This document shows, one piece after another, positions 1-64,000 of a stretch of 64,000 bases of DNA. Source of the stretch: Vibrio fluvialis (GTDB taxonomy: Bacteria > Pseudomonadota > Gammaproteobacteria > Enterobacterales > Vibrionaceae); assembly GCF_900460245.1 (NCBI RefSeq), contig NZ_UHIP01000001.1, positions 372,001 to 436,000 on the forward strand, in the 5' to 3' direction. The notes beneath the pieces were generated by a model. It was not told the DNA's origin. It searched no databases and saw only the letters and a program-made list of their open reading frames with translations. The translations under genes were made by a program, and so were the position numbers. Each line of letters opens with the position of its first letter. The stretch's first letter is position 1.

Positions 1-1507
1 CCTGGCTAAGACTGTTAAAGGTTACGGCATGGGTGACGCGGCTCAAGGTAAGAACATTGCGCACCAAGTTAAGAAGATGGACATGACGCACGTGATCGCG
101 ATGCGTAACCGTCTGGGTCTGCAAGACATCATTTCTGATGAAGAAGTGAACAACCTGCCTTACCTGAAACTGGAAGAAGGTTCGAAAGAACACGAATACC
201 TGCACGCTCGTCGTAAAGCGCTGCACGGTTACACGCCACAGCGTCTGCCTAACTTCACTCAGGAACTGGTTATTCCAGAACTGGAAGAGTTCAAACCGCT
301 TCTGGAAGAACAGAAACGTGAAATCTCTTCAACGATGGCTTACGTGCGTGCACTGAACATTCTGTTGAAAGACAAAAACATTGGTAAGAACATTGTTCCT
401 ATCATTGCTGACGAAGCGCGTACTTTCGGTATGGAAGGTCTGTTCCGTCAAATCGGTATCTACAACCCACACGGCCAGACTTACACGCCTGAAGACCGTG
501 GCGTTGTGTCTTACTACAAAGAAGACACAGCAGGTCAGGTACTGCAAGAAGGTATCAACGAACTGGGTGCAATGTCATCTTGGGTTGCGGCTGCGACATC
601 TTACAGCACCAACAACCTGCCAATGATCCCGTTCTACATCTACTACTCTATGTTCGGTTTCCAACGTGTTGGCGACATGGCATGGATGGCAGGTGACCAA
701 CAAGCTCGTGGTTTCCTACTGGGCGCAACGGCTGGCCGTACTACACTGAACGGTGAAGGTCTGCAGCACGAAGATGGTCACTCACACATTCAGGCCGGCA
801 CTATCCCGAACTGTATCTCTTACGATCCGACTTTCGCATACGAAGTAGCGGTGATCATGCAAGACGGTATCCGTCGCATGTACGGTGAGCAAGAGAACGT
901 GTTCTACTACCTGACGCTGATGAACGAAAACTACGCGCATCCAGCAATGCCAGAAGGTTCTGAAGAAGGTATCCGTAAAGGTATCTACAAACTGGAAACT
1001 CTGTCTGGTTCTAAAGGTAAAGTTCAGCTGATGAGCTCTGGTACTATCATGAACGAAGTACGTAAAGCGGCAGTGATCCTGAGCGAAGAATACGGCATCG
1101 CCTCTGATGTTTACTCTGTAACCTCGTTCAACGAACTGGCTCGTGATGGCCAGGACGCAGAGCGTTACAACATGCTTCACCCAGAAGCAGAAGCGAAAGT
1201 ACCTTACATCGCTTCAGTAATGGGTACTGAACCAGCAATCGCTGCAACCGACTACATGAAGAACTACGCTGACCAAGTTCGCGCGTTCATTCCTGCTGAG
1301 TCTTACAAAGTACTGGGTACTGACGGTTTCGGTCGTTCAGACAGCCGTGAGAACCTACGTCGTCACTTCGAAGTGAACGCAGGCTACGTTGTTGTTGCAG
1401 CTCTAAACGAACTAGCGAAACGTGGTGAAGTTGAGAAATCTGTGGTGGCGGAAGCTATCAAGAAATTCAACATCGACACTGAAAAAACAAACCCGCTATA
1501 CGCTTAA
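1..1507 (+). CDS. aceE: Pyruvate dehydrogenase E1 component, 3' part
   Basis: This is the C-terminal part, about 500 of the usual ~890 residues, of the homodimeric thiamin-diphosphate E1 subunit. E1 decarboxylates pyruvate and reductively acetylates the lipoyl groups of AceF. The reading frame is open from base 2 of the window, so the true start lies upstream and the first in-frame ATG (29) is internal. Sequence typical of AceE is visible, such as [10 protein letters not shown] near the left edge, LQHEDGHSH in the middle and [20 protein letters not shown] near the end. It ends 17 bp before aceF, in the usual aceEF operon. Truncation is by the window edge only. Confidence 0.97.
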
Positions 1508-1524
1508 TTGAAGGTAGGAAAAGC

Positions 1525-2390
1525 ATGGCTATCGAAATTTACGTACCAGATATCGGTGCAGACGAGGTTGAAGTTACTGAGATTCTTGTAAGCGTAGGCG
1601 ACAAGGTTGAAGAAGAACAATCTCTGATTACTGTTGAAGGCGACAAAGCTTCTATGGAAGTTCCAGCGTCTCAGGCAGGTATTGTTAAAGAAATCAAAGT
1701 AGTGGCTGGCGACAAAGTAACGACTGGCTCACTGATTATGGTTTTTGAAGCGGAAGGTGCAGCAGCGGCTGCACCAGCTCCTGCGGCCGAAGCAGCACCA
1801 GTTGCGGCAGCGCCAGCAGCAGCGACTGAACTGAAAGAAGTCAACGTACCGGACATCGGTGGCGACGAAGTTGAAGTGACTGAAATCATGGTTGCTGTGG
1901 GTGACACAGTGTCTGAAGAGCAGTCTCTGATCACTGTTGAAGGCGACAAAGCTTCAATGGAAGTTCCAGCGCCATTCGCGGGTACCGTGAAAGAGATCAA
2001 GATCGCGTCGGGTGACAAAGTGACCACTGGCTCACTGATCATGGTCTTCGAAGTGGCCGGTTCTGGCGCTCCAGTAGCAGCAGCTCCAGCTCAGGCAGCG
2101 GCTCCAGCAGCAGCGCCAGCGGTGGCAGCCGACAAAGAAGTCAACGTTCCAGATATCGGCGGCGACGAAGTTGAAGTGACTGAAATCATGGTCGCGGTTG
2201 GCGACATGGTGAGCGAAGAGCAATCTCTGATCACTGTGGAAGGCGACAAAGCGTCGATGGAAGTTCCTGCACCATTCGCAGGTAAAGTGAAAGCGATTAA
2301 AGTAGCGGCTGGCGACAAAGTGTCAACTGGCTCACTGATCATGGTGTTTGAAGTGGCTGGCGCAGCGCCGGCAGCAGTCTCAGCACCAGC
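1525..2390 (+). repeat. Tandem lipoyl-domain coding repeats within aceF
   Basis: Three copies of a roughly 300-bp unit encode the lipoyl domains. Copies 2 and 3 are offset by exactly 300 bp (100 codons) and share long identical stretches, for example 1861-1891 against 2161-2191. Copy 1 is more diverged. Such repeats can recombine to change lipoyl-domain number. Confidence 0.8.
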
Positions 2391-3420
2391 TCAGGCAGCA
2401 GTTCCAGCAGCAGCGGCACCGAAAGTTGAAGCTCCAGCGGCGGCAGCGCCTGCAGCGGCAACGGGTGACTTCCAAGAAAACAACGAGTACGCACACGCGT
2501 CTCCAGTGGTTCGTCGCCTAGCGCGTGAATTCGGCGTTAACCTGTCTAAAGTGAAAGGTTCAGGCCGTAAGAGCCGTATTCTGAAAGAAGACGTTCAGAA
2601 CTACGTGAAAGAAGCGCTGAAACGTCTGGAATCAGGTGCCGCATCAGCAGCATCTGGCAAAGGCGACGGCGCGGCACTGGGTCTGCTACCTTGGCCAAAA
2701 GTGGACTTCAGCAAGTTCGGTGAAACTGAAATTCAGCCACTGTCTCGCATTAAGAAGATCTCTGGCGCGAACCTGCACCGTAACTGGGTCATGATTCCAC
2801 ACGTTACACAGTGGGATAACGCAGACATCACTGAGCTGGAAAACTTCCGTAAAGAACAGAACGCGATTGAAGCGAAGAAAGATTCAGGCATGAAGATCAC
2901 GCCACTGGTGTTCATCATGAAAGCTGCGGCGAAAGCTCTGGAAGCGTTCCCTGCGTTCAACTCTTCTCTGTCTGAAGATGGTGAGAGCCTGATCCTGAAG
3001 AAATACGTGAACATCGGTATCGCGGTAGATACACCAAACGGTCTGGTTGTTCCTGTATTCAAAGACGTGAACAAGAAAGGTATCTACGAGCTGTCTGAAG
3101 AGCTGGCTGTAGTATCGAAGAAAGCACGTGCAGGTAAGCTGACTGCGGCAGATATGCAAGGCGGCTGTTTCACCATCTCAAGTCTGGGTGGTATCGGCGG
3201 TACGGCATTCACGCCAATCGTGAACGCACCAGAAGTTGGTATTCTGGGTGTATCTAAGTCTGAGATTAAGCCAGTGTGGAACGGCAAAGAGTTTGCTCCA
3301 CGTCTGCAACTTCCTCTGTCTCTGTCATACGACCACCGTGTGATCGATGGCGCAGAAGGTGCACGCTTTATCACTTACTTGAACGGTTGCCTGAGCGACA
3401 TTCGTCGTCTGGTTCTGTAA
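1525..3420 (+). CDS. aceF: Pyruvate dehydrogenase E2, dihydrolipoyl acetyltransferase
   Basis: This is the 631-aa core subunit of the pyruvate dehydrogenase complex; it transfers acetyl from lipoyl to CoA. Three N-terminal lipoyl domains each carry the DKASMEVP lipoylation motif, with target lysines at about K41, K142 and K242, separated by Ala/Pro-rich hinges. A peripheral subunit-binding domain follows (about 323-362, [14 protein letters not shown]), then the catalytic domain ending in DHRVIDG with H604 and D608. The start has an AGGA-type ribosome site and lies 17 bp after aceE. The three-lipoyl architecture matches E. coli and Vibrio E2. The lipoyl-domain DNA is strongly repetitive. Confidence 0.98.
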
Positions 3421-3436
3421 TCGGTTCAAACAAAAT

Positions 3437-3458
3437 AAGGCGGCTATTTAGCCGCCTT
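3437..3458 (+). terminator. Hairpin between aceF and lpdA
   Basis: A perfect 9-bp stem (AAGGCGGCT / AGCCGCCTT) with an ATTT loop starts 17 bp after the aceF stop. No U-run follows, so it may act as a partial terminator or an mRNA 3'-end stabiliser rather than a full stop. lpdA then needs its own promoter in the remaining ~200 bp. Confidence 0.6.
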
Positions 3459-3678
3459 GATTCAAGCATTGTCTTGCAATTTGATGATGAAAAAATTTTT
3501 CCGCATTGAATTGTTGTCTAGCTCACAGGCTACATGGATTTACTTTTCACACCATTAACATCTCTGTAAACTGTTGCGGTCTGAAAAATAATCGTTTTAA
3601 GTAATTCGTTTTAAACATAAAACAAATAGATAGAACACCCACTCAGCCTGTTAGGGATATTGACTACAAGAGGTCGAA

Positions 3679-5106
3679 ATGAGCAAAGAAATTAAAGCCC
3701 AAGTTGTAGTGCTTGGTGCCGGTCCTGCTGGTTACTCCGCTGCATTCCGCTGTGCAGACTTAGGTCTGGAAACAGTACTTATCGAACGTTACAACACCCT
3801 AGGTGGCGTGTGTCTGAACGTGGGTTGTATCCCATCGAAAGCACTACTGCACGTAGCTAAAGTTATCGAAGAAGCAAAAGCGCTGGCTGAGCACGGTATC
3901 GTGTTTGGTGAGCCACAAACAGACATCGACAAGATCCGTCTGTGGAAAGAAAAAGTAATTAACCAACTGACTGGCGGTCTTGGCGGTATGGCTAAGATGC
4001 GTAAAGTGAACGTGGTTAACGGTTTTGGTAAGTTCACTGGCCCGAACACGATTGAAGTGGAAGGCGAAGACGGCAAAACTGTTGTGAACTTCGACAACGC
4101 GATCGTTGCTGCGGGTTCTCGTCCAATCAAACTGCCATTCATTCCTCATGAAGACCCACGTATTTGGGATTCAACAGACGCTCTGGAACTGAAAGAAGTT
4201 CCTGGAAAACTGCTGATCATGGGCGGTGGTATCATCGGTCTGGAAATGGGTACTGTGTACCACGCACTGGGTTCTCAAATCGACGTGGTTGAAATGTTCG
4301 ACCAAGTTATCCCAGCTGCGGATAAAGACATCGTTAAAGTCTTCACCAAGCGTATTGCGAAGAAGTTCAACCTGATGCTGGAAACCAAAGTGACTGCGGT
4401 TGAAGCAAAAGAAGACGGCATCTACGTATCGATGGAAGGTAAGAAAGCGCCAGCGGAAGCTGAGCGTTACGATGCGGTACTTGTGGCAATCGGTCGTGTA
4501 CCAAACGGTAAACTACTGGATGCAGAAAAAGCAGGTCTGGAAGTGGATGAGCGTGGCTTCATCAACGTCGACAAGCAACTGCGCACTAACGTACCTCACA
4601 TCTTCGCTATCGGTGACATCGTTGGCCAACCAATGCTGGCTCACAAAGGTGTTCACGAAGGCCACGTGGCTGCAGAAGTTATCGCTGGTAAGAAACACTA
4701 CTTCGATCCTAAAGTTATTCCTTCAATCGCTTACACTGAGCCAGAAGTGGCATGGGTTGGTAAGACTGAGAAAGAAGCGAAAGCAGAAGGCATCAACTAC
4801 GAAGTGGCAACTTTCCCATGGGCAGCTTCAGGCCGTGCAATCGCGTCTGACTGTGCTGACGGTATGACTAAGCTGATCTTCGATAAAGAGACTCACCGCG
4901 TTATCGGTGGTGCTATCGTGGGTACAAACGGTGGCGAACTACTGGGCGAAATCGGTCTGGCGATCGAGATGGGTTGTGATGCAGAAGACATCGCTCTGAC
5001 TATCCACGCTCACCCGACTCTACACGAGTCTGTGGGTCTGGCTGCAGAAGTGTTTGAAGGTACGATCACTGACCTGCCAAACGCAAAAGCGAAAAAGAAA
5101 AAATAA
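3679..5106 (+). CDS. lpdA: Dihydrolipoamide dehydrogenase (E3)
   Basis: This 475-aa FAD flavoprotein reoxidises dihydrolipoyl groups of the pyruvate and 2-oxoglutarate dehydrogenase complexes and produces NADH. Visible are the FAD-binding GAGPAG at residues 13-18, the redox disulfide C45/C50 in GGVCLNVGCIPSK, the NAD-binding GGGIIGLEMG, and the catalytic H445/E450 pair in HAHPTLHES. Length and residue numbers equal those of E. coli Lpd. A GAGGT-type ribosome site precedes the ATG. The 258-bp gap and the hairpin after aceF suggest that, as in E. coli, it is both read through from aceEF and transcribed from its own promoter. Confidence 0.98.
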   Translation: MSKEIKAQVVVLGAGPAGYSAAFRCADLGLETVLIERYNTLGGVCLNVGCIPSKALLHVAKVIEEAKALAEHGIVFGEPQTDIDKIRLWKEKVINQLTGGLGGMAKMRKVNVVNGFGKFTGPNTIEVEGEDGKTVVNFDNAIVAAGSRPIKLPFIPHEDPRIWDSTDALELKEVPGKLLIMGGGIIGLEMGTVYHALGSQIDVVEMFDQVIPAADKDIVKVFTKRIAKKFNLMLETKVTAVEAKEDGIYVSMEGKKAPAEAERYDAVLVAIGRVPNGKLLDAEKAGLEVDERGFINVDKQLRTNVPHIFAIGDIVGQPMLAHKGVHEGHVAAEVIAGKKHYFDPKVIPSIAYTEPEVAWVGKTEKEAKAEGINYEVATFPWAASGRAIASDCADGMTKLIFDKETHRVIGGAIVGTNGGELLGEIGLAIEMGCDAEDIALTIHAHPTLHESVGLAAEVFEGTITDLPNAKAKKKK

Positions 5107-5129
5107 TTTTCTGAGCGCCAAATGATATA

Positions 5130-5157
5130 AACCGCTGATTGTTCAGCGGTTTTTTTA
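5130..5157 (+). terminator. Rho-independent terminator of lpdA
   Basis: A GC-rich hairpin (ACCGCTGA / TTCAGCGGT) begins about 24 bp after the lpdA stop and is followed by a run of seven T. It closes the ace-lpd operon. Confidence 0.9.
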
Positions 5158-5181
5158 TGTCTGTTACTCGGCCTCTGAGGC

Positions 5182-5206
5182 AAAAAAATAGCGCCTTGCG
5201 GCGCTA
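5182..5206 (-). terminator. Rho-independent terminator of the luxR/hapR homologue
   Basis: The stem TAGCGCC / GGCGCTA has a TTGC loop and is flanked on its left by seven A (U-run on the minus strand), about 22 bp beyond the stop of the minus-strand regulator. Confidence 0.88.
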
Positions 5207-5227
5207 TAATTCGTCAATCTTTGCTTA

Positions 5228-5845
5228 TTAGTGATCGCGTTTATAGATGCACAGCATGTCCAGGTAGCTTTTCACCAGTTTACGCATGTAGCCTTCATCG
5301 CGAACGCGGTTGGCTTGCACAAACAGTGAGTAGCAGACACCGTGGAACAGCGTCGCCAGATCTTCAGGGTCGTGCTGTTCACACACTTCACCGCGCTCGA
5401 TGGCTTTCGAGAACATGTTCTTCACCAGCAACTGGTTGGTACGGTTACTGGATACAAACAGTGGCCATACTTCGTCACGCGTCGAGGCGCTCCATTCAAA
5501 CCACACTTTCAGCCAGTGGCAATCTTCATTGGCCAGCTTAACCATTTCATCGGTGATGTTGGTGAGGTTCTCTTTCGCGTGAATATCGAGATCGATGTTG
5601 TCGGTGAGAAAGTTGGAAAACTGGCGAACCACGTAAGTCAGTACGTCGTCGACCAAATCTTCACGAGTAGGGAAGTAGTTGAACACGGTAGCGACAGAAA
5701 CTTGAGCAATTTCTGCGATATCCGCATGACCACCACGGCCAATGCCTCGTTTTGCAAACACTTCCAGCGCGATTTCCATCAACTGGAGTTTACGTTTTTG
5801 AGGAGATAGCCGTGTTCTAGGGCGTTTCTCTATAGATGCGTCCAT
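5228..5845 (-). CDS. hapR: LuxR/HapR-family quorum-sensing master regulator (TetR fold)
   Basis: This 205-aa TetR-type regulator is the end point of the Vibrio quorum-sensing cascade. It activates high-density genes such as proteases and represses biofilm and virulence genes. The N-terminus (MDASIEKRPRTRLSPQKRK) and the helix-turn-helix region (about residues 42-60, ADIAEIAQVSVATVFNYF) look like HapR/LuxR/OpaR/SmcR. The start at 5845 is chosen over an in-frame ATG at 5863: it gives the family N-terminus and has AAGGA 8 nt upstream, whereas the upstream ATG falls inside the predicted Qrr pairing site. The gene sits next to hpt, as in V. cholerae. The name hapR versus luxR depends on species. 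Confidence 0.95.
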   Translation of the reverse strand: MDASIEKRPRTRLSPQKRKLQLMEIALEVFAKRGIGRGGHADIAEIAQVSVATVFNYFPTREDLVDDVLTYVVRQFSNFLTDNIDLDIHAKENLTNITDEMVKLANEDCHWLKVWFEWSASTRDEVWPLFVSSNRTNQLLVKNMFSKAIERGEVCEQHDPEDLATLFHGVCYSLFVQANRVRDEGYMRKLVKSYLDMLCIYKRDH

Positions 5846-6165
5846 AGTATTAATCCTTGCCATTTGAGTTGTTATCTGCGTTTTTTAGTAAACGCTAATG
5901 ATTATTTTATTAATTGCTTTAAAAGCCCTATGAGTGTAATGGTGCATATGATGAAGGTCAATGTTTTGTGCTTATAAAATGTTCACGTTTCTGAAATGTT
6001 TTGAATTTCAAAGTGTTTTATTGAATCAATTTCTCACTAAAACGTAACATCAGTGAAAGGTTAACACCCACCCTCAGCAGTGGTACTATACGCGCCGAAA
6101 GATTTAGCGGCGCTGTCGGTGTGGTTTTGCAGTGCCAAGTGTCGCTCCAACAAAACGAGATTGGT
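5846..6165. other. hapR-hpt divergent intergenic region
   Basis: This 320-bp AT-rich stretch separates the divergent regulator and hpt. It must hold the promoters of both. Apart from the Qrr site in the hapR leader I could not assign boxes with confidence. LuxR-family autorepression sites would be expected here, but no good palindromic match was found by eye. Confidence 0.5.
5855..5875 (-). promoter_or_regulatory. Predicted Qrr small-RNA pairing site in the hapR/luxR 5' UTR
   Basis: On the minus strand the leader just before the start reads TAACAAC, then TCA, then TGGC and AGG, ending in the Shine-Dalgarno. From memory of the conserved Qrr core, which contains GCCAACUGAC and GUUGUUA, the segments TAACAAC, TCA, TGGC and AGG can pair in order. 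Pairing would occlude the AAGGA ribosome site, as known for Qrr repression of hapR/luxR mRNA at low cell density. The Qrr genes are not in this window. Confidence 0.6.
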
Positions 6166-6693
6166 ATGAAACATACAGTTGAAGTAATGATTTCTGAGCA
6201 AGAAGTTCAGGAACGTGTCCGCGCACTCGGCCAGCAGATCACTGAGCACTACAATGGCAGTGAAGATTTGGTTCTGGTGGGTCTGCTCCGTGGCTCTTTT
6301 GTGTTTATGGCAGATTTGGCTCGTGCAATCAGCCTGACGCATCAGGTCGATTTCATGACGGCATCGAGCTACGGCAACACCATGGAAAGTTCGCGTGACG
6401 TGCGCATCCTGAAAGATCTGGATGACGACATCAAAGGCAAAGATGTGCTGTTGGTGGAAGACATCATCGACACGGGTAACACCCTGAGCAAAGTGAAAGA
6501 GATTCTGTCACTGCGTGAACCGAAATCGATTCAGATCTGTACCTTGCTGGACAAACCTTCTCGTCGTGAAGTGAACGTAGATGTGAAATGGATCGGTTTT
6601 GAGATTCCGGACGAATTCGTGGTGGGTGTGGGTATCGACTACGCACAGAAATACCGCCATCTGCCATTCATCGGTAAAGTGGTTCCGCTTTAA
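6166..6693 (+). CDS. hpt: Hypoxanthine phosphoribosyltransferase
   Basis: This 175-aa cytosolic purine-salvage enzyme converts hypoxanthine (and less well guanine) plus PRPP to IMP (GMP). The PRPP-binding signature [14 protein letters not shown] is intact, and the N-terminus ([15 protein letters not shown]) is that of Vibrio and enteric Hpt. The ATG at 6166 is chosen; the GTG at 6121 would add 15 residues absent from the family. The gene is divergent from the hapR homologue and convergent with can, sharing a bidirectional terminator with it. Confidence 0.96.
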
Positions 6694-6711
6694 ACCGGAT
6701 GACGCAGAGAT

Positions 6712-6742
6712 AAAAAAACGCCCACATGATGTGGGCGTTTTT
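6712..6742. terminator. Bidirectional terminator between hpt and can
   Basis: A strong stem (AACGCCCACA / TGTGGGCGTT) is flanked by A7 on the left and T5 on the right, so it can stop both hpt (+) and can (-), which converge here. Confidence 0.9.
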
Positions 6743-6743
6743 G

Positions 6744-7412
6744 TTATCGACACAACAGGCTGTGCTGTGGATTCAGAATCTTTTCCATCGCTTTCTTGTA
6801 ACTACCGTCGACCATTTCGCGAGAGTTACAACGCACGCCCAGATACTCCAGACGACCGTCACCGATACCGTAAACCACACCGTGAATCTCAACGTCCTGG
6901 CCACGCTCCCAAGCGTTTTGCAGGATGGTGGAGTTACCCAGATTGTACACTTGTTCTGCCACGTTGATTTCCGCAAGTTTGTCCGAGCGGTCCTCTTCTG
7001 GCATTTGCTCCAGATAGCCGCGGTGTTTGAAGTACAAATCACGGATGTGCAGAATCCAGTTATTGATCAGACCCAGTTGTGGGTTATCGATGGACGCCGT
7101 CACACCACCACAGCCGTAGTGGCCACACACGATAATGTGTTTCACTTTGAGAACGTCGACTGCGTACTGCACCACAGACAGGCAGTTCAGGTCTGTATGA
7201 ATCACTTGGTTGGCAACGTTTCGGTGTACGAACAGTTCACCGGAATACAGGCCGGTTAGGCGCTCTGCTGGGACTCGGCTGTCAGAACAACCAATCCACA
7301 GAAAGTCAGGATTTTGTCCTTCGGCTAACTTGCTAAAGTACTCAGGTCGTTCTGCTTTAATAGACTCTGACCACTTCGAGTTGTTTTCGAATAGTTGTTT
7401 AATCTCTGGCAT
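6744..7412 (-). CDS. can: Beta-class carbonic anhydrase
   Basis: This 222-aa zinc enzyme interconverts CO2 and bicarbonate and supplies bicarbonate for carboxylations. All four active-site residues occur at the E. coli Can positions: C42 and D44 in IGCSDSRV, and H98 and C101 in CGHYGCGG. The N-terminus [11 protein letters not shown] is family-typical. It is transcribed toward hpt and ends at the shared terminator. The upstream region carries a large imperfect palindrome. Confidence 0.97.
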
Positions 7413-7755
7413 TTTACTTCCCTTAGTTTATAGCCAAGTACCCTCAAGGTGCCCGGTTCTGTCCGATGACAGAATACGGCGTCTTGAAACCACTTGGGTA
7501 TGCTTGCCAACTATACACAATGTCATAAATTCATTCTCTGACAAATTGCTTAACAGACTACTCATCTGAGCAGTTAATGGAAGTAAAATTTTTGCAAGAT
7601 TTTGTTTGTAAAAGTGATAACTGAAACATGGACTGGTTATCACCATGTTGAAAATGGGGGGATTTTTCTCCGATCTATTTGCGTTCAAGGGTTGAAAAGT
7701 GACCGCTTAAGCAGCACATCTAGTCTGTTCGAACAGAAAGAGTTTTCACACTGCT
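7413..7755. other. can-yadG divergent intergenic region
   Basis: This 343-bp gap holds the palindrome at 7436-7504 on the can side. The rest is AT-rich sequence that must contain the yadGH promoter. Only very short ORFs without ribosome sites are present. I see nothing else I can support. Confidence 0.5.
7436..7504. repeat. Imperfect palindromic element between can and yadG
   Basis: About 70 bp fold on themselves. The outer pair is AAG/CTT, then TACCC with GGGTA, then TCAAG with CTTGA, and an apical 7-bp hairpin TTCTGTC / GACAGAA has a CGAT loop. An 8-nt bulge (AACCACTT) sits on the right arm. It lies in the can 5' region and codes for nothing. It looks like a dispersed intergenic hairpin repeat of the ERIC/REP kind, but copy number cannot be judged from one window. 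Confidence 0.5.
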
Positions 7756-8673
7756 ATGTATGCATTAGAAATTGATCAGCTGCGCAAAACCTACGCCGGT
7801 GGTTTTGAAGCACTGAAAGGCGTCAGCCTGACGGTCAATAAGGGCGACTTTTACGCTCTGCTTGGCCCCAATGGTGCCGGTAAATCGACCACGATTGGTA
7901 TCATCTCCTCACTGGTCAATAAGACCTCCGGTACAGTCAAAGTGTTTGGTCACAACATTGACACTCACTTAGAGCAAGCGAAACAACATTTAGGCTTAGT
8001 GCCACAAGAGTTCAACTTTAACCCGTTTGAGACAGTCGAGCAGATCGTGATGCAGCAGGCGGGATATTACGGCGTTTCGCGCACGCTGGCCAAAGAGCGG
8101 GCCGAGAAGTATCTCACCCAACTGGATCTGTGGGAAAAACGCAAAGAGCGCGCGCGTAACCTCTCCGGTGGCATGAAACGTCGCCTGATGATTGCCCGCG
8201 CTTTGATGCACGAACCACAACTGCTGATCCTCGATGAGCCGACAGCCGGGGTGGATATCGAGCTGCGCCGCTCAATGTGGGAATTTCTCAAGCAGATCAA
8301 TTCGCAAGGGATCACTATCATCCTTACCACGCATTATCTGGAAGAAGCGGAGATGCTGTGCCGTCACATCGGTATCATCAATCGCGGAGAGCTGATTGAA
8401 AACACCACGATGAAAGGTTTGCTTGGTAAGCTGCATGTCGAAACCTTTATTCTTGATATCGATAATGAAGAGAAGCTGCAGCCGCTCACCGATGTGGTCT
8501 CGCAACGTGTGGTCGACGGTTCGCTGGAAATTGAGCTGGAAAAAACGCAGGGCATGAACCACGTCTTTACCCAGCTTTCAGAGCAGGGCGTGAACGTGAT
8601 GTCGATGCGCAACAAAGCCAACCGTTTGGAAGAGCTGTTTGTCAGCATTGTTCGCCAGCAGAGTCAGGGGTAA
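7756..8673 (+). CDS. yadG: ABC exporter ATP-binding subunit, YadG-like
   Basis: This 305-aa ATPase is of the drug/polysaccharide-exporter (ABC-2) type. The nucleotide-binding domain fills the first ~230 residues, with Walker A GPNGAGKST, signature LSGGMKRR, Walker B LLILDEPTAG and an H-loop in LTTHYLEEAE. The last ~70 residues are the accessory tail common in this group. It is followed after 4 bp by its permease. The transported substrate is unknown, as for E. coli YadGH. Confidence 0.9.
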   Translation: MYALEIDQLRKTYAGGFEALKGVSLTVNKGDFYALLGPNGAGKSTTIGIISSLVNKTSGTVKVFGHNIDTHLEQAKQHLGLVPQEFNFNPFETVEQIVMQQAGYYGVSRTLAKERAEKYLTQLDLWEKRKERARNLSGGMKRRLMIARALMHEPQLLILDEPTAGVDIELRRSMWEFLKQINSQGITIILTTHYLEEAEMLCRHIGIINRGELIENTTMKGLLGKLHVETFILDIDNEEKLQPLTDVVSQRVVDGSLEIELEKTQGMNHVFTQLSEQGVNVMSMRNKANRLEELFVSIVRQQSQG

Positions 8674-8677
8674 GGGC

Positions 8678-9448
8678 ATGTATCATATTTATTGGACCGC
8701 TTTTCGCAGCCTGCTGCGCAAAGAGATCAAACGTTTCACGCGCATCTGGGTACAGACCTTAGTACCGCCAGCGATTACCATGAGCTTGTATTTCATCATC
8801 TTTGGTAATTTGATTGGTTCCCGTATCGGTCAGATGAACGGCTTCAGCTACATGGAGTACATCGTGCCGGGGCTTATCATGATGTCGGTCATCACTAACT
8901 CATACTCGAACGTGGCTTCATCGTTTTTCAGTGCCAAATTCCAGAAGAACATTGAAGAGCTGTTGGTGGCGCCAGTGCCGAACTACGTGATCATTGCCGG
9001 TTATGTGATGGGCGGTGTGACGCGTGGCCTGTTGGTGGGCGCGATGGTGACGTTTGTGTCGCTGTTCTTTGTGGATCTGAGTGTCGATCACTGGGGCATC
9101 ATCACGGCGACGGTCTTTCTGACCTCGGTTGTGTTCTCATTGGGTGGTTTGATCAACGCGGTGTACGCGCGTACGTTTGATGATATCTCGATTATTCCGA
9201 CTTTCGTGTTAACGCCGCTGACTTATCTGGGGGGGGTATTTTACTCCATCAGTCTGCTGCCGGAGTTCTGGCAGGGCGTATCGAAAATCAACCCCATCGT
9301 CTACATGGTGAACGCGTTCCGTTACGGCTTCCTGGGTGTCTCGGATGTGGGTATCGTGACGTCATTCAGCGTGCTGGGTGTGTTTGTGGTGGTGCTGTAC
9401 GCCGTGGCCCATTATCTGGTCAGTAAAGGCAAAGGCTTACGCAGCTGA
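8678..9448 (+). CDS. yadH: ABC-2 type permease, YadH-like
   Basis: This 256-aa membrane subunit has about six hydrophobic segments and the ABC-2 signature region near the C-terminus (LLPEFWQGVSKINPIVYMVNAFRY). The ATG at 8678, with AGGGG upstream, gives exactly the E. coli YadH length; an earlier in-frame GTG at 8639 lies inside yadG. It pairs with the upstream ATPase in a two-gene operon ending at the terminator at 9460-9489. The substrate is not known. Confidence 0.92.
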   Translation: MYHIYWTAFRSLLRKEIKRFTRIWVQTLVPPAITMSLYFIIFGNLIGSRIGQMNGFSYMEYIVPGLIMMSVITNSYSNVASSFFSAKFQKNIEELLVAPVPNYVIIAGYVMGGVTRGLLVGAMVTFVSLFFVDLSVDHWGIITATVFLTSVVFSLGGLINAVYARTFDDISIIPTFVLTPLTYLGGVFYSISLLPEFWQGVSKINPIVYMVNAFRYGFLGVSDVGIVTSFSVLGVFVVVLYAVAHYLVSKGKGLRS

Positions 9449-9459
9449 GCGACAGGTAA

Positions 9460-9489
9460 TAAAAAGGTCAACCGAGGTTGACCTTTTTT
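9460..9489. terminator. Bidirectional terminator, yadH / panC
   Basis: The stem AAAAAGGTCAAC / GTTGACCTTTTT has a CGAG loop, with A-run left and T-run right. It serves the converging yadGH and pcnB-folK-panBC units. Confidence 0.9.
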
Positions 9490-9505
9490 ACATCCATCAG
9501 AAAAC

Positions 9506-10387
9506 TTACTCTTCTTCAGAATCGTCTTTGCCGTCGCTGGAGAGATCCAACACCTGATTATCAATCAGGCGGACTTTTCCTAAGAAAGCAGACATCAGAA
9601 TCACCGCTTGCTTGCTGTCGGCTGAAATAGGCAGCAGGGTACGCGCGTCGCGAATGAAAATCTCATCCGGTTCTAAATCGGCAGCACGCAGCTGATCCAC
9701 CGCATCTTCGATGATCGAGGTGTAGTCATCACGACCACCGCGAATCGCACTGTTGATCCAGCGCATGGTGCGAGCCAGAACTGGCGCACGTTGGCGCTCA
9801 TCCAGCGTCAGCAGATTGTTGCGTGAGCTCATCGCCAGACCATCCATTTCACGTACAGTCGGTACGCCGATGATCTCGATGTCCATGCACAGATCTTCAA
9901 CCATCTGACGAATCACCGCCAATTGCTGATAATCTTTTTCACCGAAGCAGGCAACGTTCGGCTGCACAATGTTGAACAGCTTGGTCACGATTGTGGCAAC
10001 ACCACGGAAGTGGCCCGGACGCGAGGCGCCTTCCAGCATGTGAGACAGACCCGGAACTTCAACAAACGTCTGTTTGTCGAGACCATACGGGTACATGATT
10101 TCAGGCGTTGGTGTGAACACCAGATCCACGCCTTCACCGTTCAGTTTGCTCAGGTCTTCATCCAGTGTACGCGGATAGTTGTTGAGGTCATCGGCGCGGT
10201 CGAACTGCATCGGGTTCACGAAGATGCTCACCACGACCACATCGGCCTGTTCACGGGCTTTACGCACCAGTGTCAGGTGACCTTCGTGTAAATTGCCCAT
10301 GGTCGGTACAAAAGCGACACGGCGGCCATCACGCTTGACCTGTTTGATCTGCTCGCGAAGAGCTGAAACGTCAGCAAAAGTCTGCAT
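9506..10387 (-). CDS. panC: Pantothenate synthetase (pantoate-beta-alanine ligase)
   Basis: This 293-aa enzyme makes pantothenate from pantoate, beta-alanine and ATP, upstream of coenzyme A. The nucleotidyl-transferase motifs are present: [14 protein letters not shown] near residue 28 and a KMSKS-like MSSRNN near residue 186. It lies 11 bp after panB in the same operon. The C-terminus is acidic (DDSEEE), a few residues longer than the E. coli protein. Confidence 0.97.
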
Positions 10388-10398
10388 GAAATACTCCT

Positions 10399-11193
10399 TT
10401 AGGCAATAGTGTGCGCGTCATCAGGGAACGTACCGTTTGCCACATCTTCCATGTATTTAGCTACGGCTGTACGCATATCACCTGTTTCCGCAAGAAAGTT
10501 TTTCGAGAATTTTGGCATGTAGTTCGCCGAAATTCCAAACATGTCGTGCATGACCAGAATCTGGCCATCGGTGCCATTACCTGCGCCGATGCCGATCACC
10601 GGTACATCCAGCAACTGAGTAATCCGGTTGGCCAGTGATGCAGGTACGCATTCCAGCAGAACGATCTGAGCGCCAGCTTCTTGCAGTGCCAGCGCGTCTT
10701 TTACCATACGATCTGCTTTGTCCTGTTCGCGGCCCTGAACTTTGTAACCACCAAAAATATTAACGGACTGAGGCGTTAACCCCAGGTGTGCACACACAGG
10801 GATCGCACGTTCAGTCAGCATTTTTACGGTATCTACCAGCCAGTCACCGCCTTCAATCTTAACCATGTTCGCACCCGCGCGCATGATTTTAGCCGCGTTC
10901 TCACACGCTTGTTCAGGCGTGGCGTAGCTCATGAACGGCATATCTGCCATCAGCAGCGAATTCGGGCTGCCCGCACGCACACAGCGAGTGTGATAAGCAA
11001 TCTCGTCGACCGTCACTGGCAGTGTATCGGTCTGGCCTTGCAGAACCATACCCAGTGAGTCACCCACTAACAGTACCGGCATCTCCTGACTTTCAAAAAG
11101 CTGGGCAAAGCTGGCATCGTAAGCAGTCACAGTCGGAAATTTACGACCTTCCTGTTTCCATTTCATCAGGTCGTTAATGGTGATTTTTTTCAT
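10399..11193 (-). CDS. panB: 3-methyl-2-oxobutanoate hydroxymethyltransferase
   Basis: This 264-aa enzyme performs the first committed step of pantothenate synthesis, moving a hydroxymethyl group from methylene-THF to 2-oxoisovalerate. The family pattern is intact ([42 protein letters not shown]). Its start overlaps the end of folK by 4 bp (ATGA), implying translational coupling. It directly precedes panC. Confidence 0.97.
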
Positions 11194-11699
11194 TCGTTGT
11201 CCTTACTAGGAGTTGGCGTCTGCCAAATACTGAGCCCATTAAGCGGAACGCTTTTCAGCAGTGTCTGCAACTCAGTCCCATCAGGGAGTTGTAAATTTGG
11301 TGCGATTTCCGCAAGCGGGTAGAGTACGAATTCACGTACTTTCATTCCGTAGTGGGGAATGATCAGTCGCTCGGAATCCATCACCTCATTGCCGTACAGC
11401 ACGATATCTAAGTCGAGAGTTCTTGGGCCCCAACGTTCGGCTTTACGGACACGCCCATGTTCCTGTTCAATCGCTTGTGTGCAATCGAGCAATTCCAGTG
11501 GCGTTAAATCGGTTTCAATGGCCACGACCGCATTGATGTAATCCGGTTGATCCTGTGGCCCCATGGGTGTGCTGCTATACAGCGACGAAGCCGCGATAAA
11601 ACGCGACTTCGGTACAGATTTCAGTGCATCGATGGCGTGTTTCGCCTGAGTCACCGGGTCGCTGAGGTTACTGCCTACGGCGATAAATGCTGTGATCAT
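11190..11699 (-). CDS. folK: 2-amino-4-hydroxy-6-hydroxymethyldihydropteridine pyrophosphokinase
   Basis: This 169-aa folate-pathway enzyme transfers pyrophosphate from ATP to 6-hydroxymethyl-dihydropterin. The signature [15 protein letters not shown] is present, as is the N-terminal AVGSNLSDP. It overlaps pcnB and panB by 4 bp at each end, so the three are translationally coupled. The same neighbour order occurs in E. coli. Confidence 0.96.
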
Positions 11700-13063
11700 G
11701 ACGAGGTTTTGCTCTTTTTCTTACGCGACGATGGCTTGCGACGACGCGGCGTGGTGGTTTTGGCGCCACCATCTAGATCTAACACCATCGCTTGACGCAT
11801 ATTGCGTCCTGCATTCTGGAAAGTTTCCCACCAGTCTGCCAGCAGCTTGGTTTCACCGTCTTCCACTTCGCCACGCATCTCCAGAAAATCGAAGCCGGCG
11901 CGGAACTTGTTCAGCTCCATCAGGCGGAATGCACGTTTTCCGGTGCGACGTGGCAGACGCAGTTGCAATTGCCAGATTTCGCGAATGGTCGCCGTATGAC
12001 GGCGCGGAATAGCAATGCTTTTCACCACTTCGTCGAGAATGCGGTTGCTGGCTTCCATCACGGCATCGTATTCGTTGAAGTGCTGGTGTTGCGTCAGCTC
12101 ATCGGCCAGTTCCATCATCGGATACCACAACATCGCGGCGAACATAAATGCCGGATTGATGCGTTTGCCTTCTTCCATACGCTGATCGGTTGAGTCCAGC
12201 GCCAGATCCAGCATCTGCTCCGTTTTTGATGAATAATCGTCGGTGAAGTGACGGGCAATGGTCGGGAACAACTGTTGGAACAGGTTGTACTCACGCATCA
12301 GGTGGTACGTTTCCAGGCCGTAGCCGGATTGCAGCATCTTAAGCGATTCTTCGTACAGACGCGCAGCCGGAATGTCACGTAGCAGCGGTGCTAAGTGTTC
12401 GATAGGCGCAGCGGTCTCTTCTTCGATGTCGAAGTCGAGTTTCACAGCAAAACGAATCGCGCGCAGCATGCGCACCGGATCTTCGCGGTAGCGTGTCTCC
12501 GGATCGCCAATCAGACGGATCAGCTTATCATCCATGTCTTCCATGCCGCCGGCATAATCGTGAATGCTGTAGTCGGCGATGTTGTAGTACATGGCGTTGA
12601 TGGTGAAATCACGACGTTCGGCATCTTCATCAATGGTGCCGTAGACGTTATCACGCAGTAGCATGCCAGCTTCAGATTGTGACGCAATCTGTTTGTTGTT
12701 TTCTTGGTGGTGACCACGGAAGGTCGCCACTTCAATAATATCGCGGCCGAACATGATGTGAGCCAGACGGAACCGGCGCCCGATCAGGCGGCAGTTACGA
12801 AACAGCTGGCGAATCTGCTCAGGTGTGGCATTGGTGGCCACATCGAAATCTTTGGGTTTTCCACCCAGCAGTAAATCACGTACACCGCCGCCGACCAGAT
12901 ACGCCTCGAAGCCCGCCCCATTAAGGCGGTACAACACTTTTAGCGCATTCTCGCTGATATGCTGACGAGACACGTTGTGCTCTTGGCGCGTGATGATATT
13001 CAAATCTAGATCTGTATATACGCGATGTTTGCTTGGTTCTAAATCGTTGTTATTCATGTGCAT
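11696..13063 (-). CDS. pcnB: Poly(A) polymerase I
   Basis: This 455-aa nucleotidyltransferase adds 3' poly(A) tails that promote RNA decay. The head domain shows LVGGGVRDLLLGGKPKDFDVAT, with the metal-binding D-x-D, and RRFRLAHIMFG. The C-terminus is a Lys/Arg-rich tail (RRRKPSSRKKKSK), typical for RNA binding. The ATG at 13063 and one at 13057 are both possible; neither has a good ribosome site. E. coli pcnB uses a rare AUU start, so the true N-terminus could be longer. Confidence 0.93.
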   Translation of the reverse strand: MHMNNNDLEPSKHRVYTDLDLNIITRQEHNVSRQHISENALKVLYRLNGAGFEAYLVGGGVRDLLLGGKPKDFDVATNATPEQIRQLFRNCRLIGRRFRLAHIMFGRDIIEVATFRGHHQENNKQIASQSEAGMLLRDNVYGTIDEDAERRDFTINAMYYNIADYSIHDYAGGMEDMDDKLIRLIGDPETRYREDPVRMLRAIRFAVKLDFDIEEETAAPIEHLAPLLRDIPAARLYEESLKMLQSGYGLETYHLMREYNLFQQLFPTIARHFTDDYSSKTEQMLDLALDSTDQRMEEGKRINPAFMFAAMLWYPMMELADELTQHQHFNEYDAVMEASNRILDEVVKSIAIPRRHTATIREIWQLQLRLPRRTGKRAFRLMELNKFRAGFDFLEMRGEVEDGETKLLADWWETFQNAGRNMRQAMVLDLDGGAKTTTPRRRKPSSRKKKSKTSS

Positions 13064-13147
13064 CTGACATTGATTGGTGTTGCCTATTCAAGCGTGTTTC
13101 TGCACGTATCGTGGCTTAAATGGGCCGAATTTGCGGCTAATAATAGC

Positions 13148-14038
13148 TTACACAACGCCATTTGAGAATCGTGGTGTGATCTCGGTCTCTACTGGCAGCT
13201 GTGCAATCTGCCAGTTCTGGCATCCCCACGCAATGATTTCCTCAATGCGCGCATCCATAAAATCTTCTGGAATATCAAAGCCTAAAAACGTCATGGCGTG
13301 AATTAACGTTGGCTTCGGATCGTCCGGATTAATGGCGGTGGCGTGATTTTGTTTTGAGAGTTTATTCCCGTTGCCATCCATCGCCAAAGGCAAATGTAAG
13401 TAGCTGACCGGGTTTTGTTTTAAAGTGTGATACAAACTGATTTGTCTTCCGGTTGGCTCAATTAAATCCGCACCTCGCACCACTTCGGTCACGCCTTGGT
13501 CGATGTCATCAAGTACCACCGCCAGATTGTAGGCAAACAGTCCATCGCGCCGCTTGATGATGAAGTCTTCTTCCGCCAGTGCTGCAGGTATAGTGATTTC
13601 CCCGTGTTTCAAATCAATGAAGGAATACACCGGGTTATCCATGCGCAGACGAATGGCGCAGTCTGGGCTGCAAGGCAACTGTTTGTCACGGCATGTGCCG
13701 GGATAATAACCGCCAGCGGCTTTGATTTGTTTACGGGTACACTGGCAATAGTAGGCTTGCCCCGAACTCAACCAGGCGTCAATCTGCCCTTGATATAAGC
13801 CGTGACGCTGGCTCTGATAGACAACCTCGCCGTCCCAGTGCAGGCCATAAGCATCGAGTGCCTGTAAAATCCAGTCGGCGGCACCGGGCATTTCCCTTGG
13901 CGGGTCCAAATCTTCGACACGAACCAACCATTGCCCCTGTTGAGACTTAGCCTGAAAGTAGCTGCCGAGTGCGGCAATCAATGAACCGAAGTGAAGGGGA
14001 CCGGAAGGGGATGGGGCGAAACGACCAATGTAACTCAT
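13148..14038 (-). CDS. gluQ: Glutamyl-Q tRNA(Asp) synthetase
   Basis: This 296-aa paralogue of glutamyl-tRNA synthetase lacks the anticodon-binding half. It attaches glutamate to the queuosine of tRNA(Asp). The class I motif is RFAPSPSGPLHFGSL, the KMSKS-like loop is NKLSKQNH, and the zinc cluster is CQC...C...C around residues 99-125. It follows dksA, from which it is separated by a terminator, as in E. coli where dksA read-through feeds gluQ. Confidence 0.95.
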   Translation of the reverse strand: MSYIGRFAPSPSGPLHFGSLIAALGSYFQAKSQQGQWLVRVEDLDPPREMPGAADWILQALDAYGLHWDGEVVYQSQRHGLYQGQIDAWLSSGQAYYCQCTRKQIKAAGGYYPGTCRDKQLPCSPDCAIRLRMDNPVYSFIDLKHGEITIPAALAEEDFIIKRRDGLFAYNLAVVLDDIDQGVTEVVRGADLIEPTGRQISLYHTLKQNPVSYLHLPLAMDGNGNKLSKQNHATAINPDDPKPTLIHAMTFLGFDIPEDFMDARIEEIIAWGCQNWQIAQLPVETEITPRFSNGVV

Positions 14039-14089
14039 AGTATTGCGATTTGTGACCAGTGACTCTCAAGTGTAACCTGCAGACAAAAC

Positions 14090-14116
14090 AAAAAGGGAGC
14101 TTTTTGCTCCCTTTTT
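14090..14116. terminator. Terminator between dksA and gluQ
   Basis: A perfect stem (AAAAGGGAGC / GCTCCCTTTT) with a TTTTT loop sits about 17 bp beyond the dksA stop and gives a U-run on the minus strand. It probably limits read-through from dksA into gluQ-pcnB-folK-panBC. Confidence 0.88.
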
Positions 14117-14132
14117 CTCATCTGAAGGGTAT

Positions 14133-14582
14133 TTAGCCCATCATCTGTTTTTCTTTGATTTCTGCAAGTGTTTTACAGTCGATACACAGGTCGGCTGTAG
14201 GACGAGCTTCCAGACGACGGATGCCGATTTCAACGCCACAAGATTCACAGAATCCAAAATCATCTTCCTTGATTTTGTCTAGTGTCTTTTCAATCTTCTT
14301 GATCAAACGGCGCTCGCGGTCGCGGTTACGCAGTTCCAGGCTGAACTCTTCTTCCTGAGAAGCGCGGTCAACAGGATCAGGGAAGTTGGCTGCTTCGTCC
14401 TGCATGTGGTGCACGGTACGGTCAACTTCTTCTCTGAGCTGGTTACGCCAGGCTTCTAAAATCTTTGTAAAATGAGCGATCTGATCAGGTGACATGTACT
14501 CTTCACCTGGTTTTTCCTGATACGGCTCAACACCTGCAATGGCTAGGATGCCTAGCGTTTTCTTTTTGGATTCTTCTGGCAT
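14133..14582 (-). CDS. dksA: RNA polymerase-binding transcription factor DksA
   Basis: This 149-aa protein inserts a coiled coil into the RNA polymerase secondary channel and works with ppGpp in the stringent response. The coiled-coil tip has the acidic DPVDRAS motif, and the C-terminus has the four-cysteine zinc finger (CESCG...CIDCK). Length and sequence match enteric DksA. It lies between sfsA and gluQ, the conserved order. Confidence 0.97.
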
Positions 14583-14707
14583 ACAGCATCTCCTACTAAC
14601 ACCTAGTCAACTGCGAGAGCAGTCAATTTAAGGCGGGTATCTATAGCAAAAAGAAGTTGGAGAGGCAAACACTCAATTATAAAGTTATCGTCAATGTGAA
14701 GGCTTCA

Positions 14708-15463
14708 TCAATTTTTTGCAGGTTGATGAGCAAATTCTATTGAGGACACTAATCGAATGCTGCAGTCAGAAAGTTCTGCTTTGTAGCACAGTACTTCCAC
14801 TCCGGCTTCTTGAGCCATCTTTAACAATTGTGAATAGTTCGCGTCTATATGGTGAGCAGGGGCGACTTTTTCAATCCCTGAATGCAAAACAGCAAATAAA
14901 AGTACTGCTCTGCTTCCATTTTTTGCCATTTCTGCCAGCTCACGTAAATGCTTCTGTCCCCGAGTTGTGACCGCATCGGGAAAGTAGCCCTGACCAACTA
15001 TCTGATTTTCCTCGCCCGTGGCTAAGTTCCGTTCATCCAAAAGAGTGACGCTTTTCACTTCTATATAACAGTTTGGACCGGATTCTGAGTTGAGCAAGAT
15101 ATCAATGCGGCTATTTTCATTGCCGTATTTCACTTCAGTGAGCAGCTGGTCATAACCTTGCAACTCGGTAATGGTGCCATCTTGGATGGCTTCTACGGCC
15201 AACTGGTTCGCCCGCGCGGTATTAATGCAGATACGATGGCCGCGTGCCGTCTCGGTCAGTTCCCAGCTGTGGGCGTATTTGCGCTTCGGGTTGTCTGAGG
15301 TGGAATACCACACGGTGCTGCCCGGTTCGGCGCAGCCCGTCATCGCGCCAGTGTTGGCACAGTGCATGGTGATGGTCTCGCCGCTTGGCAGAGTGACATC
15401 GGCCAAAAAACGTTTGTAGCGCTGAATCAGCGTCGCGGATTGAAGGGGAGGGGAAAACTGCAT
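14708..15463 (-). CDS. sfsA: Sugar fermentation stimulation protein homologue
   Basis: This 251-aa protein is of the SfsA family, with an OB-like N-terminal part and a nuclease-like C-terminal part. The conserved [17 protein letters not shown] and IEVKSVTL segments are present. The molecular role is unsettled; E. coli SfsA was named for stimulating maltose gene expression. It begins the minus-strand series running to panC and is divergent from hrpB with only 72 bp between. Confidence 0.94.
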
Positions 15464-15535
15464 AAATGACTCGTTTCGCTTTGATTACTGTTTTTATGTA
15501 CAATACCGGCGCCATTTAAACACAAGGATATCGTC

Positions 15536-17998
15536 TTGTCACAATTGCCCATCGAAGCTGTGATTCCCGAGCTGCTTGCCGGTGTTCAGCGTTTCCCTCA
15601 GGTGATCCTCAAAGCCGCTCCCGGTGCCGGTAAGTCGACTCACTTTCCGCTTGCTCTGCTCAAGGCCAATCTGGTGACGGGTAAAATCGTCATGCTGGAA
15701 CCGCGTCGTCTGGCGGCGCGTAATATTGCCCGCTATCTGGCGCAGCAACTTGGTGAAAGCGTTGGTGAAACGGTTGGTTATCGCGTGCGCGGCGAAACGC
15801 GCGTCAGCGCGAGTACTCGGCTGGAGATTGTGACTGAAGGGATCATGACCCGCATGATTCAAAGCGATCCGGAGCTCGACGGTATCGATGCGCTGATTTT
15901 TGATGAGTTCCATGAGCGCAGTATTCATGCTGATACCGCGCTGGCGTTCAGCCTGGAAGTGCAGTCGGCGTTGCGGGATGACCTCAAAATCATCGTCATG
16001 TCGGCGACCTTAGACCATGAGGCGTTGCAGGTTTTACTGCCGATGGCGAGTTACGTGGAATCTCACGGCCGCAGCTATCCGGTGGCCACACGTTATCAGG
16101 CGCTGAAGCCGGGTGAGCCGCTGGTGGCGAGCATGGAAAAGCAGATTCGTCAGCTACTCGCACAGGAAAATGGTTCTCTGTTGGCTTTCTTACCGGGCGC
16201 GGCCAGCATTACTCAGTTGACTCAGGCTTTAGGCGATGTAGCGGACGATATCGATGTGTGCCCTCTGTTTGGGCAACTGAGTTTTGCTGAGCAGCAGAAA
16301 GCCATTGCGCCAACGCCAGACGGGCGACGCAAAGTCGTGCTGGCGACTAACATTGCTGAAACTTCGTTAACCATTGAAGGCATTCGTATCGTGCTCGACA
16401 GCGGGTTAGAGCGCCGCGCGCGGTTTGATTTAAAAACCGGTATTACGCGCTTGGAACAGGTGCGGATTGCCCAATCGTCGGCCGAGCAGCGCGCTGGCCG
16501 TGCCGGCCGTCTTGAGCCGGGCGTGTGTGTGCGTCTCTACAGTGAAGCTCAGCTCAAACAGCAGCCGATGGTACCCGTCGCTGAAATAATGCAGAGCGAT
16601 TTGGCACCGCTGGCGCTGGAGTTGGCGCAGTGGGGCGCGCAAGAAGCAACGGATTTACCGTGGCTGGATTTGCCTCCCGCCGCCGCGATGGCTCAGGCAC
16701 GTAGTTTGTTGTGTACGCTGGGGCTGATGGATGAGCGTCAGCAACTGACCGCGCAAGGCAAAGCGGCACACGAACTGGGGGTGGAACCACGCATCGCAGC
16801 GATGCTGCTGGCAGCGCAGGCGCAAAGCCCCGCACACATGCAGAGTGCGCTGGCGCTGGCTGCTCTTCTGGAAGAGCCTGAACGTCAGGTGCTGGATGTG
16901 CAGCACAGTTTGCATCGCTGGCAGCAGGGCAAACACAATAAAGCGCGCACGATGAATCAACGTGCCACGGCGCTGGCACATAAACTGGATGACAGTTTCG
17001 ACCTGCGCCGTGTCGACACGACTCTGCTTTCGGTCGTTGCGTGTCTGGCATTTCCCGATCGTATTGCTCAGCAACGCGGGCAGCATGGTCAGTTTTTACT
17101 GGCCAATGGCCATGGTGCGTTTGTTGCGGATGATCAGCCGCTGGCAGGCAGTGATTATCTGATTGCGCTCGACCTGATGCGGGGGCATCAGCAATCGAGC
17201 CAGGTTTTTTCAGCTCTTGAGCTGGATATCGGGCAGCTGGAACAGCAGTGTCCTCAGTTATTTAACGAGCTGGAACGCGTCGACTGGGATGACAAAGCGG
17301 GCCGTCTGGTGGCGGAAATGCAGCTTCGTTGCGGGCAACTGGTTATTCGGCGTCAAGCCCTGCCTGCGCCAAATAAACAAAAAATGACGCAAGCTTTGCT
17401 CAATTATGTCGAGCGCAAAGGGCTTTCGGTATTAAATTGGACCGAAGCCAGTCTGGACTGGCTGACGCGCGTGCGTTGTGCAGCCGAGTGGCTGCCGGAG
17501 GAAAACTGGCCTGACATGGATGACGACGCGCTGCGAAGCCATCTGTCTGAGTGGTTGGAACCTTATTTAGCCGGCATCAGCTCCGTGAAAGAATTAAATA
17601 AAGTACCGTTGATGGACGCCCTTAATACGCGTTTAGGCTGGTCTTTGAGTCAGCAACTGGATGAGTGGCTGCCAACCCATCACGCGTTGCCAACCGGTAC
17701 TTGCAAGAAGATCCGTTACCAGCTTGGCATGGAACCTGTGCTGTCGGTGCGGATGCAGGAAGTGCTCGGTGAAAAGAGCACACCGCTGATTGCCAAAGGC
17801 ACCAAGGCGATTGTCATGGAGCTGCTTTCACCAGCCCAGCGTCCGCTGCAGGTCACCCGCGACTTGGCGGGCTTCTGGAGCGGTGCGTATAAAGAAGTAC
17901 AGAAAGAGATGAAAGGGCGTTACCCGAAACATGTGTGGCCGGATGATCCCGCCAATCACAGTGCGACGACCAAAACCAAGCGACAACTGAATTCATGA
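15536..17998 (+). CDS. hrpB: ATP-dependent helicase HrpB
   Basis: This 820-aa DExH-box (RHA/PRP-type) helicase has Walker A GAGKST near residue 30, Walker B DEFHERS near residue 122, SATLD (motif III) and a helicase C-domain with AETSLTIEG and QRAGRAGR. The C-terminal HrpB-specific domain is complete. The start is TTG at 15536, placed by an AAGGAT ribosome site 8 nt upstream and by the E. coli-like N-terminus; no ATG fits. It overlaps mrcB by 4 bp, as is common for these neighbours. The biological role is not well defined. Confidence 0.95.
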   Translation: MSQLPIEAVIPELLAGVQRFPQVILKAAPGAGKSTHFPLALLKANLVTGKIVMLEPRRLAARNIARYLAQQLGESVGETVGYRVRGETRVSASTRLEIVTEGIMTRMIQSDPELDGIDALIFDEFHERSIHADTALAFSLEVQSALRDDLKIIVMSATLDHEALQVLLPMASYVESHGRSYPVATRYQALKPGEPLVASMEKQIRQLLAQENGSLLAFLPGAASITQLTQALGDVADDIDVCPLFGQLSFAEQQKAIAPTPDGRRKVVLATNIAETSLTIEGIRIVLDSGLERRARFDLKTGITRLEQVRIAQSSAEQRAGRAGRLEPGVCVRLYSEAQLKQQPMVPVAEIMQSDLAPLALELAQWGAQEATDLPWLDLPPAAAMAQARSLLCTLGLMDERQQLTAQGKAAHELGVEPRIAAMLLAAQAQSPAHMQSALALAALLEEPERQVLDVQHSLHRWQQGKHNKARTMNQRATALAHKLDDSFDLRRVDTTLLSVVACLAFPDRIAQQRGQHGQFLLANGHGAFVADDQPLAGSDYLIALDLMRGHQQSSQVFSALELDIGQLEQQCPQLFNELERVDWDDKAGRLVAEMQLRCGQLVIRRQALPAPNKQKMTQALLNYVERKGLSVLNWTEASLDWLTRVRCAAEWLPEENWPDMDDDALRSHLSEWLEPYLAGISSVKELNKVPLMDALNTRLGWSLSQQLDEWLPTHHALPTGTCKKIRYQLGMEPVLSVRMQEVLGEKSTPLIAKGTKAIVMELLSPAQRPLQVTRDLAGFWSGAYKEVQKEMKGRYPKHVWPDDPANHSATTKTKRQLNS

Positions 17999-20343
17999 CC
18001 AAGAAAAGCGAATCCCCAAAGAAAACCACGCCGGCAAAGAAATCGGTGCCGCGTAAATCTTCCTCCTCCAAACCGAACGGTTCCCGTTCGTGGCTGAAAC
18101 GTCTGTGGAGTCTGGGCTGGAAAGTCGGTTTGGCGCTGGCTGCCGTGCTGATTTTTACCGGCATTTATCTCGACAGTATGATCAAGCAGCGTTTTGAAGG
18201 GCAGCTGTTTGAACTGCCGACGGTGGTGTACGCGCGTATTCTGACCCTAGAGCCCGGCAGCGACATCAGCATTAAACAGATGCGCAATGAGCTGGACGTG
18301 CTCAACTACCGTAAAGTGAGCCAGCCGCGTTATGCGGGTGAGTATTCGGCGTCGTCGACCCGCATTGAACTGATCCGTCGCCCGTTTGAATTTGCCGATG
18401 GTCCGGAGCCGGATCGCCATGTCATGCTGATTTTTGATGACAATGGACTGAATCGCATTCAGTCGCTGGAGAAACGTGGCGATCTCGGTTATCTGCGTAT
18501 TGAGCCGAAAATGCTGGGTATGCTGGAGAAAGATACTCAGGAGCAGCGCCTGTTCCTGCGCCGTGAGCAGTTCCCGGAAGTGATGATTGATGCGCTGTTG
18601 ACCACTGAAGATCGTAACTTCTACCAGCATGATGGCGTGTCGCCGATGGCGATTGCCCGTGCGATGGTCGCGAACCTCAAAGCAGGCCGTACCGTGCAGG
18701 GCGGCAGTACGCTGACTCAGCAGTTGGCGAAAAACATTTTCCTTTCCAGCGATCGGACCTTGTGGCGTAAATTACGTGAAGCCTACATGGCGCTGATCAT
18801 CGATTACCGTTACAGCAAAGATCGCATTCTGGAAGCGTACCTGAACGAAGTGTATCTGGGTCAGAATGGCAAAGAAGCCGTGCACGGTTTTGGTTTGGCG
18901 TCGCGCCTCTACTTTGGTCAGCCGCTGCAGGAGCTGCGTATTGACCAGCTCGCGTTATTGGTTGGTATGGTGAAAGGCCCATCCTACTACAACCCGATGC
19001 GTTTCCCTGAACGTGCCAAAGAGCGTCGTGATTTGGTGCTTAAGCTGATGATGGACCAGGATATTCTGACAGCCAAGCAGTATGAGCAGGCGGTGACCCG
19101 TCCGCTGGATGTACAGAAACAGGCCCGCATTGCCAGCCGTCAGCCTGCTTATTTCCAGCAGTTATCGATTGAACTGAAACAAAAACTCGGTGATGCGTTT
19201 AAGTCCGATACCGGGCTGCGCGTATTTACGTCACTCGATCCGGTGTCGCAGGCCAAGCTGGAAGAAGCGGTGGAAAATCAGGTGCCGATTCTGGCTCGTA
19301 CCGCGGGTAACGATCTTGAAGCGGCAGCGATTGCCGTCGATCGCCACAGTGGTGAGATTCGCGCCATGGTGGGCGGTAAACGCACGGGCTATGACGGATT
19401 TAACCGCGCGCTTAATGCCAGCCGTCCGATTGGTTCACTGGTGAAACCCGCTGTGTATCTGACGGCGCTGGCGCAGCCGGAGAAATACAATCTGGCGACG
19501 ACCTTGATGGACAAGCCAATCACACTGCAAGGCAGTGAAGGCAATGTGTGGACGCCGCGCAACTTTGACCGTCAGTTCCGCGGTGAAGTCCCGCTCTACC
19601 TGGCGCTGGCCAAATCGCTCAACGTACCGACGGTGCAACTGGGCATGCAGTTGGGGATTGAAAACGTCACCAAAACGCTGGAAAAACTGGGTGTGAGCCG
19701 CGACGAAATTCGTCCGGTGCCGTCGATGTTCCTTGGTTCGTTTTCGCTGACTCCGTATCAGGTCGCGCAGATGTTCCAGACGGTCACCAACTCGGGCAAA
19801 AAAGCGCCGCTTTCCGCGCTGCGTTCGGTACTCGATCTGGATGGTAATGTGCTGTACGAATCGATTCCTAAAGTATCCCAGGCGGTTGATCAGCAAGCGG
19901 CCTGGTTGACGACGTATGCGATGAAGCGTGGTGTGCTGGAAGGCACGGGACGTTACCTTAATAGCCAGTTTGGCTGGGCAGCGCTGGCTGGGAAAACCGG
20001 AACCAGCAGCGACAGCCGCGACAGCTGGTTTGTTGGTGTCGATGGCCGGGAAGTCACCACTATCTGGCTGGGACGAGATGACAACCAGCCAACTAAACTG
20101 ACTGGCTCGAGTGGTGCGCTGCGCGTGTACGCCGATTACCTGCGTTATCGCATTCCTGAGAAACTGGTGCTGCCGTGGCCGCAAGGGATCAGCACGGTCG
20201 GTTTTTCTCAGTCCCGCTCCGGCGGACTTGAACTAGACTGTAACAACGATTTCAAACTGCCCGTCTGGGATGCCTCCGGCAGTTGGAAAAAACAGTGTGA
20301 GAATCGTCCCACCGAGTGGTTGAAAAAACTCTTTCAGTGGTGA
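17995..20343 (+). CDS. mrcB: Penicillin-binding protein 1B (bifunctional PBP)
   Basis: This 782-aa inner-membrane enzyme polymerises and cross-links peptidoglycan. A basic cytoplasmic N-terminus (about 1-40) is followed by one membrane segment (WKVGLALAAVLIFTGIYL). The GT51 domain has the catalytic region EDRNFYQHDGVS and GGSTLTQQLAKN. The transpeptidase motifs are SLVK (SxxK), SLN (SxN) and KTGTSS (KTG). Its ATG overlaps the hrpB stop, implying coupling. Confidence 0.97.
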   Translation: MTKKSESPKKTTPAKKSVPRKSSSSKPNGSRSWLKRLWSLGWKVGLALAAVLIFTGIYLDSMIKQRFEGQLFELPTVVYARILTLEPGSDISIKQMRNELDVLNYRKVSQPRYAGEYSASSTRIELIRRPFEFADGPEPDRHVMLIFDDNGLNRIQSLEKRGDLGYLRIEPKMLGMLEKDTQEQRLFLRREQFPEVMIDALLTTEDRNFYQHDGVSPMAIARAMVANLKAGRTVQGGSTLTQQLAKNIFLSSDRTLWRKLREAYMALIIDYRYSKDRILEAYLNEVYLGQNGKEAVHGFGLASRLYFGQPLQELRIDQLALLVGMVKGPSYYNPMRFPERAKERRDLVLKLMMDQDILTAKQYEQAVTRPLDVQKQARIASRQPAYFQQLSIELKQKLGDAFKSDTGLRVFTSLDPVSQAKLEEAVENQVPILARTAGNDLEAAAIAVDRHSGEIRAMVGGKRTGYDGFNRALNASRPIGSLVKPAVYLTALAQPEKYNLATTLMDKPITLQGSEGNVWTPRNFDRQFRGEVPLYLALAKSLNVPTVQLGMQLGIENVTKTLEKLGVSRDEIRPVPSMFLGSFSLTPYQVAQMFQTVTNSGKKAPLSALRSVLDLDGNVLYESIPKVSQAVDQQAAWLTTYAMKRGVLEGTGRYLNSQFGWAALAGKTGTSSDSRDSWFVGVDGREVTTIWLGRDDNQPTKLTGSSGALRVYADYLRYRIPEKLVLPWPQGISTVGFSQSRSGGLELDCNNDFKLPVWDASGSWKKQCENRPTEWLKKLFQW

Positions 20344-20405
20344 TTAAGCCCGTTTATAGTGGCTTGATTTTCAACTAAATGGATAACAAGGATTTGAGGA
20401 CGACC

Positions 20406-22706
20406 GTGACCCGTTGGCTGCTCAGTATAGTGTGTTTACCGGCTTTGATTTGGCCTGCGTTGAGTCTGGCGCAGGCGTCATCACAAACGTCTGAACTCGG
20501 ACATTCACGCCCGAAAATTGCGTTGGTACTGGCTGGCGGTGGTGCGAAAGGCGCCGCTCACATGGGCGTCCTTAAGGCCTTAGAAGACATGCATGTGCCG
20601 GTGGATATTGTCATCGGTACCAGCATGGGCGCGTACGTCGCAGGTCTCTATTCCACCGGGATGAGTGCGGAAGAGATCGAAAGTTTTATTTACAGCGTCG
20701 ACTGGAATACCGGTTATCGCGACCGCGTGAACCGCAGCCAGCGCCGAGTGCGTGATAAAGAGTATGAAGACCGCTACCAACTGACCACCGATTTAGGCGT
20801 GCGTCTTGACGGGGTGCACGCGCCGCGCGGTGTGGTGCAAGGTCAGAACATGCTGCGCATTCTGCGCGAAACTTCCGGTAACCTGATGCCGTTCAACTCC
20901 TTTGATGATCTGGTCGTGCCGTATCGCGCAGTCGCTACCGACATCATCAAACTGGAACCTGTGGTGATTGATAAGGGTTATTTGGTCGATGCCATGATGG
21001 CGAGTATGTCGGTGCCGGGTGCTTTACCTCCGTATGAAATTGATGGTCGCTGGCTGGTGGATGGCGGCGTGACCAACAATATGCCTGTTGACGTGGCTCG
21101 TCAGATGGGAGCCGATATCGTCATCGCGGTTGATATCAGTACCGACTACAAAAGTCAGGAAGCGTTTACGAACTTTCTGACGGTCGCGGATCAACTGTCC
21201 AATTATCTGGTCCGTCGCAGTACAGAACTTCAGGCTGAGACACTGACCGACGATGATGTACTGCTGCGTCCTCAGGTCGGCCTGATGGAAACCACCGAAT
21301 TCGATAAAATGCCAGATGCCTTTGCCAAAGGGTACGAGGCAGCGATGGACAATCAAGTGAAGCTGGAAAAGCTCGCGCTAAGCAGCGCTGAGTATCAGCA
21401 GTATGTCGATCGCAAAGAAGATCTGCGCCGCCAGCTCAAGCATGGCGATGACATCACCATCGACAACGTCATCATCCAGAATAACTCCCATTACAGCGAT
21501 GTGCTGTTGCAAAACCGACTCAATCTCGATGCGGGCGAAAAACTGAGCACGGAAGAGATCGAATCGAGCATTCAGGATTTATATGCCCTCGATCGTTTCA
21601 GACTCGTTCGTTATCAGTATGAAGAGAAAGAGGGTGAGAACAACTTAGTCGTGGATGTGGATGAGAAATCTTGGGGACCGAATTATCTTAACTTCCGTTT
21701 TTTCCTTGAAGATGATTTTAATACCGATAGCCAGTACTCCATTGGCGCATCATTCAATTTTACCGACATCAACTCCCACGGTGCGGAGCTGGCAACCAAC
21801 TTCAATATTGGTACCGATAAATTAGCCGAAGTGGAGCTCTATTCGCCGGTAATGTCGGGACAGAAAACCTTCTATACCGCTTCATTGCGTTTTACTGATG
21901 ATAACCGCAACGTGCCCGTTAGCGGATTTGATGACACCTCGCTGGCGGCCAGCCGCAATTACTTGCCGGTCACGTACAAAACCTGGCGGGCTGAGCTGGC
22001 GCTTGGTTATCAGGAAACGTTGTGGCGAGAGTTTAAAATTGGCGGGCGCTATTCGGATGGCTCTGCCAACTACTCCACGTTACCGGACTACGCGGACATG
22101 AACTTTACCCGTCAGGGCATCTTCTTCAACTACCGTATCGATTCGCTGGATGATTTCAGCATGCCAAGAGAGGGGGTGTACCTCGATCTCGAGTATCTGG
22201 TGTCGCATGATGATGTTGACCTGACCGAAAGCGGCGTGGCGGAAAATTCATCGGATACGGTGTATGAGTTGTCAACGAAATTCATCGCCGCACACAGCTT
22301 TAATCGTCATACTTTAGTCGGCAATATTGATTACGGTGTGGTGAAGAGTAAAAATTCAATTCAACCTATCGATCCTAAAACGATTGGCGGATTTCTCAAT
22401 CTGTCGGGGATTTCCCGCAACAGTCTGATTGGCCAAAACAAAGCGTATGCCAATATGATTTATCGCTATCGTTGGTTCGACAATGATTTCGGCCTGTTCA
22501 CATCGCCCGTCTATCTTGGGGCATCCATCGAGTATGGTGGAGTATGGTCCGATCCAGACCTATCTATTGATACCGCACCACTGTATGCCGCGGGATCGAT
22601 ATTTGCCGGCGTGGACTCCCCAATTGGTCCCATAATGTTCGGTTACGGACGCACAGAGCAGAATTTTGATTCGATTTATCTGATCATCGGTACCACGTTC
22701 AACTAG
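20406..22706 (+). CDS. Patatin-like phospholipase fused to an outer-membrane barrel (type Vd autotransporter, PlpD-like)
   Basis: This is a 766-aa secreted protein. A signal peptide (MTRWLLSIVCLPALIWPALSLAQA) precedes a patatin domain with oxyanion motif GGGAKG (44-49), nucleophile elbow GTSMG with Ser73, and catalytic DGG with Asp219. A POTRA-like region (around 340-420) leads into a C-terminal ~350-aa beta-barrel of the surface-antigen (Omp85) family ending in a terminal aromatic (GTTFN). The GTG at 20406 is chosen for its TTGAGGA ribosome site; an ATG at 20379 lacks one and would spoil the signal peptide. The family suggests lipase activity at or beyond the cell surface; the substrate is unknown. 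Confidence 0.88.
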   Translation: MTRWLLSIVCLPALIWPALSLAQASSQTSELGHSRPKIALVLAGGGAKGAAHMGVLKALEDMHVPVDIVIGTSMGAYVAGLYSTGMSAEEIESFIYSVDWNTGYRDRVNRSQRRVRDKEYEDRYQLTTDLGVRLDGVHAPRGVVQGQNMLRILRETSGNLMPFNSFDDLVVPYRAVATDIIKLEPVVIDKGYLVDAMMASMSVPGALPPYEIDGRWLVDGGVTNNMPVDVARQMGADIVIAVDISTDYKSQEAFTNFLTVADQLSNYLVRRSTELQAETLTDDDVLLRPQVGLMETTEFDKMPDAFAKGYEAAMDNQVKLEKLALSSAEYQQYVDRKEDLRRQLKHGDDITIDNVIIQNNSHYSDVLLQNRLNLDAGEKLSTEEIESSIQDLYALDRFRLVRYQYEEKEGENNLVVDVDEKSWGPNYLNFRFFLEDDFNTDSQYSIGASFNFTDINSHGAELATNFNIGTDKLAEVELYSPVMSGQKTFYTASLRFTDDNRNVPVSGFDDTSLAASRNYLPVTYKTWRAELALGYQETLWREFKIGGRYSDGSANYSTLPDYADMNFTRQGIFFNYRIDSLDDFSMPREGVYLDLEYLVSHDDVDLTESGVAENSSDTVYELSTKFIAAHSFNRHTLVGNIDYGVVKSKNSIQPIDPKTIGGFLNLSGISRNSLIGQNKAYANMIYRYRWFDNDFGLFTSPVYLGASIEYGGVWSDPDLSIDTAPLYAAGSIFAGVDSPIGPIMFGYGRTEQNFDSIYLIIGTTFN

Positions 22707-22801
22707 CGCAAGATTCGAGATTTGAAAAGTTAATTCCTATAACTTTCGTCTTAAGTTGCTATGTTGGTCAAAATGATGAGATTTTAATTTATCGTTAATT
22801 T

Positions 22802-22810
22802 TGCTATCCT
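22802..22810 (+). promoter_or_regulatory. Possible extended -10 element of acnB
   Basis: TGCTATCCT (TGn plus TATCCT) lies about 140 bp before acnB in an AT-rich tract. No convincing -35 hexamer is visible. A long untranslated leader would follow. This is an inference from one box only. Confidence 0.35.
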
Positions 22811-22950
22811 GACGCCCACAGTTTGGCCTCTAGGGCGCTGTTTCTCAGTCAAATTTGAATGAAAACATGGGCAACGGAGAGCCAAGTTTCCAAGGATGTT
22901 CACTCACATTTTTATAATAATTGGGTGAACCGCAATGAGAGGAAAAAGTC

Positions 22951-25548
22951 GTGCTTGAAGCCTACCGTAAACACGTCGAAGAGCGTGCTGCTGAAGGAGT
23001 TGTACCTAAACCCCTAGACGCTGAGCAAGTCGCTGGACTTGTTGAGCTACTCAAAAATCCCCCTCAAGGAGAAGAAGAATTCATTCTCGATCTGCTTGAG
23101 AACCGTATTCCTCCGGGCGTTGATGAAGCTGCCTACGTCAAAGCTGGTTTTCTGACTGCAATCACCAAAGGTGAAGTGACATCTCCACTGGTTAGCCGTG
23201 AAAAAGCGGCCACTCTGCTGGGTACCATGCAAGGTGGTTACAACATCGAACCACTGGTTTCTCTGCTGGATGACGCAGATTTGGCACCAATCGCTGCGAC
23301 CGCTCTGTCTCACACACTGCTGATGTTCGATGCGTTTTACGATGTCGAAGAAAAAGCAAAAGCGGGTAACGCACTGGCGAAACAAGTTCTGGAATCTTGG
23401 GCTGAAGCTGAATGGTTCCTGTCAAAACCTGCTCTGGCTGAAAAAATCACTCTGACCGTATTCAAAGTAACTGGTGAAACCAACACGGACGATTTGTCAC
23501 CAGCTCCGGATGCATGGTCGCGCCCTGATATTCCTGTGCATGCTCTGGCAATGCTGAAAAATGAACGTGATGGCATCGTGCCGGACGCACCAGGAAAAAT
23601 TGGTCCAATCAACCAAATTGAAGCACTGAAAGAAAAAGGTCATCAACTGGTTTACGTTGGTGACGTTGTCGGTACGGGTTCTTCGCGTAAGTCGGCGACC
23701 AACTCCGTACTGTGGTTCATGGGCGATGACATTCCAAACGTACCGAACAAACGCGCTGGCGGTTATGTACTGGGCGGTAAGATTGCACCGATCTTCTTCA
23801 ACACCATGGAAGATGCGGGCGCACTGCCAATCGAAGTGGACGTTTCAAAACTGAATATGGGTGATGTGATTGACGTTTACCCATACGAAGGCAAAGTGTG
23901 CAACCACGAAACGGGCGAAGTACTGGCGACATTCAAGCTGAAAACCGACGTACTGATCGACGAAGTCCGCGCGGGTGGCCGTATTCCTCTGATCGTTGGT
24001 CGTGGTCTGACTGACAAAGCGCGTCAAGCACTGGGTCTGGAAGCATCGACCGTGTTCCGTCGCCCTGTTCCTGTGGCAGACAGCGGCAAAGGCTTTACTC
24101 TGGCACAGAAAATGGTCGGTAAAGCGTGTGGCGTAGAAGGTATTCGCCCAGGCACTTACTGTGAGCCGAAGATGACCACGGTGGGTTCTCAGGACACTAC
24201 CGGTCCAATGACTCGTGACGAACTGAAAGATTTGGCGTGTCTTGGCTTCTCTGCAGATTTGGTGATGCAGTCTTTCTGCCACACCTCTGCGTATCCAAAA
24301 CCCGTTGACGTGCAAACGCACCACACGCTACCGGATTTCATCATGAACCGCGGCGGTGTGTCACTGCGCCCGGGCGACGGTGTTATTCACTCATGGCTAA
24401 ACCGTATGCTGCTGCCGGATACTGTCGGTACCGGTGGTGACTCGCATACGCGTTTCCCACTGGGGATTTCATTCCCGGCAGGTTCTGGTCTGGTAGCCTT
24501 CGCAGCAGCAACTGGCGTCATGCCTCTCGATATGCCTGAGTCAATTCTGGTGCGTTTCAAAGGTGAAATGCAGCCGGGTATCACGCTGCGCGACCTGGTT
24601 CATGCGATTCCTTACTACGGCATCAAACAAGGTCTGCTGACGGTTGAGAAAGCCGGTAAGATTAACGAATTCTCTGGCCGCGTGCTGGAAATCGAAGGTG
24701 TTGAACACCTGACGGTTGAACAGGCATTCGAACTGTCTGACGCCTCTGCTGAGCGTTCAGCAGCAGGTTGTACCGTCAAACTGTCGCAAGAGTCTATCGC
24801 GGAATACCTGAACTCGAACATCACCATGCTGAAGTGGATGATCGCAGAAGGTTACGGTGACCGTCGTACCATCGAACGTCGTATTAAAGCGATGGAAGAG
24901 TGGTTGGCTGCTCCAGAACTGATGGAAGCAGATAAAGACGCAGAATACGCGCACGTGATTGAAATCGATCTGGCGGACATCAAAGAACCGATTCTTTGTG
25001 CGCCAAACGATCCGGATGACGCGCGTCCGCTGTCTGAAGTACAAGGCACAGCGATTGATGAAGTGTTCATCGGTTCTTGTATGACCAACATCGGCCACTT
25101 CCGTGCGGCAGGTAAACTGCTGGATAAATTCAACGGTCAACTGGAAACGCGTCTGTGGGTGGCACCGCCAACCAAGATGGACCGCGATCAACTGACTGAA
25201 GAAGGTTACTACGGCATCTTTGGCCGTGCTGGGGTGCGTATCGAAACTCCGGGATGTTCACTGTGTATGGGTAACCAGGCTCGCGTAGCGGACAAAGCAA
25301 CCGTGATGTCAACTTCGACGCGTAACTTCCCGAACCGTCTGGGTACAGGTGCGAACGTGTACCTGGCTTCAGCAGAGCTGTCGGCGGTAGGCGCTATTCT
25401 GGGTCGCATTCCAACTCTGCAAGAGTATCTGGAATACGCGAAACAGATCGACGCAACCGCAGCCGATACTTACCGTTACCTGAACTTCCACCGCATGAGT
25501 GACTACACCAAGAAAGCGGATACGGTGATTTTCCAGGAACCGGCATAA
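22951..25548 (+). CDS. acnB: Aconitate hydratase B
   Basis: This 865-aa [4Fe-4S] TCA-cycle enzyme isomerises citrate and isocitrate, and the family also hydrates 2-methylaconitate. The cluster ligands lie at C710 (GSCMTN), C769 and C772 (GCSLCMGNQ), exactly the E. coli AcnB numbers. The N-terminal HEAT-like domain ([16 protein letters not shown]) is intact. The start is GTG at 22951 with AGAGGAAAAA upstream. The apo form of AcnB binds mRNA in other bacteria. Confidence 0.97.
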
Positions 25549-25570
25549 TCGCGGATTAGCCCAAAGATTC

Positions 25571-25600
25571 AAGGTCGCTGCTTGCAGCGGCCTTTCTTTT
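25571..25600 (+). terminator. Terminator of acnB
   Basis: The hairpin AAGG-CGCTG / CAGCG-CCTT has a CTTG loop and single-base bulges and is followed by TTCTTTTT, 22 bp after the stop. Confidence 0.8.
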
Positions 25601-25675
25601 TGCGTCTTATTCAGGCTCGTCATTCGGTTTCGCTGGCGCTATACTCGCGCCAACTTAATCAACCGGTCATCGTCG

Positions 25676-26047
25676 ATGGAATTTGAATTCACCAAAAATA
25701 CCCTGCTGGGGGAGTATTACGTTACCTGCAGCATGGAGCATCATATTGTGGCCCGCTGGTTACAGGAAGAGGTGGCGCAGGATCGCACAAAAATCGAGCA
25801 AGTGTTGGCTCTGCTGGAGAAAGCGCACCAGTTTCCTGCACAAGAGTGGCAATTCGCTGGTCGTGAAATCTCAGTGATGATTTGTGGTGACGAAGTAACG
25901 GTGCAGGACAATGCGCTGAACTATGGCCATGATGTTGAGTTTGAAAGTGAATTTGAACTTTATGAAAGCGAGAGTGTGGCGCAGTGTGGTTTGGAGGATT
26001 TCGAGTCGTTGTTGATCCAATGGCAGGATTTCCTCACCGGATACTGA
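25676..26047 (+). CDS. yacL: UPF0231 family protein YacL
   Basis: This 123-aa acidic soluble protein has the YacL pattern: EF at the N-terminus, a central WQFAGREISVMICGDEVTVQDN, and C-terminal CGLEDFESLLIQWQDF. It sits just after acnB, as it does in E. coli. No function is established for the family. It is followed by its own terminator. Confidence 0.88.
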   Translation: MEFEFTKNTLLGEYYVTCSMEHHIVARWLQEEVAQDRTKIEQVLALLEKAHQFPAQEWQFAGREISVMICGDEVTVQDNALNYGHDVEFESEFELYESESVAQCGLEDFESLLIQWQDFLTGY

Positions 26048-26110
26048 GTTTGTCTCATCAACAGGCTGCACTCATGTGGTGAAGAAAGCCAGAGTCGCAT
26101 TATTTTTGGG

Positions 26111-26143
26111 AAAGGGTTGCACAAAAAACGTGCAACCCTTTTG
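26111..26143 (+). terminator. Terminator of yacL
   Basis: A perfect long stem (AAAGGGTTGCAC / GTGCAACCCTTT) with a seven-base loop of AAAAAAC is followed by TTGTGTTTTT. Confidence 0.85.
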
Positions 26144-26195
26144 TGTTTTTGAATCGAAATCTCACTATTTTATTGTTTATCAATGAGTTAAAAAG

Positions 26196-26212
26196 TTGGC
26201 ACGTACCTTGGA
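26196..26212 (+). promoter_or_regulatory. Sigma-54 (RpoN)-type promoter of glnK-amtB
   Basis: TTGGCACG-TACC-TTGGA matches the -24/-12 consensus TTGGCACGNNNNTTGCW at the correct spacing. The -24 block is perfect; the -12 block reads TTGG instead of TTGC. It lies 42 bp before the glnK ATG, and NtrC-dependent sigma-54 promoters are the rule for glnK-amtB. Confidence 0.65.
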
Positions 26213-26227
26213 TTAATAGAACTGTAA

Positions 26228-26593
<366 letters not shown>

Positions 26594-26619
26594 GATTCAA
26601 AGGACTGGAGACGACTATT

Positions 26620-27849
26620 ATGGAACTGTCAGCTACAGTAACGGAGTTACGTTACGCACTGGATACATTCTTCTTCTTAATTTCGGGCGCACTGGTTATG
26701 TGGATGGCGGCGGGTTTCGCTATGCTGGAAGCTGGTCTGGTTCGTTCTAAGAACACTACCGAAATTCTGACCAAAAACTTTGTGCTGTACGCAATTGCGT
26801 GCACCATGTACCTCATTGTGGGTTACAACATCATGTATGTTGATAACGCAGAAGCAGGCTGGCTACCATCGTTTGGTTCACTGATTGGCTCACAAGCTGA
26901 CGGTGCTGATCACTCTCTGGAATCCGACTTCTTCTTCCAAGTGGTATTCGTAGCAACGTCAATGTCTGTGGTTTCAGGCGCAGTTGCTGAACGTATGAAA
27001 CTTTGGGCATTCCTCATTTTCTCAGCCATTTTGACTGCCTTTATCTATCCTATGGAAGGTTACTGGACTTGGGGCGGCGGCTTCCTGTCAGCAGCGGGTT
27101 TCAGCGACTTTGCGGGTTCAGGTATCGTTCACATGGCGGGTGCAGCTGCAGCGCTGGCAGGTGTTTTACTGCTGGGTGCTCGTAAAGGAAAATACGGTAA
27201 AAACGGCGAAATCTTCCCGATTCCGGGTTCAAATATGCCACTGGCAACACTGGGTACCTTTATCCTGTGGTTCGGTTGGTTCGGTTTCAACGGTGGCTCA
27301 CAACTGATGCTGTCTGATTTCGAAAACGCGACAGCGGTGGGGCAAATCTTCCTCAACACTAACGCAGCAGCGGCAGCGGGTTCTATTGCAGCGCTACTGG
27401 TTTGTAAAACGACCTGGGGTAAAGCTGACCTGACCATGATTCTGAATGGCGCGCTGGCTGGCCTAGTGGCTATCACCGCTGACCCGCTGTCACCATCACC
27501 GCTGTACTCGGTTGCAATCGGTGTCGTTGCAGGTGCGATTGTTGTCTTCAGCATCATTGCTCTGGATAAACTGAAAATTGATGATCCAGTGGGTGCAATC
27601 TCTGTACACGGTGTGTGTGGTTTCTTCGGCCTGATGGTTGTGCCACTAAGCAACAGCGATGCCACCTTCGGTGCACAGCTTCTGGGTGCAGCAGTCATCT
27701 TCGCTTGGGTATTCGGTGCTAGCCTGGTGGTTTGGGGCATTCTGAAAGCAACCATGGGTATCCGTGTTTCTGAAGAAGAAGAGATGGAAGGCATGGACAT
27801 GCACGATTGTGGTGTCGGCGCTTACCCAGAGTTCGTGACAGTTAAGTAA
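26620..27849 (+). CDS. amtB: Ammonium transporter
   Basis: This 409-aa Amt family channel in the inner membrane has about eleven membrane segments. The pore twin histidines are at about H171 (GIVHMAG) and H330 (SVHGVCG). It follows glnK by 26 bp and is presumably co-transcribed under nitrogen limitation from the sigma-54-like promoter. The first segment starts close to the N-terminus; no separate cleavable signal as in E. coli AmtB is obvious. The C-terminal tail (EEEEMEGMDMHDCGVGAYPEF) is the part expected to meet GlnK. Confidence 0.96.
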   Translation: MELSATVTELRYALDTFFFLISGALVMWMAAGFAMLEAGLVRSKNTTEILTKNFVLYAIACTMYLIVGYNIMYVDNAEAGWLPSFGSLIGSQADGADHSLESDFFFQVVFVATSMSVVSGAVAERMKLWAFLIFSAILTAFIYPMEGYWTWGGGFLSAAGFSDFAGSGIVHMAGAAAALAGVLLLGARKGKYGKNGEIFPIPGSNMPLATLGTFILWFGWFGFNGGSQLMLSDFENATAVGQIFLNTNAAAAAGSIAALLVCKTTWGKADLTMILNGALAGLVAITADPLSPSPLYSVAIGVVAGAIVVFSIIALDKLKIDDPVGAISVHGVCGFFGLMVVPLSNSDATFGAQLLGAAVIFAWVFGASLVVWGILKATMGIRVSEEEEMEGMDMHDCGVGAYPEFVTVK

Positions 27850-27873
27850 TAATTGGTTACAAAACCTTTGCCT

Positions 27874-27899
27874 AAAACCTGCCCTTCGGGGCAGGTTTT
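27874..27899 (+). terminator. Terminator of glnK-amtB
   Basis: The stem AAAACCTGCCC / GGGCAGGTTTT has a TTCG tetraloop and a following T-run, about 25 bp after the amtB stop. Confidence 0.92.
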
Positions 27900-27934
27900 T
27901 CATTTTTACTGATTGTTTTATTAAGGGTGGCCAA

Positions 27935-27969
27935 TATAATTAGCGCAATTGATAAGTGTTATCATTAGC
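27935..27969 (+). promoter_or_regulatory. fbpA promoter -10 and Fur box
   Basis: A perfect TATAAT at 27935-27940 has a TTGTTT -35 candidate 16 bp upstream (27913-27918). Just downstream, 27951-27969 (GATAAGTGTTATCATTAGC) matches 14 of 19 positions of the Fur consensus GATAATGATAATCATTATC, covering the expected transcription start. Iron-replete Fur should therefore block transcription of the iron-uptake operon. Confidence 0.75.
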
Positions 27970-27989
27970 AATAATAAAGGACTTGAACC

Positions 27990-29003
27990 ATGAAAAAACT
28001 GCTGGCTCTATCGGCAATTGCATGTAGCGTATTGGCCCCTTCGGTTATGGCGGCTGAAGAAGTAAATGTTTACTCATACCGTCAACCTTTCCTGATTGAA
28101 CCGATGTTTAAAGAGTTCACTCAAGAGACCGGAATCAAGGTCAACGTGAAGTTTGCCAAAGAGGGCATTGCAGAAAAATTGGCTCAAGAAGGCGAGTACA
28201 GCCCGGCCGACGTGATTCTGACTTCAGAGTTCAGCCGTCTGTTTGAACTGTCGGATAAAGGCTTAACGCAACCCGTAAACAGTCGTGTCATTGACGAGAA
28301 CATTCCGGCGCAGTACCGCGACAGCAGCGAAGAGTGGTTTGCATTGACCGTGCGCACTCGTAGCGTCTACTCATCACGCGATCGCGTGGGCAAACTGGGC
28401 GATGATTTCGATTACCTCGATCTGGCCAAGCCAGAATACAAAGGTAAGATCTGTACACGCAGCGGTAAGCACCCGTACAACATTGCGCTGGTTGCCGCGA
28501 TGATCGCGAACCACGGCGAAGCTCAAACCAAAACCTGGTTGGAAGGTCTGAAAGCTAACCTGGCGCGCAAACCGCAAGGCAACGATCGCGATCAGGTTCG
28601 TGCAATCAAAGAAGGCCTGTGCGATCTGTCTCTGGGCAACAGCTACTATCTAGGCAAAATGCTGGAAGACAAAGAGCAAAAGAGCTGGGCGGAATCGGTA
28701 TATATCAACTTCCCGGGTCAGAATGTTCAGGGCACTCACGTCAACGTCAGTGGTATGGCAATGGCGAAATACGCACCAAACCGTGACAATGCCGTCAAGC
28801 TGATGGAGTTCCTGACTGGTGAAACCGCGCAGCACATGTACGCAGAAGTGAACTACGAATACCCGGTGAAACCAGGTGTTGAGCGTTCAAAACTGGTGGC
28901 TTCATGGGGTGAATTCAAATCTGATTCTCTACCACTGGAAAAAATTGCCGACAACCACGCGGCGGCCATCAAGCTACTTGATGAAGTCAAATTTGACCTT
29001 TAA
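27990..29003 (+). CDS. fbpA: Fe(III) ABC transporter periplasmic binding protein
   Basis: This 337-aa periplasmic ferric-ion binding protein has a signal peptide (MKKLLALSAIACSVLAPSVMA, cleaved before AEE). The adjacent Tyr219-Tyr220 in LSLGNSYYLGK are the classic iron-ligand tyrosines of this family. It delivers Fe3+ to FbpBC. A Fur box overlaps the promoter. Its gene is separated from fbpB by 100 bp containing a hairpin, which may let the binding protein be made in excess. Confidence 0.94.
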   Translation: MKKLLALSAIACSVLAPSVMAAEEVNVYSYRQPFLIEPMFKEFTQETGIKVNVKFAKEGIAEKLAQEGEYSPADVILTSEFSRLFELSDKGLTQPVNSRVIDENIPAQYRDSSEEWFALTVRTRSVYSSRDRVGKLGDDFDYLDLAKPEYKGKICTRSGKHPYNIALVAAMIANHGEAQTKTWLEGLKANLARKPQGNDRDQVRAIKEGLCDLSLGNSYYLGKMLEDKEQKSWAESVYINFPGQNVQGTHVNVSGMAMAKYAPNRDNAVKLMEFLTGETAQHMYAEVNYEYPVKPGVERSKLVASWGEFKSDSLPLEKIADNHAAAIKLLDEVKFDL

Positions 29004-29011
29004 TTGAGTCT

Positions 29012-29030
29012 GGGGGTATAACTATACCCC
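29012..29030 (+). terminator. Hairpin between fbpA and fbpB
   Basis: GGGGTATA / TATACCCC forms a tight stem 9 bp after the fbpA stop, without a U-run. It probably works as a partial terminator or 3'-end protector that raises fbpA relative to fbpBC. Confidence 0.55.
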
Positions 29031-29103
29031 TGATTTATTAAAGGGATATGAGATGTATTTGCAGATGCATTTATGGCTCAGTCAGCCTGACAGTTTCTAG
29101 GCA

Positions 29104-30729
29104 ATGAAAGAAAAACACCTTATTTGGAAAACCAGTAGTGTGGCTTTGGCGACGCTGCTGGTTTTGCCGATCTTAGCGATATTTTTTACCGCCATTGGTC
29201 AGACGGACGATGTGTTTGCGCATTTGATGTCGACCGTGATGCCCACCTATGCCTTCAATACCGTGGTTCTGACGCTGAGCGTAATGGCGCTGGCGCTGCT
29301 CTTTGGTATTCCGAGCGCCTGGTTAATGGCCATGTGCCGCCTGCCGGGTGAGAAAGTCCTGCAGTGGGCTTTGGTGCTGCCGCTGGCGATTCCCGGTTAT
29401 ATTGTCGGCTACATCTTTACGGGCTGGTTTGATTATGCCGGGCCGATTCAGGTCTGGCTGCGAGCACAGACTGGCTGGATGGCCGGGGAGTATTATTTCC
29501 CGGATATTCGCTCATTGGCTGGTGCCAGCATCGTGCTGGCCTTGGTGCTCTATCCCTATGTCTATCTGATGTGCCGCGCCGCGTTTATGGAGCAGAACGT
29601 TTCGCTGTTGCAGTCGGCCCGTTTGTTGAAATGCTCGCCGTGGGAAAGTTTTCGTCGTATCTCGCTGCCGTTGGTCCGTCCGTCAATCGCGGTAGCCTTG
29701 TCGCTGGTCGCGATGGAAACCGTCGGTGATTTCGGCACCGTCAGCTACTTTGCGGTCAACACGCTGACCACCGCGGTGTATGACACCTGGATGAACTACT
29801 CTAATTTGACCGCCGCAGCCAAAATTTCAGCTGTGATGCTGGTCATCGTATTGCTGCTCCTGAGCGCCGAACGTTACAGTCGCCGTCGGCAAAAGTTATA
29901 TCAGAGCCAGTTCAACAGCCATGAAGATTTTCGCTACGCTTTGCGTGGCTGGAAAAAATGGCTGGCACTGCTGTGGTGTTGGGGACTGGTGTGCGTGGCC
30001 TTTATCTTTCCGCTACTGCAACTGCTCAGCTACGCTTATACCTACTTTGAGCAGAGTTGGACGGCAGAGTTTCGTGAATACGCGTTGAACAGCCTGCAAG
30101 TTTCTCTGAGTGCTGCGGTGATTGGCGTGGCAGTCGCGTTGGTCGTGAACTTTTACAGCCGTCTCAAATCCAACCGCGTCAGTGTGGCGCTGATGCGGCT
30201 CTCTTCAATGGGGTATGCCGTGCCGGGTACGGTATTAGCGATTGGAGTGATGGTTCCCGTGCTGACGCTCGATCATGCGGTCAACGATGTGGCAAAAGCG
30301 ATGCAATGGGGCAGGCCGGGGCTGATTTTCTCCGGCACCATGTTTGCGATTATTTTTGCGTTGATCGTGCGCTTTTCCGCAGTGGCAATCGGCAGTATCG
30401 AAAGCAGTCTGAATAAGATCTCGCCGTCACTGGATATGGCAGCGCGTACCATGGGGTGTCAGGCCAATGCGATGTTGTGGCGCATTCATCTGCCACTGGT
30501 GCGTCGCGGCGCCCTGATTGCCGGTCTGCTGGTGTTCATTGAATCGATGAAAGAGTTGAATGCGGCATTGTTACTGCGCCCGTTTAATTTCGAGACCTTG
30601 GCGACCTACGTGTATAACTACGCCTCGGACGAACATTTGGAACTGGCAGCCTTGCCTGCGGTGCTGTTGGTGTTGGTTGGCTTGATCCCACTTGTTGTTG
30701 TAAACCGTTCTCTGGAGCAAAACCACTGA
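29104..30729 (+). CDS. fbpB: Fe(III) ABC transporter permease (double-length)
   Basis: This 541-aa inner-membrane protein has two homologous permease halves, each with about six segments and an EAA-type loop (LLKCSPWESFRRISLPLVRP in the first half, AARTMGCQANAMLWRIHLPL in the second). The fused-dimer form is usual for FbpB/SfuB. It overlaps fbpC by one base (TGATG), indicating translational coupling. Confidence 0.94.
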   Translation: MKEKHLIWKTSSVALATLLVLPILAIFFTAIGQTDDVFAHLMSTVMPTYAFNTVVLTLSVMALALLFGIPSAWLMAMCRLPGEKVLQWALVLPLAIPGYIVGYIFTGWFDYAGPIQVWLRAQTGWMAGEYYFPDIRSLAGASIVLALVLYPYVYLMCRAAFMEQNVSLLQSARLLKCSPWESFRRISLPLVRPSIAVALSLVAMETVGDFGTVSYFAVNTLTTAVYDTWMNYSNLTAAAKISAVMLVIVLLLLSAERYSRRRQKLYQSQFNSHEDFRYALRGWKKWLALLWCWGLVCVAFIFPLLQLLSYAYTYFEQSWTAEFREYALNSLQVSLSAAVIGVAVALVVNFYSRLKSNRVSVALMRLSSMGYAVPGTVLAIGVMVPVLTLDHAVNDVAKAMQWGRPGLIFSGTMFAIIFALIVRFSAVAIGSIESSLNKISPSLDMAARTMGCQANAMLWRIHLPLVRRGALIAGLLVFIESMKELNAALLLRPFNFETLATYVYNYASDEHLELAALPAVLLVLVGLIPLVVVNRSLEQNH

Positions 30730-31760
30730 TGAGCTGTGCATTATCGATTCAAAATCTGACTTGTCAGTATGATACTCAAACGGTCCTGGAATCGTTGTCG
30801 CTGAACGTAGAACACGGCGAAATCGTGTGTCTGCTTGGTGCCAGCGGTTGCGGTAAAACCACGTTACTCAAAGCGATTGCCGGCTTGCTACCGCTTTCAT
30901 CCGGCATCATGAGCCTTAACGGCATGACCATCGACGATGGCAAGCATTGGCTAGCGCCAGAGCAGCGTAATATCGGCATGATCTTTCAGGACTATGCGCT
31001 GTTTCCTCATCTGACGGTCGCGGAAAATATCGCCTTTGGCCTGCGTCAAATGGCGGCGGAGGAACGTCATCTGCAAGTGCAGCAAATGTTGGAACTGGTC
31101 CATTTGAGCGGTTTCGGTGACCGTTATCCGCACCAGTTGTCGGGTGGTCAGCAACAGCGTGTCGCTATCGCGCGCTCGCTGGCTTACAAACCGGATCTGC
31201 TATTGCTGGATGAGCCATTTTCCAATATTGATACTCAGGTGCGTCATGACCTGATTGGAGAAATTCGTAAAATCTTCAAAAAGCAGGGGGTGACAGCGAT
31301 TTTCGTCACCCACTCACGTGAAGAAGCGTTTGCCTTTGCCGACAAAATGGCGGTGATGAATCACGGGGTGATTGAGCAATACGGCACCGCCTCAGAGCTT
31401 TACTATCGTCCGTCGAGCAAATTTGTCGCTGACTTTCTGGGCGGTGGCAGTTACCTGCCAGCTACGCGTTTAGCAGAACATCAGTATCAAACGCCGCTTG
31501 GCGTTGTGGACGCGTATGCGCAGCAAAGTATTGCTCAGGGCAGTCAATGTGAGCTGTTGCTGCGTCCGCAGCAGATCAGTATTTATGCGGATGAAGAGAG
31601 CAGTGTCACGGTGCTGGAGCAGCAGTTTATGGGCGATCATTGTCGTTACGTGATCGATGCGCATGGCTCTAAGCTGCTGGCAACCTCTTCACAGGGCTTG
31701 TCGGTTGGTCAGACCGTGGCCGTTAGTATTGATACTCAAGGCGTTCTGGCCTTTGCCTAA
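30729..31760 (+). CDS. fbpC: Fe(III) ABC transporter ATP-binding protein
   Basis: This 343-aa ATPase energises ferric iron import. It has Walker A GASGCGKTT, signature LSGGQQQR, Walker B LLLLDEPFSN and switch H in FVTHSREEA. The C-terminal ~110 residues are a TOBE-like regulatory domain. It is the last gene of fbpABC and is followed by a bidirectional terminator. Confidence 0.94.
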   Translation: MSCALSIQNLTCQYDTQTVLESLSLNVEHGEIVCLLGASGCGKTTLLKAIAGLLPLSSGIMSLNGMTIDDGKHWLAPEQRNIGMIFQDYALFPHLTVAENIAFGLRQMAAEERHLQVQQMLELVHLSGFGDRYPHQLSGGQQQRVAIARSLAYKPDLLLLDEPFSNIDTQVRHDLIGEIRKIFKKQGVTAIFVTHSREEAFAFADKMAVMNHGVIEQYGTASELYYRPSSKFVADFLGGGSYLPATRLAEHQYQTPLGVVDAYAQQSIAQGSQCELLLRPQQISIYADEESSVTVLEQQFMGDHCRYVIDAHGSKLLATSSQGLSVGQTVAVSIDTQGVLAFA

Positions 31761-31767
31761 TAAGAAA

Positions 31768-31794
31768 AAGCCCGGTTAAACCGGGCTTTTTTAT
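31768..31794. terminator. Bidirectional terminator, fbpC / chitin operon
   Basis: The stem AAGCCCGGTT / AACCGGGCTT is flanked by A5 on the left and T6 on the right. It closes fbpABC from the left and the long minus-strand chitin operon from the right. Confidence 0.92.
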
Positions 31795-31804
31795 CGTACT
31801 TGCA

Positions 31805-33217
31805 TTACAGAGACAGAAACTGTTTCATCTGCTGTAAAACGCGCTCTGCTGTCTCTTTGTCCTGCATTTCGGCAAAGATACGCAGCAAAGGCTCAGTGCC
31901 GGAGAAGCGGGCAATCACCCAGCCACCATTACGAAAATAGACTTTAGCGCCATCCTCATAGCTGACTTTTTCAACTTCAAACTCAAACTCTGGTAACTGT
32001 TTCTCTACGTAAATCTTTGCGTAGATCTCCGCTTTCTGGGTCGGCTTGAATTTGCAATCGCCCTCGGCGGTGTAGGCATAACCGTAGCGGCTGTATATTT
32101 CGCTCAACAGCTCAGAAAGCTTTTTACCCGTCACGCTGATCATTTCCACCAGCAAGCTCGACGCGAATACGCCATCCTTGCCTTTGATGTGGCCGCGAAT
32201 GGTCAGACCGCCCGAGCTTTCACCGCCAATCAGCGAATCGTCGGCTTCCATTTGGGAACTGATGTGCTTAAAGCCTACCGGAACCTCAAAGCTCTTCTCT
32301 CCATGATCGGTGGCCACTTTGTCCAGCAGGTGGGTGGTGGCGATATTGCGCACGACAGAGCCTTTCCAGCCTTTGTATTCAAGCAGATAGTAATACAACA
32401 GCAGCAGAACTTCGTTGGGATGAATGAAGTTACCTTTCTCATCAATAATGCCCAGACGGTCAGCGTCCCCATCGGTACCAATGCCAATATCGTATCCTTG
32501 ATTTTTGACCAGATGTTGTAGGCGATAGAGCGTTGCTGCGCTGGGTGACGGCATCAAACCACCAAAATCAGGGTTCTTACCATCGTTGATCACGTCGACA
32601 TCGCAACGGCCATTGATCAACACGGTTTGCAGTGCGTTTTTTGCCACGCCAAACATCGGATCAATCAGCACGCGCAGATTGGCGCGTTTGATCGCTTCAA
32701 TATCGATAAAGTCGATGATCGAATCGACGAATTCATTCATCGGGTTGATTACCTGAATCCTGCCTTGGGCGACCGCCAGATCAAAGTCCTCACTGCGCAC
32801 GTCGGTGGCGCACAGTGTTGAAACTTGTTGCTCTATCTTTTGTGTGATCACTTCGTCAGCGTCGCGTCCGCCTTCAATAAACACTTTGATGCCGTTGTAG
32901 TCTGCCGGGTTATGCGATGCCGTGATGCATGCCGAGTAGGCGCAGTTCATCTCTTTGGCCTTAAACATCACCACAGGGGTGGGAACAAACTTATTGATGA
33001 AGCTGACGGTGATCTGGTTGCCCGCCAATACTTCGGCAAACCAGCGCCCCGCTTTGTCAGACAAAAAGCGGCGGTCATAGCCGATGACAAAACCGCGCTC
33101 AGCCACTTGTTCCTGATTGATAATGTTGGCTACCGCTTGAGCAACCAGGCGAACGTTGTCTTTGGTAAACTCTTCGCCGATAAAGGCGCGCCAACCACCG
33201 GTACCAAATTGAATCAT
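31805..33217 (-). CDS. Phosphohexomutase of the chitin cluster (probable GlcNAc-1-P mutase)
   Basis: This 470-aa alpha-D-phosphohexomutase has the phosphoserine loop TASHNPADYNG (Ser101), metal loop GTDGDADRLG, sugar-binding GESSGG and C-terminal RFSGTEPLLR. As the last gene of the chitin operon, right after a GlcNAc-1-P-producing phosphorylase, its likely job is GlcNAc-1-P to GlcNAc-6-P; this is inferred from context. The ATG at 33217 has GGAG upstream; an earlier in-frame start at 33253 would add twelve residues not expected in the family. Confidence 0.9.
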   Translation of the reverse strand: MIQFGTGGWRAFIGEEFTKDNVRLVAQAVANIINQEQVAERGFVIGYDRRFLSDKAGRWFAEVLAGNQITVSFINKFVPTPVVMFKAKEMNCAYSACITASHNPADYNGIKVFIEGGRDADEVITQKIEQQVSTLCATDVRSEDFDLAVAQGRIQVINPMNEFVDSIIDFIDIEAIKRANLRVLIDPMFGVAKNALQTVLINGRCDVDVINDGKNPDFGGLMPSPSAATLYRLQHLVKNQGYDIGIGTDGDADRLGIIDEKGNFIHPNEVLLLLYYYLLEYKGWKGSVVRNIATTHLLDKVATDHGEKSFEVPVGFKHISSQMEADDSLIGGESSGGLTIRGHIKGKDGVFASSLLVEMISVTGKKLSELLSEIYSRYGYAYTAEGDCKFKPTQKAEIYAKIYVEKQLPEFEFEVEKVSYEDGAKVYFRNGGWVIARFSGTEPLLRIFAEMQDKETAERVLQQMKQFLSL

Positions 33218-33264
33218 GCTGTATCTCCTTATGTGGGGCCGCCAGCGCGGCACCCTAAAGCGGA

Positions 33265-35667
33265 TTAACCTAAAATCACGGTCACCTGATTTACGCTGCC
33301 CGCTGGTTGCGCGTGAACTGCGTCCACGGATTCGCCATTGACCAGAATGGACTGTACGCCTTTGCTCACACCATGTGGATTTTGCACTTCAATATGATAA
33401 GTCGCGCCGCGCCATTCGCGGGTGACGTCAAAGCCCGGCCACGAAGTTGGAATACACGGATCAATTGTTAGCGTGTCAAATCCGGTGCGTACCCCCAAAA
33501 TGAAGTTGGTGGTTGCGTAGTAAGCCCAGCCGGAAGTCCCCGTCAACCAAGGATGGTTGGCACGGCCGTGGTCTTGATGATCGCGGCCCATAATGAACTG
33601 CACGTAAGAGTACGGCTCGGCCACGCGGGTTTCGATGATGTCGTTCTGGTTATATGGGTTGAGCGCATCGTAGAATTCCATTGCGCGATCACCGCGGCCG
33701 AGTTTGGCTTCGGCGACCCACGCCCACGGGTTAGGATGCGAGAAAATCGCACCGTTCTCTTTTACGCCCTGGTATACGCGGGTGACAAAACCGATGTCAT
33801 CATTGGGCGTTGCAAACGACGGCGCGTTGAGGTGTAAACCGTATTGGGAGAACAGGTACTGATACACGGCATCCATCGCTTTTTCGCCGCGCTGTTGTGA
33901 GACTGCACCAGACAAAACGGCCAGCGTATTGGACTCAAGGTGAACTTTGCCTTCTTGCTGTTCAAATGTGCCGATTTTATCGCCATCTTTGGTCAGGCCG
34001 CGAATGTACCAGCCGCCATTGTCATCCCACAAATGAGTTTCACATGCCTCGCGCACGCCGTTGGCCATCGCCTGATACTTGTCGATCGCCGCCGCGTCGT
34101 CGCGATGACGTGCCAGTTCCAAAAACGCTTCTAGTGCCCAGAAGTGCAGGAACGACACCATCGCAGACTCGCCGCCGCCAAGGTTGAGACAGTCGTTCCA
34201 GTCGGCGCGCAGTCCTTTACAAATGCCGGTTTGACCGACGTATTCCGCTGAGAAATCCAATGCTGCCATCATGTGTTGATACACGGTCGCATCGCCGCCG
34301 TCAGCGTAAGGGATCACTTCGTCAATAAAGCTCAGATCGCCCGTCTCTTTGACGAAGTTAAGAATGGTCGGCACGATCCACAGGTGATCATCAGAGCAGG
34401 TATCTTTGATGCCGTGGATCTTATCTTCATCCGATGGCGTCGGTACCACCGTTGGTGATTTTGACGGTTTGACATCGGCTTTTTCTGGATCGAACCAGTC
34501 AGGATCAAACAAGTGCAGACCATAACCTGCTTTAACTTGGCCGCGTAGCAGATCCACCAGACGCTTGCGGGTCATCGCCGGGTTAGTGTGCGGGACGGAG
34601 ATCGCATCTTGCGCGGTATCGCGATAACCGAGGCCAGTACGGCCACCGACTTCAATGAACGAGGCAAAGCGTGACCACACCACACAGGTTTCCGCTTGGT
34701 ACAGAGTCCAAGCGTTTATCATGGTGTTGAGGCCTTCATTCGGTGAACGGACCTGGAATTTCGCGCAGCGTTCGTCCCAGTGTTGTTTGATGCCCGCAAA
34801 CGCCATATCGACTTGGCTGAGGTCTTGATACTTTGCACGCAGTTTTTCGCCGTTGCCTTTCCCGACACCCAGAATCACCGCAAAACGGACTTTTTCCCCC
34901 GGTTGCAGCACAAACTGTTTGTGCAGGGCGCCGCAGTGGTTGTAACAGGTTTGCGCGCTGTTCGAGCAGCGACCGTTGGCAACGGCAATCGGGTTGGCTT
35001 CGTCGCGGTACATACCGAGAAACGCATCACGCTGACCATCGTAGCTATCGGCATCAAACGTCGCGGTCAGGTAGTAGAAACCGAGGAAATCATCGGTGTT
35101 GTAGTACAGGTCGTATTCCAGCACACCATTGTTGTATTCGGTGCCCGCAGAGTAGAGCGACATCTGGTGGTTCTGGTTGTCTGAGGCGATGTGACTGAAG
35201 GAGAACTCAACATAGCTGAATGCACTGATGGTGCGAGGTTTATCCGAGGTGTTTTCAATTTCGACATCCCACACCTGAGCATCTTCACCTTTCGGCACGA
35301 ACAATGTTTTAGTGGCCACAATACCGTTGTAATCACAACGGAATTTTGAGTATGACAAACCGTGGCGTACTTCGTACTTCGCGTCGTCGAGGTTTTTGGC
35401 AACGGGCTGCCAAGAGACTGACCAGAAATCACCAGTTTCATCATCGCGCAGATAGATGTAATGTCCTGGACGATCTTGCGTGAAGTTCGGGCGGAACTTG
35501 GTCACACGGTTGTACTCAGGAGAATGATAGAAAGAGTAACCACCCGCATTGTGCGAGATGACGGTGCAGAATTTTTCCGTACCCAGATAGTTCGTCCAAG
35601 GCGCAGGAACATCGGGACGAGTAATGACGTATTCGCGATTGTCGTTATCGAAATAGCCGTATTTCAT
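33265..35667 (-). CDS. chbP: N,N'-diacetylchitobiose phosphorylase (GH94)
   Basis: This 800-aa cytoplasmic enzyme cleaves (GlcNAc)2 with phosphate to GlcNAc-1-P and GlcNAc, saving one ATP equivalent. The general acid Asp492 lies in ADWNDCLNLGGGE, the same number as in the characterised Vibrio proteolyticus enzyme. The N-terminal beta-sandwich, (alpha/alpha)6 barrel and C-terminal domain are all present. The start MKYGYFDNDN at 35667 has AAGGAAA upstream; a 14-residue extension is possible but non-family. Confidence 0.95.
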   Translation of the reverse strand: MKYGYFDNDNREYVITRPDVPAPWTNYLGTEKFCTVISHNAGGYSFYHSPEYNRVTKFRPNFTQDRPGHYIYLRDDETGDFWSVSWQPVAKNLDDAKYEVRHGLSYSKFRCDYNGIVATKTLFVPKGEDAQVWDVEIENTSDKPRTISAFSYVEFSFSHIASDNQNHQMSLYSAGTEYNNGVLEYDLYYNTDDFLGFYYLTATFDADSYDGQRDAFLGMYRDEANPIAVANGRCSNSAQTCYNHCGALHKQFVLQPGEKVRFAVILGVGKGNGEKLRAKYQDLSQVDMAFAGIKQHWDERCAKFQVRSPNEGLNTMINAWTLYQAETCVVWSRFASFIEVGGRTGLGYRDTAQDAISVPHTNPAMTRKRLVDLLRGQVKAGYGLHLFDPDWFDPEKADVKPSKSPTVVPTPSDEDKIHGIKDTCSDDHLWIVPTILNFVKETGDLSFIDEVIPYADGGDATVYQHMMAALDFSAEYVGQTGICKGLRADWNDCLNLGGGESAMVSFLHFWALEAFLELARHRDDAAAIDKYQAMANGVREACETHLWDDNGGWYIRGLTKDGDKIGTFEQQEGKVHLESNTLAVLSGAVSQQRGEKAMDAVYQYLFSQYGLHLNAPSFATPNDDIGFVTRVYQGVKENGAIFSHPNPWAWVAEAKLGRGDRAMEFYDALNPYNQNDIIETRVAEPYSYVQFIMGRDHQDHGRANHPWLTGTSGWAYYATTNFILGVRTGFDTLTIDPCIPTSWPGFDVTREWRGATYHIEVQNPHGVSKGVQSILVNGESVDAVHAQPAGSVNQVTVILG

Positions 35668-35736
35668 GGTAATTTCCTTTTTAAACAGTGGCGCACTGGC
35701 GCCACTCAATGTCGATGCTAGAGAAAACGTGTTGGG

Positions 35737-37653
35737 TTATGCTTTCCATGGCGCCCGGTAACGGATGCCTTGTTGATCAAGCAAAGGTAGATGGCCTTTG
35801 AGACGCGCCAGATAATCGTGCCAGTCGCGTTGCGATTTCTGCGTCCAGGCGGCCTCCGCCAATGCGGTTAAGCGCGGATAAATCATGTAGTCCATGCGGT
35901 TTTGGTTGTTGACCAGTTCACACCACAGCGCGCACTGAATCCCCAAAATGCGTTTGCGCAGTGGGTCCTGTTCCGGCACTTCGGCGAGCGGCTCGTAGCA
36001 ATAGGCACGTTCCAGCGGCGTCACGCCTGCCCAGTCCACGCCCGGTTCTTCCGGCGCGTAGTCCTGAGCTATATCGAGGTAAGTAAACTGGCCCGGTTGC
36101 AAAATGACATCAAAGCCCTGACGTGCGCAGTTCAGAGCGGCTTGCTCTGACAGCCAAGAATAAATCACGGTATCTTTGCTGACTTTATCGCCATGCTGGG
36201 CCTCTTCCCAACCCACCATGCGTTTGCCGAGCGATTTGAGTTTTTTCTCCGCATAGCGCAGCAGGTGACCTTGCAACTCTTTGGCCTCGGTATAGCCATG
36301 TTCTACCATCAACGCCTGACATTTCGGGCTGTTGACCCACACACCATCCGGCACTTCATCGGCGCCGATGTGAATGAAGTTACTCGGAAACAGCGCGGCG
36401 ACTTCTTCCAGCACGAGATCAAGAAAGCGGTAGGTGCCTGAAAGGGCAGGCGATAACACGTTGTCGTTGTAGTACTGAATGCTGCGATATTGTGATTGGT
36501 CGTCTTCATCGAGCAGCCATTCCGGCAACGCTTTGATCGCCGCACGGCTATGACCGGGGATATCAATTTCCGGAATTACCGTGATACCGCGCTCTGCGGC
36601 GTAAGCGATCACCTCGCGGATGTCATCTTGGGTGTAAAAGCCACCGTGTTTTTCGGTCAGCAGGCTGTATTGTGGTTCCAGCACCTCGTCGACGCCGCGC
36701 CAGGCGCCAATGTCGGTCAATTGAGGCAGGGCTTTGATTTCAATACGCCAGCCTTCATCGTCGGTCAGATGCCAATGAAAGGTGTTGAACTTGTAATGCG
36801 CCAGTTGGTTGATGAGACGTTTAACGCGTTCCAGCGGATGAAAATGACGCGCGCAATCAAGCATCATGCCGCGATATTTAAAGCGCGGTGCGTCTTTGAT
36901 TGCGATGTGTGGCACACGCAGACTGTCGCCATCCGGGCGAACCAATTGCAGTAACGTCGCACTGGCGTGAACAAAGCCCACGTGGCTGCTGGCTTCTAAA
37001 CGAACGCCTTTGCGATCAACCGATACCTGATAGGCACCTTCATCCAGGGTTGGGTTGGTGCGTAGCACAATATCAGCACTGCCAATCGGGTGCGGTTGCC
37101 AATGGTAGAGACGTGTGAGTTCTTGTTTTAGCCAGGTTGCTGCCGTTTCTGCACAAGACGATTGCAATGAGATCTGGCTGGCGGCAGTGAGAATAAATTG
37201 ACCATCCAGCAGTTCAACATGATTGGGTTTGGGCAACAGACTCAGCGGGGCGGCGTTGACCTCAGGGATTTCGCTGCGTTCACGATACGGCGATGCCAGT
37301 GCGATTGGCGTGACGATGACATCGTGACGGATGACAGGCTCACGCTGGTTCAGTTGCACAAACGCAGCTTTGATGCCGTCAGTGTAGTAATGAAACGGCG
37401 CCGTTTTGATGCTGAATTCACAATAGAAATGGCCGTTAGCTTTAATCACACTTTGAGCGGGAACGAGCGAGCAGAAACTACCTACCTGATTGATCTCGCC
37501 ATGGCTGATGCTGTCGGGCTGAATGTAGCGATCAATGGTAAAGTGCAGACTCCAGTCCTTTAAGTCCTGATCACTGAGGTTGTGCAGTGTCAGACCAAAA
37601 CGGCAGAACTGTTTGTGTTCCGACAACACTGCGAAATCTATTCGATAGTTCAT
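35737..37653 (-). CDS. Beta-N-acetylhexosaminidase (GH20)
   Basis: This 638-aa exo-hydrolase removes GlcNAc from chitooligosaccharides. The catalytic Asp-Glu pair is in FIHIGADEVPDGVW, preceded by the barrel sequences KYRGMMLDCARHFHP and NTFHWHLTDDEGW. There is no signal peptide, so it acts in the cytoplasm on imported oligomers together with the phosphorylase. The start is ATG 37653; a TTG two codons upstream is less likely. It lies in the same position as the hexosaminidase of the V. cholerae chb operon. Confidence 0.94.
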   Translation of the reverse strand: MNYRIDFAVLSEHKQFCRFGLTLHNLSDQDLKDWSLHFTIDRYIQPDSISHGEINQVGSFCSLVPAQSVIKANGHFYCEFSIKTAPFHYYTDGIKAAFVQLNQREPVIRHDVIVTPIALASPYRERSEIPEVNAAPLSLLPKPNHVELLDGQFILTAASQISLQSSCAETAATWLKQELTRLYHWQPHPIGSADIVLRTNPTLDEGAYQVSVDRKGVRLEASSHVGFVHASATLLQLVRPDGDSLRVPHIAIKDAPRFKYRGMMLDCARHFHPLERVKRLINQLAHYKFNTFHWHLTDDEGWRIEIKALPQLTDIGAWRGVDEVLEPQYSLLTEKHGGFYTQDDIREVIAYAAERGITVIPEIDIPGHSRAAIKALPEWLLDEDDQSQYRSIQYYNDNVLSPALSGTYRFLDLVLEEVAALFPSNFIHIGADEVPDGVWVNSPKCQALMVEHGYTEAKELQGHLLRYAEKKLKSLGKRMVGWEEAQHGDKVSKDTVIYSWLSEQAALNCARQGFDVILQPGQFTYLDIAQDYAPEEPGVDWAGVTPLERAYCYEPLAEVPEQDPLRKRILGIQCALWCELVNNQNRMDYMIYPRLTALAEAAWTQKSQRDWHDYLARLKGHLPLLDQQGIRYRAPWKA

Positions 37654-37662
37654 GAGCAACCC

Positions 37663-38538
37663 TTAATACAAATTATGCTCGGTTTTACCGGCAAACATTA
37701 ATGCGCCCTCCATCGCATCCGCTTGCGGTGCGGCGATCCATTGCTGAACGGGAGGGGATAACCATGCGAGAATACGTTCTGCGATGCTGCCCATCAGGCA
37801 GATTCGCTGTGCCCCTTTGCGGTGCAGGGCGTGCAAAAACATTTCAACGTCCGCCGCTGTCTGTTTGAGTAGCGAAATCGCCAGTTCATCTCCTTGGTTC
37901 GCAAACGCGAAAATCTGCGGAGAAAACTGACCGTAGTCACGGGGTAAAGCTGATTTAGACCAAGCCACAATGGCATCAACATCGTGTTCAAAATGCTGCA
38001 TGACAAACTGACTGAGTGGCGTCGCCGCATAGATCCCATCTTCAATCAGCAACACTTGTTGAATCAGGCGTAATCCCATCACTGCGCCGCTGCCCTGATC
38101 GGAGATCGGGAATTCACGTCCGCCTACCACATGCTGGTGGCCATCTTGCAGTAAAATGCCGCATGAACCAGTGCCTGCGATCATGATCGCGCCATCGTTT
38201 CCGTTATGTGCGCCGAGACAAGCACCATAGGCATCGGTATTGAGCGTGAGAGAAGCAAACGGATGAGGCAGTTGCATAAATGCTTGCCAAGCGGATTTTT
38301 GTTCTGCGCCAGCCAGTGCCAGACCCACGTGCAGTTGGTCAAAGCAACCTTCATTCAGGCCACCTTGTTGGGCAGCCAGCGTAATGGCACTGATGACGGA
38401 TTGCAGCGCGCTTTCAACACCGAGCAGTATGTTGGCACTGCCGGTTTTAGCTTCACCAATCAGATGACCTTGTCCATCGCGAATGCGCGCTCGGCAGGAG
38501 GTACCACCGCCATCAATACCAGCGTAGTAGAGACTCAT
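37663..38538 (-). CDS. N-acetylglucosamine kinase (BadF/BadG/BcrA/BcrD family)
   Basis: This 291-aa ASKHA-fold kinase is expected to phosphorylate GlcNAc to GlcNAc-6-P with ATP. The phosphate-1 loop GIDGGGTSCRARI and the phosphate-2 loop AGTGSCGILL are visible. Its gene overlaps the GH9 gene by 4 bp and precedes the hexosaminidase by 9 bp, so it handles the GlcNAc released by both degradation routes. The specific substrate is inferred from operon context. Confidence 0.9.
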   Translation of the reverse strand: MSLYYAGIDGGGTSCRARIRDGQGHLIGEAKTGSANILLGVESALQSVISAITLAAQQGGLNEGCFDQLHVGLALAGAEQKSAWQAFMQLPHPFASLTLNTDAYGACLGAHNGNDGAIMIAGTGSCGILLQDGHQHVVGGREFPISDQGSGAVMGLRLIQQVLLIEDGIYAATPLSQFVMQHFEHDVDAIVAWSKSALPRDYGQFSPQIFAFANQGDELAISLLKQTAADVEMFLHALHRKGAQRICLMGSIAERILAWLSPPVQQWIAAPQADAMEGALMFAGKTEHNLY

Positions 38539-40259
38539 GCGCCACCTCGTGGGGTTGAGAAAAAATCAAATTGATGAACGATGGCCAGCAGATACCAGGC
38601 TCCGTGTGGAATCCATTGCTCACCCCAGCGCCAGTTTTGCAACATATCCTGATCGTGTGGTTGCGGGTTGAAGGCAATGTCCTGTTCATCCTCGAAACCT
38701 GCGGTGATGCCGTTGCACACGCCGCCTTTGGCATTGAAGAACCCTAAATGAGGCAGGTAGTCCGGATTGTTACGGCCATGGCCGTCGAGCATGCACATGT
38801 CATATGGGTTGAGGCCGACAATCCAACTGAGCGCATTGTGTGCGAGTGTCAGCATGCCGTGTTTTAGCTCGTCGTCGGTGAGGTAATCCTGAACGGCAAA
38901 GGCCATCGCGGCCAGTGAACTGAGGCGCGCATTTTCTCCTTGCCACCAGTAGCCGCTTTCGTTGTCATGAGTAATGAAAAATGCGCTACGTTTGCCGCCG
39001 TGAAGGTCTTTCACGTACTGACGTGGATAACCAAACGGATTGTGTACTTCACGCGTAATGCTGAGCTCAAACTCACAAGCCCGATGTAGAATCTCCAGCG
39101 CGTTGTGGCGTGCGCTGTGTTCGGTTTCAATCGTCAGATATTGGCACAGAGCGATCACGGGCAGGCCCGCTTCTGCGGCATGGTAATAGGGACGAGAACC
39201 GTCACGATTAGCCGACCAGAAATAGTGCTGTTGTTCATCACTGTGTTGACGCGCCAGCAGGCGAGTAGCCCACTCTCGGGCCTGATGCAGGTAGTCAGGC
39301 TGCTGAGTCGTAGTAAACAGTTCACAAGTCGCCATCAGCGCGCAGTACTCATCGATGATGTTCTCTTCACCATCATCTAGGTAGCGCTCATTGCACTCTT
39401 TCAAATGCCAGTAGCCATGCTCGGCTGCCGCCAGATAATGCTGCGGGGTAAAATCCCCTCCCACGCTTTGGCGAGCCGCTGCTGCCAATGCCGCGATCGC
39501 CATGCCTCCCCCCTGGCGAAAGCCAGCCTGGTAGGCATCGGACTTCACACCTTGCTGGGTGGCGTAGGCACAAATCTCCCGTTGCGCCGTATCTTTGCTC
39601 CATTGATCAAAGACAGTCATGTAAAAAAATCCCTCGGGATTTTGCATACGAAGCAGAAAATCAGCACCAAACAACGCTTCTTCCTTGAGGCGAGTGCGGG
39701 AAAACGGTGCAAAACCCGAGTGATTGTCTAAAAGCGCCAAGCTTTTGAATATGTTCCAGACCACCATAGGTGTTTGCTGTGGGTTCAAATAGTTGGCGTA
39801 AGAAAGGTGACTTAAATACTTACTGACGTCACCAGAAGCGTCGTACCAGCCTCCGTGCACATCGGCAGTGGTTGAGGTGCCCAGAAGCGGTACGTGCTTG
39901 TCTTGTTGATCGAAAATGCCGCCGCAGCGTTGCGACTTAAAGTAGTGCAGCACATCGGAAAATGTACGCTGCATCAGAACTCCGTTGCCAATCGTAAATG
40001 GTTGTGACTGCGCAGTTTCGACACACAGATAGAAGTCGCCTTCACGACGAATATGTGAAAAATCAATACGATGAAAATACCCTAGATGCCAGTTTGCAAC
40101 CTGGCCACCACATGCAAATGCGATGCGCTCAACCGTTTGGTGAGTGCGGGCGCAGACCAATAAGGCTTCTTCCACTTGCAGATGAGCCACATGCGTTAAC
40201 AAAACCGCGTGTTTAGGGCCGGAAGCTTCATAGCCGATGTGGTTGATGAGTAACTGCAT
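38535..40259 (-). CDS. GH9 family glucosaminidase of the chitin cluster
   Basis: This 574-aa GH9 enzyme has an N-terminal Ig-like domain (MQLLINHIGYEASGPKHAVL) and an (alpha/alpha)6 barrel with GGWYDASGDVSKYLSHLSY and GRNNPDYLPHLG. GH9 proteins are often called endoglucanases, but members in Vibrionaceae chitin clusters have been reported as exo-beta-D-glucosaminidases acting on glucosamine oligomers. That fits the operon better than cellulose. There is no signal peptide, so it is cytoplasmic. The C-terminus overlaps the kinase start by 4 bp. Confidence 0.88.
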   Translation of the reverse strand: MQLLINHIGYEASGPKHAVLLTHVAHLQVEEALLVCARTHQTVERIAFACGGQVANWHLGYFHRIDFSHIRREGDFYLCVETAQSQPFTIGNGVLMQRTFSDVLHYFKSQRCGGIFDQQDKHVPLLGTSTTADVHGGWYDASGDVSKYLSHLSYANYLNPQQTPMVVWNIFKSLALLDNHSGFAPFSRTRLKEEALFGADFLLRMQNPEGFFYMTVFDQWSKDTAQREICAYATQQGVKSDAYQAGFRQGGGMAIAALAAAARQSVGGDFTPQHYLAAAEHGYWHLKECNERYLDDGEENIIDEYCALMATCELFTTTQQPDYLHQAREWATRLLARQHSDEQQHYFWSANRDGSRPYYHAAEAGLPVIALCQYLTIETEHSARHNALEILHRACEFELSITREVHNPFGYPRQYVKDLHGGKRSAFFITHDNESGYWWQGENARLSSLAAMAFAVQDYLTDDELKHGMLTLAHNALSWIVGLNPYDMCMLDGHGRNNPDYLPHLGFFNAKGGVCNGITAGFEDEQDIAFNPQPHDQDMLQNWRWGEQWIPHGAWYLLAIVHQFDFFSTPRGGA

Positions 40260-40305
40260 TCAACGTCTCCGAGTGAATTGGCGCCCGCAGAACGGGCGCT
40301 CAGGC

Positions 40306-41301
40306 TTAGTTTTCGTACAGGTAACAGCGAACAAAGTGGTTGTCAGACAACTGAGTGATGCCCGGAAGCTGCTCACGGCATTTGTCGGAAGCGTGCAAAC
40401 AGCGACCGGCAAACGGACAACCGACGGAATCTGGTGTCCAGAGCGGGATTTCACCTTTATTGCCTTTCAGTTTTTCGTGAATCGACTTCTTCGGATCCGG
40501 CACCGCAGAAACCAGCAACTGAGTGTATGGATGCTGAGGATCGTGAATGATTGCTTCGGTATCGCCCCATTCAACCATGTGACCGACGTACATCACCGCG
40601 AGATCTTCCGCGATATAACGTGCAGTCGCGATGTCGTGCGTGATGTACAGCAACGACATCTGCTTCTCGAATTTCATCTCTTCCATCAGGTTAAGTACGC
40701 CGGCACGGATGGAAACATCCAGCATGGAGGTCGGCTCATCTGCCAGTACCACTTCTGCGCCGACGGCGATGTTGCGAGCCAGATTGACACGCTGACGCTG
40801 ACCACCGGAAAGCTGATGCGGATATTTGGCTGCGGTCTCTTTGGGTGGGATCAGACCAACCTGTTCCAGCAGATCGTAGACGCGTTCTTGAAGCTCCTTT
40901 TTGTTGCCGGGCTTCACCTTTTTATGGATCAGTAACGGGCGAGCAATGTGGTGAAAAATGGTATGGGTCGGGTTGAGAGAACCGAACGGATCCTGCCATA
41001 CCATCTGAACGCCTTCGCGGTAAAGCATGAGATCGCTACGAGACTTGATCGTTTGAATATCGCGGCCTTTGTACTCGATCTCACCCGACGTTGGCGCATA
41101 CATTTTGGCGATCATTTTCGCGGTGGTGGATTTGCCCGAACCGGATTCTCCCACCACGGACAAACCGCGGCTTTTATACATCTTGAATGACACGTCGTTG
41201 ATCGCACGCATCATCGGTTGTTTGAGTGCGTTACTGTTGATCGGAAAATCCTTAACCAGATTTTTGCCTTCCACCAGTAGTTCGCCGAATGGTTTACTCA
41301 T
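40306..41301 (-). CDS. Chitooligosaccharide ABC importer ATPase, DppF-like
   Basis: This 331-aa ATPase of the oligopeptide/oligosaccharide class has Walker A VGESGSGKSTT, signature LSGGQRQR and Walker B VVLADEPTSMLD. The C-terminal Cys cluster (GCPFAGRC...C...C) is typical of OppF/DppF proteins. It pairs with the second ATPase 32 bp upstream and the two permeases to import (GlcNAc)n delivered by the binding protein. Confidence 0.93.
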   Translation of the reverse strand: MSKPFGELLVEGKNLVKDFPINSNALKQPMMRAINDVSFKMYKSRGLSVVGESGSGKSTTAKMIAKMYAPTSGEIEYKGRDIQTIKSRSDLMLYREGVQMVWQDPFGSLNPTHTIFHHIARPLLIHKKVKPGNKKELQERVYDLLEQVGLIPPKETAAKYPHQLSGGQRQRVNLARNIAVGAEVVLADEPTSMLDVSIRAGVLNLMEEMKFEKQMSLLYITHDIATARYIAEDLAVMYVGHMVEWGDTEAIIHDPQHPYTQLLVSAVPDPKKSIHEKLKGNKGEIPLWTPDSVGCPFAGRCLHASDKCREQLPGITQLSDNHFVRCYLYEN

Positions 41302-41333
41302 ATTAAACTCCAGAAATTCTGTCTCTACCGGAC

Positions 41334-42317
41334 TTACAGTTTCACTTGGGCAATTGGCGCACCATACAGGTGGCAGTTGGATAAACGCCCCGGCTCAATC
41401 TGACGCAAGCTGGTCGGGATTTTGGTACACGCTTCGTGTACTCGATCGCACCGCGCCTGAAAGCGACAGCCCTGTGGAATTTCCAGCAAGTTGAGCGGGT
41501 TACCCGGAATCCCCGTCAGGCGAGTTTTCGGTCCGGTTAAAGGTGGAAACGAACTGCCAAGGCCTTTGGTATATGGGTGATAAGGGCTTTGCAGAATTTC
41601 TTTGGACGGCGCCACTTCAATCAGTTCGCCGGAGTACATGATGCCGATGCGATCTGAGAACTCGACCATCAGAGATAAGTCGTGCGTAATGAACAGAATT
41701 GAGAAACCGAATTCCTCTTTCAGGGCGTAGATCTTTTGCAGGATCTCGCGCTGTACCACCACATCCAGCGCTGTGGTTGGCTCATCCATAATGATCATCT
41801 TCGGATTTAGTGCCAGTGCGATGGCGATCACCAGACGCTGGCGCATGCCGCCAGAAAACTGGTGCGGATAGTCGTTCAGGCGGCTAGGGTGAATATCCAC
41901 GATTTCCAGTAGGCCTTCCGCGCGGCGTTTAGCCTGCTGACGATTCATGGTGGTGTGGCGCATGATCACGTCGCAAAATTGCTCTTCCATGGTCAGAACG
42001 GGGTTGAGTGCGTTCATTGCGCTCTGGAACACCATTGACATCTGGCTCCAGCGGAATGACTGCATACGGTCATCGCTGTATTTAAGAATGTCTTCACCAT
42101 TGAAAATTACCTCCCCCCCGGTGATGAACGCGGGCGGCTTATGCAGGCGCATCAACGAAAAGGCGACGGTTGATTTACCACAACCAGATTCGCCTGCCAG
42201 GCCAAACACTTCACCTGGTGCGATATCAAAGCTGACGTTGTTGCAGGCGCGCACGTCGCCGGCGTCGGTAATGTAGTCCACACATAAGTTGCGGATCGAG
42301 ATAAGTGGTGCTGTCAT
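41334..42317 (-). CDS. Chitooligosaccharide ABC importer ATPase, DppD-like
   Basis: This 327-aa ATPase has Walker [12 protein letters not shown], signature FSGGMRQR and Walker [12 protein letters not shown], with a C-terminal cysteine cluster region (GCRFQARC). It starts 2 bp after the permease gene. The substrate assignment comes from the operon: a family-5 binding protein, chitin-degrading enzymes and the divergence from peptide-transport loci. Confidence 0.93.
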
Positions 42318-42319
42318 GA

Positions 42320-43345
42320 TTATTTGTCTCCGCTCCAGATGGCTGTTTGTGGTGCAGGCTCTGGTTTACGCGCCTGCTTGTCCCGTGCCGCCAGTTTTTT
42401 CCAGCGCTTCATCCCTTTATGAGAGCGCAGTTGCGGGTTGGCAATTTCATCCACGGCAAAGTTCAGCAGTGCCAGACCGGTGACCAGTAATGTCAGAGAA
42501 ATACATGGTGCCAACAGTTCCCACCAAGCGCCGATAAGCATGGACGATGAGGTCTGTACGTTGTAAAGCATGATGCCCCAACTAATGGTGTTCGGATCGC
42601 CGAGTCCCAGGAAGGAGATCGTTGCCTCCATCATGATGGCGTACATCACTGAGCCGATGAAACTTGCGCCGACAATCGAAATCAGGTTCGGTAGAATCTC
42701 AACGAAAATGATGCGCCAAGAGGATTCACCCAGCACTTCGGCAGCTTTGACAAACTCTTTCTCACGCAGAGCCAGAGTTTGGGCACGAACCACACGCGCC
42801 CCCCAGGCCCAGGATGTGCAGCCGATGATTAGGGCGATGGTTAACGGGCCTGCTTCTCCGATGAAAGCCGCAACCACAAACAACAGAGGGTACTGAGGAA
42901 TGACCAGCATGATGTTCATCGCTGCTGTTAGAAAGTCATCAACCCGCCCACCAAAGTAACCAGCGGATACCCCAAGTACGGTTGCCAGAAAACAGACCGT
43001 AATGCCGGCACCAAAACCAACTGCCAGCGAGACGCGCGCCCCGTAAGCAACTTGTGACCATACATCTCGGCCCATACGGGTGGTGCCTAGCGTGTGGTCG
43101 GCATTTTTCGACAACGCCATCGTGCGGCGATCGGTCGCGAGATTCTCTGCCACCCAACCATCAGGATTGGCTTTGGCTGCTTTCACGACAAAAGCCGGAT
43201 ATTCATGTGGGTTACCCGTACGTTTATCTGGGGCATGTTTAGTAATCAGCGGGGCTGCCAGTGCAATGAACAGGAAGATGCTCAGAATAGTGACACCCAC
43301 CATGGCAACACGGTTGCCGCGCAGTAGTTTCCAAAGAGCTTTCAT
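42320..43345 (-). CDS. Chitooligosaccharide ABC importer permease, DppC-like
   Basis: This 341-aa inner-membrane protein has an N-terminal segment (VAMVGVTILSIFLFIALAAPLI) and about five further segments, with the EAA loop VKAAEVLGESSWRIIFVEILPNL. The C-terminus is basic. It is separated by 2 bp from the genes on both sides, so the transporter core is made as one unit. Confidence 0.93.
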   Translation of the reverse strand: MKALWKLLRGNRVAMVGVTILSIFLFIALAAPLITKHAPDKRTGNPHEYPAFVVKAAKANPDGWVAENLATDRRTMALSKNADHTLGTTRMGRDVWSQVAYGARVSLAVGFGAGITVCFLATVLGVSAGYFGGRVDDFLTAAMNIMLVIPQYPLLFVVAAFIGEAGPLTIALIIGCTSWAWGARVVRAQTLALREKEFVKAAEVLGESSWRIIFVEILPNLISIVGASFIGSVMYAIMMEATISFLGLGDPNTISWGIMLYNVQTSSSMLIGAWWELLAPCISLTLLVTGLALLNFAVDEIANPQLRSHKGMKRWKKLAARDKQARKPEPAPQTAIWSGDK

Positions 43346-43347
43346 GA

Positions 43348-44334
43348 TTATTTACCTCCCTTGCGCAGGCGAGGGTCGAGCACGACGTACAACATGTCCG
43401 CCAGTAGGTTAAAGAACAGCATAAACAGCGTCATGATCAGAAGTTGCCCTTGCAGAACTTGGTAGTCACGAGCGGTGATTGCGTTGAATAGTACGGTGCC
43501 CAGCCCCGGGTAGTTAAAGATGATTTCAATAATGAGCTGGCCGCCGATAGCCATCCCCAGAGACATAGACAGAGCGGTGACACTTGGCAGCAGGGCATTG
43601 CGAGCAGCGTAGTTAAAGACCACTCGGTTTTCGCTCAGTCCTTTGCCTTTCGCCATCGTGATGTAATCTTCTGCCAGCAGGTTGATCATGTTGTTTCGCA
43701 TATTGACCAGAAAACCGCCGATTTGGACGATGGATGCACAGATCAAGGGCAGCACAGCGTGGTAGCCGACATCTTTGATGAATGCCCAACTGGTCCAGTC
43801 AGGGGTTGTCCCTGCAGTGTAGGCGTAGCCGGTTGGGAACCAACCAAGGCCTATCGCAAAGGTAAACATAGCCAGCATAGCAATGACCACTTGGGGCACC
43901 GCTTGGATGACCAGCATGCCTGGGGTGATGAAGGTGTCGTAGTTGCTCCCCCGTTTCCAGGCGGCGAAAATGCCCAGAATTGAGCCAATCGAAAACGAGA
44001 TCACCACGGCCGTACCCGCTAAGAACAACGACCAACCAAACGCCCCGCCTAGCAGTTCATTCACACTCAGTGGATAAAATTTGATAGAAGTCCCCAGCTC
44101 CCAGCTGAAGATACTTTTCATATAAGTCGCGTATTGCACATACCAAGGACCATCAACGAAACCGAGCAATTTTTGCATCGCTTCGATACGTTCTGGTGTT
44201 ACTTGCGTTGTGGCGTTAGCAAACATCATGGTAACCGGGTCACCAGGCATTGCCCGCGGAATAACAAAGTTGAGCGTTGCGGCGACCAGCAACGCGGCAA
44301 AGTAGAACGACAAACGTCTTAAAAAATAACCCAT
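43348..44334 (-). CDS. Chitooligosaccharide ABC importer permease, DppB-like
   Basis: This 328-aa inner-membrane protein has six membrane segments, the first at residues 8-26, and the binding-protein-dependent transport signature near ENRVVFNYAARNALLPSVTAL. It is the first gene after the binding protein, from which it is separated by 165 bp holding two hairpins. It forms the translocation channel with the DppC-like subunit. Confidence 0.93.
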   Translation of the reverse strand: MGYFLRRLSFYFAALLVAATLNFVIPRAMPGDPVTMMFANATTQVTPERIEAMQKLLGFVDGPWYVQYATYMKSIFSWELGTSIKFYPLSVNELLGGAFGWSLFLAGTAVVISFSIGSILGIFAAWKRGSNYDTFITPGMLVIQAVPQVVIAMLAMFTFAIGLGWFPTGYAYTAGTTPDWTSWAFIKDVGYHAVLPLICASIVQIGGFLVNMRNNMINLLAEDYITMAKGKGLSENRVVFNYAARNALLPSVTALSMSLGMAIGGQLIIEIIFNYPGLGTVLFNAITARDYQVLQGQLLIMTLFMLFFNLLADMLYVVLDPRLRKGGK

Positions 44335-44409
44335 AACTCACACACCTTACTCACCCAGTCTGTTCCTGAACTCCGGTTCAGGTCGCTCCTTGCGAAAATT
44401 GAGAGCGAG

Positions 44410-44457
44410 AAATCCCCTGACGACGAGCGCCATATTGACTACTAAGCAAGGGGATTT
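44410..44457 (-). terminator. Long-loop hairpin between the binding-protein gene and the permeases
   Basis: AAATCCCCT at 44410-44418 pairs perfectly with AGGGGATTT at 44449-44457 around a 30-nt loop. It lies in the space between the binding-protein stop and the first permease, and may attenuate or process the transcript. Confidence 0.45.
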
Positions 44458-44463
44458 TAATCA

Positions 44464-44486
44464 GCGGCGCACAATGGGTGCGCCGC
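44464..44486 (-). terminator. GC-rich hairpin after the binding-protein gene
   Basis: A perfect 9-bp stem GCGGCGCAC / GTGCGCCGC with a 5-nt loop begins 13 bp after the binding-protein stop. It is very stable but has only a weak U-stretch after it. Its placement fits partial termination or 3'-end protection, which lets the abundant binding protein be made in excess over the permeases. Confidence 0.6.
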
Positions 44487-44499
44487 AAAGATAGAACGT

Positions 44500-46170
44500 T
44501 TACTTAACTGGTTTCAGATCCAGTACGTGTAGCAGACGCTCAGGGATACCAGCCCAAACACTTGGACGGCCTTTAGGATTTTCTTCGTTCCACCAACCAG
44601 TGAAGCGAGTCGTGTTGTACTGATACATCCAAGCGCCAGACATCACAGGAACCGTAACTTGGTTTTCAGCAATGATCTTCTGAATACCGTGTGCGATTTC
44701 CATCTGCTCGTTCTTGTCTGCTGTTTTGTAGAAGCTGTCCAGCAGGCCATCCAGTTTGTTGTTTTTGAAGAAGTGCATTGCGAAGCGAGGCATACCGTCG
44801 CCTTTCTGTAGTGCTGAGTTGTACGCACTGTTCCAGTAAGTGTATGGGTCTGCACCGTGGAAGTAGTTGGTGTACGCTACGTCGTAGGTCCCTTCCAGCA
44901 TCGCTTGGTTGTAGACTGCAAATTCTGGCGTACGCGCTTTCGCTTTGATGCCCACTTCTTGTAGCTGTTCTACTGCCAGTTGTACGGTGTTGTTGAAATC
45001 AGTCCAACCGTTTGGCGATTGAATCAGTAGTTCAAACGACTTGCCTGATGGTGTTTCAACGAAAGCGTCACCGTTAATGTCTTTGAAGCCTGCTTTAGCC
45101 AGCAGTGCTTTAGATCCATCGACGTCGTAGGTGTTGAAGCCTTTGTACTTGTTGTGAACCGTTTCATCAGACCAAGACTTGAACGCGTAACCCAAACCAG
45201 ATGCAAAGTCGTTCACGGTACCGCCGCCATAGAAGGCGATATCGATGATAGTCTGGCGGTCAAGTGCCATTGAGAACGCACGGCGGAAATCTACGTTATC
45301 CAGTGCTTCTTTCTTCGCTGGATCTGGGTTTTTGAAGTTAACTACGAATGCCTGTGTGCCCGCCGCTGGGTACCAGTAGTGGTGATTCGGGTTCGCTGCT
45401 GCGTAAGTGCGGTCGATATCCGGAACGAATGATGATGTCCAGTCGAGCTCAGAGTTGACAATTTTACCCAGTAGTTGGTCGTTGTTGGCGATTTGAGGAA
45501 CACGCAGACAGTCGACTTCCAGGTTTGCAGCATCCCAGTAATTCGGGTTGCGGCACTGAATGTAAAGTTGTGGAGTAAAGGTGTCGATTTCTGTAAATGG
45601 CCCCGTACCTACTGGGTTTTCGTTAGTGAATGTGGTTGGATCTTTCACTTCTTTCCAAACATGTTCAGCAACGATTGGCACCTGAGAAATTTCATAAGGG
45701 ACGTTAGAGTTGGCTTCTGTCAGGCGGAAACGAACTTTGTAGTCATCGATTTTCTCAACACTGGTTACCCATTTGTTGATACCACGTTGATCAAGCTCTG
45801 GTTTGTTCTTCAGGAGATTGAACGAGTAAAGCACATCGTTTGCAGTAAATGCCTGACCATCAGACCATTTCACGCCTTTACGAATGTCGAATGTCACACT
45901 CATCAGATCGTCAGACATTTTGTAGCTTTCTGCCAGACGCATTACCGGAGTGTTGCCATGCATTTCGTTAAAAACAACCAGCGGCTCGTAGATGAAGTCA
46001 GTGGTGGTACGTAGGTTTGTGGCTAAGTACGGGTTAAAGTTACGCACCATTGTAGGGTAGAAATCTGGCACGATGGTTAGCTCACTACGGGCAAATGCCG
46101 GAGCTGAAACGCTGGTTGCTGCAGCAATAACTGCGGCTGCAAGTGCGGTTTTCTTAATATTGGCAAGCAT
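44500..46170 (-). CDS. cbp: Periplasmic chitooligosaccharide-binding protein
   Basis: This 556-aa family-5 extracellular solute-binding protein has a signal peptide (MLANIKKTALAAAVIAAATSVSAPAFA, cleaved before RSEL). In V. cholerae the homologue binds (GlcNAc)n in the periplasm; the unliganded form holds the ChiS sensor inactive, and the liganded form releases it and feeds the ABC importer. The gene order here (chiS, then cbp, permeases, ATPases, enzymes) is that of V. cholerae. An AAGGA ribosome site precedes the ATG. A long, structured leader lies upstream. Confidence 0.93.
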   Translation of the reverse strand: MLANIKKTALAAAVIAAATSVSAPAFARSELTIVPDFYPTMVRNFNPYLATNLRTTTDFIYEPLVVFNEMHGNTPVMRLAESYKMSDDLMSVTFDIRKGVKWSDGQAFTANDVLYSFNLLKNKPELDQRGINKWVTSVEKIDDYKVRFRLTEANSNVPYEISQVPIVAEHVWKEVKDPTTFTNENPVGTGPFTEIDTFTPQLYIQCRNPNYWDAANLEVDCLRVPQIANNDQLLGKIVNSELDWTSSFVPDIDRTYAAANPNHHYWYPAAGTQAFVVNFKNPDPAKKEALDNVDFRRAFSMALDRQTIIDIAFYGGGTVNDFASGLGYAFKSWSDETVHNKYKGFNTYDVDGSKALLAKAGFKDINGDAFVETPSGKSFELLIQSPNGWTDFNNTVQLAVEQLQEVGIKAKARTPEFAVYNQAMLEGTYDVAYTNYFHGADPYTYWNSAYNSALQKGDGMPRFAMHFFKNNKLDGLLDSFYKTADKNEQMEIAHGIQKIIAENQVTVPVMSGAWMYQYNTTRFTGWWNEENPKGRPSVWAGIPERLLHVLDLKPVK

Positions 46171-46235
46171 AGCTGTTCCTTACTATTTGCTTTTATTTCA
46201 CAAATGGAGTCGAGTGCTATCGTTTGATCAACACT

Positions 46236-46331
46236 CACAAGGACCTACCTCATTGGGTGTTACCAGGTCGGAGGTACCCGATAACATGAGTGGCCTGTAG
46301 GCCTTTGACAGAGGTAAGGAAACACCTTGTG
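46236..46331 (-). ncRNA. Structured 5' leader of the cbp operon (candidate cis-regulatory RNA)
   Basis: On the minus strand, CACAAGG (46331-46325) pairs with CCTTGTG (46242-46236), and TACCTC (46316-46311) pairs with GAGGTA (46251-46246). These enclose a GGCC-TACA-GGCC hairpin. A second identical TACCTC at 46276-46271 competes for the same GAGGTA, and GGTGTT / AACACC offers another exclusive pairing. The region is about 65 nt before the ATG. It fits no riboswitch class that I recognise. Structure is inferred by hand pairing only. Confidence 0.5.
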
Positions 46332-46337
46332 GAGGAA

Positions 46338-46372
46338 TTTATCAATTTCATTTCCCGTTAAAAACGTCAAAA
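46338..46372 (-). promoter_or_regulatory. Probable cbp operon promoter
   Basis: On the minus strand a TGATAA/GATAAA -10-like sequence at 46344-46338 would place the start of transcription at about 46331, exactly at the first base of the structured leader. A TTGACG lies at 46370-46365, about 20 bp upstream: too far for a strong unaided promoter, but suited to an activator-dependent one. The TTGACG is part of the downstream direct repeat. Confidence 0.4.
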
Positions 46373-46402
46373 CATCCAAGCTTGCCGTCACAAACGTCAA
46401 AA
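46355..46402. repeat. Two 18-bp direct repeats upstream of the cbp promoter
   Basis: CCGTTAAAAACGTCAAAA (46355-46372) and CCGTCACAAACGTCAAAA (46385-46402) agree at 16 of 18 positions and are offset by exactly 30 bp, about three helical turns. They sit where an activator of the chb operon would bind. ChiS is known to bind DNA directly at the V. cholerae chb promoter; that these repeats are its sites is inference. Confidence 0.6.
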
Positions 46403-46823
46403 TTGACTAAAAAACTTTCTGCGTGACTGAAAAGTAAGCAGTGGCGTCGGTCACATAAATTTTTCGATTACCTAATGTGTGTGAGTGTTTACTATCGTTA
46501 TGATTTTCTTTGTGTATGGCTTTGTTTGGTTTTTTTAGTTAGTGAGATCTTGCTCACTGTGAGGTTTTTGATGTAATTTTTCCTCAGAAATTAAATCTGG
46601 CGAATTGTTGTGATTCGTTTCGCAAAGTTGTGTTATCCGCTTCAGGAAAGGGAATAGAACGACCCATTTGGTGGCTTGATTGACGTGTTTTGTGTTCAGT
46701 TTACGTTATTGGATAAGGTTTATTTCGACGTAAAAATGAAGCGCGTCCGCCGTTAGTAATGGAGAGGAAATATTTCAGTAGACCGTAACCGTCATGAGAG
46801 ATCTGTCGTCAGATTTTAGGTAG

Positions 46824-46851
46824 TAAAAAGCCCACCAGAAGGCGGGCTTTT
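46824..46851 (-). terminator. Terminator of chiS
   Basis: AAAAGCCC-A-CC / GG-C-GGGCTTTT forms a stem with one A/C mismatch and an AGAA loop, and gives a U-run on the minus strand 7 bp past the chiS stop. Confidence 0.85.
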
Positions 46852-46857
46852 GGTCTC

Positions 46858-49800
46858 TTATTCAGAGGTGAGCAGCTTTTGCAGTTTGTCGCGTTGTACT
46901 TCAATGTAGGTACGTTCAGGCCCCTGCTCCTGGCAGTGGTCGAGAATGTAATCCAGCGAATTGAGTACCGTGCGCCACCGCGGTGTTTTAGGCAGTGTTT
47001 CGATACGCAGATACTTGTCGAGTGTGCGGGTCTGCAGCGTGCTTCGGTCCAGATAGACGCGCCATAACCCACTTTGTTCTGCGAACGTGAATTTGCTTTG
47101 CCCGGAGACTTTCTCCCAATAGTTGAGGGCTGATGTCATCGCATCCACCAAGACGGCGCGCATCAAGTCCTGCTTAGATTGGCTGTCACCTGAGGCTTTG
47201 TCTGCCAGACGGGTAAATTCTCCCCCCAGTTCTTTGAGTTGCTGCAGCTTATCCTTGTCGCCTTCAAAGGCATAGCTCGACAGGGCTTCAACGGCGGTTT
47301 CAAGGTTATGAATACGCGCAGCGTTAATGCTGCCACCCACATTAAAGATATACATTGCCTGTAATCCGGCGCCTTCTGGCAGACGGAGGACATCAGCATT
47401 GACGTGTTGCCGAATATCATCAACAAAAATATCGACGTTGCCGCAATAATGTTCCTGTTCGACCAGCAGATACTTCGGAGCGATCAACTCATCTGCGTTA
47501 GAACGCTTGATTTGCTCCTGACTGCGTTTAAACAGGCGCGAAGCAGCTTCATTGGCAAAGCGGATTTTGTGATCTTCACGAATACAAACAATGGCTTCCG
47601 GTGCCGATTCCAGCTGTTCCAACAAACGTCCTTGTGTTTCCAGCAAACTGGCCTCAACCATCGCGCGGTGCTTCAATTCTTTCTGCAACTCGGCGTTTTC
47701 AATCCGACGTTGTTCTGCTTTGCTTGCTGTCAGGTGCGCGATAATACGTGCAGCCAGTTCCTGTTTGTTGAAAGGTTTGGACAGGTAGTCGTTGGCACCC
47801 GCTTCAAAGCCTCGTACGCGATCGTCGGTTTGATTCAGAGCGGTCAGCATAATTACTGGTAATTGAGCGTGATCATACGTTTTACGCAGCTCTTCACAAA
47901 CCTGATAACCGCTCATACCGGGCATCATGATGTCGAGTAATAGCAGCTCTGGTTTCTCTTCAGCCACAGCTTTCAACACTTCATTGCCATCCTGTGCGGT
48001 GCGTACACGATAGCCTTCTAAACGCAGGAAGCTGTCCAGAACACGTAAGTTAACCGGCTCATCATCCGCGACTAACAGCAGTGGGCCGTTCGGATTTTCC
48101 GGAATGCTATGATTCTCAGGCAGATCCAGTTCCGTAAATTCAGGAGCCTGGAAATGGGGTAGCTGCGTCAGTTGTGCGGCAGCAATCTCTTGTTCTGACG
48201 CGATTGGCAGGGTGAAACTAAAGGTAGTGCCAACCATAGGTTGGCTGCTGACATACAGCGAGCCATGCATCAACTCAATTAACTGACGGCTGATGGAGAG
48301 TCCCAGTCCTGCCCCCTGACGATAGCGGCTAGTGTCATGTCCGGCTTGAATCAGAGGTTCAAAAATGTGTTCCAGCTGTTCGGCCGGAATACCTTGCCCG
48401 GTATCCACGACCTGAACGCGAATATGGTTATCCACTTGATTGGCTGAGATGACAATCTTACCTTCCGAGGTGTATTTGATGGCGTTGCCGATCAGGTTAT
48501 ACAACACCTGTTCCAAACGCTGGGCATCGGCAGATACCCACACCGGATTTTCGGCGACTTGGTTAATAATGCGGATTGGCTTTTTGCCCAACAGATGATT
48601 AGACAGTTCCAGCACCAAACGCGTGGCATTGGACAGATTAACCGCAGTCCTGTTGATGTCGAGATTGCCGTAGCGCATTTTGTGGTAGTCGAGCAAGTCA
48701 TCCACCAAAGTGGCCAGTCGTTGACCGCTACTGATGATAATGTCGAGCTGATACTTGTGTGCCGCATTAATTGGACCATTGGCGCCGGAAATCAGCGCCT
48801 CGGCAATACCGATCATGCCATGTAAAGGCGTTCTGAGTTCATGCGAAGTTGTGGCGAGAAACTCATCTTTCAGTTTGTTGGCCAACTGCAATTCATCGTT
48901 CTGTTTACGAATGATCTGAATATTGCTTTCCAACTCTTTATTCTGCGCCTTAATCAGTTGCATCTTCTCGCGAATAGAGCGTTGCATACGTTCAAAACTC
49001 ACCGCCAACCGACCAATTTCATCACGCCGATCGGTGTTGATCATGGTTTCATCCAAGTCGCCAGCGGAGACACGCTCCGCTGCCCAGGTCAGTTTAAGGA
49101 GCGGAGATGTAATGAAGTTAGACAGATAATGTGAGGCGATCACCACCAAAATAATTGCGGTCAGCATGGCAAAGATGAACAGCTTCTCCAACTGACGGAC
49201 GCGCGCAAAGGCCTCTTTTTCTGGTAGTTCAACCACCAGTGCCCAATGCAAATCTTTGAGGTTGATAGGGGCGTAAGCGGCGATGGTTTTTTCCCCGGCC
49301 TGATTAGTATAAGTGCCAACAGAACGACTGCCGTTCAGCGCCCAATCAATCACTTGAGTACTCTTATCGATCTCTGGTTGCTCGTAAGCGAGGGTACGCG
49401 AGCGATGATCCTGGCCGACCAACAGAGTGCGCATTGAAGAGGTGCTGTTGGTATCTGCAATCAGCTTGGTAATGCCATTATTGGGCAGGCGGAACATCGC
49501 ATAACTGTGCAAGTAGCCTTGCTGAATGATTGGTGCGCCCATCCACGCATATTGACGGCCATTTTCATCAACAAAATCAGACAGTACGACAGGGGTGTAA
49601 TCTTCATTGGTTTTACGGTGTTCGCTGACCTGCTGTTCTAGTTGGCGGAAGGTTTGACCCAGATTACTGTCTTTAAATTTTCCCGTCAGCAGATTGGTGC
49701 CGTAGTTGGCATTTTTAAAAATGGAATACACCACGTTTCCGTTGATATCGACCAACAGAATATCGTCAAAATCGGAACGCTTAAGCAGTTCCATATACGC

Positions 49801-50247
49801 CCAGTGGTAGCGTTTATGCAACAAGCGATAGCGTTCGCTGCCGACGTAACTGCTCGACTCTGGTAACACGGAGGTTTTGATTTGGTCGCCGGAACCCGGT
49901 ACATAACGTTGCTGCGCATGCTCGCGCGCCTGAACGATATCGACTCCCAAGCGCTGAAATGCGTTGACCAATCCATAGAAGCGACCGCCACTGGCGTAAG
50001 CAAGTTCTGAGCGGACAAAGCCCATCACTTCAGACTCTTTAGCCGTGAGGTAGTCGATTACTTGCTGCTGTTTGGTATCCCGCACTGACAGAAGATGCGA
50101 TGTGCTTTGTTCCTGCAAGTCTTTACTGTGAGATTGAAGGAAAAAGATTGCCGTCACCGTCAGAGGGGTGATGCTGAGAACCAGGAACGCCAGCATAAGA
50201 GTATTCTGCAGGCGCTTAAACTTTTGCTTCCGATTGAACCTAAACAT
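46858..50247 (-). CDS. chiS: Chitin-responsive hybrid sensor kinase and transcription regulator ChiS
   Basis: This 1129-aa inner-membrane protein has membrane segments at about 18-38 and 356-376 flanking a periplasmic sensor domain of about 315 residues. They are followed by HAMP, a coiled coil, a histidine-kinase domain with His469 (TTSHELRTPLHG), an ATPase domain (NLIGNAIKY, DTGQGIP, GAGLGLSIS), a receiver with Asp772 (LLLLDIMMPGMSG) and a C-terminal region of about 230 residues. His469 and Asp772 have the V. cholerae ChiS numbering. There ChiS is a one-component-like DNA-binding activator of chb, gated by the binding protein. It is transcribed apart from cbp. Confidence 0.95.
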   Translation of the reverse strand: MFRFNRKQKFKRLQNTLMLAFLVLSITPLTVTAIFFLQSHSKDLQEQSTSHLLSVRDTKQQQVIDYLTAKESEVMGFVRSELAYASGGRFYGLVNAFQRLGVDIVQAREHAQQRYVPGSGDQIKTSVLPESSSYVGSERYRLLHKRYHWAYMELLKRSDFDDILLVDINGNVVYSIFKNANYGTNLLTGKFKDSNLGQTFRQLEQQVSEHRKTNEDYTPVVLSDFVDENGRQYAWMGAPIIQQGYLHSYAMFRLPNNGITKLIADTNSTSSMRTLLVGQDHRSRTLAYEQPEIDKSTQVIDWALNGSRSVGTYTNQAGEKTIAAYAPINLKDLHWALVVELPEKEAFARVRQLEKLFIFAMLTAIILVVIASHYLSNFITSPLLKLTWAAERVSAGDLDETMINTDRRDEIGRLAVSFERMQRSIREKMQLIKAQNKELESNIQIIRKQNDELQLANKLKDEFLATTSHELRTPLHGMIGIAEALISGANGPINAAHKYQLDIIISSGQRLATLVDDLLDYHKMRYGNLDINRTAVNLSNATRLVLELSNHLLGKKPIRIINQVAENPVWVSADAQRLEQVLYNLIGNAIKYTSEGKIVISANQVDNHIRVQVVDTGQGIPAEQLEHIFEPLIQAGHDTSRYRQGAGLGLSISRQLIELMHGSLYVSSQPMVGTTFSFTLPIASEQEIAAAQLTQLPHFQAPEFTELDLPENHSIPENPNGPLLLVADDEPVNLRVLDSFLRLEGYRVRTAQDGNEVLKAVAEEKPELLLLDIMMPGMSGYQVCEELRKTYDHAQLPVIMLTALNQTDDRVRGFEAGANDYLSKPFNKQELAARIIAHLTASKAEQRRIENAELQKELKHRAMVEASLLETQGRLLEQLESAPEAIVCIREDHKIRFANEAASRLFKRSQEQIKRSNADELIAPKYLLVEQEHYCGNVDIFVDDIRQHVNADVLRLPEGAGLQAMYIFNVGGSINAARIHNLETAVEALSSYAFEGDKDKLQQLKELGGEFTRLADKASGDSQSKQDLMRAVLVDAMTSALNYWEKVSGQSKFTFAEQSGLWRVYLDRSTLQTRTLDKYLRIETLPKTPRWRTVLNSLDYILDHCQEQGPERTYIEVQRDKLQKLLTSE

Positions 50248-50410
50248 AGAAAAGGCGTTACTTTGGTGGCACTGATCCGTGCAGAAAGCACGAATGAGTT
50301 AAGTGAATGACAAGAAGTACCTGAAATAACGAAATTAACGAGTTTTTTTACTTTGACAAGTAAGTTGGGTTCAAAGCGTGGGCATGGACGCAGTTTTCGG
50401 TCGGATAGTG

Positions 50411-50442
50411 GCGAAATTACCGCTAAAAACGGCAATTTCGCG
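50411..50442 (-). terminator. Hairpin downstream of rsmC
   Basis: GCGAAATT-CCG / CGG-AATTTCGC forms an 11-bp stem with one mismatch and a CTAAAAA loop, beginning 10 bp past the rsmC stop. No U-run follows, so termination would be weak or factor-assisted. Confidence 0.5.
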
Positions 50443-50451
50443 TTGCGGGAA

Positions 50452-51474
50452 TTATTTCTGTGCGTGATAAATCGTGAATTTATTGGTCTTATTTAACGTC
50501 TCGCAATTACCAAACGCTTGTTCGATGATCGGCGGATATTTGAGAAAACTGTTGGCGACAACCATCAGTTGCCCACGAGGTTTGAGATACGCCGGGGCTT
50601 TGGCCAGCAAGGTTTCTGTGGCGTTATAACTGGTGTCCAGACCTGCGTGGAATGGTGGGTTAGTGACGATAAACTGATAATCAGAGGCGGTATCTGAATA
50701 AACGTCTGACGCAAAGACGCGGCCGCTGAGGCCGTTGGCAGCGAGTGTTTCCTGGCTTGAACGAATAGCCAGCGCGCTGATGTCACACATCTCCAGCTCA
50801 ATTTCCGGATTGAGAGTGGCCATGACACACCCCAGTACTCCGGCGCCACAGCCGAAATCCAGCACTTTTCCGCGCAGGGCTGGTAGTGTGTCGAGTAGCA
50901 AACGACTGCCAATGTCAAACTCACCATGACTAAATACGCCGGGTAGGCTGCGAATAGTGAGGTTGTATTGCTGGTACTGAACTGGGTAGGACTTAAACCA
51001 ATCGTTGAGGTTGAATGGTTTTACGCTTTGCGTGCATTGGCCCCAGTAAAATGAGCAACGACGTGCAGAGTCATACTTTTGAATCAATCCGTACGGTGCG
51101 AACATTTTCTCAATGCTTTTCACTCCGGAACGATTTTCACCGACCACGACGATCTCTGTATTTTCGCCCAGCTTTGCCATCAGCATCGCCAGCAAGTATT
51201 CTGCTTCCAACTTGGCTTTTGGCCAATACAGCAGCACCATGTCGGCGTCGATCTCGTCGACCAGTTCGGCTCCAAAGTAACAGTTCAGTGCCGACTTGCC
51301 TTGCAACTGGCGATAGTAACCATAGTTGGTGGTAAATACGGACACAGACGCGCAATGTTTGGCCAGTTCTAATGGAAACAGGTCTTCTGCTTCTCCGGCA
51401 ATCAGTACATGTTTACCTTCAAAGTAGGCCAGCTGGCGCTGCGCGATCTGACTTGGAGCGATGTAATTGGACAT
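50452..51474 (-). CDS. rsmC: 16S rRNA (guanine-1207-N2)-methyltransferase
   Basis: This 340-aa SAM-dependent enzyme modifies G1207 of 16S rRNA during small-subunit assembly. The N-terminal half is a degenerate methyltransferase-like domain. The C-terminal half carries [12 protein letters not shown] (SAM binding) and the catalytic TNPPFHAG. The start [14 protein letters not shown] at 51474 is chosen; a 13-residue upstream extension is not family-like. Confidence 0.95.
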
Positions 51475-51558
51475 AACAGACTCGACACAAAATAGGGGGG
51501 CTGATTTTCGCATAATCAGCCCGGTGCTTGAAGTGCTTTATCTGCTTTACGTTGAGGA

Positions 51559-52644
51559 TCAGCTGTTGTCTTGGTTGTTCAAAAAGCCCTGAAACTCTTC
51601 TTCGTAAATGTTAAACAGCACGATGGTAATGGCAAAGATAAGTGGCCCATAAATCAGGCCAATTAAACCAAACAACTGAATCCCTCCGAGCAGAGAGAAG
51701 AAAATCATCAGCGTATTCATACCGGCACTACCCTGCATCAGGAACGGACGCAGCAGGTTGTCGATGGATCCGACCACGGCAATACTCCACACGGCGAGGA
51801 AAATCGTCCAGGTGGTATCGCCGACAACAAACAGATAAATCGTAGCTGGAATCCAGATTAATGCCGTACCGACCACCGGAATGAAAGAGGCAAAGCCCAT
51901 CATGGTGCCCCAAAACAGACCCGGGAACCCGGCCATCCACATCCCCAAACCACCCGCGGCACCCTGAGCGATGGCGGTTAAAAATGATCCCATCACTGCC
52001 GATTTCGACACCTGTTCGATTTCAGACAGCAGTTTGTCTTCCTGGCTGCGTGACAGCGGCAGAATATGGCGAATAGCAGAGATGATTTTGTCGTGATCGC
52101 GCAGCAGGAAGAACAGGACAAACAGCATCAACAGAAAATCCATCAGGAAGTTGGTGGCATCGCCGAGAATTTTTGCGCTGATACCAACCAGATTAGTGCC
52201 AAATGAAGTCGCAAATTGTCCGACTCTTTGTGCGATTTGTTGCGGCGTTATTTCATCAAACGGTAAGTAATGGTTGGCCAGCGACAACCCTTTGACCACC
52301 CAAGGATGGTTAAATACCGTTTGAATACCGCCGTGCGTTACCCATTGATAGACGTTTTGTGAAAATTTTGACCCTTGCTGAACAATCGCTCCGAAGACAA
52401 ACAGTAGTGGAATGACGATAATGAAGGTCAGAATGATGCACGACAGCAGCGAAACCAAGTTTTTGTGTGAAGGCAGCTTGGATTCCAGTTTCTCATGGAT
52501 AGGGAACATCAGAAGTGAGATGATGAACGCCATCACAATTGAGTTCACGTAAGGCTTGACCAGTAGGTAACAGGTGAACGCCGCTGCCAATAAAGCAACG
52601 ATCAAAACCCAGTGACTGGAGGATATTTTCAGTTTTTCAGGCAC
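51559..52644 (-). CDS. AI-2E family membrane protein (YdiK/PerM type)
   Basis: This 361-aa polytopic inner-membrane protein of the AI-2 exporter/TqsA-PerM family has about eight membrane segments, clustered at residues 13-70 and after 150. Proteins of this family have been linked to autoinducer-2 export or to Na+/H+ exchange, so the substrate here is open. The start is GTG at 52644 (MPEKLKISSSHW); a nearby ATG at 52658 is out of frame. It is divergent from a small membrane-protein gene. Confidence 0.85.
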   Translation of the reverse strand: MPEKLKISSSHWVLIVALLAAAFTCYLLVKPYVNSIVMAFIISLLMFPIHEKLESKLPSHKNLVSLLSCIILTFIIVIPLLFVFGAIVQQGSKFSQNVYQWVTHGGIQTVFNHPWVVKGLSLANHYLPFDEITPQQIAQRVGQFATSFGTNLVGISAKILGDATNFLMDFLLMLFVLFFLLRDHDKIISAIRHILPLSRSQEDKLLSEIEQVSKSAVMGSFLTAIAQGAAGGLGMWMAGFPGLFWGTMMGFASFIPVVGTALIWIPATIYLFVVGDTTWTIFLAVWSIAVVGSIDNLLRPFLMQGSAGMNTLMIFFSLLGGIQLFGLIGLIYGPLIFAITIVLFNIYEEEFQGFLNNQDNS

Positions 52645-52719
52645 GGTAGCGGTCCCATGTGATAATCAATTGGGTTTATAATGGCTGCATTTCAGGCAGT
52701 TAGCAATGAGGAGCAGGAA

Positions 52720-52839
52720 ATGGGATGTTGCGATAACGATAAAGGTTGTGAAAGCAAGCTGGCGAAACGTCGCCGTCTGCCTTGGCTTGGTATTGTCATT
52801 GGCGTGCTGGTTGTGTTGGTTGTCATCAATTGGCAGTAA
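52720..52839 (+). CDS. 39-residue Cys-rich single-pass membrane miniprotein
   Basis: The ORF encodes MGCCDNDKGCESKLAKRRRL, then a hydrophobic helix (PWLGIVIGVLVVLVVINWQ) reaching the C-terminus. GAGGAG lies about 8 nt before the ATG, a strong ribosome site, and a terminator follows within 30 bp. The N-terminal CC-x5-C cluster and the KRRR stretch before the helix suggest the N-terminus stays in the cytoplasm and may bind metal or thiols. No function is known to me. It stands alone between divergent and convergent neighbours. Confidence 0.75.
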   Translation: MGCCDNDKGCESKLAKRRRLPWLGIVIGVLVVLVVINWQ

Positions 52840-52865
52840 ACGACCAGATACTACGTTTGAGATAT

Positions 52866-52900
52866 AAAAAAGGCTGCGTGTGCAGCCTTTAGTCTTTTTC
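52866..52900. terminator. Bidirectional terminator, miniprotein gene / hemL
   Basis: AAAGGCTGC / GCAGCCTTT with a GTGT loop has an A-run on its left and TTTAGTCTTTTT on its right, so it serves both the 39-codon gene (+) and hemL (-). Confidence 0.88.
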
Positions 52901-52908
52901 GCGAGTGT

Positions 52909-54201
52909 TTACGCTTCCTGAGCGAGAATAGCGAAGCTGCGGTCCGCGGCTTCGAGTGTCGCATCAATTTCTTTAGAGCCGTGTGCCAGCGAAGTAAAGC
53001 TTGCTTCAAAAGCAGAAGGTGCCAGATAAACGCCGTGTTGCAGCATCAGGTGGAAGAACTTCTTGAAGCGTTCTACATCGCACTTAGCCACATCTTCGTA
53101 GCAGGTAACGCTGCCTTGATCGGTGAAGAAGAAGCCGAACATACCACCGACTTGGTGAACCAGCAGTGGAATTCCGTGTTTGTCCGCCAGCTCTTTGAAG
53201 CCGTCGGCCAGTTGTTTAGTTTTCGCTGCCAGGCGTTTTTCGTTGCCTTCTTCTTTCAGCAAAGACAGACACGCATAACCCGCTGCCATTGCAATTGGGT
53301 TACCAGATAAGGTACCCGCTTGATAAACCGGACCGGTTGGCGCAATGTATTGCATCACGTCTTTACGGCCACCGAATGCGCCGACTGGCATACCGCCGCC
53401 AATCACTTTGCCCAATGTGGTCAAGTCTGGTTTGATGTTGTAATGCGCTTGAGCGCCACCCAACGCAACGCGGAAACCTGTCATCACTTCATCAAAAATC
53501 AGCAGCGCGCCTTCTTGATCACAGATTTCACGCAGTCCTTCGTGGAAGCCTTCAACGGGTGGAATACAGTTCATGTTACCCGCAACAGGTTCGACGATGA
53601 TACACGCGATTTCGCCTTTGTTGGCTGCAAATAGCGCACGAACTGAATCGAGATCGTTAAAGCGCGCCGTCAGCGTGTATTTAGCAAAGTCTGCTGGTAC
53701 GCCCGGAGAACTTGGTTGGCCCAGAGTCAGAGCACCTGAGCCAGCCTTTACTAACAGGCTATCGGCATGGCCATGGTAACAGCCTTCGAATTTGATGATT
53801 TTGTCACGGCCAGTGTAACCACGAGCCAGACGAATCGCACTCATGGTTGCTTCAGTACCTGAGTTCACCATACGCAATTGTTCCATTGATGGCACCAGTT
53901 CCGACACCAGTTCTGCCATCGCAATTTCCATTTCGGTCGGCGCACCAAAGCTCAGGCCACGATGGGCTGCGTTAATAACCGCTTCACGAATCACAGCGTG
54001 GTTGTGACCGAGAATCATCGGACCCCATGAACCCACATAATCAATGTAAGCTTTACCGTCAGCATCAAAAATCAGGGCGCCGTCTGCACGGTCAACAAAC
54101 AGTGGAGAACCGCCTACGCCATTGAATGCGCGCACTGGAGAGTTTACGCCGCCTGGAATTCTGGTTTGTGCCTTTTGATAAAGATCTTCTGATTTGGTCA
54201 T
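52909..54201 (-). CDS. hemL: Glutamate-1-semialdehyde 2,1-aminomutase
   Basis: This 430-aa PLP enzyme converts glutamate-1-semialdehyde to 5-aminolevulinate, the first tetrapyrrole precursor. The PLP lysine is K265 in [17 protein letters not shown], the E. coli number, and [10 protein letters not shown] holds the cofactor-binding Asp. It is divergent from the iron-sulfur gene erpA across 308 bp. Confidence 0.97.
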
Positions 54202-54509
54202 GGATAGTTCCTCTTGATGATTGCTCGGACCAATGTGGGCTGCATTGTACGCTTATGCGACGCGAGACGAAATATTTTCCCCAATTTTCTGCGCCCATTC
54301 ACAGAGTCAATGAGCGAGTCTGGTATACAAAGGGCGTTAAATCATTCGCTTGGCTAATACTTTACACTCGGAGATGCTGAAATTCCGGCTAATACTTGAA
54401 CGGATAAGTCAGGTATTGGATAATCGTGGCAACAGCATAATTAGACAGACCTGACGCTGAGCCTGAAATGACTTAAGCGCGGGCACATACACGAGTGAGA
54501 GAGGTCGTC
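54202..54509. other. hemL-erpA divergent intergenic region
   Basis: This 308-bp region contains the erpA promoter and IscR-like site at 54392-54424, giving an erpA leader of about 80 nt. The hemL promoter must lie in the left half; I could not place its boxes with confidence. No ORF with a ribosome site is seen. Confidence 0.5.
54392..54424 (+). promoter_or_regulatory. erpA promoter with a type 1 IscR-like operator
   Basis: TTGAAC (54396-54401) and GATAAT (54419-54424) are separated by 17 bp, a good sigma-70 promoter. Overlapping the -35 and spacer, 54392-54416 fits the type 1 IscR consensus ATASYYGACTRWWWYAGTCRRSTAT at 21 of 25 positions. Binding here would occlude RNA polymerase, so holo-IscR should repress erpA when Fe-S clusters are plentiful. 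Confidence 0.75.
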
Positions 54510-54851
54510 GTGAGCGAAGTAAATGTACCATTATCCTTTTCGGATGCAGCGGCAACACGCGTAAGAGCACTGATCGCTGAAGAAGAAAATCCTGCACTGA
54601 AACTGCGCGTGTATATTACCGGCGGCGGTTGTAGTGGTTTCCAGTACGGCTTTACCTTTGACGAAAATGTCAATGACGGAGACACCACGATCGTAAACAG
54701 CGGCGTGACCCTAGTGGTTGACCCGATGAGTCTGCAATATCTGATCGGCGGTGTGGTTGATTACACTGAGGGCCTGGAAGGTTCACGCTTCTTTGTAAAC
54801 AACCCGAACGCGACAACTACTTGTGGTTGCGGTGCATCATTCAGTGTCTGA
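54510..54851 (+). CDS. erpA: Iron-sulfur cluster insertion protein ErpA
   Basis: This 113-aa A-type carrier delivers Fe-S clusters to targets such as IspG/IspH. The three cluster cysteines are in [11 protein letters not shown] and TTCGCGASF. The start is GTG at 54510 ([15 protein letters not shown]), with GAGAGAGG 5 nt upstream and the family length. A GTG at 54495 would add five residues. An IscR-type operator in the promoter fits its role. Confidence 0.96.
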
Positions 54852-54870
54852 TCTCAGACCACAGATGCCA

Positions 54871-54897
54871 GAGTCAGTCGTGCTTATCGGCTGACTC
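54871..54897 (+). terminator. Hairpin after erpA
   Basis: GAGTCAGTCG / CGGCTGACTC pairs over 10 bp (one G-U) with a TGCTTAT loop, 20 bp after the erpA stop. There is no U-run, so it is a weak or factor-dependent end before the RND operon. Confidence 0.5.
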
Positions 54898-54947
54898 GCC
54901 TACGTATTGAGGCCGTTGCGTAGGGATATAATTATAAGGGATTATTT

Positions 54948-56048
54948 ATGTCTCACCCTACGTCAGGGCGCCTGCCAATCGGCCGTTGGTTAACACAACG
55001 ACCTTGGTTTTTTTCTGCATTTCTAATCATTATTCTTTCCGTTTGGCTTAGCCTCGGTGCCACCAATGCCGAAGAGCGTAGCGAGCCAAAAACGGAAGCT
55101 ATCCCTCTCGCGCGAGTGCAGTATCAAACCTTTCACGCGCAGCCTACTGAAAAGAAAATCGACCTTTATGGGCGCACAGCGCCGAATCGCCAAGCTCGTT
55201 TGGCGGCAGAATTTAGCGGCCGAATTTTGGAACTGGCGGTCAACAAAGGTCAATCTGTTACACGTGATCAGGTGATTGCCCGGATTGAAAAAGGCGATTT
55301 GGCCGCTCAACTCGAGCAGGCCAAAGCACAATTACGGGTTCGTGACCAAGAATATCAGGCTGCAAAGTCGCTCAAAAACCGAGGTCTACAAGGTGAAGTG
55401 GCTTACACCAATGCTGTTGCGGCGCTGGCGGAAGCGAAAGCCGCAGTCAGCCGGGTTGAGCTTGCACTGCGCCACACTCAGGTTCGTGCACCCTTTAGCG
55501 GCGTGGTTGAATTGTTGCCTATCGAGCAGGGGGATTATGTTGGCATCGGTGACCCCATTGCCACGTTAATTGAACTCAATCCTTTGGTGATCGAAGCCAA
55601 CGTCAGTGAGCGCCACATTCAGAGCCTGTCGGTCGGACAAAAGGCCGTTGTACGTTTTATTGATGGCGCGCAGAGTGAAGGCACAATTCGCTATCTGGCA
55701 CGGGTTTCGGACCCTGCCACCAATACTTTTGCGATTGAAGTGGAAGTCCCCAATCCACGAGATGCCATGCCGGCAGGTGTGAGTGCTGAAGTGGAACTGA
55801 ATCTGGCCGTTCAACCTGCGGTTAAAGTGACTCCTGCGATGCTGGCGCTGGATGCGGAAGGCAATCTCGGGGTTAAAACGCTGGTGGACAATATCGTGCA
55901 TTTCGTGCCGATTCAATTGGTCAAAGCCGAGCAAGACGGCGTGTGGCTGACGGGCTTGGGTGACCGCGTTGATATCGTTACCCGTGGGCAAGGATTTGTG
56001 CGCGATGGTGATCGCGTAATTGCGGTTTCGCAACCTGTCAATCCATAG
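54948..56048 (+). CDS. RND efflux periplasmic adaptor
   Basis: This 366-aa membrane-fusion protein has an N-terminal hydrophobic anchor (about 20-37) that is not followed by a clear lipobox. A lipoyl-like half motif (GRILELAVNKGQSVTRDQVIARIEKGDL) opens into an alpha-hairpin with heptad-like repeats (AAQLEQAKAQLRVRDQEYQAAKSL). The second half motif is RAPFSGVVELLPIEQGDYVGIGDP. It bridges the pump and an outer-membrane channel; no TolC-like gene is adjacent. It is 9 bp before the pump gene. The substrate is unknown. Confidence 0.9.
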   Translation: MSHPTSGRLPIGRWLTQRPWFFSAFLIIILSVWLSLGATNAEERSEPKTEAIPLARVQYQTFHAQPTEKKIDLYGRTAPNRQARLAAEFSGRILELAVNKGQSVTRDQVIARIEKGDLAAQLEQAKAQLRVRDQEYQAAKSLKNRGLQGEVAYTNAVAALAEAKAAVSRVELALRHTQVRAPFSGVVELLPIEQGDYVGIGDPIATLIELNPLVIEANVSERHIQSLSVGQKAVVRFIDGAQSEGTIRYLARVSDPATNTFAIEVEVPNPRDAMPAGVSAEVELNLAVQPAVKVTPAMLALDAEGNLGVKTLVDNIVHFVPIQLVKAEQDGVWLTGLGDRVDIVTRGQGFVRDGDRVIAVSQPVNP

Positions 56049-56057
56049 GAGAACGCC

Positions 56058-59000
56058 ATGTTTACTTTGATTGACGCCGCGTTGTCCCGGGCGCGAACTA
56101 TGCTGACGCTGCTGGTGTTTATTCTTGTGGCTGGCGTGTTGACCTACTTTACGATTCCCAAGGAATCGAGTCCGGATATCACTATTCCAATCATTTATGT
56201 CTCGGTCACCCATCAGGGCATCTCGCCGGATGATGCGGAACGTTTGATCGTGCGCCCTCTCGAGCAGGAATTACGCTCAATAGAAGGCATCAAGGAGATG
56301 ACGGCCAATGCGGCGGAAGGTTATGCATCCATCGTGTTGGAGTTTAACGTTGGGGTAGACCTCAACAAAGCGATGGCTGACGTACGTGACGCGGTTGACC
56401 TCGCTAAGCCCAAACTGCCCGCCGATAGTGACGAACCTGTGGTAAACGAAGTGACTCTGGCCTCTGAGCAACCCGTGTTGTCGGTCGTTCTGTATGGCAC
56501 AGTACCAGAGCGGGGCATTGTACAAATTGCCCGAGCTTTGCGGGATAAACTCGAAAGCTATCGTCAGGTCTTGGAAGTCGATATTGCCGGCGATCGAGAG
56601 GATATCGTAGAGATCGTGGTCGATCCTCTGCTGATGGAAAGTTATGGTCTCGATCAGGGCGATATTTATAATCTGATCGCGCTCAACAACCGTGTTGTCG
56701 CGGCCGGATTTGTTGATACCGGTTACGGCCGTTTTTCGGTGAAAGTGCCTTCCGTCTTTGATTCCTTGAAAGATGTGTTGGAGTTGCCCGTCAAAGTTGA
56801 GGGCAAAAGAGTCATTACTTTTGGCGATATCGCGACGGTACGCCGCTCATTTCGCGACCCGGAAAGTTTCGCCCGTCTTGACGGGAAATCGGCGCTGGTG
56901 CTGGACGTGAAAAAACGCGCCGGAGAGAACATCATCGAAACGGTTGAACTGGTAAAAACGGTACTTCGCGAAGCGCAAAAGCGTGAAGACTGGCCGAGCA
57001 ACCTGTTGGTGAAATATACCTGGGATGAGTCCAAAGACGTTCAGTTGATGCTTAATGATCTGCAGAACAACATTCTGTCCGCCATCATTCTGGTGGTTAT
57101 CGTCATTATCGCTATCCTGGGTGTCCGCACCGCATTTCTGGTCGGGGTTTCGATTCCCGGGTCTTTCCTGACAGGGCTTTTGGTGTTGTCGGTGTTTGGT
57201 TTGACCGTCAATATCATCGTGTTGTTTTCACTCATCATGGCCGTCGGCATGCTGGTGGATGGAGCCATCGTGGTGACGGAGTTTGCGGATCGGCGCATGC
57301 AGGAAGGCATGCCACGCAGCGAAGCGTATCGTGATGCAGCCAAACGCATGGCCTGGCCCATCACTGCGTCCACGGCTACCACGCTGGCCGCGTTTGCCCC
57401 TTTGTTGTTCTGGCCGGACATTACTGGCGAGTTTATGAAATTTTTACCACTGACGTTAATTGCAACGTTGGCAGCATCGCTGGTTATGGCGATGTTGTTT
57501 GTTCCGGTATTGGGCAGCCTGATCGGTAAGCCGCAACATGTGTCTGCGCAAAATCAGGCGCGCATGATCGCGCTACAAAACGGTGAGTTTGAACAGGCAA
57601 CGGGGATTACCAAGCTCTACTACCTGACGCTTGCCGTCGCGATCCGTCATCCGGTTAAGATTCTGCTTGCCGCCATCCTGATGGCGGTAGGAGTGGGCGT
57701 CACCTACGCCAAAGCGGGCCTTGGGGCCGAATTTTTTCCTGAAGTGGATCCGCCGTTTTTTACCGTTAAAGTGCGCTCTTATGGTGATTTATCGATTCAA
57801 GAAAAAGATACCATCATGCGCGAAATTGAGCTGGTAATGCTGGGCCATGACGAGTTTGAAAGTGTTTACACCCGCACGGGCGTGGATGATGGTATCGGTC
57901 AGATTCAGATAACGCCAGTTGATTGGCAGTATCGGCGTAAAGTGAAGACCATCATTGAAGAACTCAAACAGGTCACGGATCAATTTGCTGGCGTTGAGAT
58001 CGAGTACAAGTTTCCTGATGCTGGTCCGCCAAGTGAACACGACTTGGTTATTGAACTTTCAGCGCGCAGTCCTGATGAACTCAATGCCGCCGCTAAACAG
58101 GTCAGAGCTTGGGCAGATGCTAATCCGGCGTTCACCAACATCAGCGACAGCAGTAACAAGCCTGGTATTGACTGGCGAATCGATATTCGTCGTGACGATG
58201 CTTCACGTTTTGGGGCGGATGCCACGCTGGTGGGGAATACGGTTCAGTTTGTGACTAATGGCCTCAAAATTGGCGACTATCTGCCGGATGATGCCAATGA
58301 AGAAGTAGATATTCTGGTTCGCTATCCGGCGCAGCAGCGTGATATTGGCCGCTTTGACCAGCTAAGGGTGAAAACGCAGGCTGGTTTGGTTCCGATCACT
58401 AACTTCGCGTCCATCAAGCCGGATCACAAGCAGGACACTATCAAGCGGGTCGATGGTCGCCGGGTCATCAATGTCATGGCTGATCTGAACGAAGGTTATA
58501 ACTTGGCGTTGGAGCTCCCCAAAATAGAACAAGCACTGTCAGAATTATCGTTGCCATCCAGTGTTGATTTTCGTCTGCGCGGGCAAAATGAAGAGCAGGA
58601 GCATTCAGCGGCGTTTTTACAGTCCGCTTTCGTGGTGGCTCTGGTGGTGATGGCGCTGATTCTGATCACCCAATTCAACAGTTTCTATCAAGCCTTTTTG
58701 ATTCTGAGTGCGGTGTTGTTTTCCACCGTGGGGGTGTTTGCCGGGCTTCTTATCTTCCACAAGCCGTTTGGCGTGATTATGTCGGGTATTGGTGTGATTG
58801 CGTTGGCCGGGATCGTGGTCAACAACAACATCGTACTGATTGATACCTACAACCAGCTGCGCAAACGTGGCTTAAGTAAACAGGAAGCCATATTGCGTAC
58901 TGGCGTGCAGCGCCTGCGTCCGGTGATGCTGACGACGATCACTACGATTCTGGGCTTGCTGCCGATGGTGCTGGAGATGAACATCGATATAATTAATCAG

Positions 59001-59138
59001 AAGATTGAATTTGGCGCGCCGAGCACACAATGGTGGTCGCAACTGGCGACGGCTGTGGCCGGAGGTTTGGCGTTTGCTACTCTTCTGACTTTGGTCCTGA
59101 CACCGTGCATGTTGATGCTTGGTCGGGAGAAAAAATGA
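56058..59138 (+). CDS. RND family efflux transporter, inner-membrane pump
   Basis: This 1026-aa proton-driven pump has twelve expected membrane segments and two large periplasmic loops. TM1 begins at the N-terminus (TMLTLLVFILVAGVLTYFTIPKE). The TM4 relay reads GMLVDGAIVVTEFADRR: only one Asp (D401) is present where AcrB-type pumps have an Asp pair. The subgroup is therefore not classical AcrB/MexB. The substrate (drug, bile salt or other) cannot be told from sequence. It forms an operon with the adaptor. Confidence 0.92.
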   Translation: MFTLIDAALSRARTMLTLLVFILVAGVLTYFTIPKESSPDITIPIIYVSVTHQGISPDDAERLIVRPLEQELRSIEGIKEMTANAAEGYASIVLEFNVGVDLNKAMADVRDAVDLAKPKLPADSDEPVVNEVTLASEQPVLSVVLYGTVPERGIVQIARALRDKLESYRQVLEVDIAGDREDIVEIVVDPLLMESYGLDQGDIYNLIALNNRVVAAGFVDTGYGRFSVKVPSVFDSLKDVLELPVKVEGKRVITFGDIATVRRSFRDPESFARLDGKSALVLDVKKRAGENIIETVELVKTVLREAQKREDWPSNLLVKYTWDESKDVQLMLNDLQNNILSAIILVVIVIIAILGVRTAFLVGVSIPGSFLTGLLVLSVFGLTVNIIVLFSLIMAVGMLVDGAIVVTEFADRRMQEGMPRSEAYRDAAKRMAWPITASTATTLAAFAPLLFWPDITGEFMKFLPLTLIATLAASLVMAMLFVPVLGSLIGKPQHVSAQNQARMIALQNGEFEQATGITKLYYLTLAVAIRHPVKILLAAILMAVGVGVTYAKAGLGAEFFPEVDPPFFTVKVRSYGDLSIQEKDTIMREIELVMLGHDEFESVYTRTGVDDGIGQIQITPVDWQYRRKVKTIIEELKQVTDQFAGVEIEYKFPDAGPPSEHDLVIELSARSPDELNAAAKQVRAWADANPAFTNISDSSNKPGIDWRIDIRRDDASRFGADATLVGNTVQFVTNGLKIGDYLPDDANEEVDILVRYPAQQRDIGRFDQLRVKTQAGLVPITNFASIKPDHKQDTIKRVDGRRVINVMADLNEGYNLALELPKIEQALSELSLPSSVDFRLRGQNEEQEHSAAFLQSAFVVALVVMALILITQFNSFYQAFLILSAVLFSTVGVFAGLLIFHKPFGVIMSGIGVIALAGIVVNNNIVLIDTYNQLRKRGLSKQEAILRTGVQRLRPVMLTTITTILGLLPMVLEMNIDIINQKIEFGAPSTQWWSQLATAVAGGLAFATLLTLVLTPCMLMLGREKK

Positions 59139-59158
59139 ACCGGAGCAAGCTCCGGTTT
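59138..59158. terminator. Hairpin between the RND pump gene and the M23 peptidase gene
   Basis: ACCGGAG / CTCCGGT with a CAAG loop starts at the pump-gene stop codon. It lies between convergent genes and has only a short T-run, so it is a modest bidirectional terminator. Confidence 0.65.
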
Positions 59159-59166
59159 CGATGGTG

Positions 59167-60459
59167 TTAGTTTTTTGCATACAGCAGCTCACTGTAGCGG
59201 GAGAGTTTTTGTAGCCGAATTTTTGCATTAGCAATGAAGGTTTCTTTGGCTTTCCCGTTGAGTGATTTTGATTGCGGCAGTTCGACTGTACGCGGGTTTT
59301 TATGAACCCCATTAACCAGAAACTCGTAATGCAGGTGCGGACCAGTGACTCGACCTGTTCCCCCCAGCGTACCGATCACCTGTCCCTGTTTTACTCGCTG
59401 ACCCGTTTTAACAGTGCGGCGCGTCAGGTGCAGATATTTTGTGATGTAGGTGTTGCTGTGACGAATGAAAACGTAGTTACCGTTAAATTGGTTGTAGCTG
59501 GATTTTTCTACCACGCCGTCACCAGCTGCCCAAATCGGCGTGCCGACAGGGGCAACATAGTCAGTGCCACGGTGCGCTTTCACCTGACCAGTTACAGGGT
59601 GTAAGCGACGCGGATTAAAGTTGGACGAAACGCGGCGGAAATCGAGCGGAGAACGTAGGAATGCTTTTTTCATCGCACGGCCGTTTTCATCGTAATAGTT
59701 GCCCGTATTGTCATCCAGAATTGCGGTAAACGTGGTGCCTTGGTTGGTGAACATAGCGGCGATGATGTTACCCCGGCCAATCACTTCACCTTCAACGACT
59801 TTCTCCTGATACAGCAATTTGAATGTATCGCCGCTACGAATATCGAGAGCAAAATCGACGTCCCAGCCAAAAATGCCTGCCAACTCCATGATTTGGTTCG
59901 CCGACAAACCAGCACTGACGGCAGCATTCCAGAAATTAGACGTGATCTCTGCTTCCGCATAATTGTATTGGTAGAAGATGTCTTTTTTATCAAATTCGGA
60001 CGTGTAACCCGATTCTGAACGGGTTACAGAGAAGGTTTCGTACGCGCTGATTTTGCGTTTGAGCTGAATCAGATCGTTATTCTCATCAAAGCCAAACTGT
60101 AATTCATCACCAGGTCTTAAGCGTGACAACTGATTGTTGATATCGTCGTTGCTGGAGGTCAGCTCATATAACTGACGGGAAGATAGGCCGATACGCTGAA
60201 ACAGAACAGCAGCACTTTCCCCTGAGTGGACAGTGTGTTTCTCCCAACGCAAAACGGCAGAAGGCAAAATGGTTGCACCGGGAGAGAGCGCTTCACTATT
60301 AATAGCAAGCGGATAATGGTGTCCGACCTGGAGCCGGTTGGAATCGTTTCTCAGTGCCTCCGGATTCGGCAGAAAAAACAGGGCGATGACGATCAACGCA
60401 CTGAACAGGGCAATTAACGCCCGATGAATCCACGGAAGACGAGCAAAAATAGAAAGCAT
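59167..60459 (-). CDS. M23 family peptidoglycan endopeptidase, MepM/Shy-like
   Basis: This 430-aa protein has an N-terminal membrane segment (about 13-30), a LysM-type region with KHTVHSGES (about 75-125), a second domain, and a C-terminal LytM domain. The zinc residues are visible: H296 and D300 in HRGTDYVAPVG, with H344, and H375/H377 in GPHLHYEF. Such enzymes cut D,D cross-links so that the sacculus can grow. The protein is close in length to E. coli MepM and belongs with the Shy endopeptidases of Vibrio; which Shy it is cannot be fixed here. Confidence 0.92.
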   Translation of the reverse strand: MLSIFARLPWIHRALIALFSALIVIALFFLPNPEALRNDSNRLQVGHHYPLAINSEALSPGATILPSAVLRWEKHTVHSGESAAVLFQRIGLSSRQLYELTSSNDDINNQLSRLRPGDELQFGFDENNDLIQLKRKISAYETFSVTRSESGYTSEFDKKDIFYQYNYAEAEITSNFWNAAVSAGLSANQIMELAGIFGWDVDFALDIRSGDTFKLLYQEKVVEGEVIGRGNIIAAMFTNQGTTFTAILDDNTGNYYDENGRAMKKAFLRSPLDFRRVSSNFNPRRLHPVTGQVKAHRGTDYVAPVGTPIWAAGDGVVEKSSYNQFNGNYVFIRHSNTYITKYLHLTRRTVKTGQRVKQGQVIGTLGGTGRVTGPHLHYEFLVNGVHKNPRTVELPQSKSLNGKAKETFIANAKIRLQKLSRYSELLYAKN

Positions 60460-60589
60460 ACTCGGGTTCGTTCAATGATTAATTAACAAAAACGCTAGTT
60501 CGTTAGTCTAACTGGTTTCAAAATTCATCGCTATTCAAGTAAGATGTCGAACTATTAAATTTTTGCCAAATCTGTGGGAGTGAACAAGA

Positions 60590-61777
60590 ATGGCGAGTAT
60601 TGAAGCTGCTTTAGCTGAGATTAAGCGTGGTGTCGAGGAGCTGATTCCGGAAGAAGAACTGATTGCCAAGCTGAAAGAAGGCCGTCCTCTGCGTATCAAA
60701 TTGGGTGCGGATCCAACGGCTCCGGACATTCACCTTGGCCACACGGTAATCCTGAACAAGCTACGTACTTTCCAGGACTTAGGCCATGATGTGACGTTCC
60801 TTATCGGTGACTTCACTGGTATGGTTGGCGACCCAACAGGTAAAAATACCACGCGTCCGCCGCTGACTCGCGAAGATGTACTGCGCAACGCGGAAACTTA
60901 CAAGCAACAGGTGTTCAAGATTCTGGACCCTGCAAAAACCAAGATTCAGTTCAACTCAGAATGGCTGTCTGAACTGGGAGCGGAAGGTATGATTCGTCTG
61001 GCGGCGAACCAAACGGTAGCGCGTATGCTTGAGCGTGATGATTTCAAAAAACGTTATGCGAACGGTCAGCCGATTGCGATTCATGAGTTTATGTATCCAC
61101 TGCTGCAAGGCTACGATTCTGTCGCGATGGAAACCGATGTTGAGCTGGGTGGTACTGACCAGAAATTCAACTTGCTGATGGGGCGTGAGCTGCAAAAATC
61201 AAACGGCCAGAAGCCACAAGTTGTGCTGATGATGCCTCTACTGGTTGGTTTGGACGGCGAGAAGAAAATGTCGAAGTCAGCCAACAACTACATTGGTGTC
61301 AGCGAAGCGCCAAGTGAAATGTTTGGTAAAATCATGTCGATCTCGGATGATCTGATGTGGAGCTATTATGAGCTGCTGTCTTTCCGTCCTCTGGAAGAAC
61401 TTCAGCAATTTAAAGCAGATGTGGCGAACGGTAAAAACCCTCGTGATATCAAAATCCTGCTGGCGAAAGAGATCATTGCTCGCTTCCATTCAGAAGCGGA
61501 TGCGGATGCGGCAGAGCAAGAGTTTATTAACCGTTTCCAGAAAGGTGCGATGCCGGATGAAATGCCGGAGTTTGAATTTGAAGCGGGTATCGCGATTGCT
61601 AACCTGCTGAAAGACGCAGGCCTGGTTGGTTCAACATCGGACGCTCTGCGTATGATCAAGCAAGGTGCGGTAAAGCAAGACGGTGAAAAACTGGATGACG
61701 CGAAACTGGTTCCTGAGGTAGGCACATCGGTTTATCAAGTTGGTAAGCGTAAGTTTGCACGAGTAACGGTAAAGTAA
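60590..61777 (+). CDS. tyrS: Tyrosyl-tRNA synthetase
   Basis: This 395-aa class I aminoacyl-tRNA synthetase has HIGH-like [11 protein letters not shown] near residue 45, KMSKS as KKMSKSANN near residue 228, and a C-terminal S4 RNA-binding domain ([20 protein letters not shown]). It belongs to the shorter TyrRS type that Vibrio often carries in addition to a second tyrS. I saw no T-box or other leader upstream. Its terminator reaches into the next, convergent gene. Confidence 0.95.
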
Positions 61778-61803
61778 TTGACGGTTACCACAACGATTAA
61801 ATG

Positions 61804-61828
61804 AAAAGCGCCTCAGGGCGCTTTTTTT
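61804..61828 (+). terminator. tyrS terminator overlapping the ybaN-like 3' end
   Basis: The stem AAAGCGCC / GGCGCTTT with a TCAG loop is followed by T-run, about 27 bp after the tyrS stop. The right arm lies inside the coding end of the convergent YbaN-like gene, whose stop is at 61813. Confidence 0.88.
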
Positions 61829-62214
61829 GTGGGGTGGTTTGGAGCGATATAGGTTTTTAAGCGCAGGATAAACCAAGTTTCAAACAGCAGCAGTGCTGCA
61901 ATCGCATATTGCCAGTGGGTATTCTGTGCCATGAAATACCACACACTCCCCATGGACAGCCAAATGACGGTCAGCGACTGCCACTTTTCCGCCCGGGTAA
62001 ATCCTTGTTTATGGTGTAACCGCCTAGCCAACGGGCCCAGCCTTTTGTGTTGCAGCAACCATTGCTGAAATCTCGGTGACGATACGCCAAAGCAGTACAG
62101 AGCCAGCAGCAAAAAGGGCACGGTGGGCAGAAGCGGTACGGTGGCGCCGATGGCACCCAGAATCACACAGGTGATACCGACACACTGATAACCTTTGCGT
62201 TTTATTCGGTTCAT
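61813..62214 (-). CDS. ybaN: DUF454 (YbaN family) inner-membrane protein
   Basis: This 133-aa membrane protein has three to four hydrophobic segments and the YbaN signature (LGAIGATVPLLPTVPFLLLALYCFGVSSPRFQQWLL). Function is unknown for the family. The start MNRIKRKGYQC at 62214 gives near-family length (E. coli YbaN 125 aa); ATG at 62241 (MKIIGF) is an alternative and neither has an ideal ribosome site. Its last codons (KKAP-stop) are part of the tyrS terminator stem. Confidence 0.8.
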   Translation of the reverse strand: MNRIKRKGYQCVGITCVILGAIGATVPLLPTVPFLLLALYCFGVSSPRFQQWLLQHKRLGPLARRLHHKQGFTRAEKWQSLTVIWLSMGSVWYFMAQNTHWQYAIAALLLFETWFILRLKTYIAPNHPTKKAP

Positions 62215-62330
62215 CAATAACGTGAATCCTATGATTTTCATCGCGTTATAAACAGTATCGAAGCGATTTAACCAGATGTCGAGGTGCTGAGAAAATTTAC
62301 GCTGATTTGACTGTTTTTTAGGTTTTGGTT

Positions 62331-62339
62331 TGCTACAAT
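62331..62339 (+). promoter_or_regulatory. Extended -10 promoter of the mgtE leader
   Basis: TGCTACAAT (TGn plus TACAAT) is followed by a C/G-rich discriminator (CCCCGCGC). A TTGACT lies 21 bp upstream of the hexamer, too far for a normal -35, but the extended -10 compensates. Transcription would start near 62346, giving a leader of about 260 nt. Confidence 0.6.
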
Positions 62340-62380
62340 CCCCGCGCTGCTTTAAATGCCGCGTAATTTCGGAGACTAAC

Positions 62381-62425
62381 ATGAACAATACCGACCATCC
62401 CCCTAGTATGAAGGGAGAAAAATAA
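62381..62425 (+). CDS. Leader peptide MNNTDHPPSMKGEK upstream of the Mg2+ transporter gene
   Basis: This 14-codon ORF has GGAG 6 nt before its ATG, as good a ribosome site as any gene here. It encodes Asp-His-Pro-Pro early in the chain. Acidic residues and prolines near the N-terminus slow or destabilise ribosomes, and the Mg2+-sensing leaders mgtL and mgtM/mgtP in enterics use similar residues. The end of the ORF (GGAGAAAAATA, 62414-62424) can pair with 62492-62502, so ribosome position would decide the RNA fold. Translation is not shown, only inferred. Confidence 0.55.
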   Translation: MNNTDHPPSMKGEK

Positions 62426-62469
62426 CCCGCTGTTGGTATTGGCTTGTTCGCCCTGCCTGCGCGGTAGGG

Positions 62470-62511
62470 AACCTTTTCTCAAATTCCTCTCTATTTTTCT
62501 CCATTCCTCTA
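62470..62511 (+). promoter_or_regulatory. G-free C/U-rich tract in the mgtE leader (Rho-loading candidate)
   Basis: These 42 consecutive nucleotides contain no G and are rich in C and U, between a 7-bp hairpin and the transporter gene. Rho binds such unstructured pyrimidine tracts. The 3' arm of the long-range pairing with the leader ORF (62492-62502) lies within it, so leader translation could expose or hide the tract. Confidence 0.5.
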
Positions 62512-62608
62512 GTTGATAAGCCTTGGTATGTCACACGTAATGACGTGTGAAACGCTGTTGATGCCTGCTTATCGATGGTCGTTACCTATGCCAATCGGGA
62601 GATTCGCC

Positions 62609-63454
62609 ATGACGGTAATGAACAACTACTACATTGAAAACAATGCCTATTTTTCTCAAGAGGAAATCGGCGCTGCGCGTAACGCATTTTTGCAATACGA
62701 TGAACAAACGCAAGTACATTTGCTGACGGTTATGCCGATTGATGAAGCGGTGGCGATTTTGCACCACTGTTCGGTTGGCTATGTCCAGCATTTGCTGAAC
62801 TTGCTGGATAAAGAAGATCACGATAAACGTGCTCGTCACTATGCCCACCGCTTGGGTTTCATTCACTCAGAGGTGGAGACGTCGCACAGCTATCTGAAGA
62901 CCAGTGTGATGGAGCATGTGAAACATCGTATCGGATGGATCATTTCGCTGGCTTTGCTGGGTATTGTGTCAGGCCTGATCATTTCGCACTATGAAGACAC
63001 GTTGAGTCAGTTAGTATTGCTGGCGGTGTATATGCCTGTGATCGCGGCTGCGGGCGGTAACACTGGCAGTCAGGCAGCTACATTGGTGATCAGTGCTCTT
63101 GCGACGGGCGAGCTTAAAAAGCGGCAGTGGATGAGTGTGCTGTGGAAAGAGAGCCGGGTGGCATTGTGTATCGCATTGGCCATTTCGCTGGTCATGATTG
63201 GCCGCATTCTGCTGTTCAGCGATCCGAATGCGGCTGGGGGATTCAGTTTGAATAGCATTGCGCTGGCGATCGCCATTGCGCTGTTTATTCAAGTGACGAT
63301 CTCAACCACACTGGGCGGCATTCTGCCGATCATCGCCCGGGCTTGTAAGCTGGATCCGGCGGTGTTGGTCAGCCCGGTATTGGCATCGATCGTCGATATC
63401 TCAGGGATGTGGATCTACTTTACTGTCGTGAATCATGTGCTTGGCTTAGGCTGA
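62609..63454 (+). CDS. Short MgtE-type magnesium transporter without CBS domains
   Basis: This 281-aa protein has a soluble N-terminal ~100 residues (a helical part with LLTVMPIDEAVAILHHC, resembling the MgtE N domain) and a C-terminal MgtE membrane domain. The membrane part has five segments beginning at RIGWIISLALLGIVSGL and includes the conserved PVIAAAGGNTGSQAATLVISALATGE. The CBS pair that senses Mg2+ in full-length MgtE is missing. The ATG at 62609 has GGGAG 7 nt upstream; in-frame starts back to 62513 are less supported. It is convergent with dacB, overlapping by 35 bp. Confidence 0.88.
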   Translation: MTVMNNYYIENNAYFSQEEIGAARNAFLQYDEQTQVHLLTVMPIDEAVAILHHCSVGYVQHLLNLLDKEDHDKRARHYAHRLGFIHSEVETSHSYLKTSVMEHVKHRIGWIISLALLGIVSGLIISHYEDTLSQLVLLAVYMPVIAAAGGNTGSQAATLVISALATGELKKRQWMSVLWKESRVALCIALAISLVMIGRILLFSDPNAAGGFSLNSIALAIAIALFIQVTISTTLGGILPIIARACKLDPAVLVSPVLASIVDISGMWIYFTVVNHVLGLG

Positions 63455-64000
63455 GAACCTGATGATAAAATCCGGACTCAAACTGAGTAATGGGGGCTTC
63501 GACCGGAAGCTCAGTTTGGGACTCTGGCGGGAAATAGTCGGTGACATACTGAATAAACAGTGTCTCCGGCTTGCCCTGTTTGTCCAGTCCGAAACCAACC
63601 ATGTTGTGTGTACCGTACAGCGAACCACTCTTACCTTTGATCTTGCCTTTCACTTCATCGCTGCGCATGCTGCGGCGATATTTGAGTGTGCCACTCTCAC
63701 CAGCAACAGGAAGCAAATCGATAAGCCCTAATTCCTGATCGTGTTGCCAGACGTAGATGAGGATCTGGCGCATGCTGTCGAGACGAATTCGGTTGTTGCG
63801 TGATAAGCCGGATCCGTCGGTGAGCTGTGCGTCAGCCAGTGAAATGCCTGTACGCGCAAAAATGATCTGTTTGATCGCTTCGGTACCGTTGGTAAAGCTG
63901 CCTGGTTGAAGGAAAAAATGGTGTCCTAGCGTTTTGGTCAGCGTGTCAGCAATCAGATTGTCAGAATCTTTAAGCATGGTATCCAATAGCTGAGTCAGGC
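63420..64000 (-). CDS. dacB: D-alanyl-D-alanine carboxypeptidase/endopeptidase (PBP4), 3' part
   Basis: This is the C-terminal ~193 residues of a class C penicillin-binding protein of the DacB type; the start lies beyond the right edge. The second active-site motif is Ser-Asp-Asn in KDSDNLIAD, and the usual third motif KTG reads KSG (KGKSGSLYGTHN). DGSGLSRNN, between them, is also conserved. PBP4 trims and opens peptide cross-links in the periplasm. Its last 35 bp overlap the end of the convergent Mg2+ transporter gene. Confidence 0.93.
   Translation of the reverse strand, partial: LTQLLDTMLKDSDNLIADTLTKTLGHHFFLQPGSFTNGTEAIKQIIFARTGISLADAQLTDGSGLSRNNRIRLDSMRQILIYVWQHDQELGLIDLLPVAGESGTLKYRRSMRSDEVKGKIKGKSGSLYGTHNMVGFGLDKQGKPETLFIQYVTDYFPPESQTELPVEAPITQFESGFYHQVLSLSQAHDSRQ

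Follow-up and report, generated by a model that had tools for sequence, protein, structure and literature searches.

The window analysed here, a 64,000-nt stretch of the Vibrio fluvialis genome (two contigs, 4.86 Mb), carries a gene for an MgtE-type transporter (mgtE) whose product is 96% identical to its Vibrio furnissii counterpart. A domain search identified in this protein the MgtE membrane domain (PF01769, E = 2.9e-32), the part it has in common with canonical MgtE proteins (TIGR00400). In contrast to these, it contained no CBS domain, as the initial annotation had said, and no MgtE_N match in the same search, and it scored below the TIGR00400 cut-off. Both MgtE_N and CBS are present in the other three MgtE copies of the genome. 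The 5' neighbours of mgtE are tyrS and a DUF454 gene on the opposite strand, and its 3' neighbour is a Peptidase_S13 (dacB-like) gene; across 61 named loci with flanks of up to 2.5 kb, a dacB match was present in 60, tyrS in 48 and DUF454 in 7. Between tyrS and the DUF454 gene, positions 61805-61831 gave a weak, sub-threshold Rfam match (E = 0.32) to the STnc130 3' hairpin; this segment resembles an ordinary terminator hairpin.

The region upstream of mgtE contains a 14-codon ORF and a set of helices, several of which compete for the same bases (Table 1): P1 and P4 share bases, P4 and P5 share 3 nt, P3 is nested within P4, and P1 and P3 are interleaved. The extended -10 element, the ORF with its GGAG, the 11-nt pairing (P3), the hairpin (P2) and the C/U tract of the initial annotation were all recovered in place. 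Perfect complementarity of at least 11 nt between the ORF and the downstream leader arose in 13/5000 dinucleotide shuffles. Sufficient upstream sequence for a promoter scan was present in 61/73 representative leaders, and the best extended -10 scored 7 or 8 of 8 in 31/61 of these, as compared with 111/1220 shuffles. Its end lay exactly 39 nt 5' of the leader ATG in 36/61, and between -37 and -43 in at least 52/61.

Table 1. Features of the mgtE leader and gene, in positions of the window
Feature	Position	Strand	Basis
Extended -10 promoter element TGCTACAAT	62331-62339	+	from sequence
Leader Shine-Dalgarno GGAG	62371-62374	+	conserved in parsed leaders
Leader ORF MNNTDHPPSMKGEK, 14 codons, D5-x-P7-P8 motif	62381-62425	+	conservation, codon pattern
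P1 5' arm CAATACCGAC, ORF codons 2-5	62386-62395	+	one G-U in pairing with 62432-62441
P4 5' arm CGACCATC, ORF codons 4-7	62392-62399	+	complements 62574-62581 exactly
P3b 5' arm CTAG, codons 8-9, possible P3 extension	62403-62406	+	partner 62509-62512; by eye
P3 5' arm GGAGAAAAATA, 3' end of ORF	62414-62424	+	covariation, swap test
P1 3' arm GTTGGTATTG, after ORF stop	62432-62441	+	swap test, pairing
P2 hairpin, 7 bp	62451-62457/62463-62469	+	double changes in alignment
G-free C/U-rich tract, 42 nt, candidate Rho site, overlapping P3 3' arm	62470-62511	+	
P3 3' arm TATTTTTCTCC	62492-62502	+	perfect 11-bp pairing with 62414-62424
P3b 3' arm CTAG	62509-62512	+	partner 62403-62406; by eye
P7 5' arm, variable spacer stem	62515-62521	+	partner 62567-62573; swap test
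P7 3' arm, spacer stem	62567-62573	+	partner 62515-62521; swap test
P4 3' arm GATGGTCG, 8 bases immediately 5' of mgtE ribosome-binding site	62574-62581	+	complementarity
P5 5' arm TCGTTACC, sharing 3 nt with P4	62579-62586	+	partner 62614-62621
P6 AATC-GGGA-GATT, 4-bp hairpin, mgtE Shine-Dalgarno in loop	62593-62604	+	near-invariant
mgtE Shine-Dalgarno GGGAG	62597-62601	+	sequence
mgtE-type transporter, 281 aa, MgtE membrane domain only	62609-63454	+	domain search
P5 3' arm GGTAATGA, mgtE codon 2 last base to codon 5 first base	62614-62621	+	

To compare leaders we collected 205 records (loci and the window), 200 of which were parsed to give 150 unique leaders. A GGAG occurred 5' of the ATG in 142/143 unique leaders under a strict parse, at 6-nt spacing in 141; the 143-row tables exclude L113 (GTG start), L161, L162, L166, L167, L194, L195 and L059. 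The ORF was 14, 16, 17 or 19 codons long, the differences being whole codons, and in two unique rows a frameshift following Pro8 leaves 11 codons. Codon 8 was CCN in 151/151 (third base T in 108, C in 21, G in 17 and A in 5), and codon 7 alternated between CCT and CCC. Because the parser accepted only leaders with GAC, [CA]A[TC] and CC at the start of codon 7, invariance at these positions is partly by construction; the third base of codon 7 and codons 8-9 were free. The conserved start, the constant GGAG spacing and the free third bases of the Pro-Pro codons indicate that the ORF is very probably translated, as had been proposed. The upstream codons follow a different rule: amino acids change at codon 3 (N/D/T/H) and codon 4 (T/I) while the P1 pairing is retained, by a compensatory change for GAT, a G-U pair for ATC and a bulge for ACT (several rows). 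The 5' codons thus appear to answer to the RNA, and the Pro-Pro codons to the peptide.

Helix conservation was assessed in two ways. In a MAFFT alignment of 62 leaders (restricted to 14-codon leaders and thinned at 93% similarity), double changes were seen in 10/28 pairs of P1, P2 and P3 together, as compared with 4.0 in shuffles, and 92.4% of cells could pair, versus 90.8% in column shuffles and 44-58% with slid partners. By helix, double changes occurred in 6/7 pairs of P2, 1/9 of P1 and 3/12 of P3, the last count being biased upward because rows without a recognised C/U arm had been dropped from the alignment (L038, L056, L058, L113, L121, L122, L170 and L203; L194 was also excluded). The second measure, an arm-swap test on 73 representatives, involved no selection on P3 and ignored kinship; the native partner beat the row median in 46/73 for P1 (z = -9.1), 54/73 for P3 (z = -5.5) and 60/73 for P7 (z = -10.0). 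For P5 it did so in 2/73 (z = -6.3), so that its signal is carried by few lineages, and P4 yields no covariation signal because its ORF-side arm is invariant. The initial annotation had named covariation in the 11-bp stem as a check on its pairing, and P3 covaries by both measures; the pairing is real and belongs, as a single helix, to a more extensive fold.

Individual lineages illustrate these exchanges. Some g9 genomes have CGATACCG/CGGTATCG in P1 instead of CAATACCG/CGGTATTG, an A-U to G-C replacement (L114, L123), and seven further rows carry this type of change with one G-U. P7, which ends directly 5' of the P4 arm and is very variable in sequence, averaged -8.6 kcal/mol as compared with -6.0 in shuffles, with 47/148 past the 5% level. 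By eye, changes in the third base of codon 8 tend to be matched in the downstream tetramer of P3b (TAG/CTA, GAG/CTC), and the P6 changes in L121, L161 and L177 preserve pairing. A duplex search for P3 was abandoned in favour of the alignment and the swap test, as it mixed helices in many rows. P6 (a GGGA loop closed by AATC/GATT) is retained in L194, L195 and L059 despite the loss of P4 and P5.

Two of the helices, P4 and P5, are directed at the mgtE translation start, which is the strongest downstream target in the leader. The core of P5 joins CGTTACC to GGTAATG, which runs from the final base of mgtE codon 2 through codon 4, and 138/150 unique leaders have exactly these sequences. A compensatory change occurs in L225 (genome G375), which has CGTTACT/AGTAATG; L161, L162, L166 and L167 lack TTACC and also have an altered mgtE side (GGTAATA or GGTATTA), and in L194 and L195 both sides are lost. 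P5 is weakened by a mismatch in L174 and L175, by the loss of one pair in L186, and in L112, and L117 was mis-parsed at the P4/P5 site.

In the predicted ribosome-free fold of the window, the pairing probability was 0.93 for P4 and 0.31 for P5, and P5 rose to 0.98 when the P4 arm was blocked and to 0.99 when the P3 arm was blocked; pseudoknots (P1 with P3) and kinetics lie outside these predictions. Across the 73 representatives, blocking the P4 arm raised P5 in 51 and lowered it in 7, and an 8-nt control block placed in the ORF raised it in 30/73. P4 exceeded 0.3 in 42/73 free folds; within this subset, blocking its arm raised P5 in 38. The same block reduced the unpaired fraction of mgtE codons 2-4 from 0.28 to 0.21; accessibility of the whole mgtE start region barely moved (0.44 to 0.45). 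Ribosome-sized blocks on 148 leaders gave a mean P5 of 0.83 at initiation, 0.75 at codons 7-8 and 0.67 at the stop, versus 0.61 in the free RNA, with start-region accessibility at 0.36-0.37 versus 0.39. In the divergent leaders of G157 and G220 an unrelated sequence again supplies a helix that shuts the mgtE start when the ribosome blocks are applied; the free minimum-energy fold of L247 replaces this start-closing helix by an upstream one, the free fold of L246 has no switch, and Shine-Dalgarno accessibility in L246 and L247 is 0.44-0.47 in all states.

The reading we favour, and consider moderately probable, is a leader-peptide RNA switch that acts in cis and controls mgtE expression chiefly through the initiation of translation. 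Ribosomes occupying the leader when Mg2+ suffices would keep P3 and P4 open, and P5 would then shut the mgtE start. Abortion of the ribosome at Asp-x-Pro-Pro, at low Mg2+ or when EF-P or EttA function is impaired, would leave a ribosome-free RNA in which P4, P3 and P7 form, P5 opens and mgtE is translated. We infer that Mg2+ would be the signal and, by analogy with mgtL and mgtQ, that the Asp-x-Pro-Pro chain would cause ribosome drop-off. The initial annotation had likewise supposed that the ribosome on the ORF sets the fold; its ORF, very probably translated, and its pairing, through the covariation of P3, are supported, but the main target, the mgtE start with P4 and P5, had escaped it.

Its own proposal for the output was Rho. 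There, translation of the leader would bare the C/U tract and abortion would form P3 and hide it, so that transcription attenuation would be the principal outcome. The tract does contain the P3 3' arm within its 42 G-free nucleotides, mgtL offers a precedent for Rho control (in the part of PMC11282234 consulted), and, in representatives where the tract could be located, it is richer in C and poorer in G (26% and 11.5%) than the rest of the spacer (18.5% and 21%), although this bias is due in part to the P3 arm. However, the longest G-free run ranges from 13 to 48 nt over the 73 representatives (median 25, versus 17 in shuffles), and a simple scan gave no indication of an intrinsic terminator (2 sites found, 1.8 expected), so that one at the P2 hairpin was also rejected. 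For Rho control, P4 and P5 at the mgtE start would be unneeded. Translational control is better supported because these two helices target the mgtE start, and we regard Rho attenuation as the main output as unlikely; exposure of the tract once P3 is blocked may nevertheless add some Rho-dependent termination in the same direction. Two further readings of the spacer were set aside. Pairing of the tract as an anti-Shine-Dalgarno for mgtE (TCTCC/GGAGA) is possible in Vibrio and is not conserved in g9, where, by eye, tract and ORF end change together and the mgtE Shine-Dalgarno stays constant. Reinitiation after the leader stop is unlikely, with the mgtE start 183 nt away in the window.

What the ribosome reads is best seen in leaders that have diverged. 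In G115, G116 and G117 the leader peptide is MSN(A/T)DNPPSSRGEK; in two of the corresponding leaders (L194 from G117, L195 from G115) P1 is down to 4 pairs, the P4 partner is lost and the P5 partner altered, while P3 is largely retained. The leader of G157 and G220, MQNVDFPPSLNGIGNN, encodes DFPPS with a synonymous Asp codon (GAT), and GGAG is absent from its usual place. In L059 (genome G175) CTG replaces the start codon and D-S-P-P is retained. Asp-x-Pro-Pro thus persists in leaders that have lost P1, P4 and P5, residue 6 being variable (H, N, F, S), and since it outlives most of the helices, the ribosome probably reads this motif.

The same switch could in principle take another input, with the Pro-Pro (and His) codons sensing EF-P activity, proline or tRNA charging. 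The invariance of Pro8 with its free third base would suit such a sensor, as would two reported cases, the response of Salmonella mgtP to charged tRNA-Pro (PMC8092293, in part) and EF-P effects on mgtA (PMC6460261, in part). Nonetheless, Asp5 is kept as well, through a synonymous codon in G157 and G220, residue 6 is free, and the target is a member of an Mg2+ channel family; we find this input doubtful. Direct binding of Mg2+ or another ligand by the RNA, with the ORF incidental, is highly improbable. The fold is conserved and P1 and P3 are interleaved, as a riboswitch might be, but no Rfam family reached threshold and the sub-threshold matches lay outside the leader; the conserved unpaired bases are, by eye, accounted for by the ORF (Pro-Pro codons, start and stop), conservation of the GGAG and ATG equals that of the helices, and Asp-x-Pro-Pro outlives them.

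The leader is widespread in the genus. A degenerate DNA pattern (up to 3 mismatches), which misses differing leaders such as those of G157, G175 and G220, detected it in at least 159/227 Vibrio genomes, as a single copy per genome, and the backwards control pattern had 0 matches in the same genomes. Absence from related Vibrio had been named beforehand as grounds for dismissing the leader, which is thus not refuted. A short MgtE (E <= 1e-60) was present in at least 157/227. With the two genome lists matched by eye, and among the matches listed, 154 genomes had both, 3 (G157, G175 and G220) MgtE without a pattern-matched leader, 5 the leader alone and 65 neither; conversely, 60 of 61 named loci retrieved through the MgtE protein carried the leader, the exception being L059. 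By blastn (E <= 0.01) the leader was found in at least 188/329 genomes of the family and at least 4/13 genera (Vibrio and three other Vibrionaceae), a genus count in which single weak matches, such as that of G174 (missed by the pattern), may be chance, and in which the nine genera without a match were judged almost wholly from blastn. An even sample of the order gave matches in 25/394 genomes, comprising 24 Vibrio and G375 (family f2), as compared with 1/394 for the backwards control. G375 carries a CBS-less MgtE beside its leader (58% identical), and the presence of the leader in just 1/11 genomes of its genus suggests acquisition by horizontal transfer.

The five genomes with a leader and no short MgtE (G102, G186, G217, G224 and G188; leaders L196, L197, L198, L199 and L099) keep the leader and the first 108-134 MgtE residues; by eye, the frame stops at or before the first membrane helix, with the transport domain lost. 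The link between leader and Mg2+ transport is therefore not absolute. When codons 1-85 of L196 and L198 are compared, 23 changes are synonymous and 31 alter the amino acid, as against 33 and 23 in an intact pair (L034 and L022); constraint on the truncated genes looks relaxed yet not absent. In L060 (213 aa) and L226 (about 200 aa) the mgtE frame is interrupted, with the leader in the same genome.

Several Mg2+ transporter genes carry regulatory leaders, among them the RNA leaders ykoK (M-box) and Mg_sensor, whose Rfam models had no match in the mgtE leader. The Salmonella mgtQ leader acts on mgtB, which belongs to a transporter family other than MgtE. In mgtQ, acidic codons reduce translation of the upstream ORF and raise that of mgtB through alternative stems (PMC8092293, in part). 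We regard mgtQ as the best-fitting precedent: the same source describes a short ORF with acidic residues, alternative stems that overlap it and control of a Mg2+ transporter's translation start (PMC8092293); its peptide differs, and the sections consulted note no long-range pairing like P4. At mgtL, in the leader of E. coli and Salmonella mgtA, ribosomes drop off at EPDP at low Mg2+ under Rho control; early acidic and Pro residues and the 5' leader position are shared, and the output (Rho-dependent termination), the peptide and the target, an ATP-dependent importer, are different (PMC11282234, in the part consulted). The mgtM/mgtP leader of Salmonella mgtCBRU resembles ours in placing short ORFs within a long leader, of which one answers charged tRNA-Pro (PMC8092293, in part), and differs in its two ORFs, its target and its transcriptional response to ATP and charged tRNA-Pro. 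The mgtE leader has two traits of the mgtL/mgtQ type, an ORF with a ribosome-binding site conserved alongside a transporter and an early D5-x-P7-P8, and in appearance it is a relative, so far undescribed, of the Salmonella magnesium switches. The literature searched, with subscription papers and preprints outside its scope, held no evident description of a Vibrio mgtE leader, in line with what the initial annotation had supposed.

A broader picture can be offered tentatively, as a possibility that falls short of probable: a switch widespread among Vibrionaceae and without sequence relationship to those of enterobacteria, whose sensor would be an Asp-x-Pro-Pro nascent chain conserved for longer than the surrounding RNA fold; the sensor codons would pair over long range with the transporter start, and Mg2+ control at the RNA level would replace the lost CBS gating of MgtE. 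If true, leader-peptide control by Mg2+ would reach beyond enterobacteria and take in the MgtE family. The natural variants in which P1, P4 and P5 are lost and Asp-x-Pro-Pro is kept separate the function of the peptide from that of the RNA, so that what the ribosome senses becomes directly testable. Control at the RNA level would also suggest a reason for keeping an MgtE without a Mg2+ gate.
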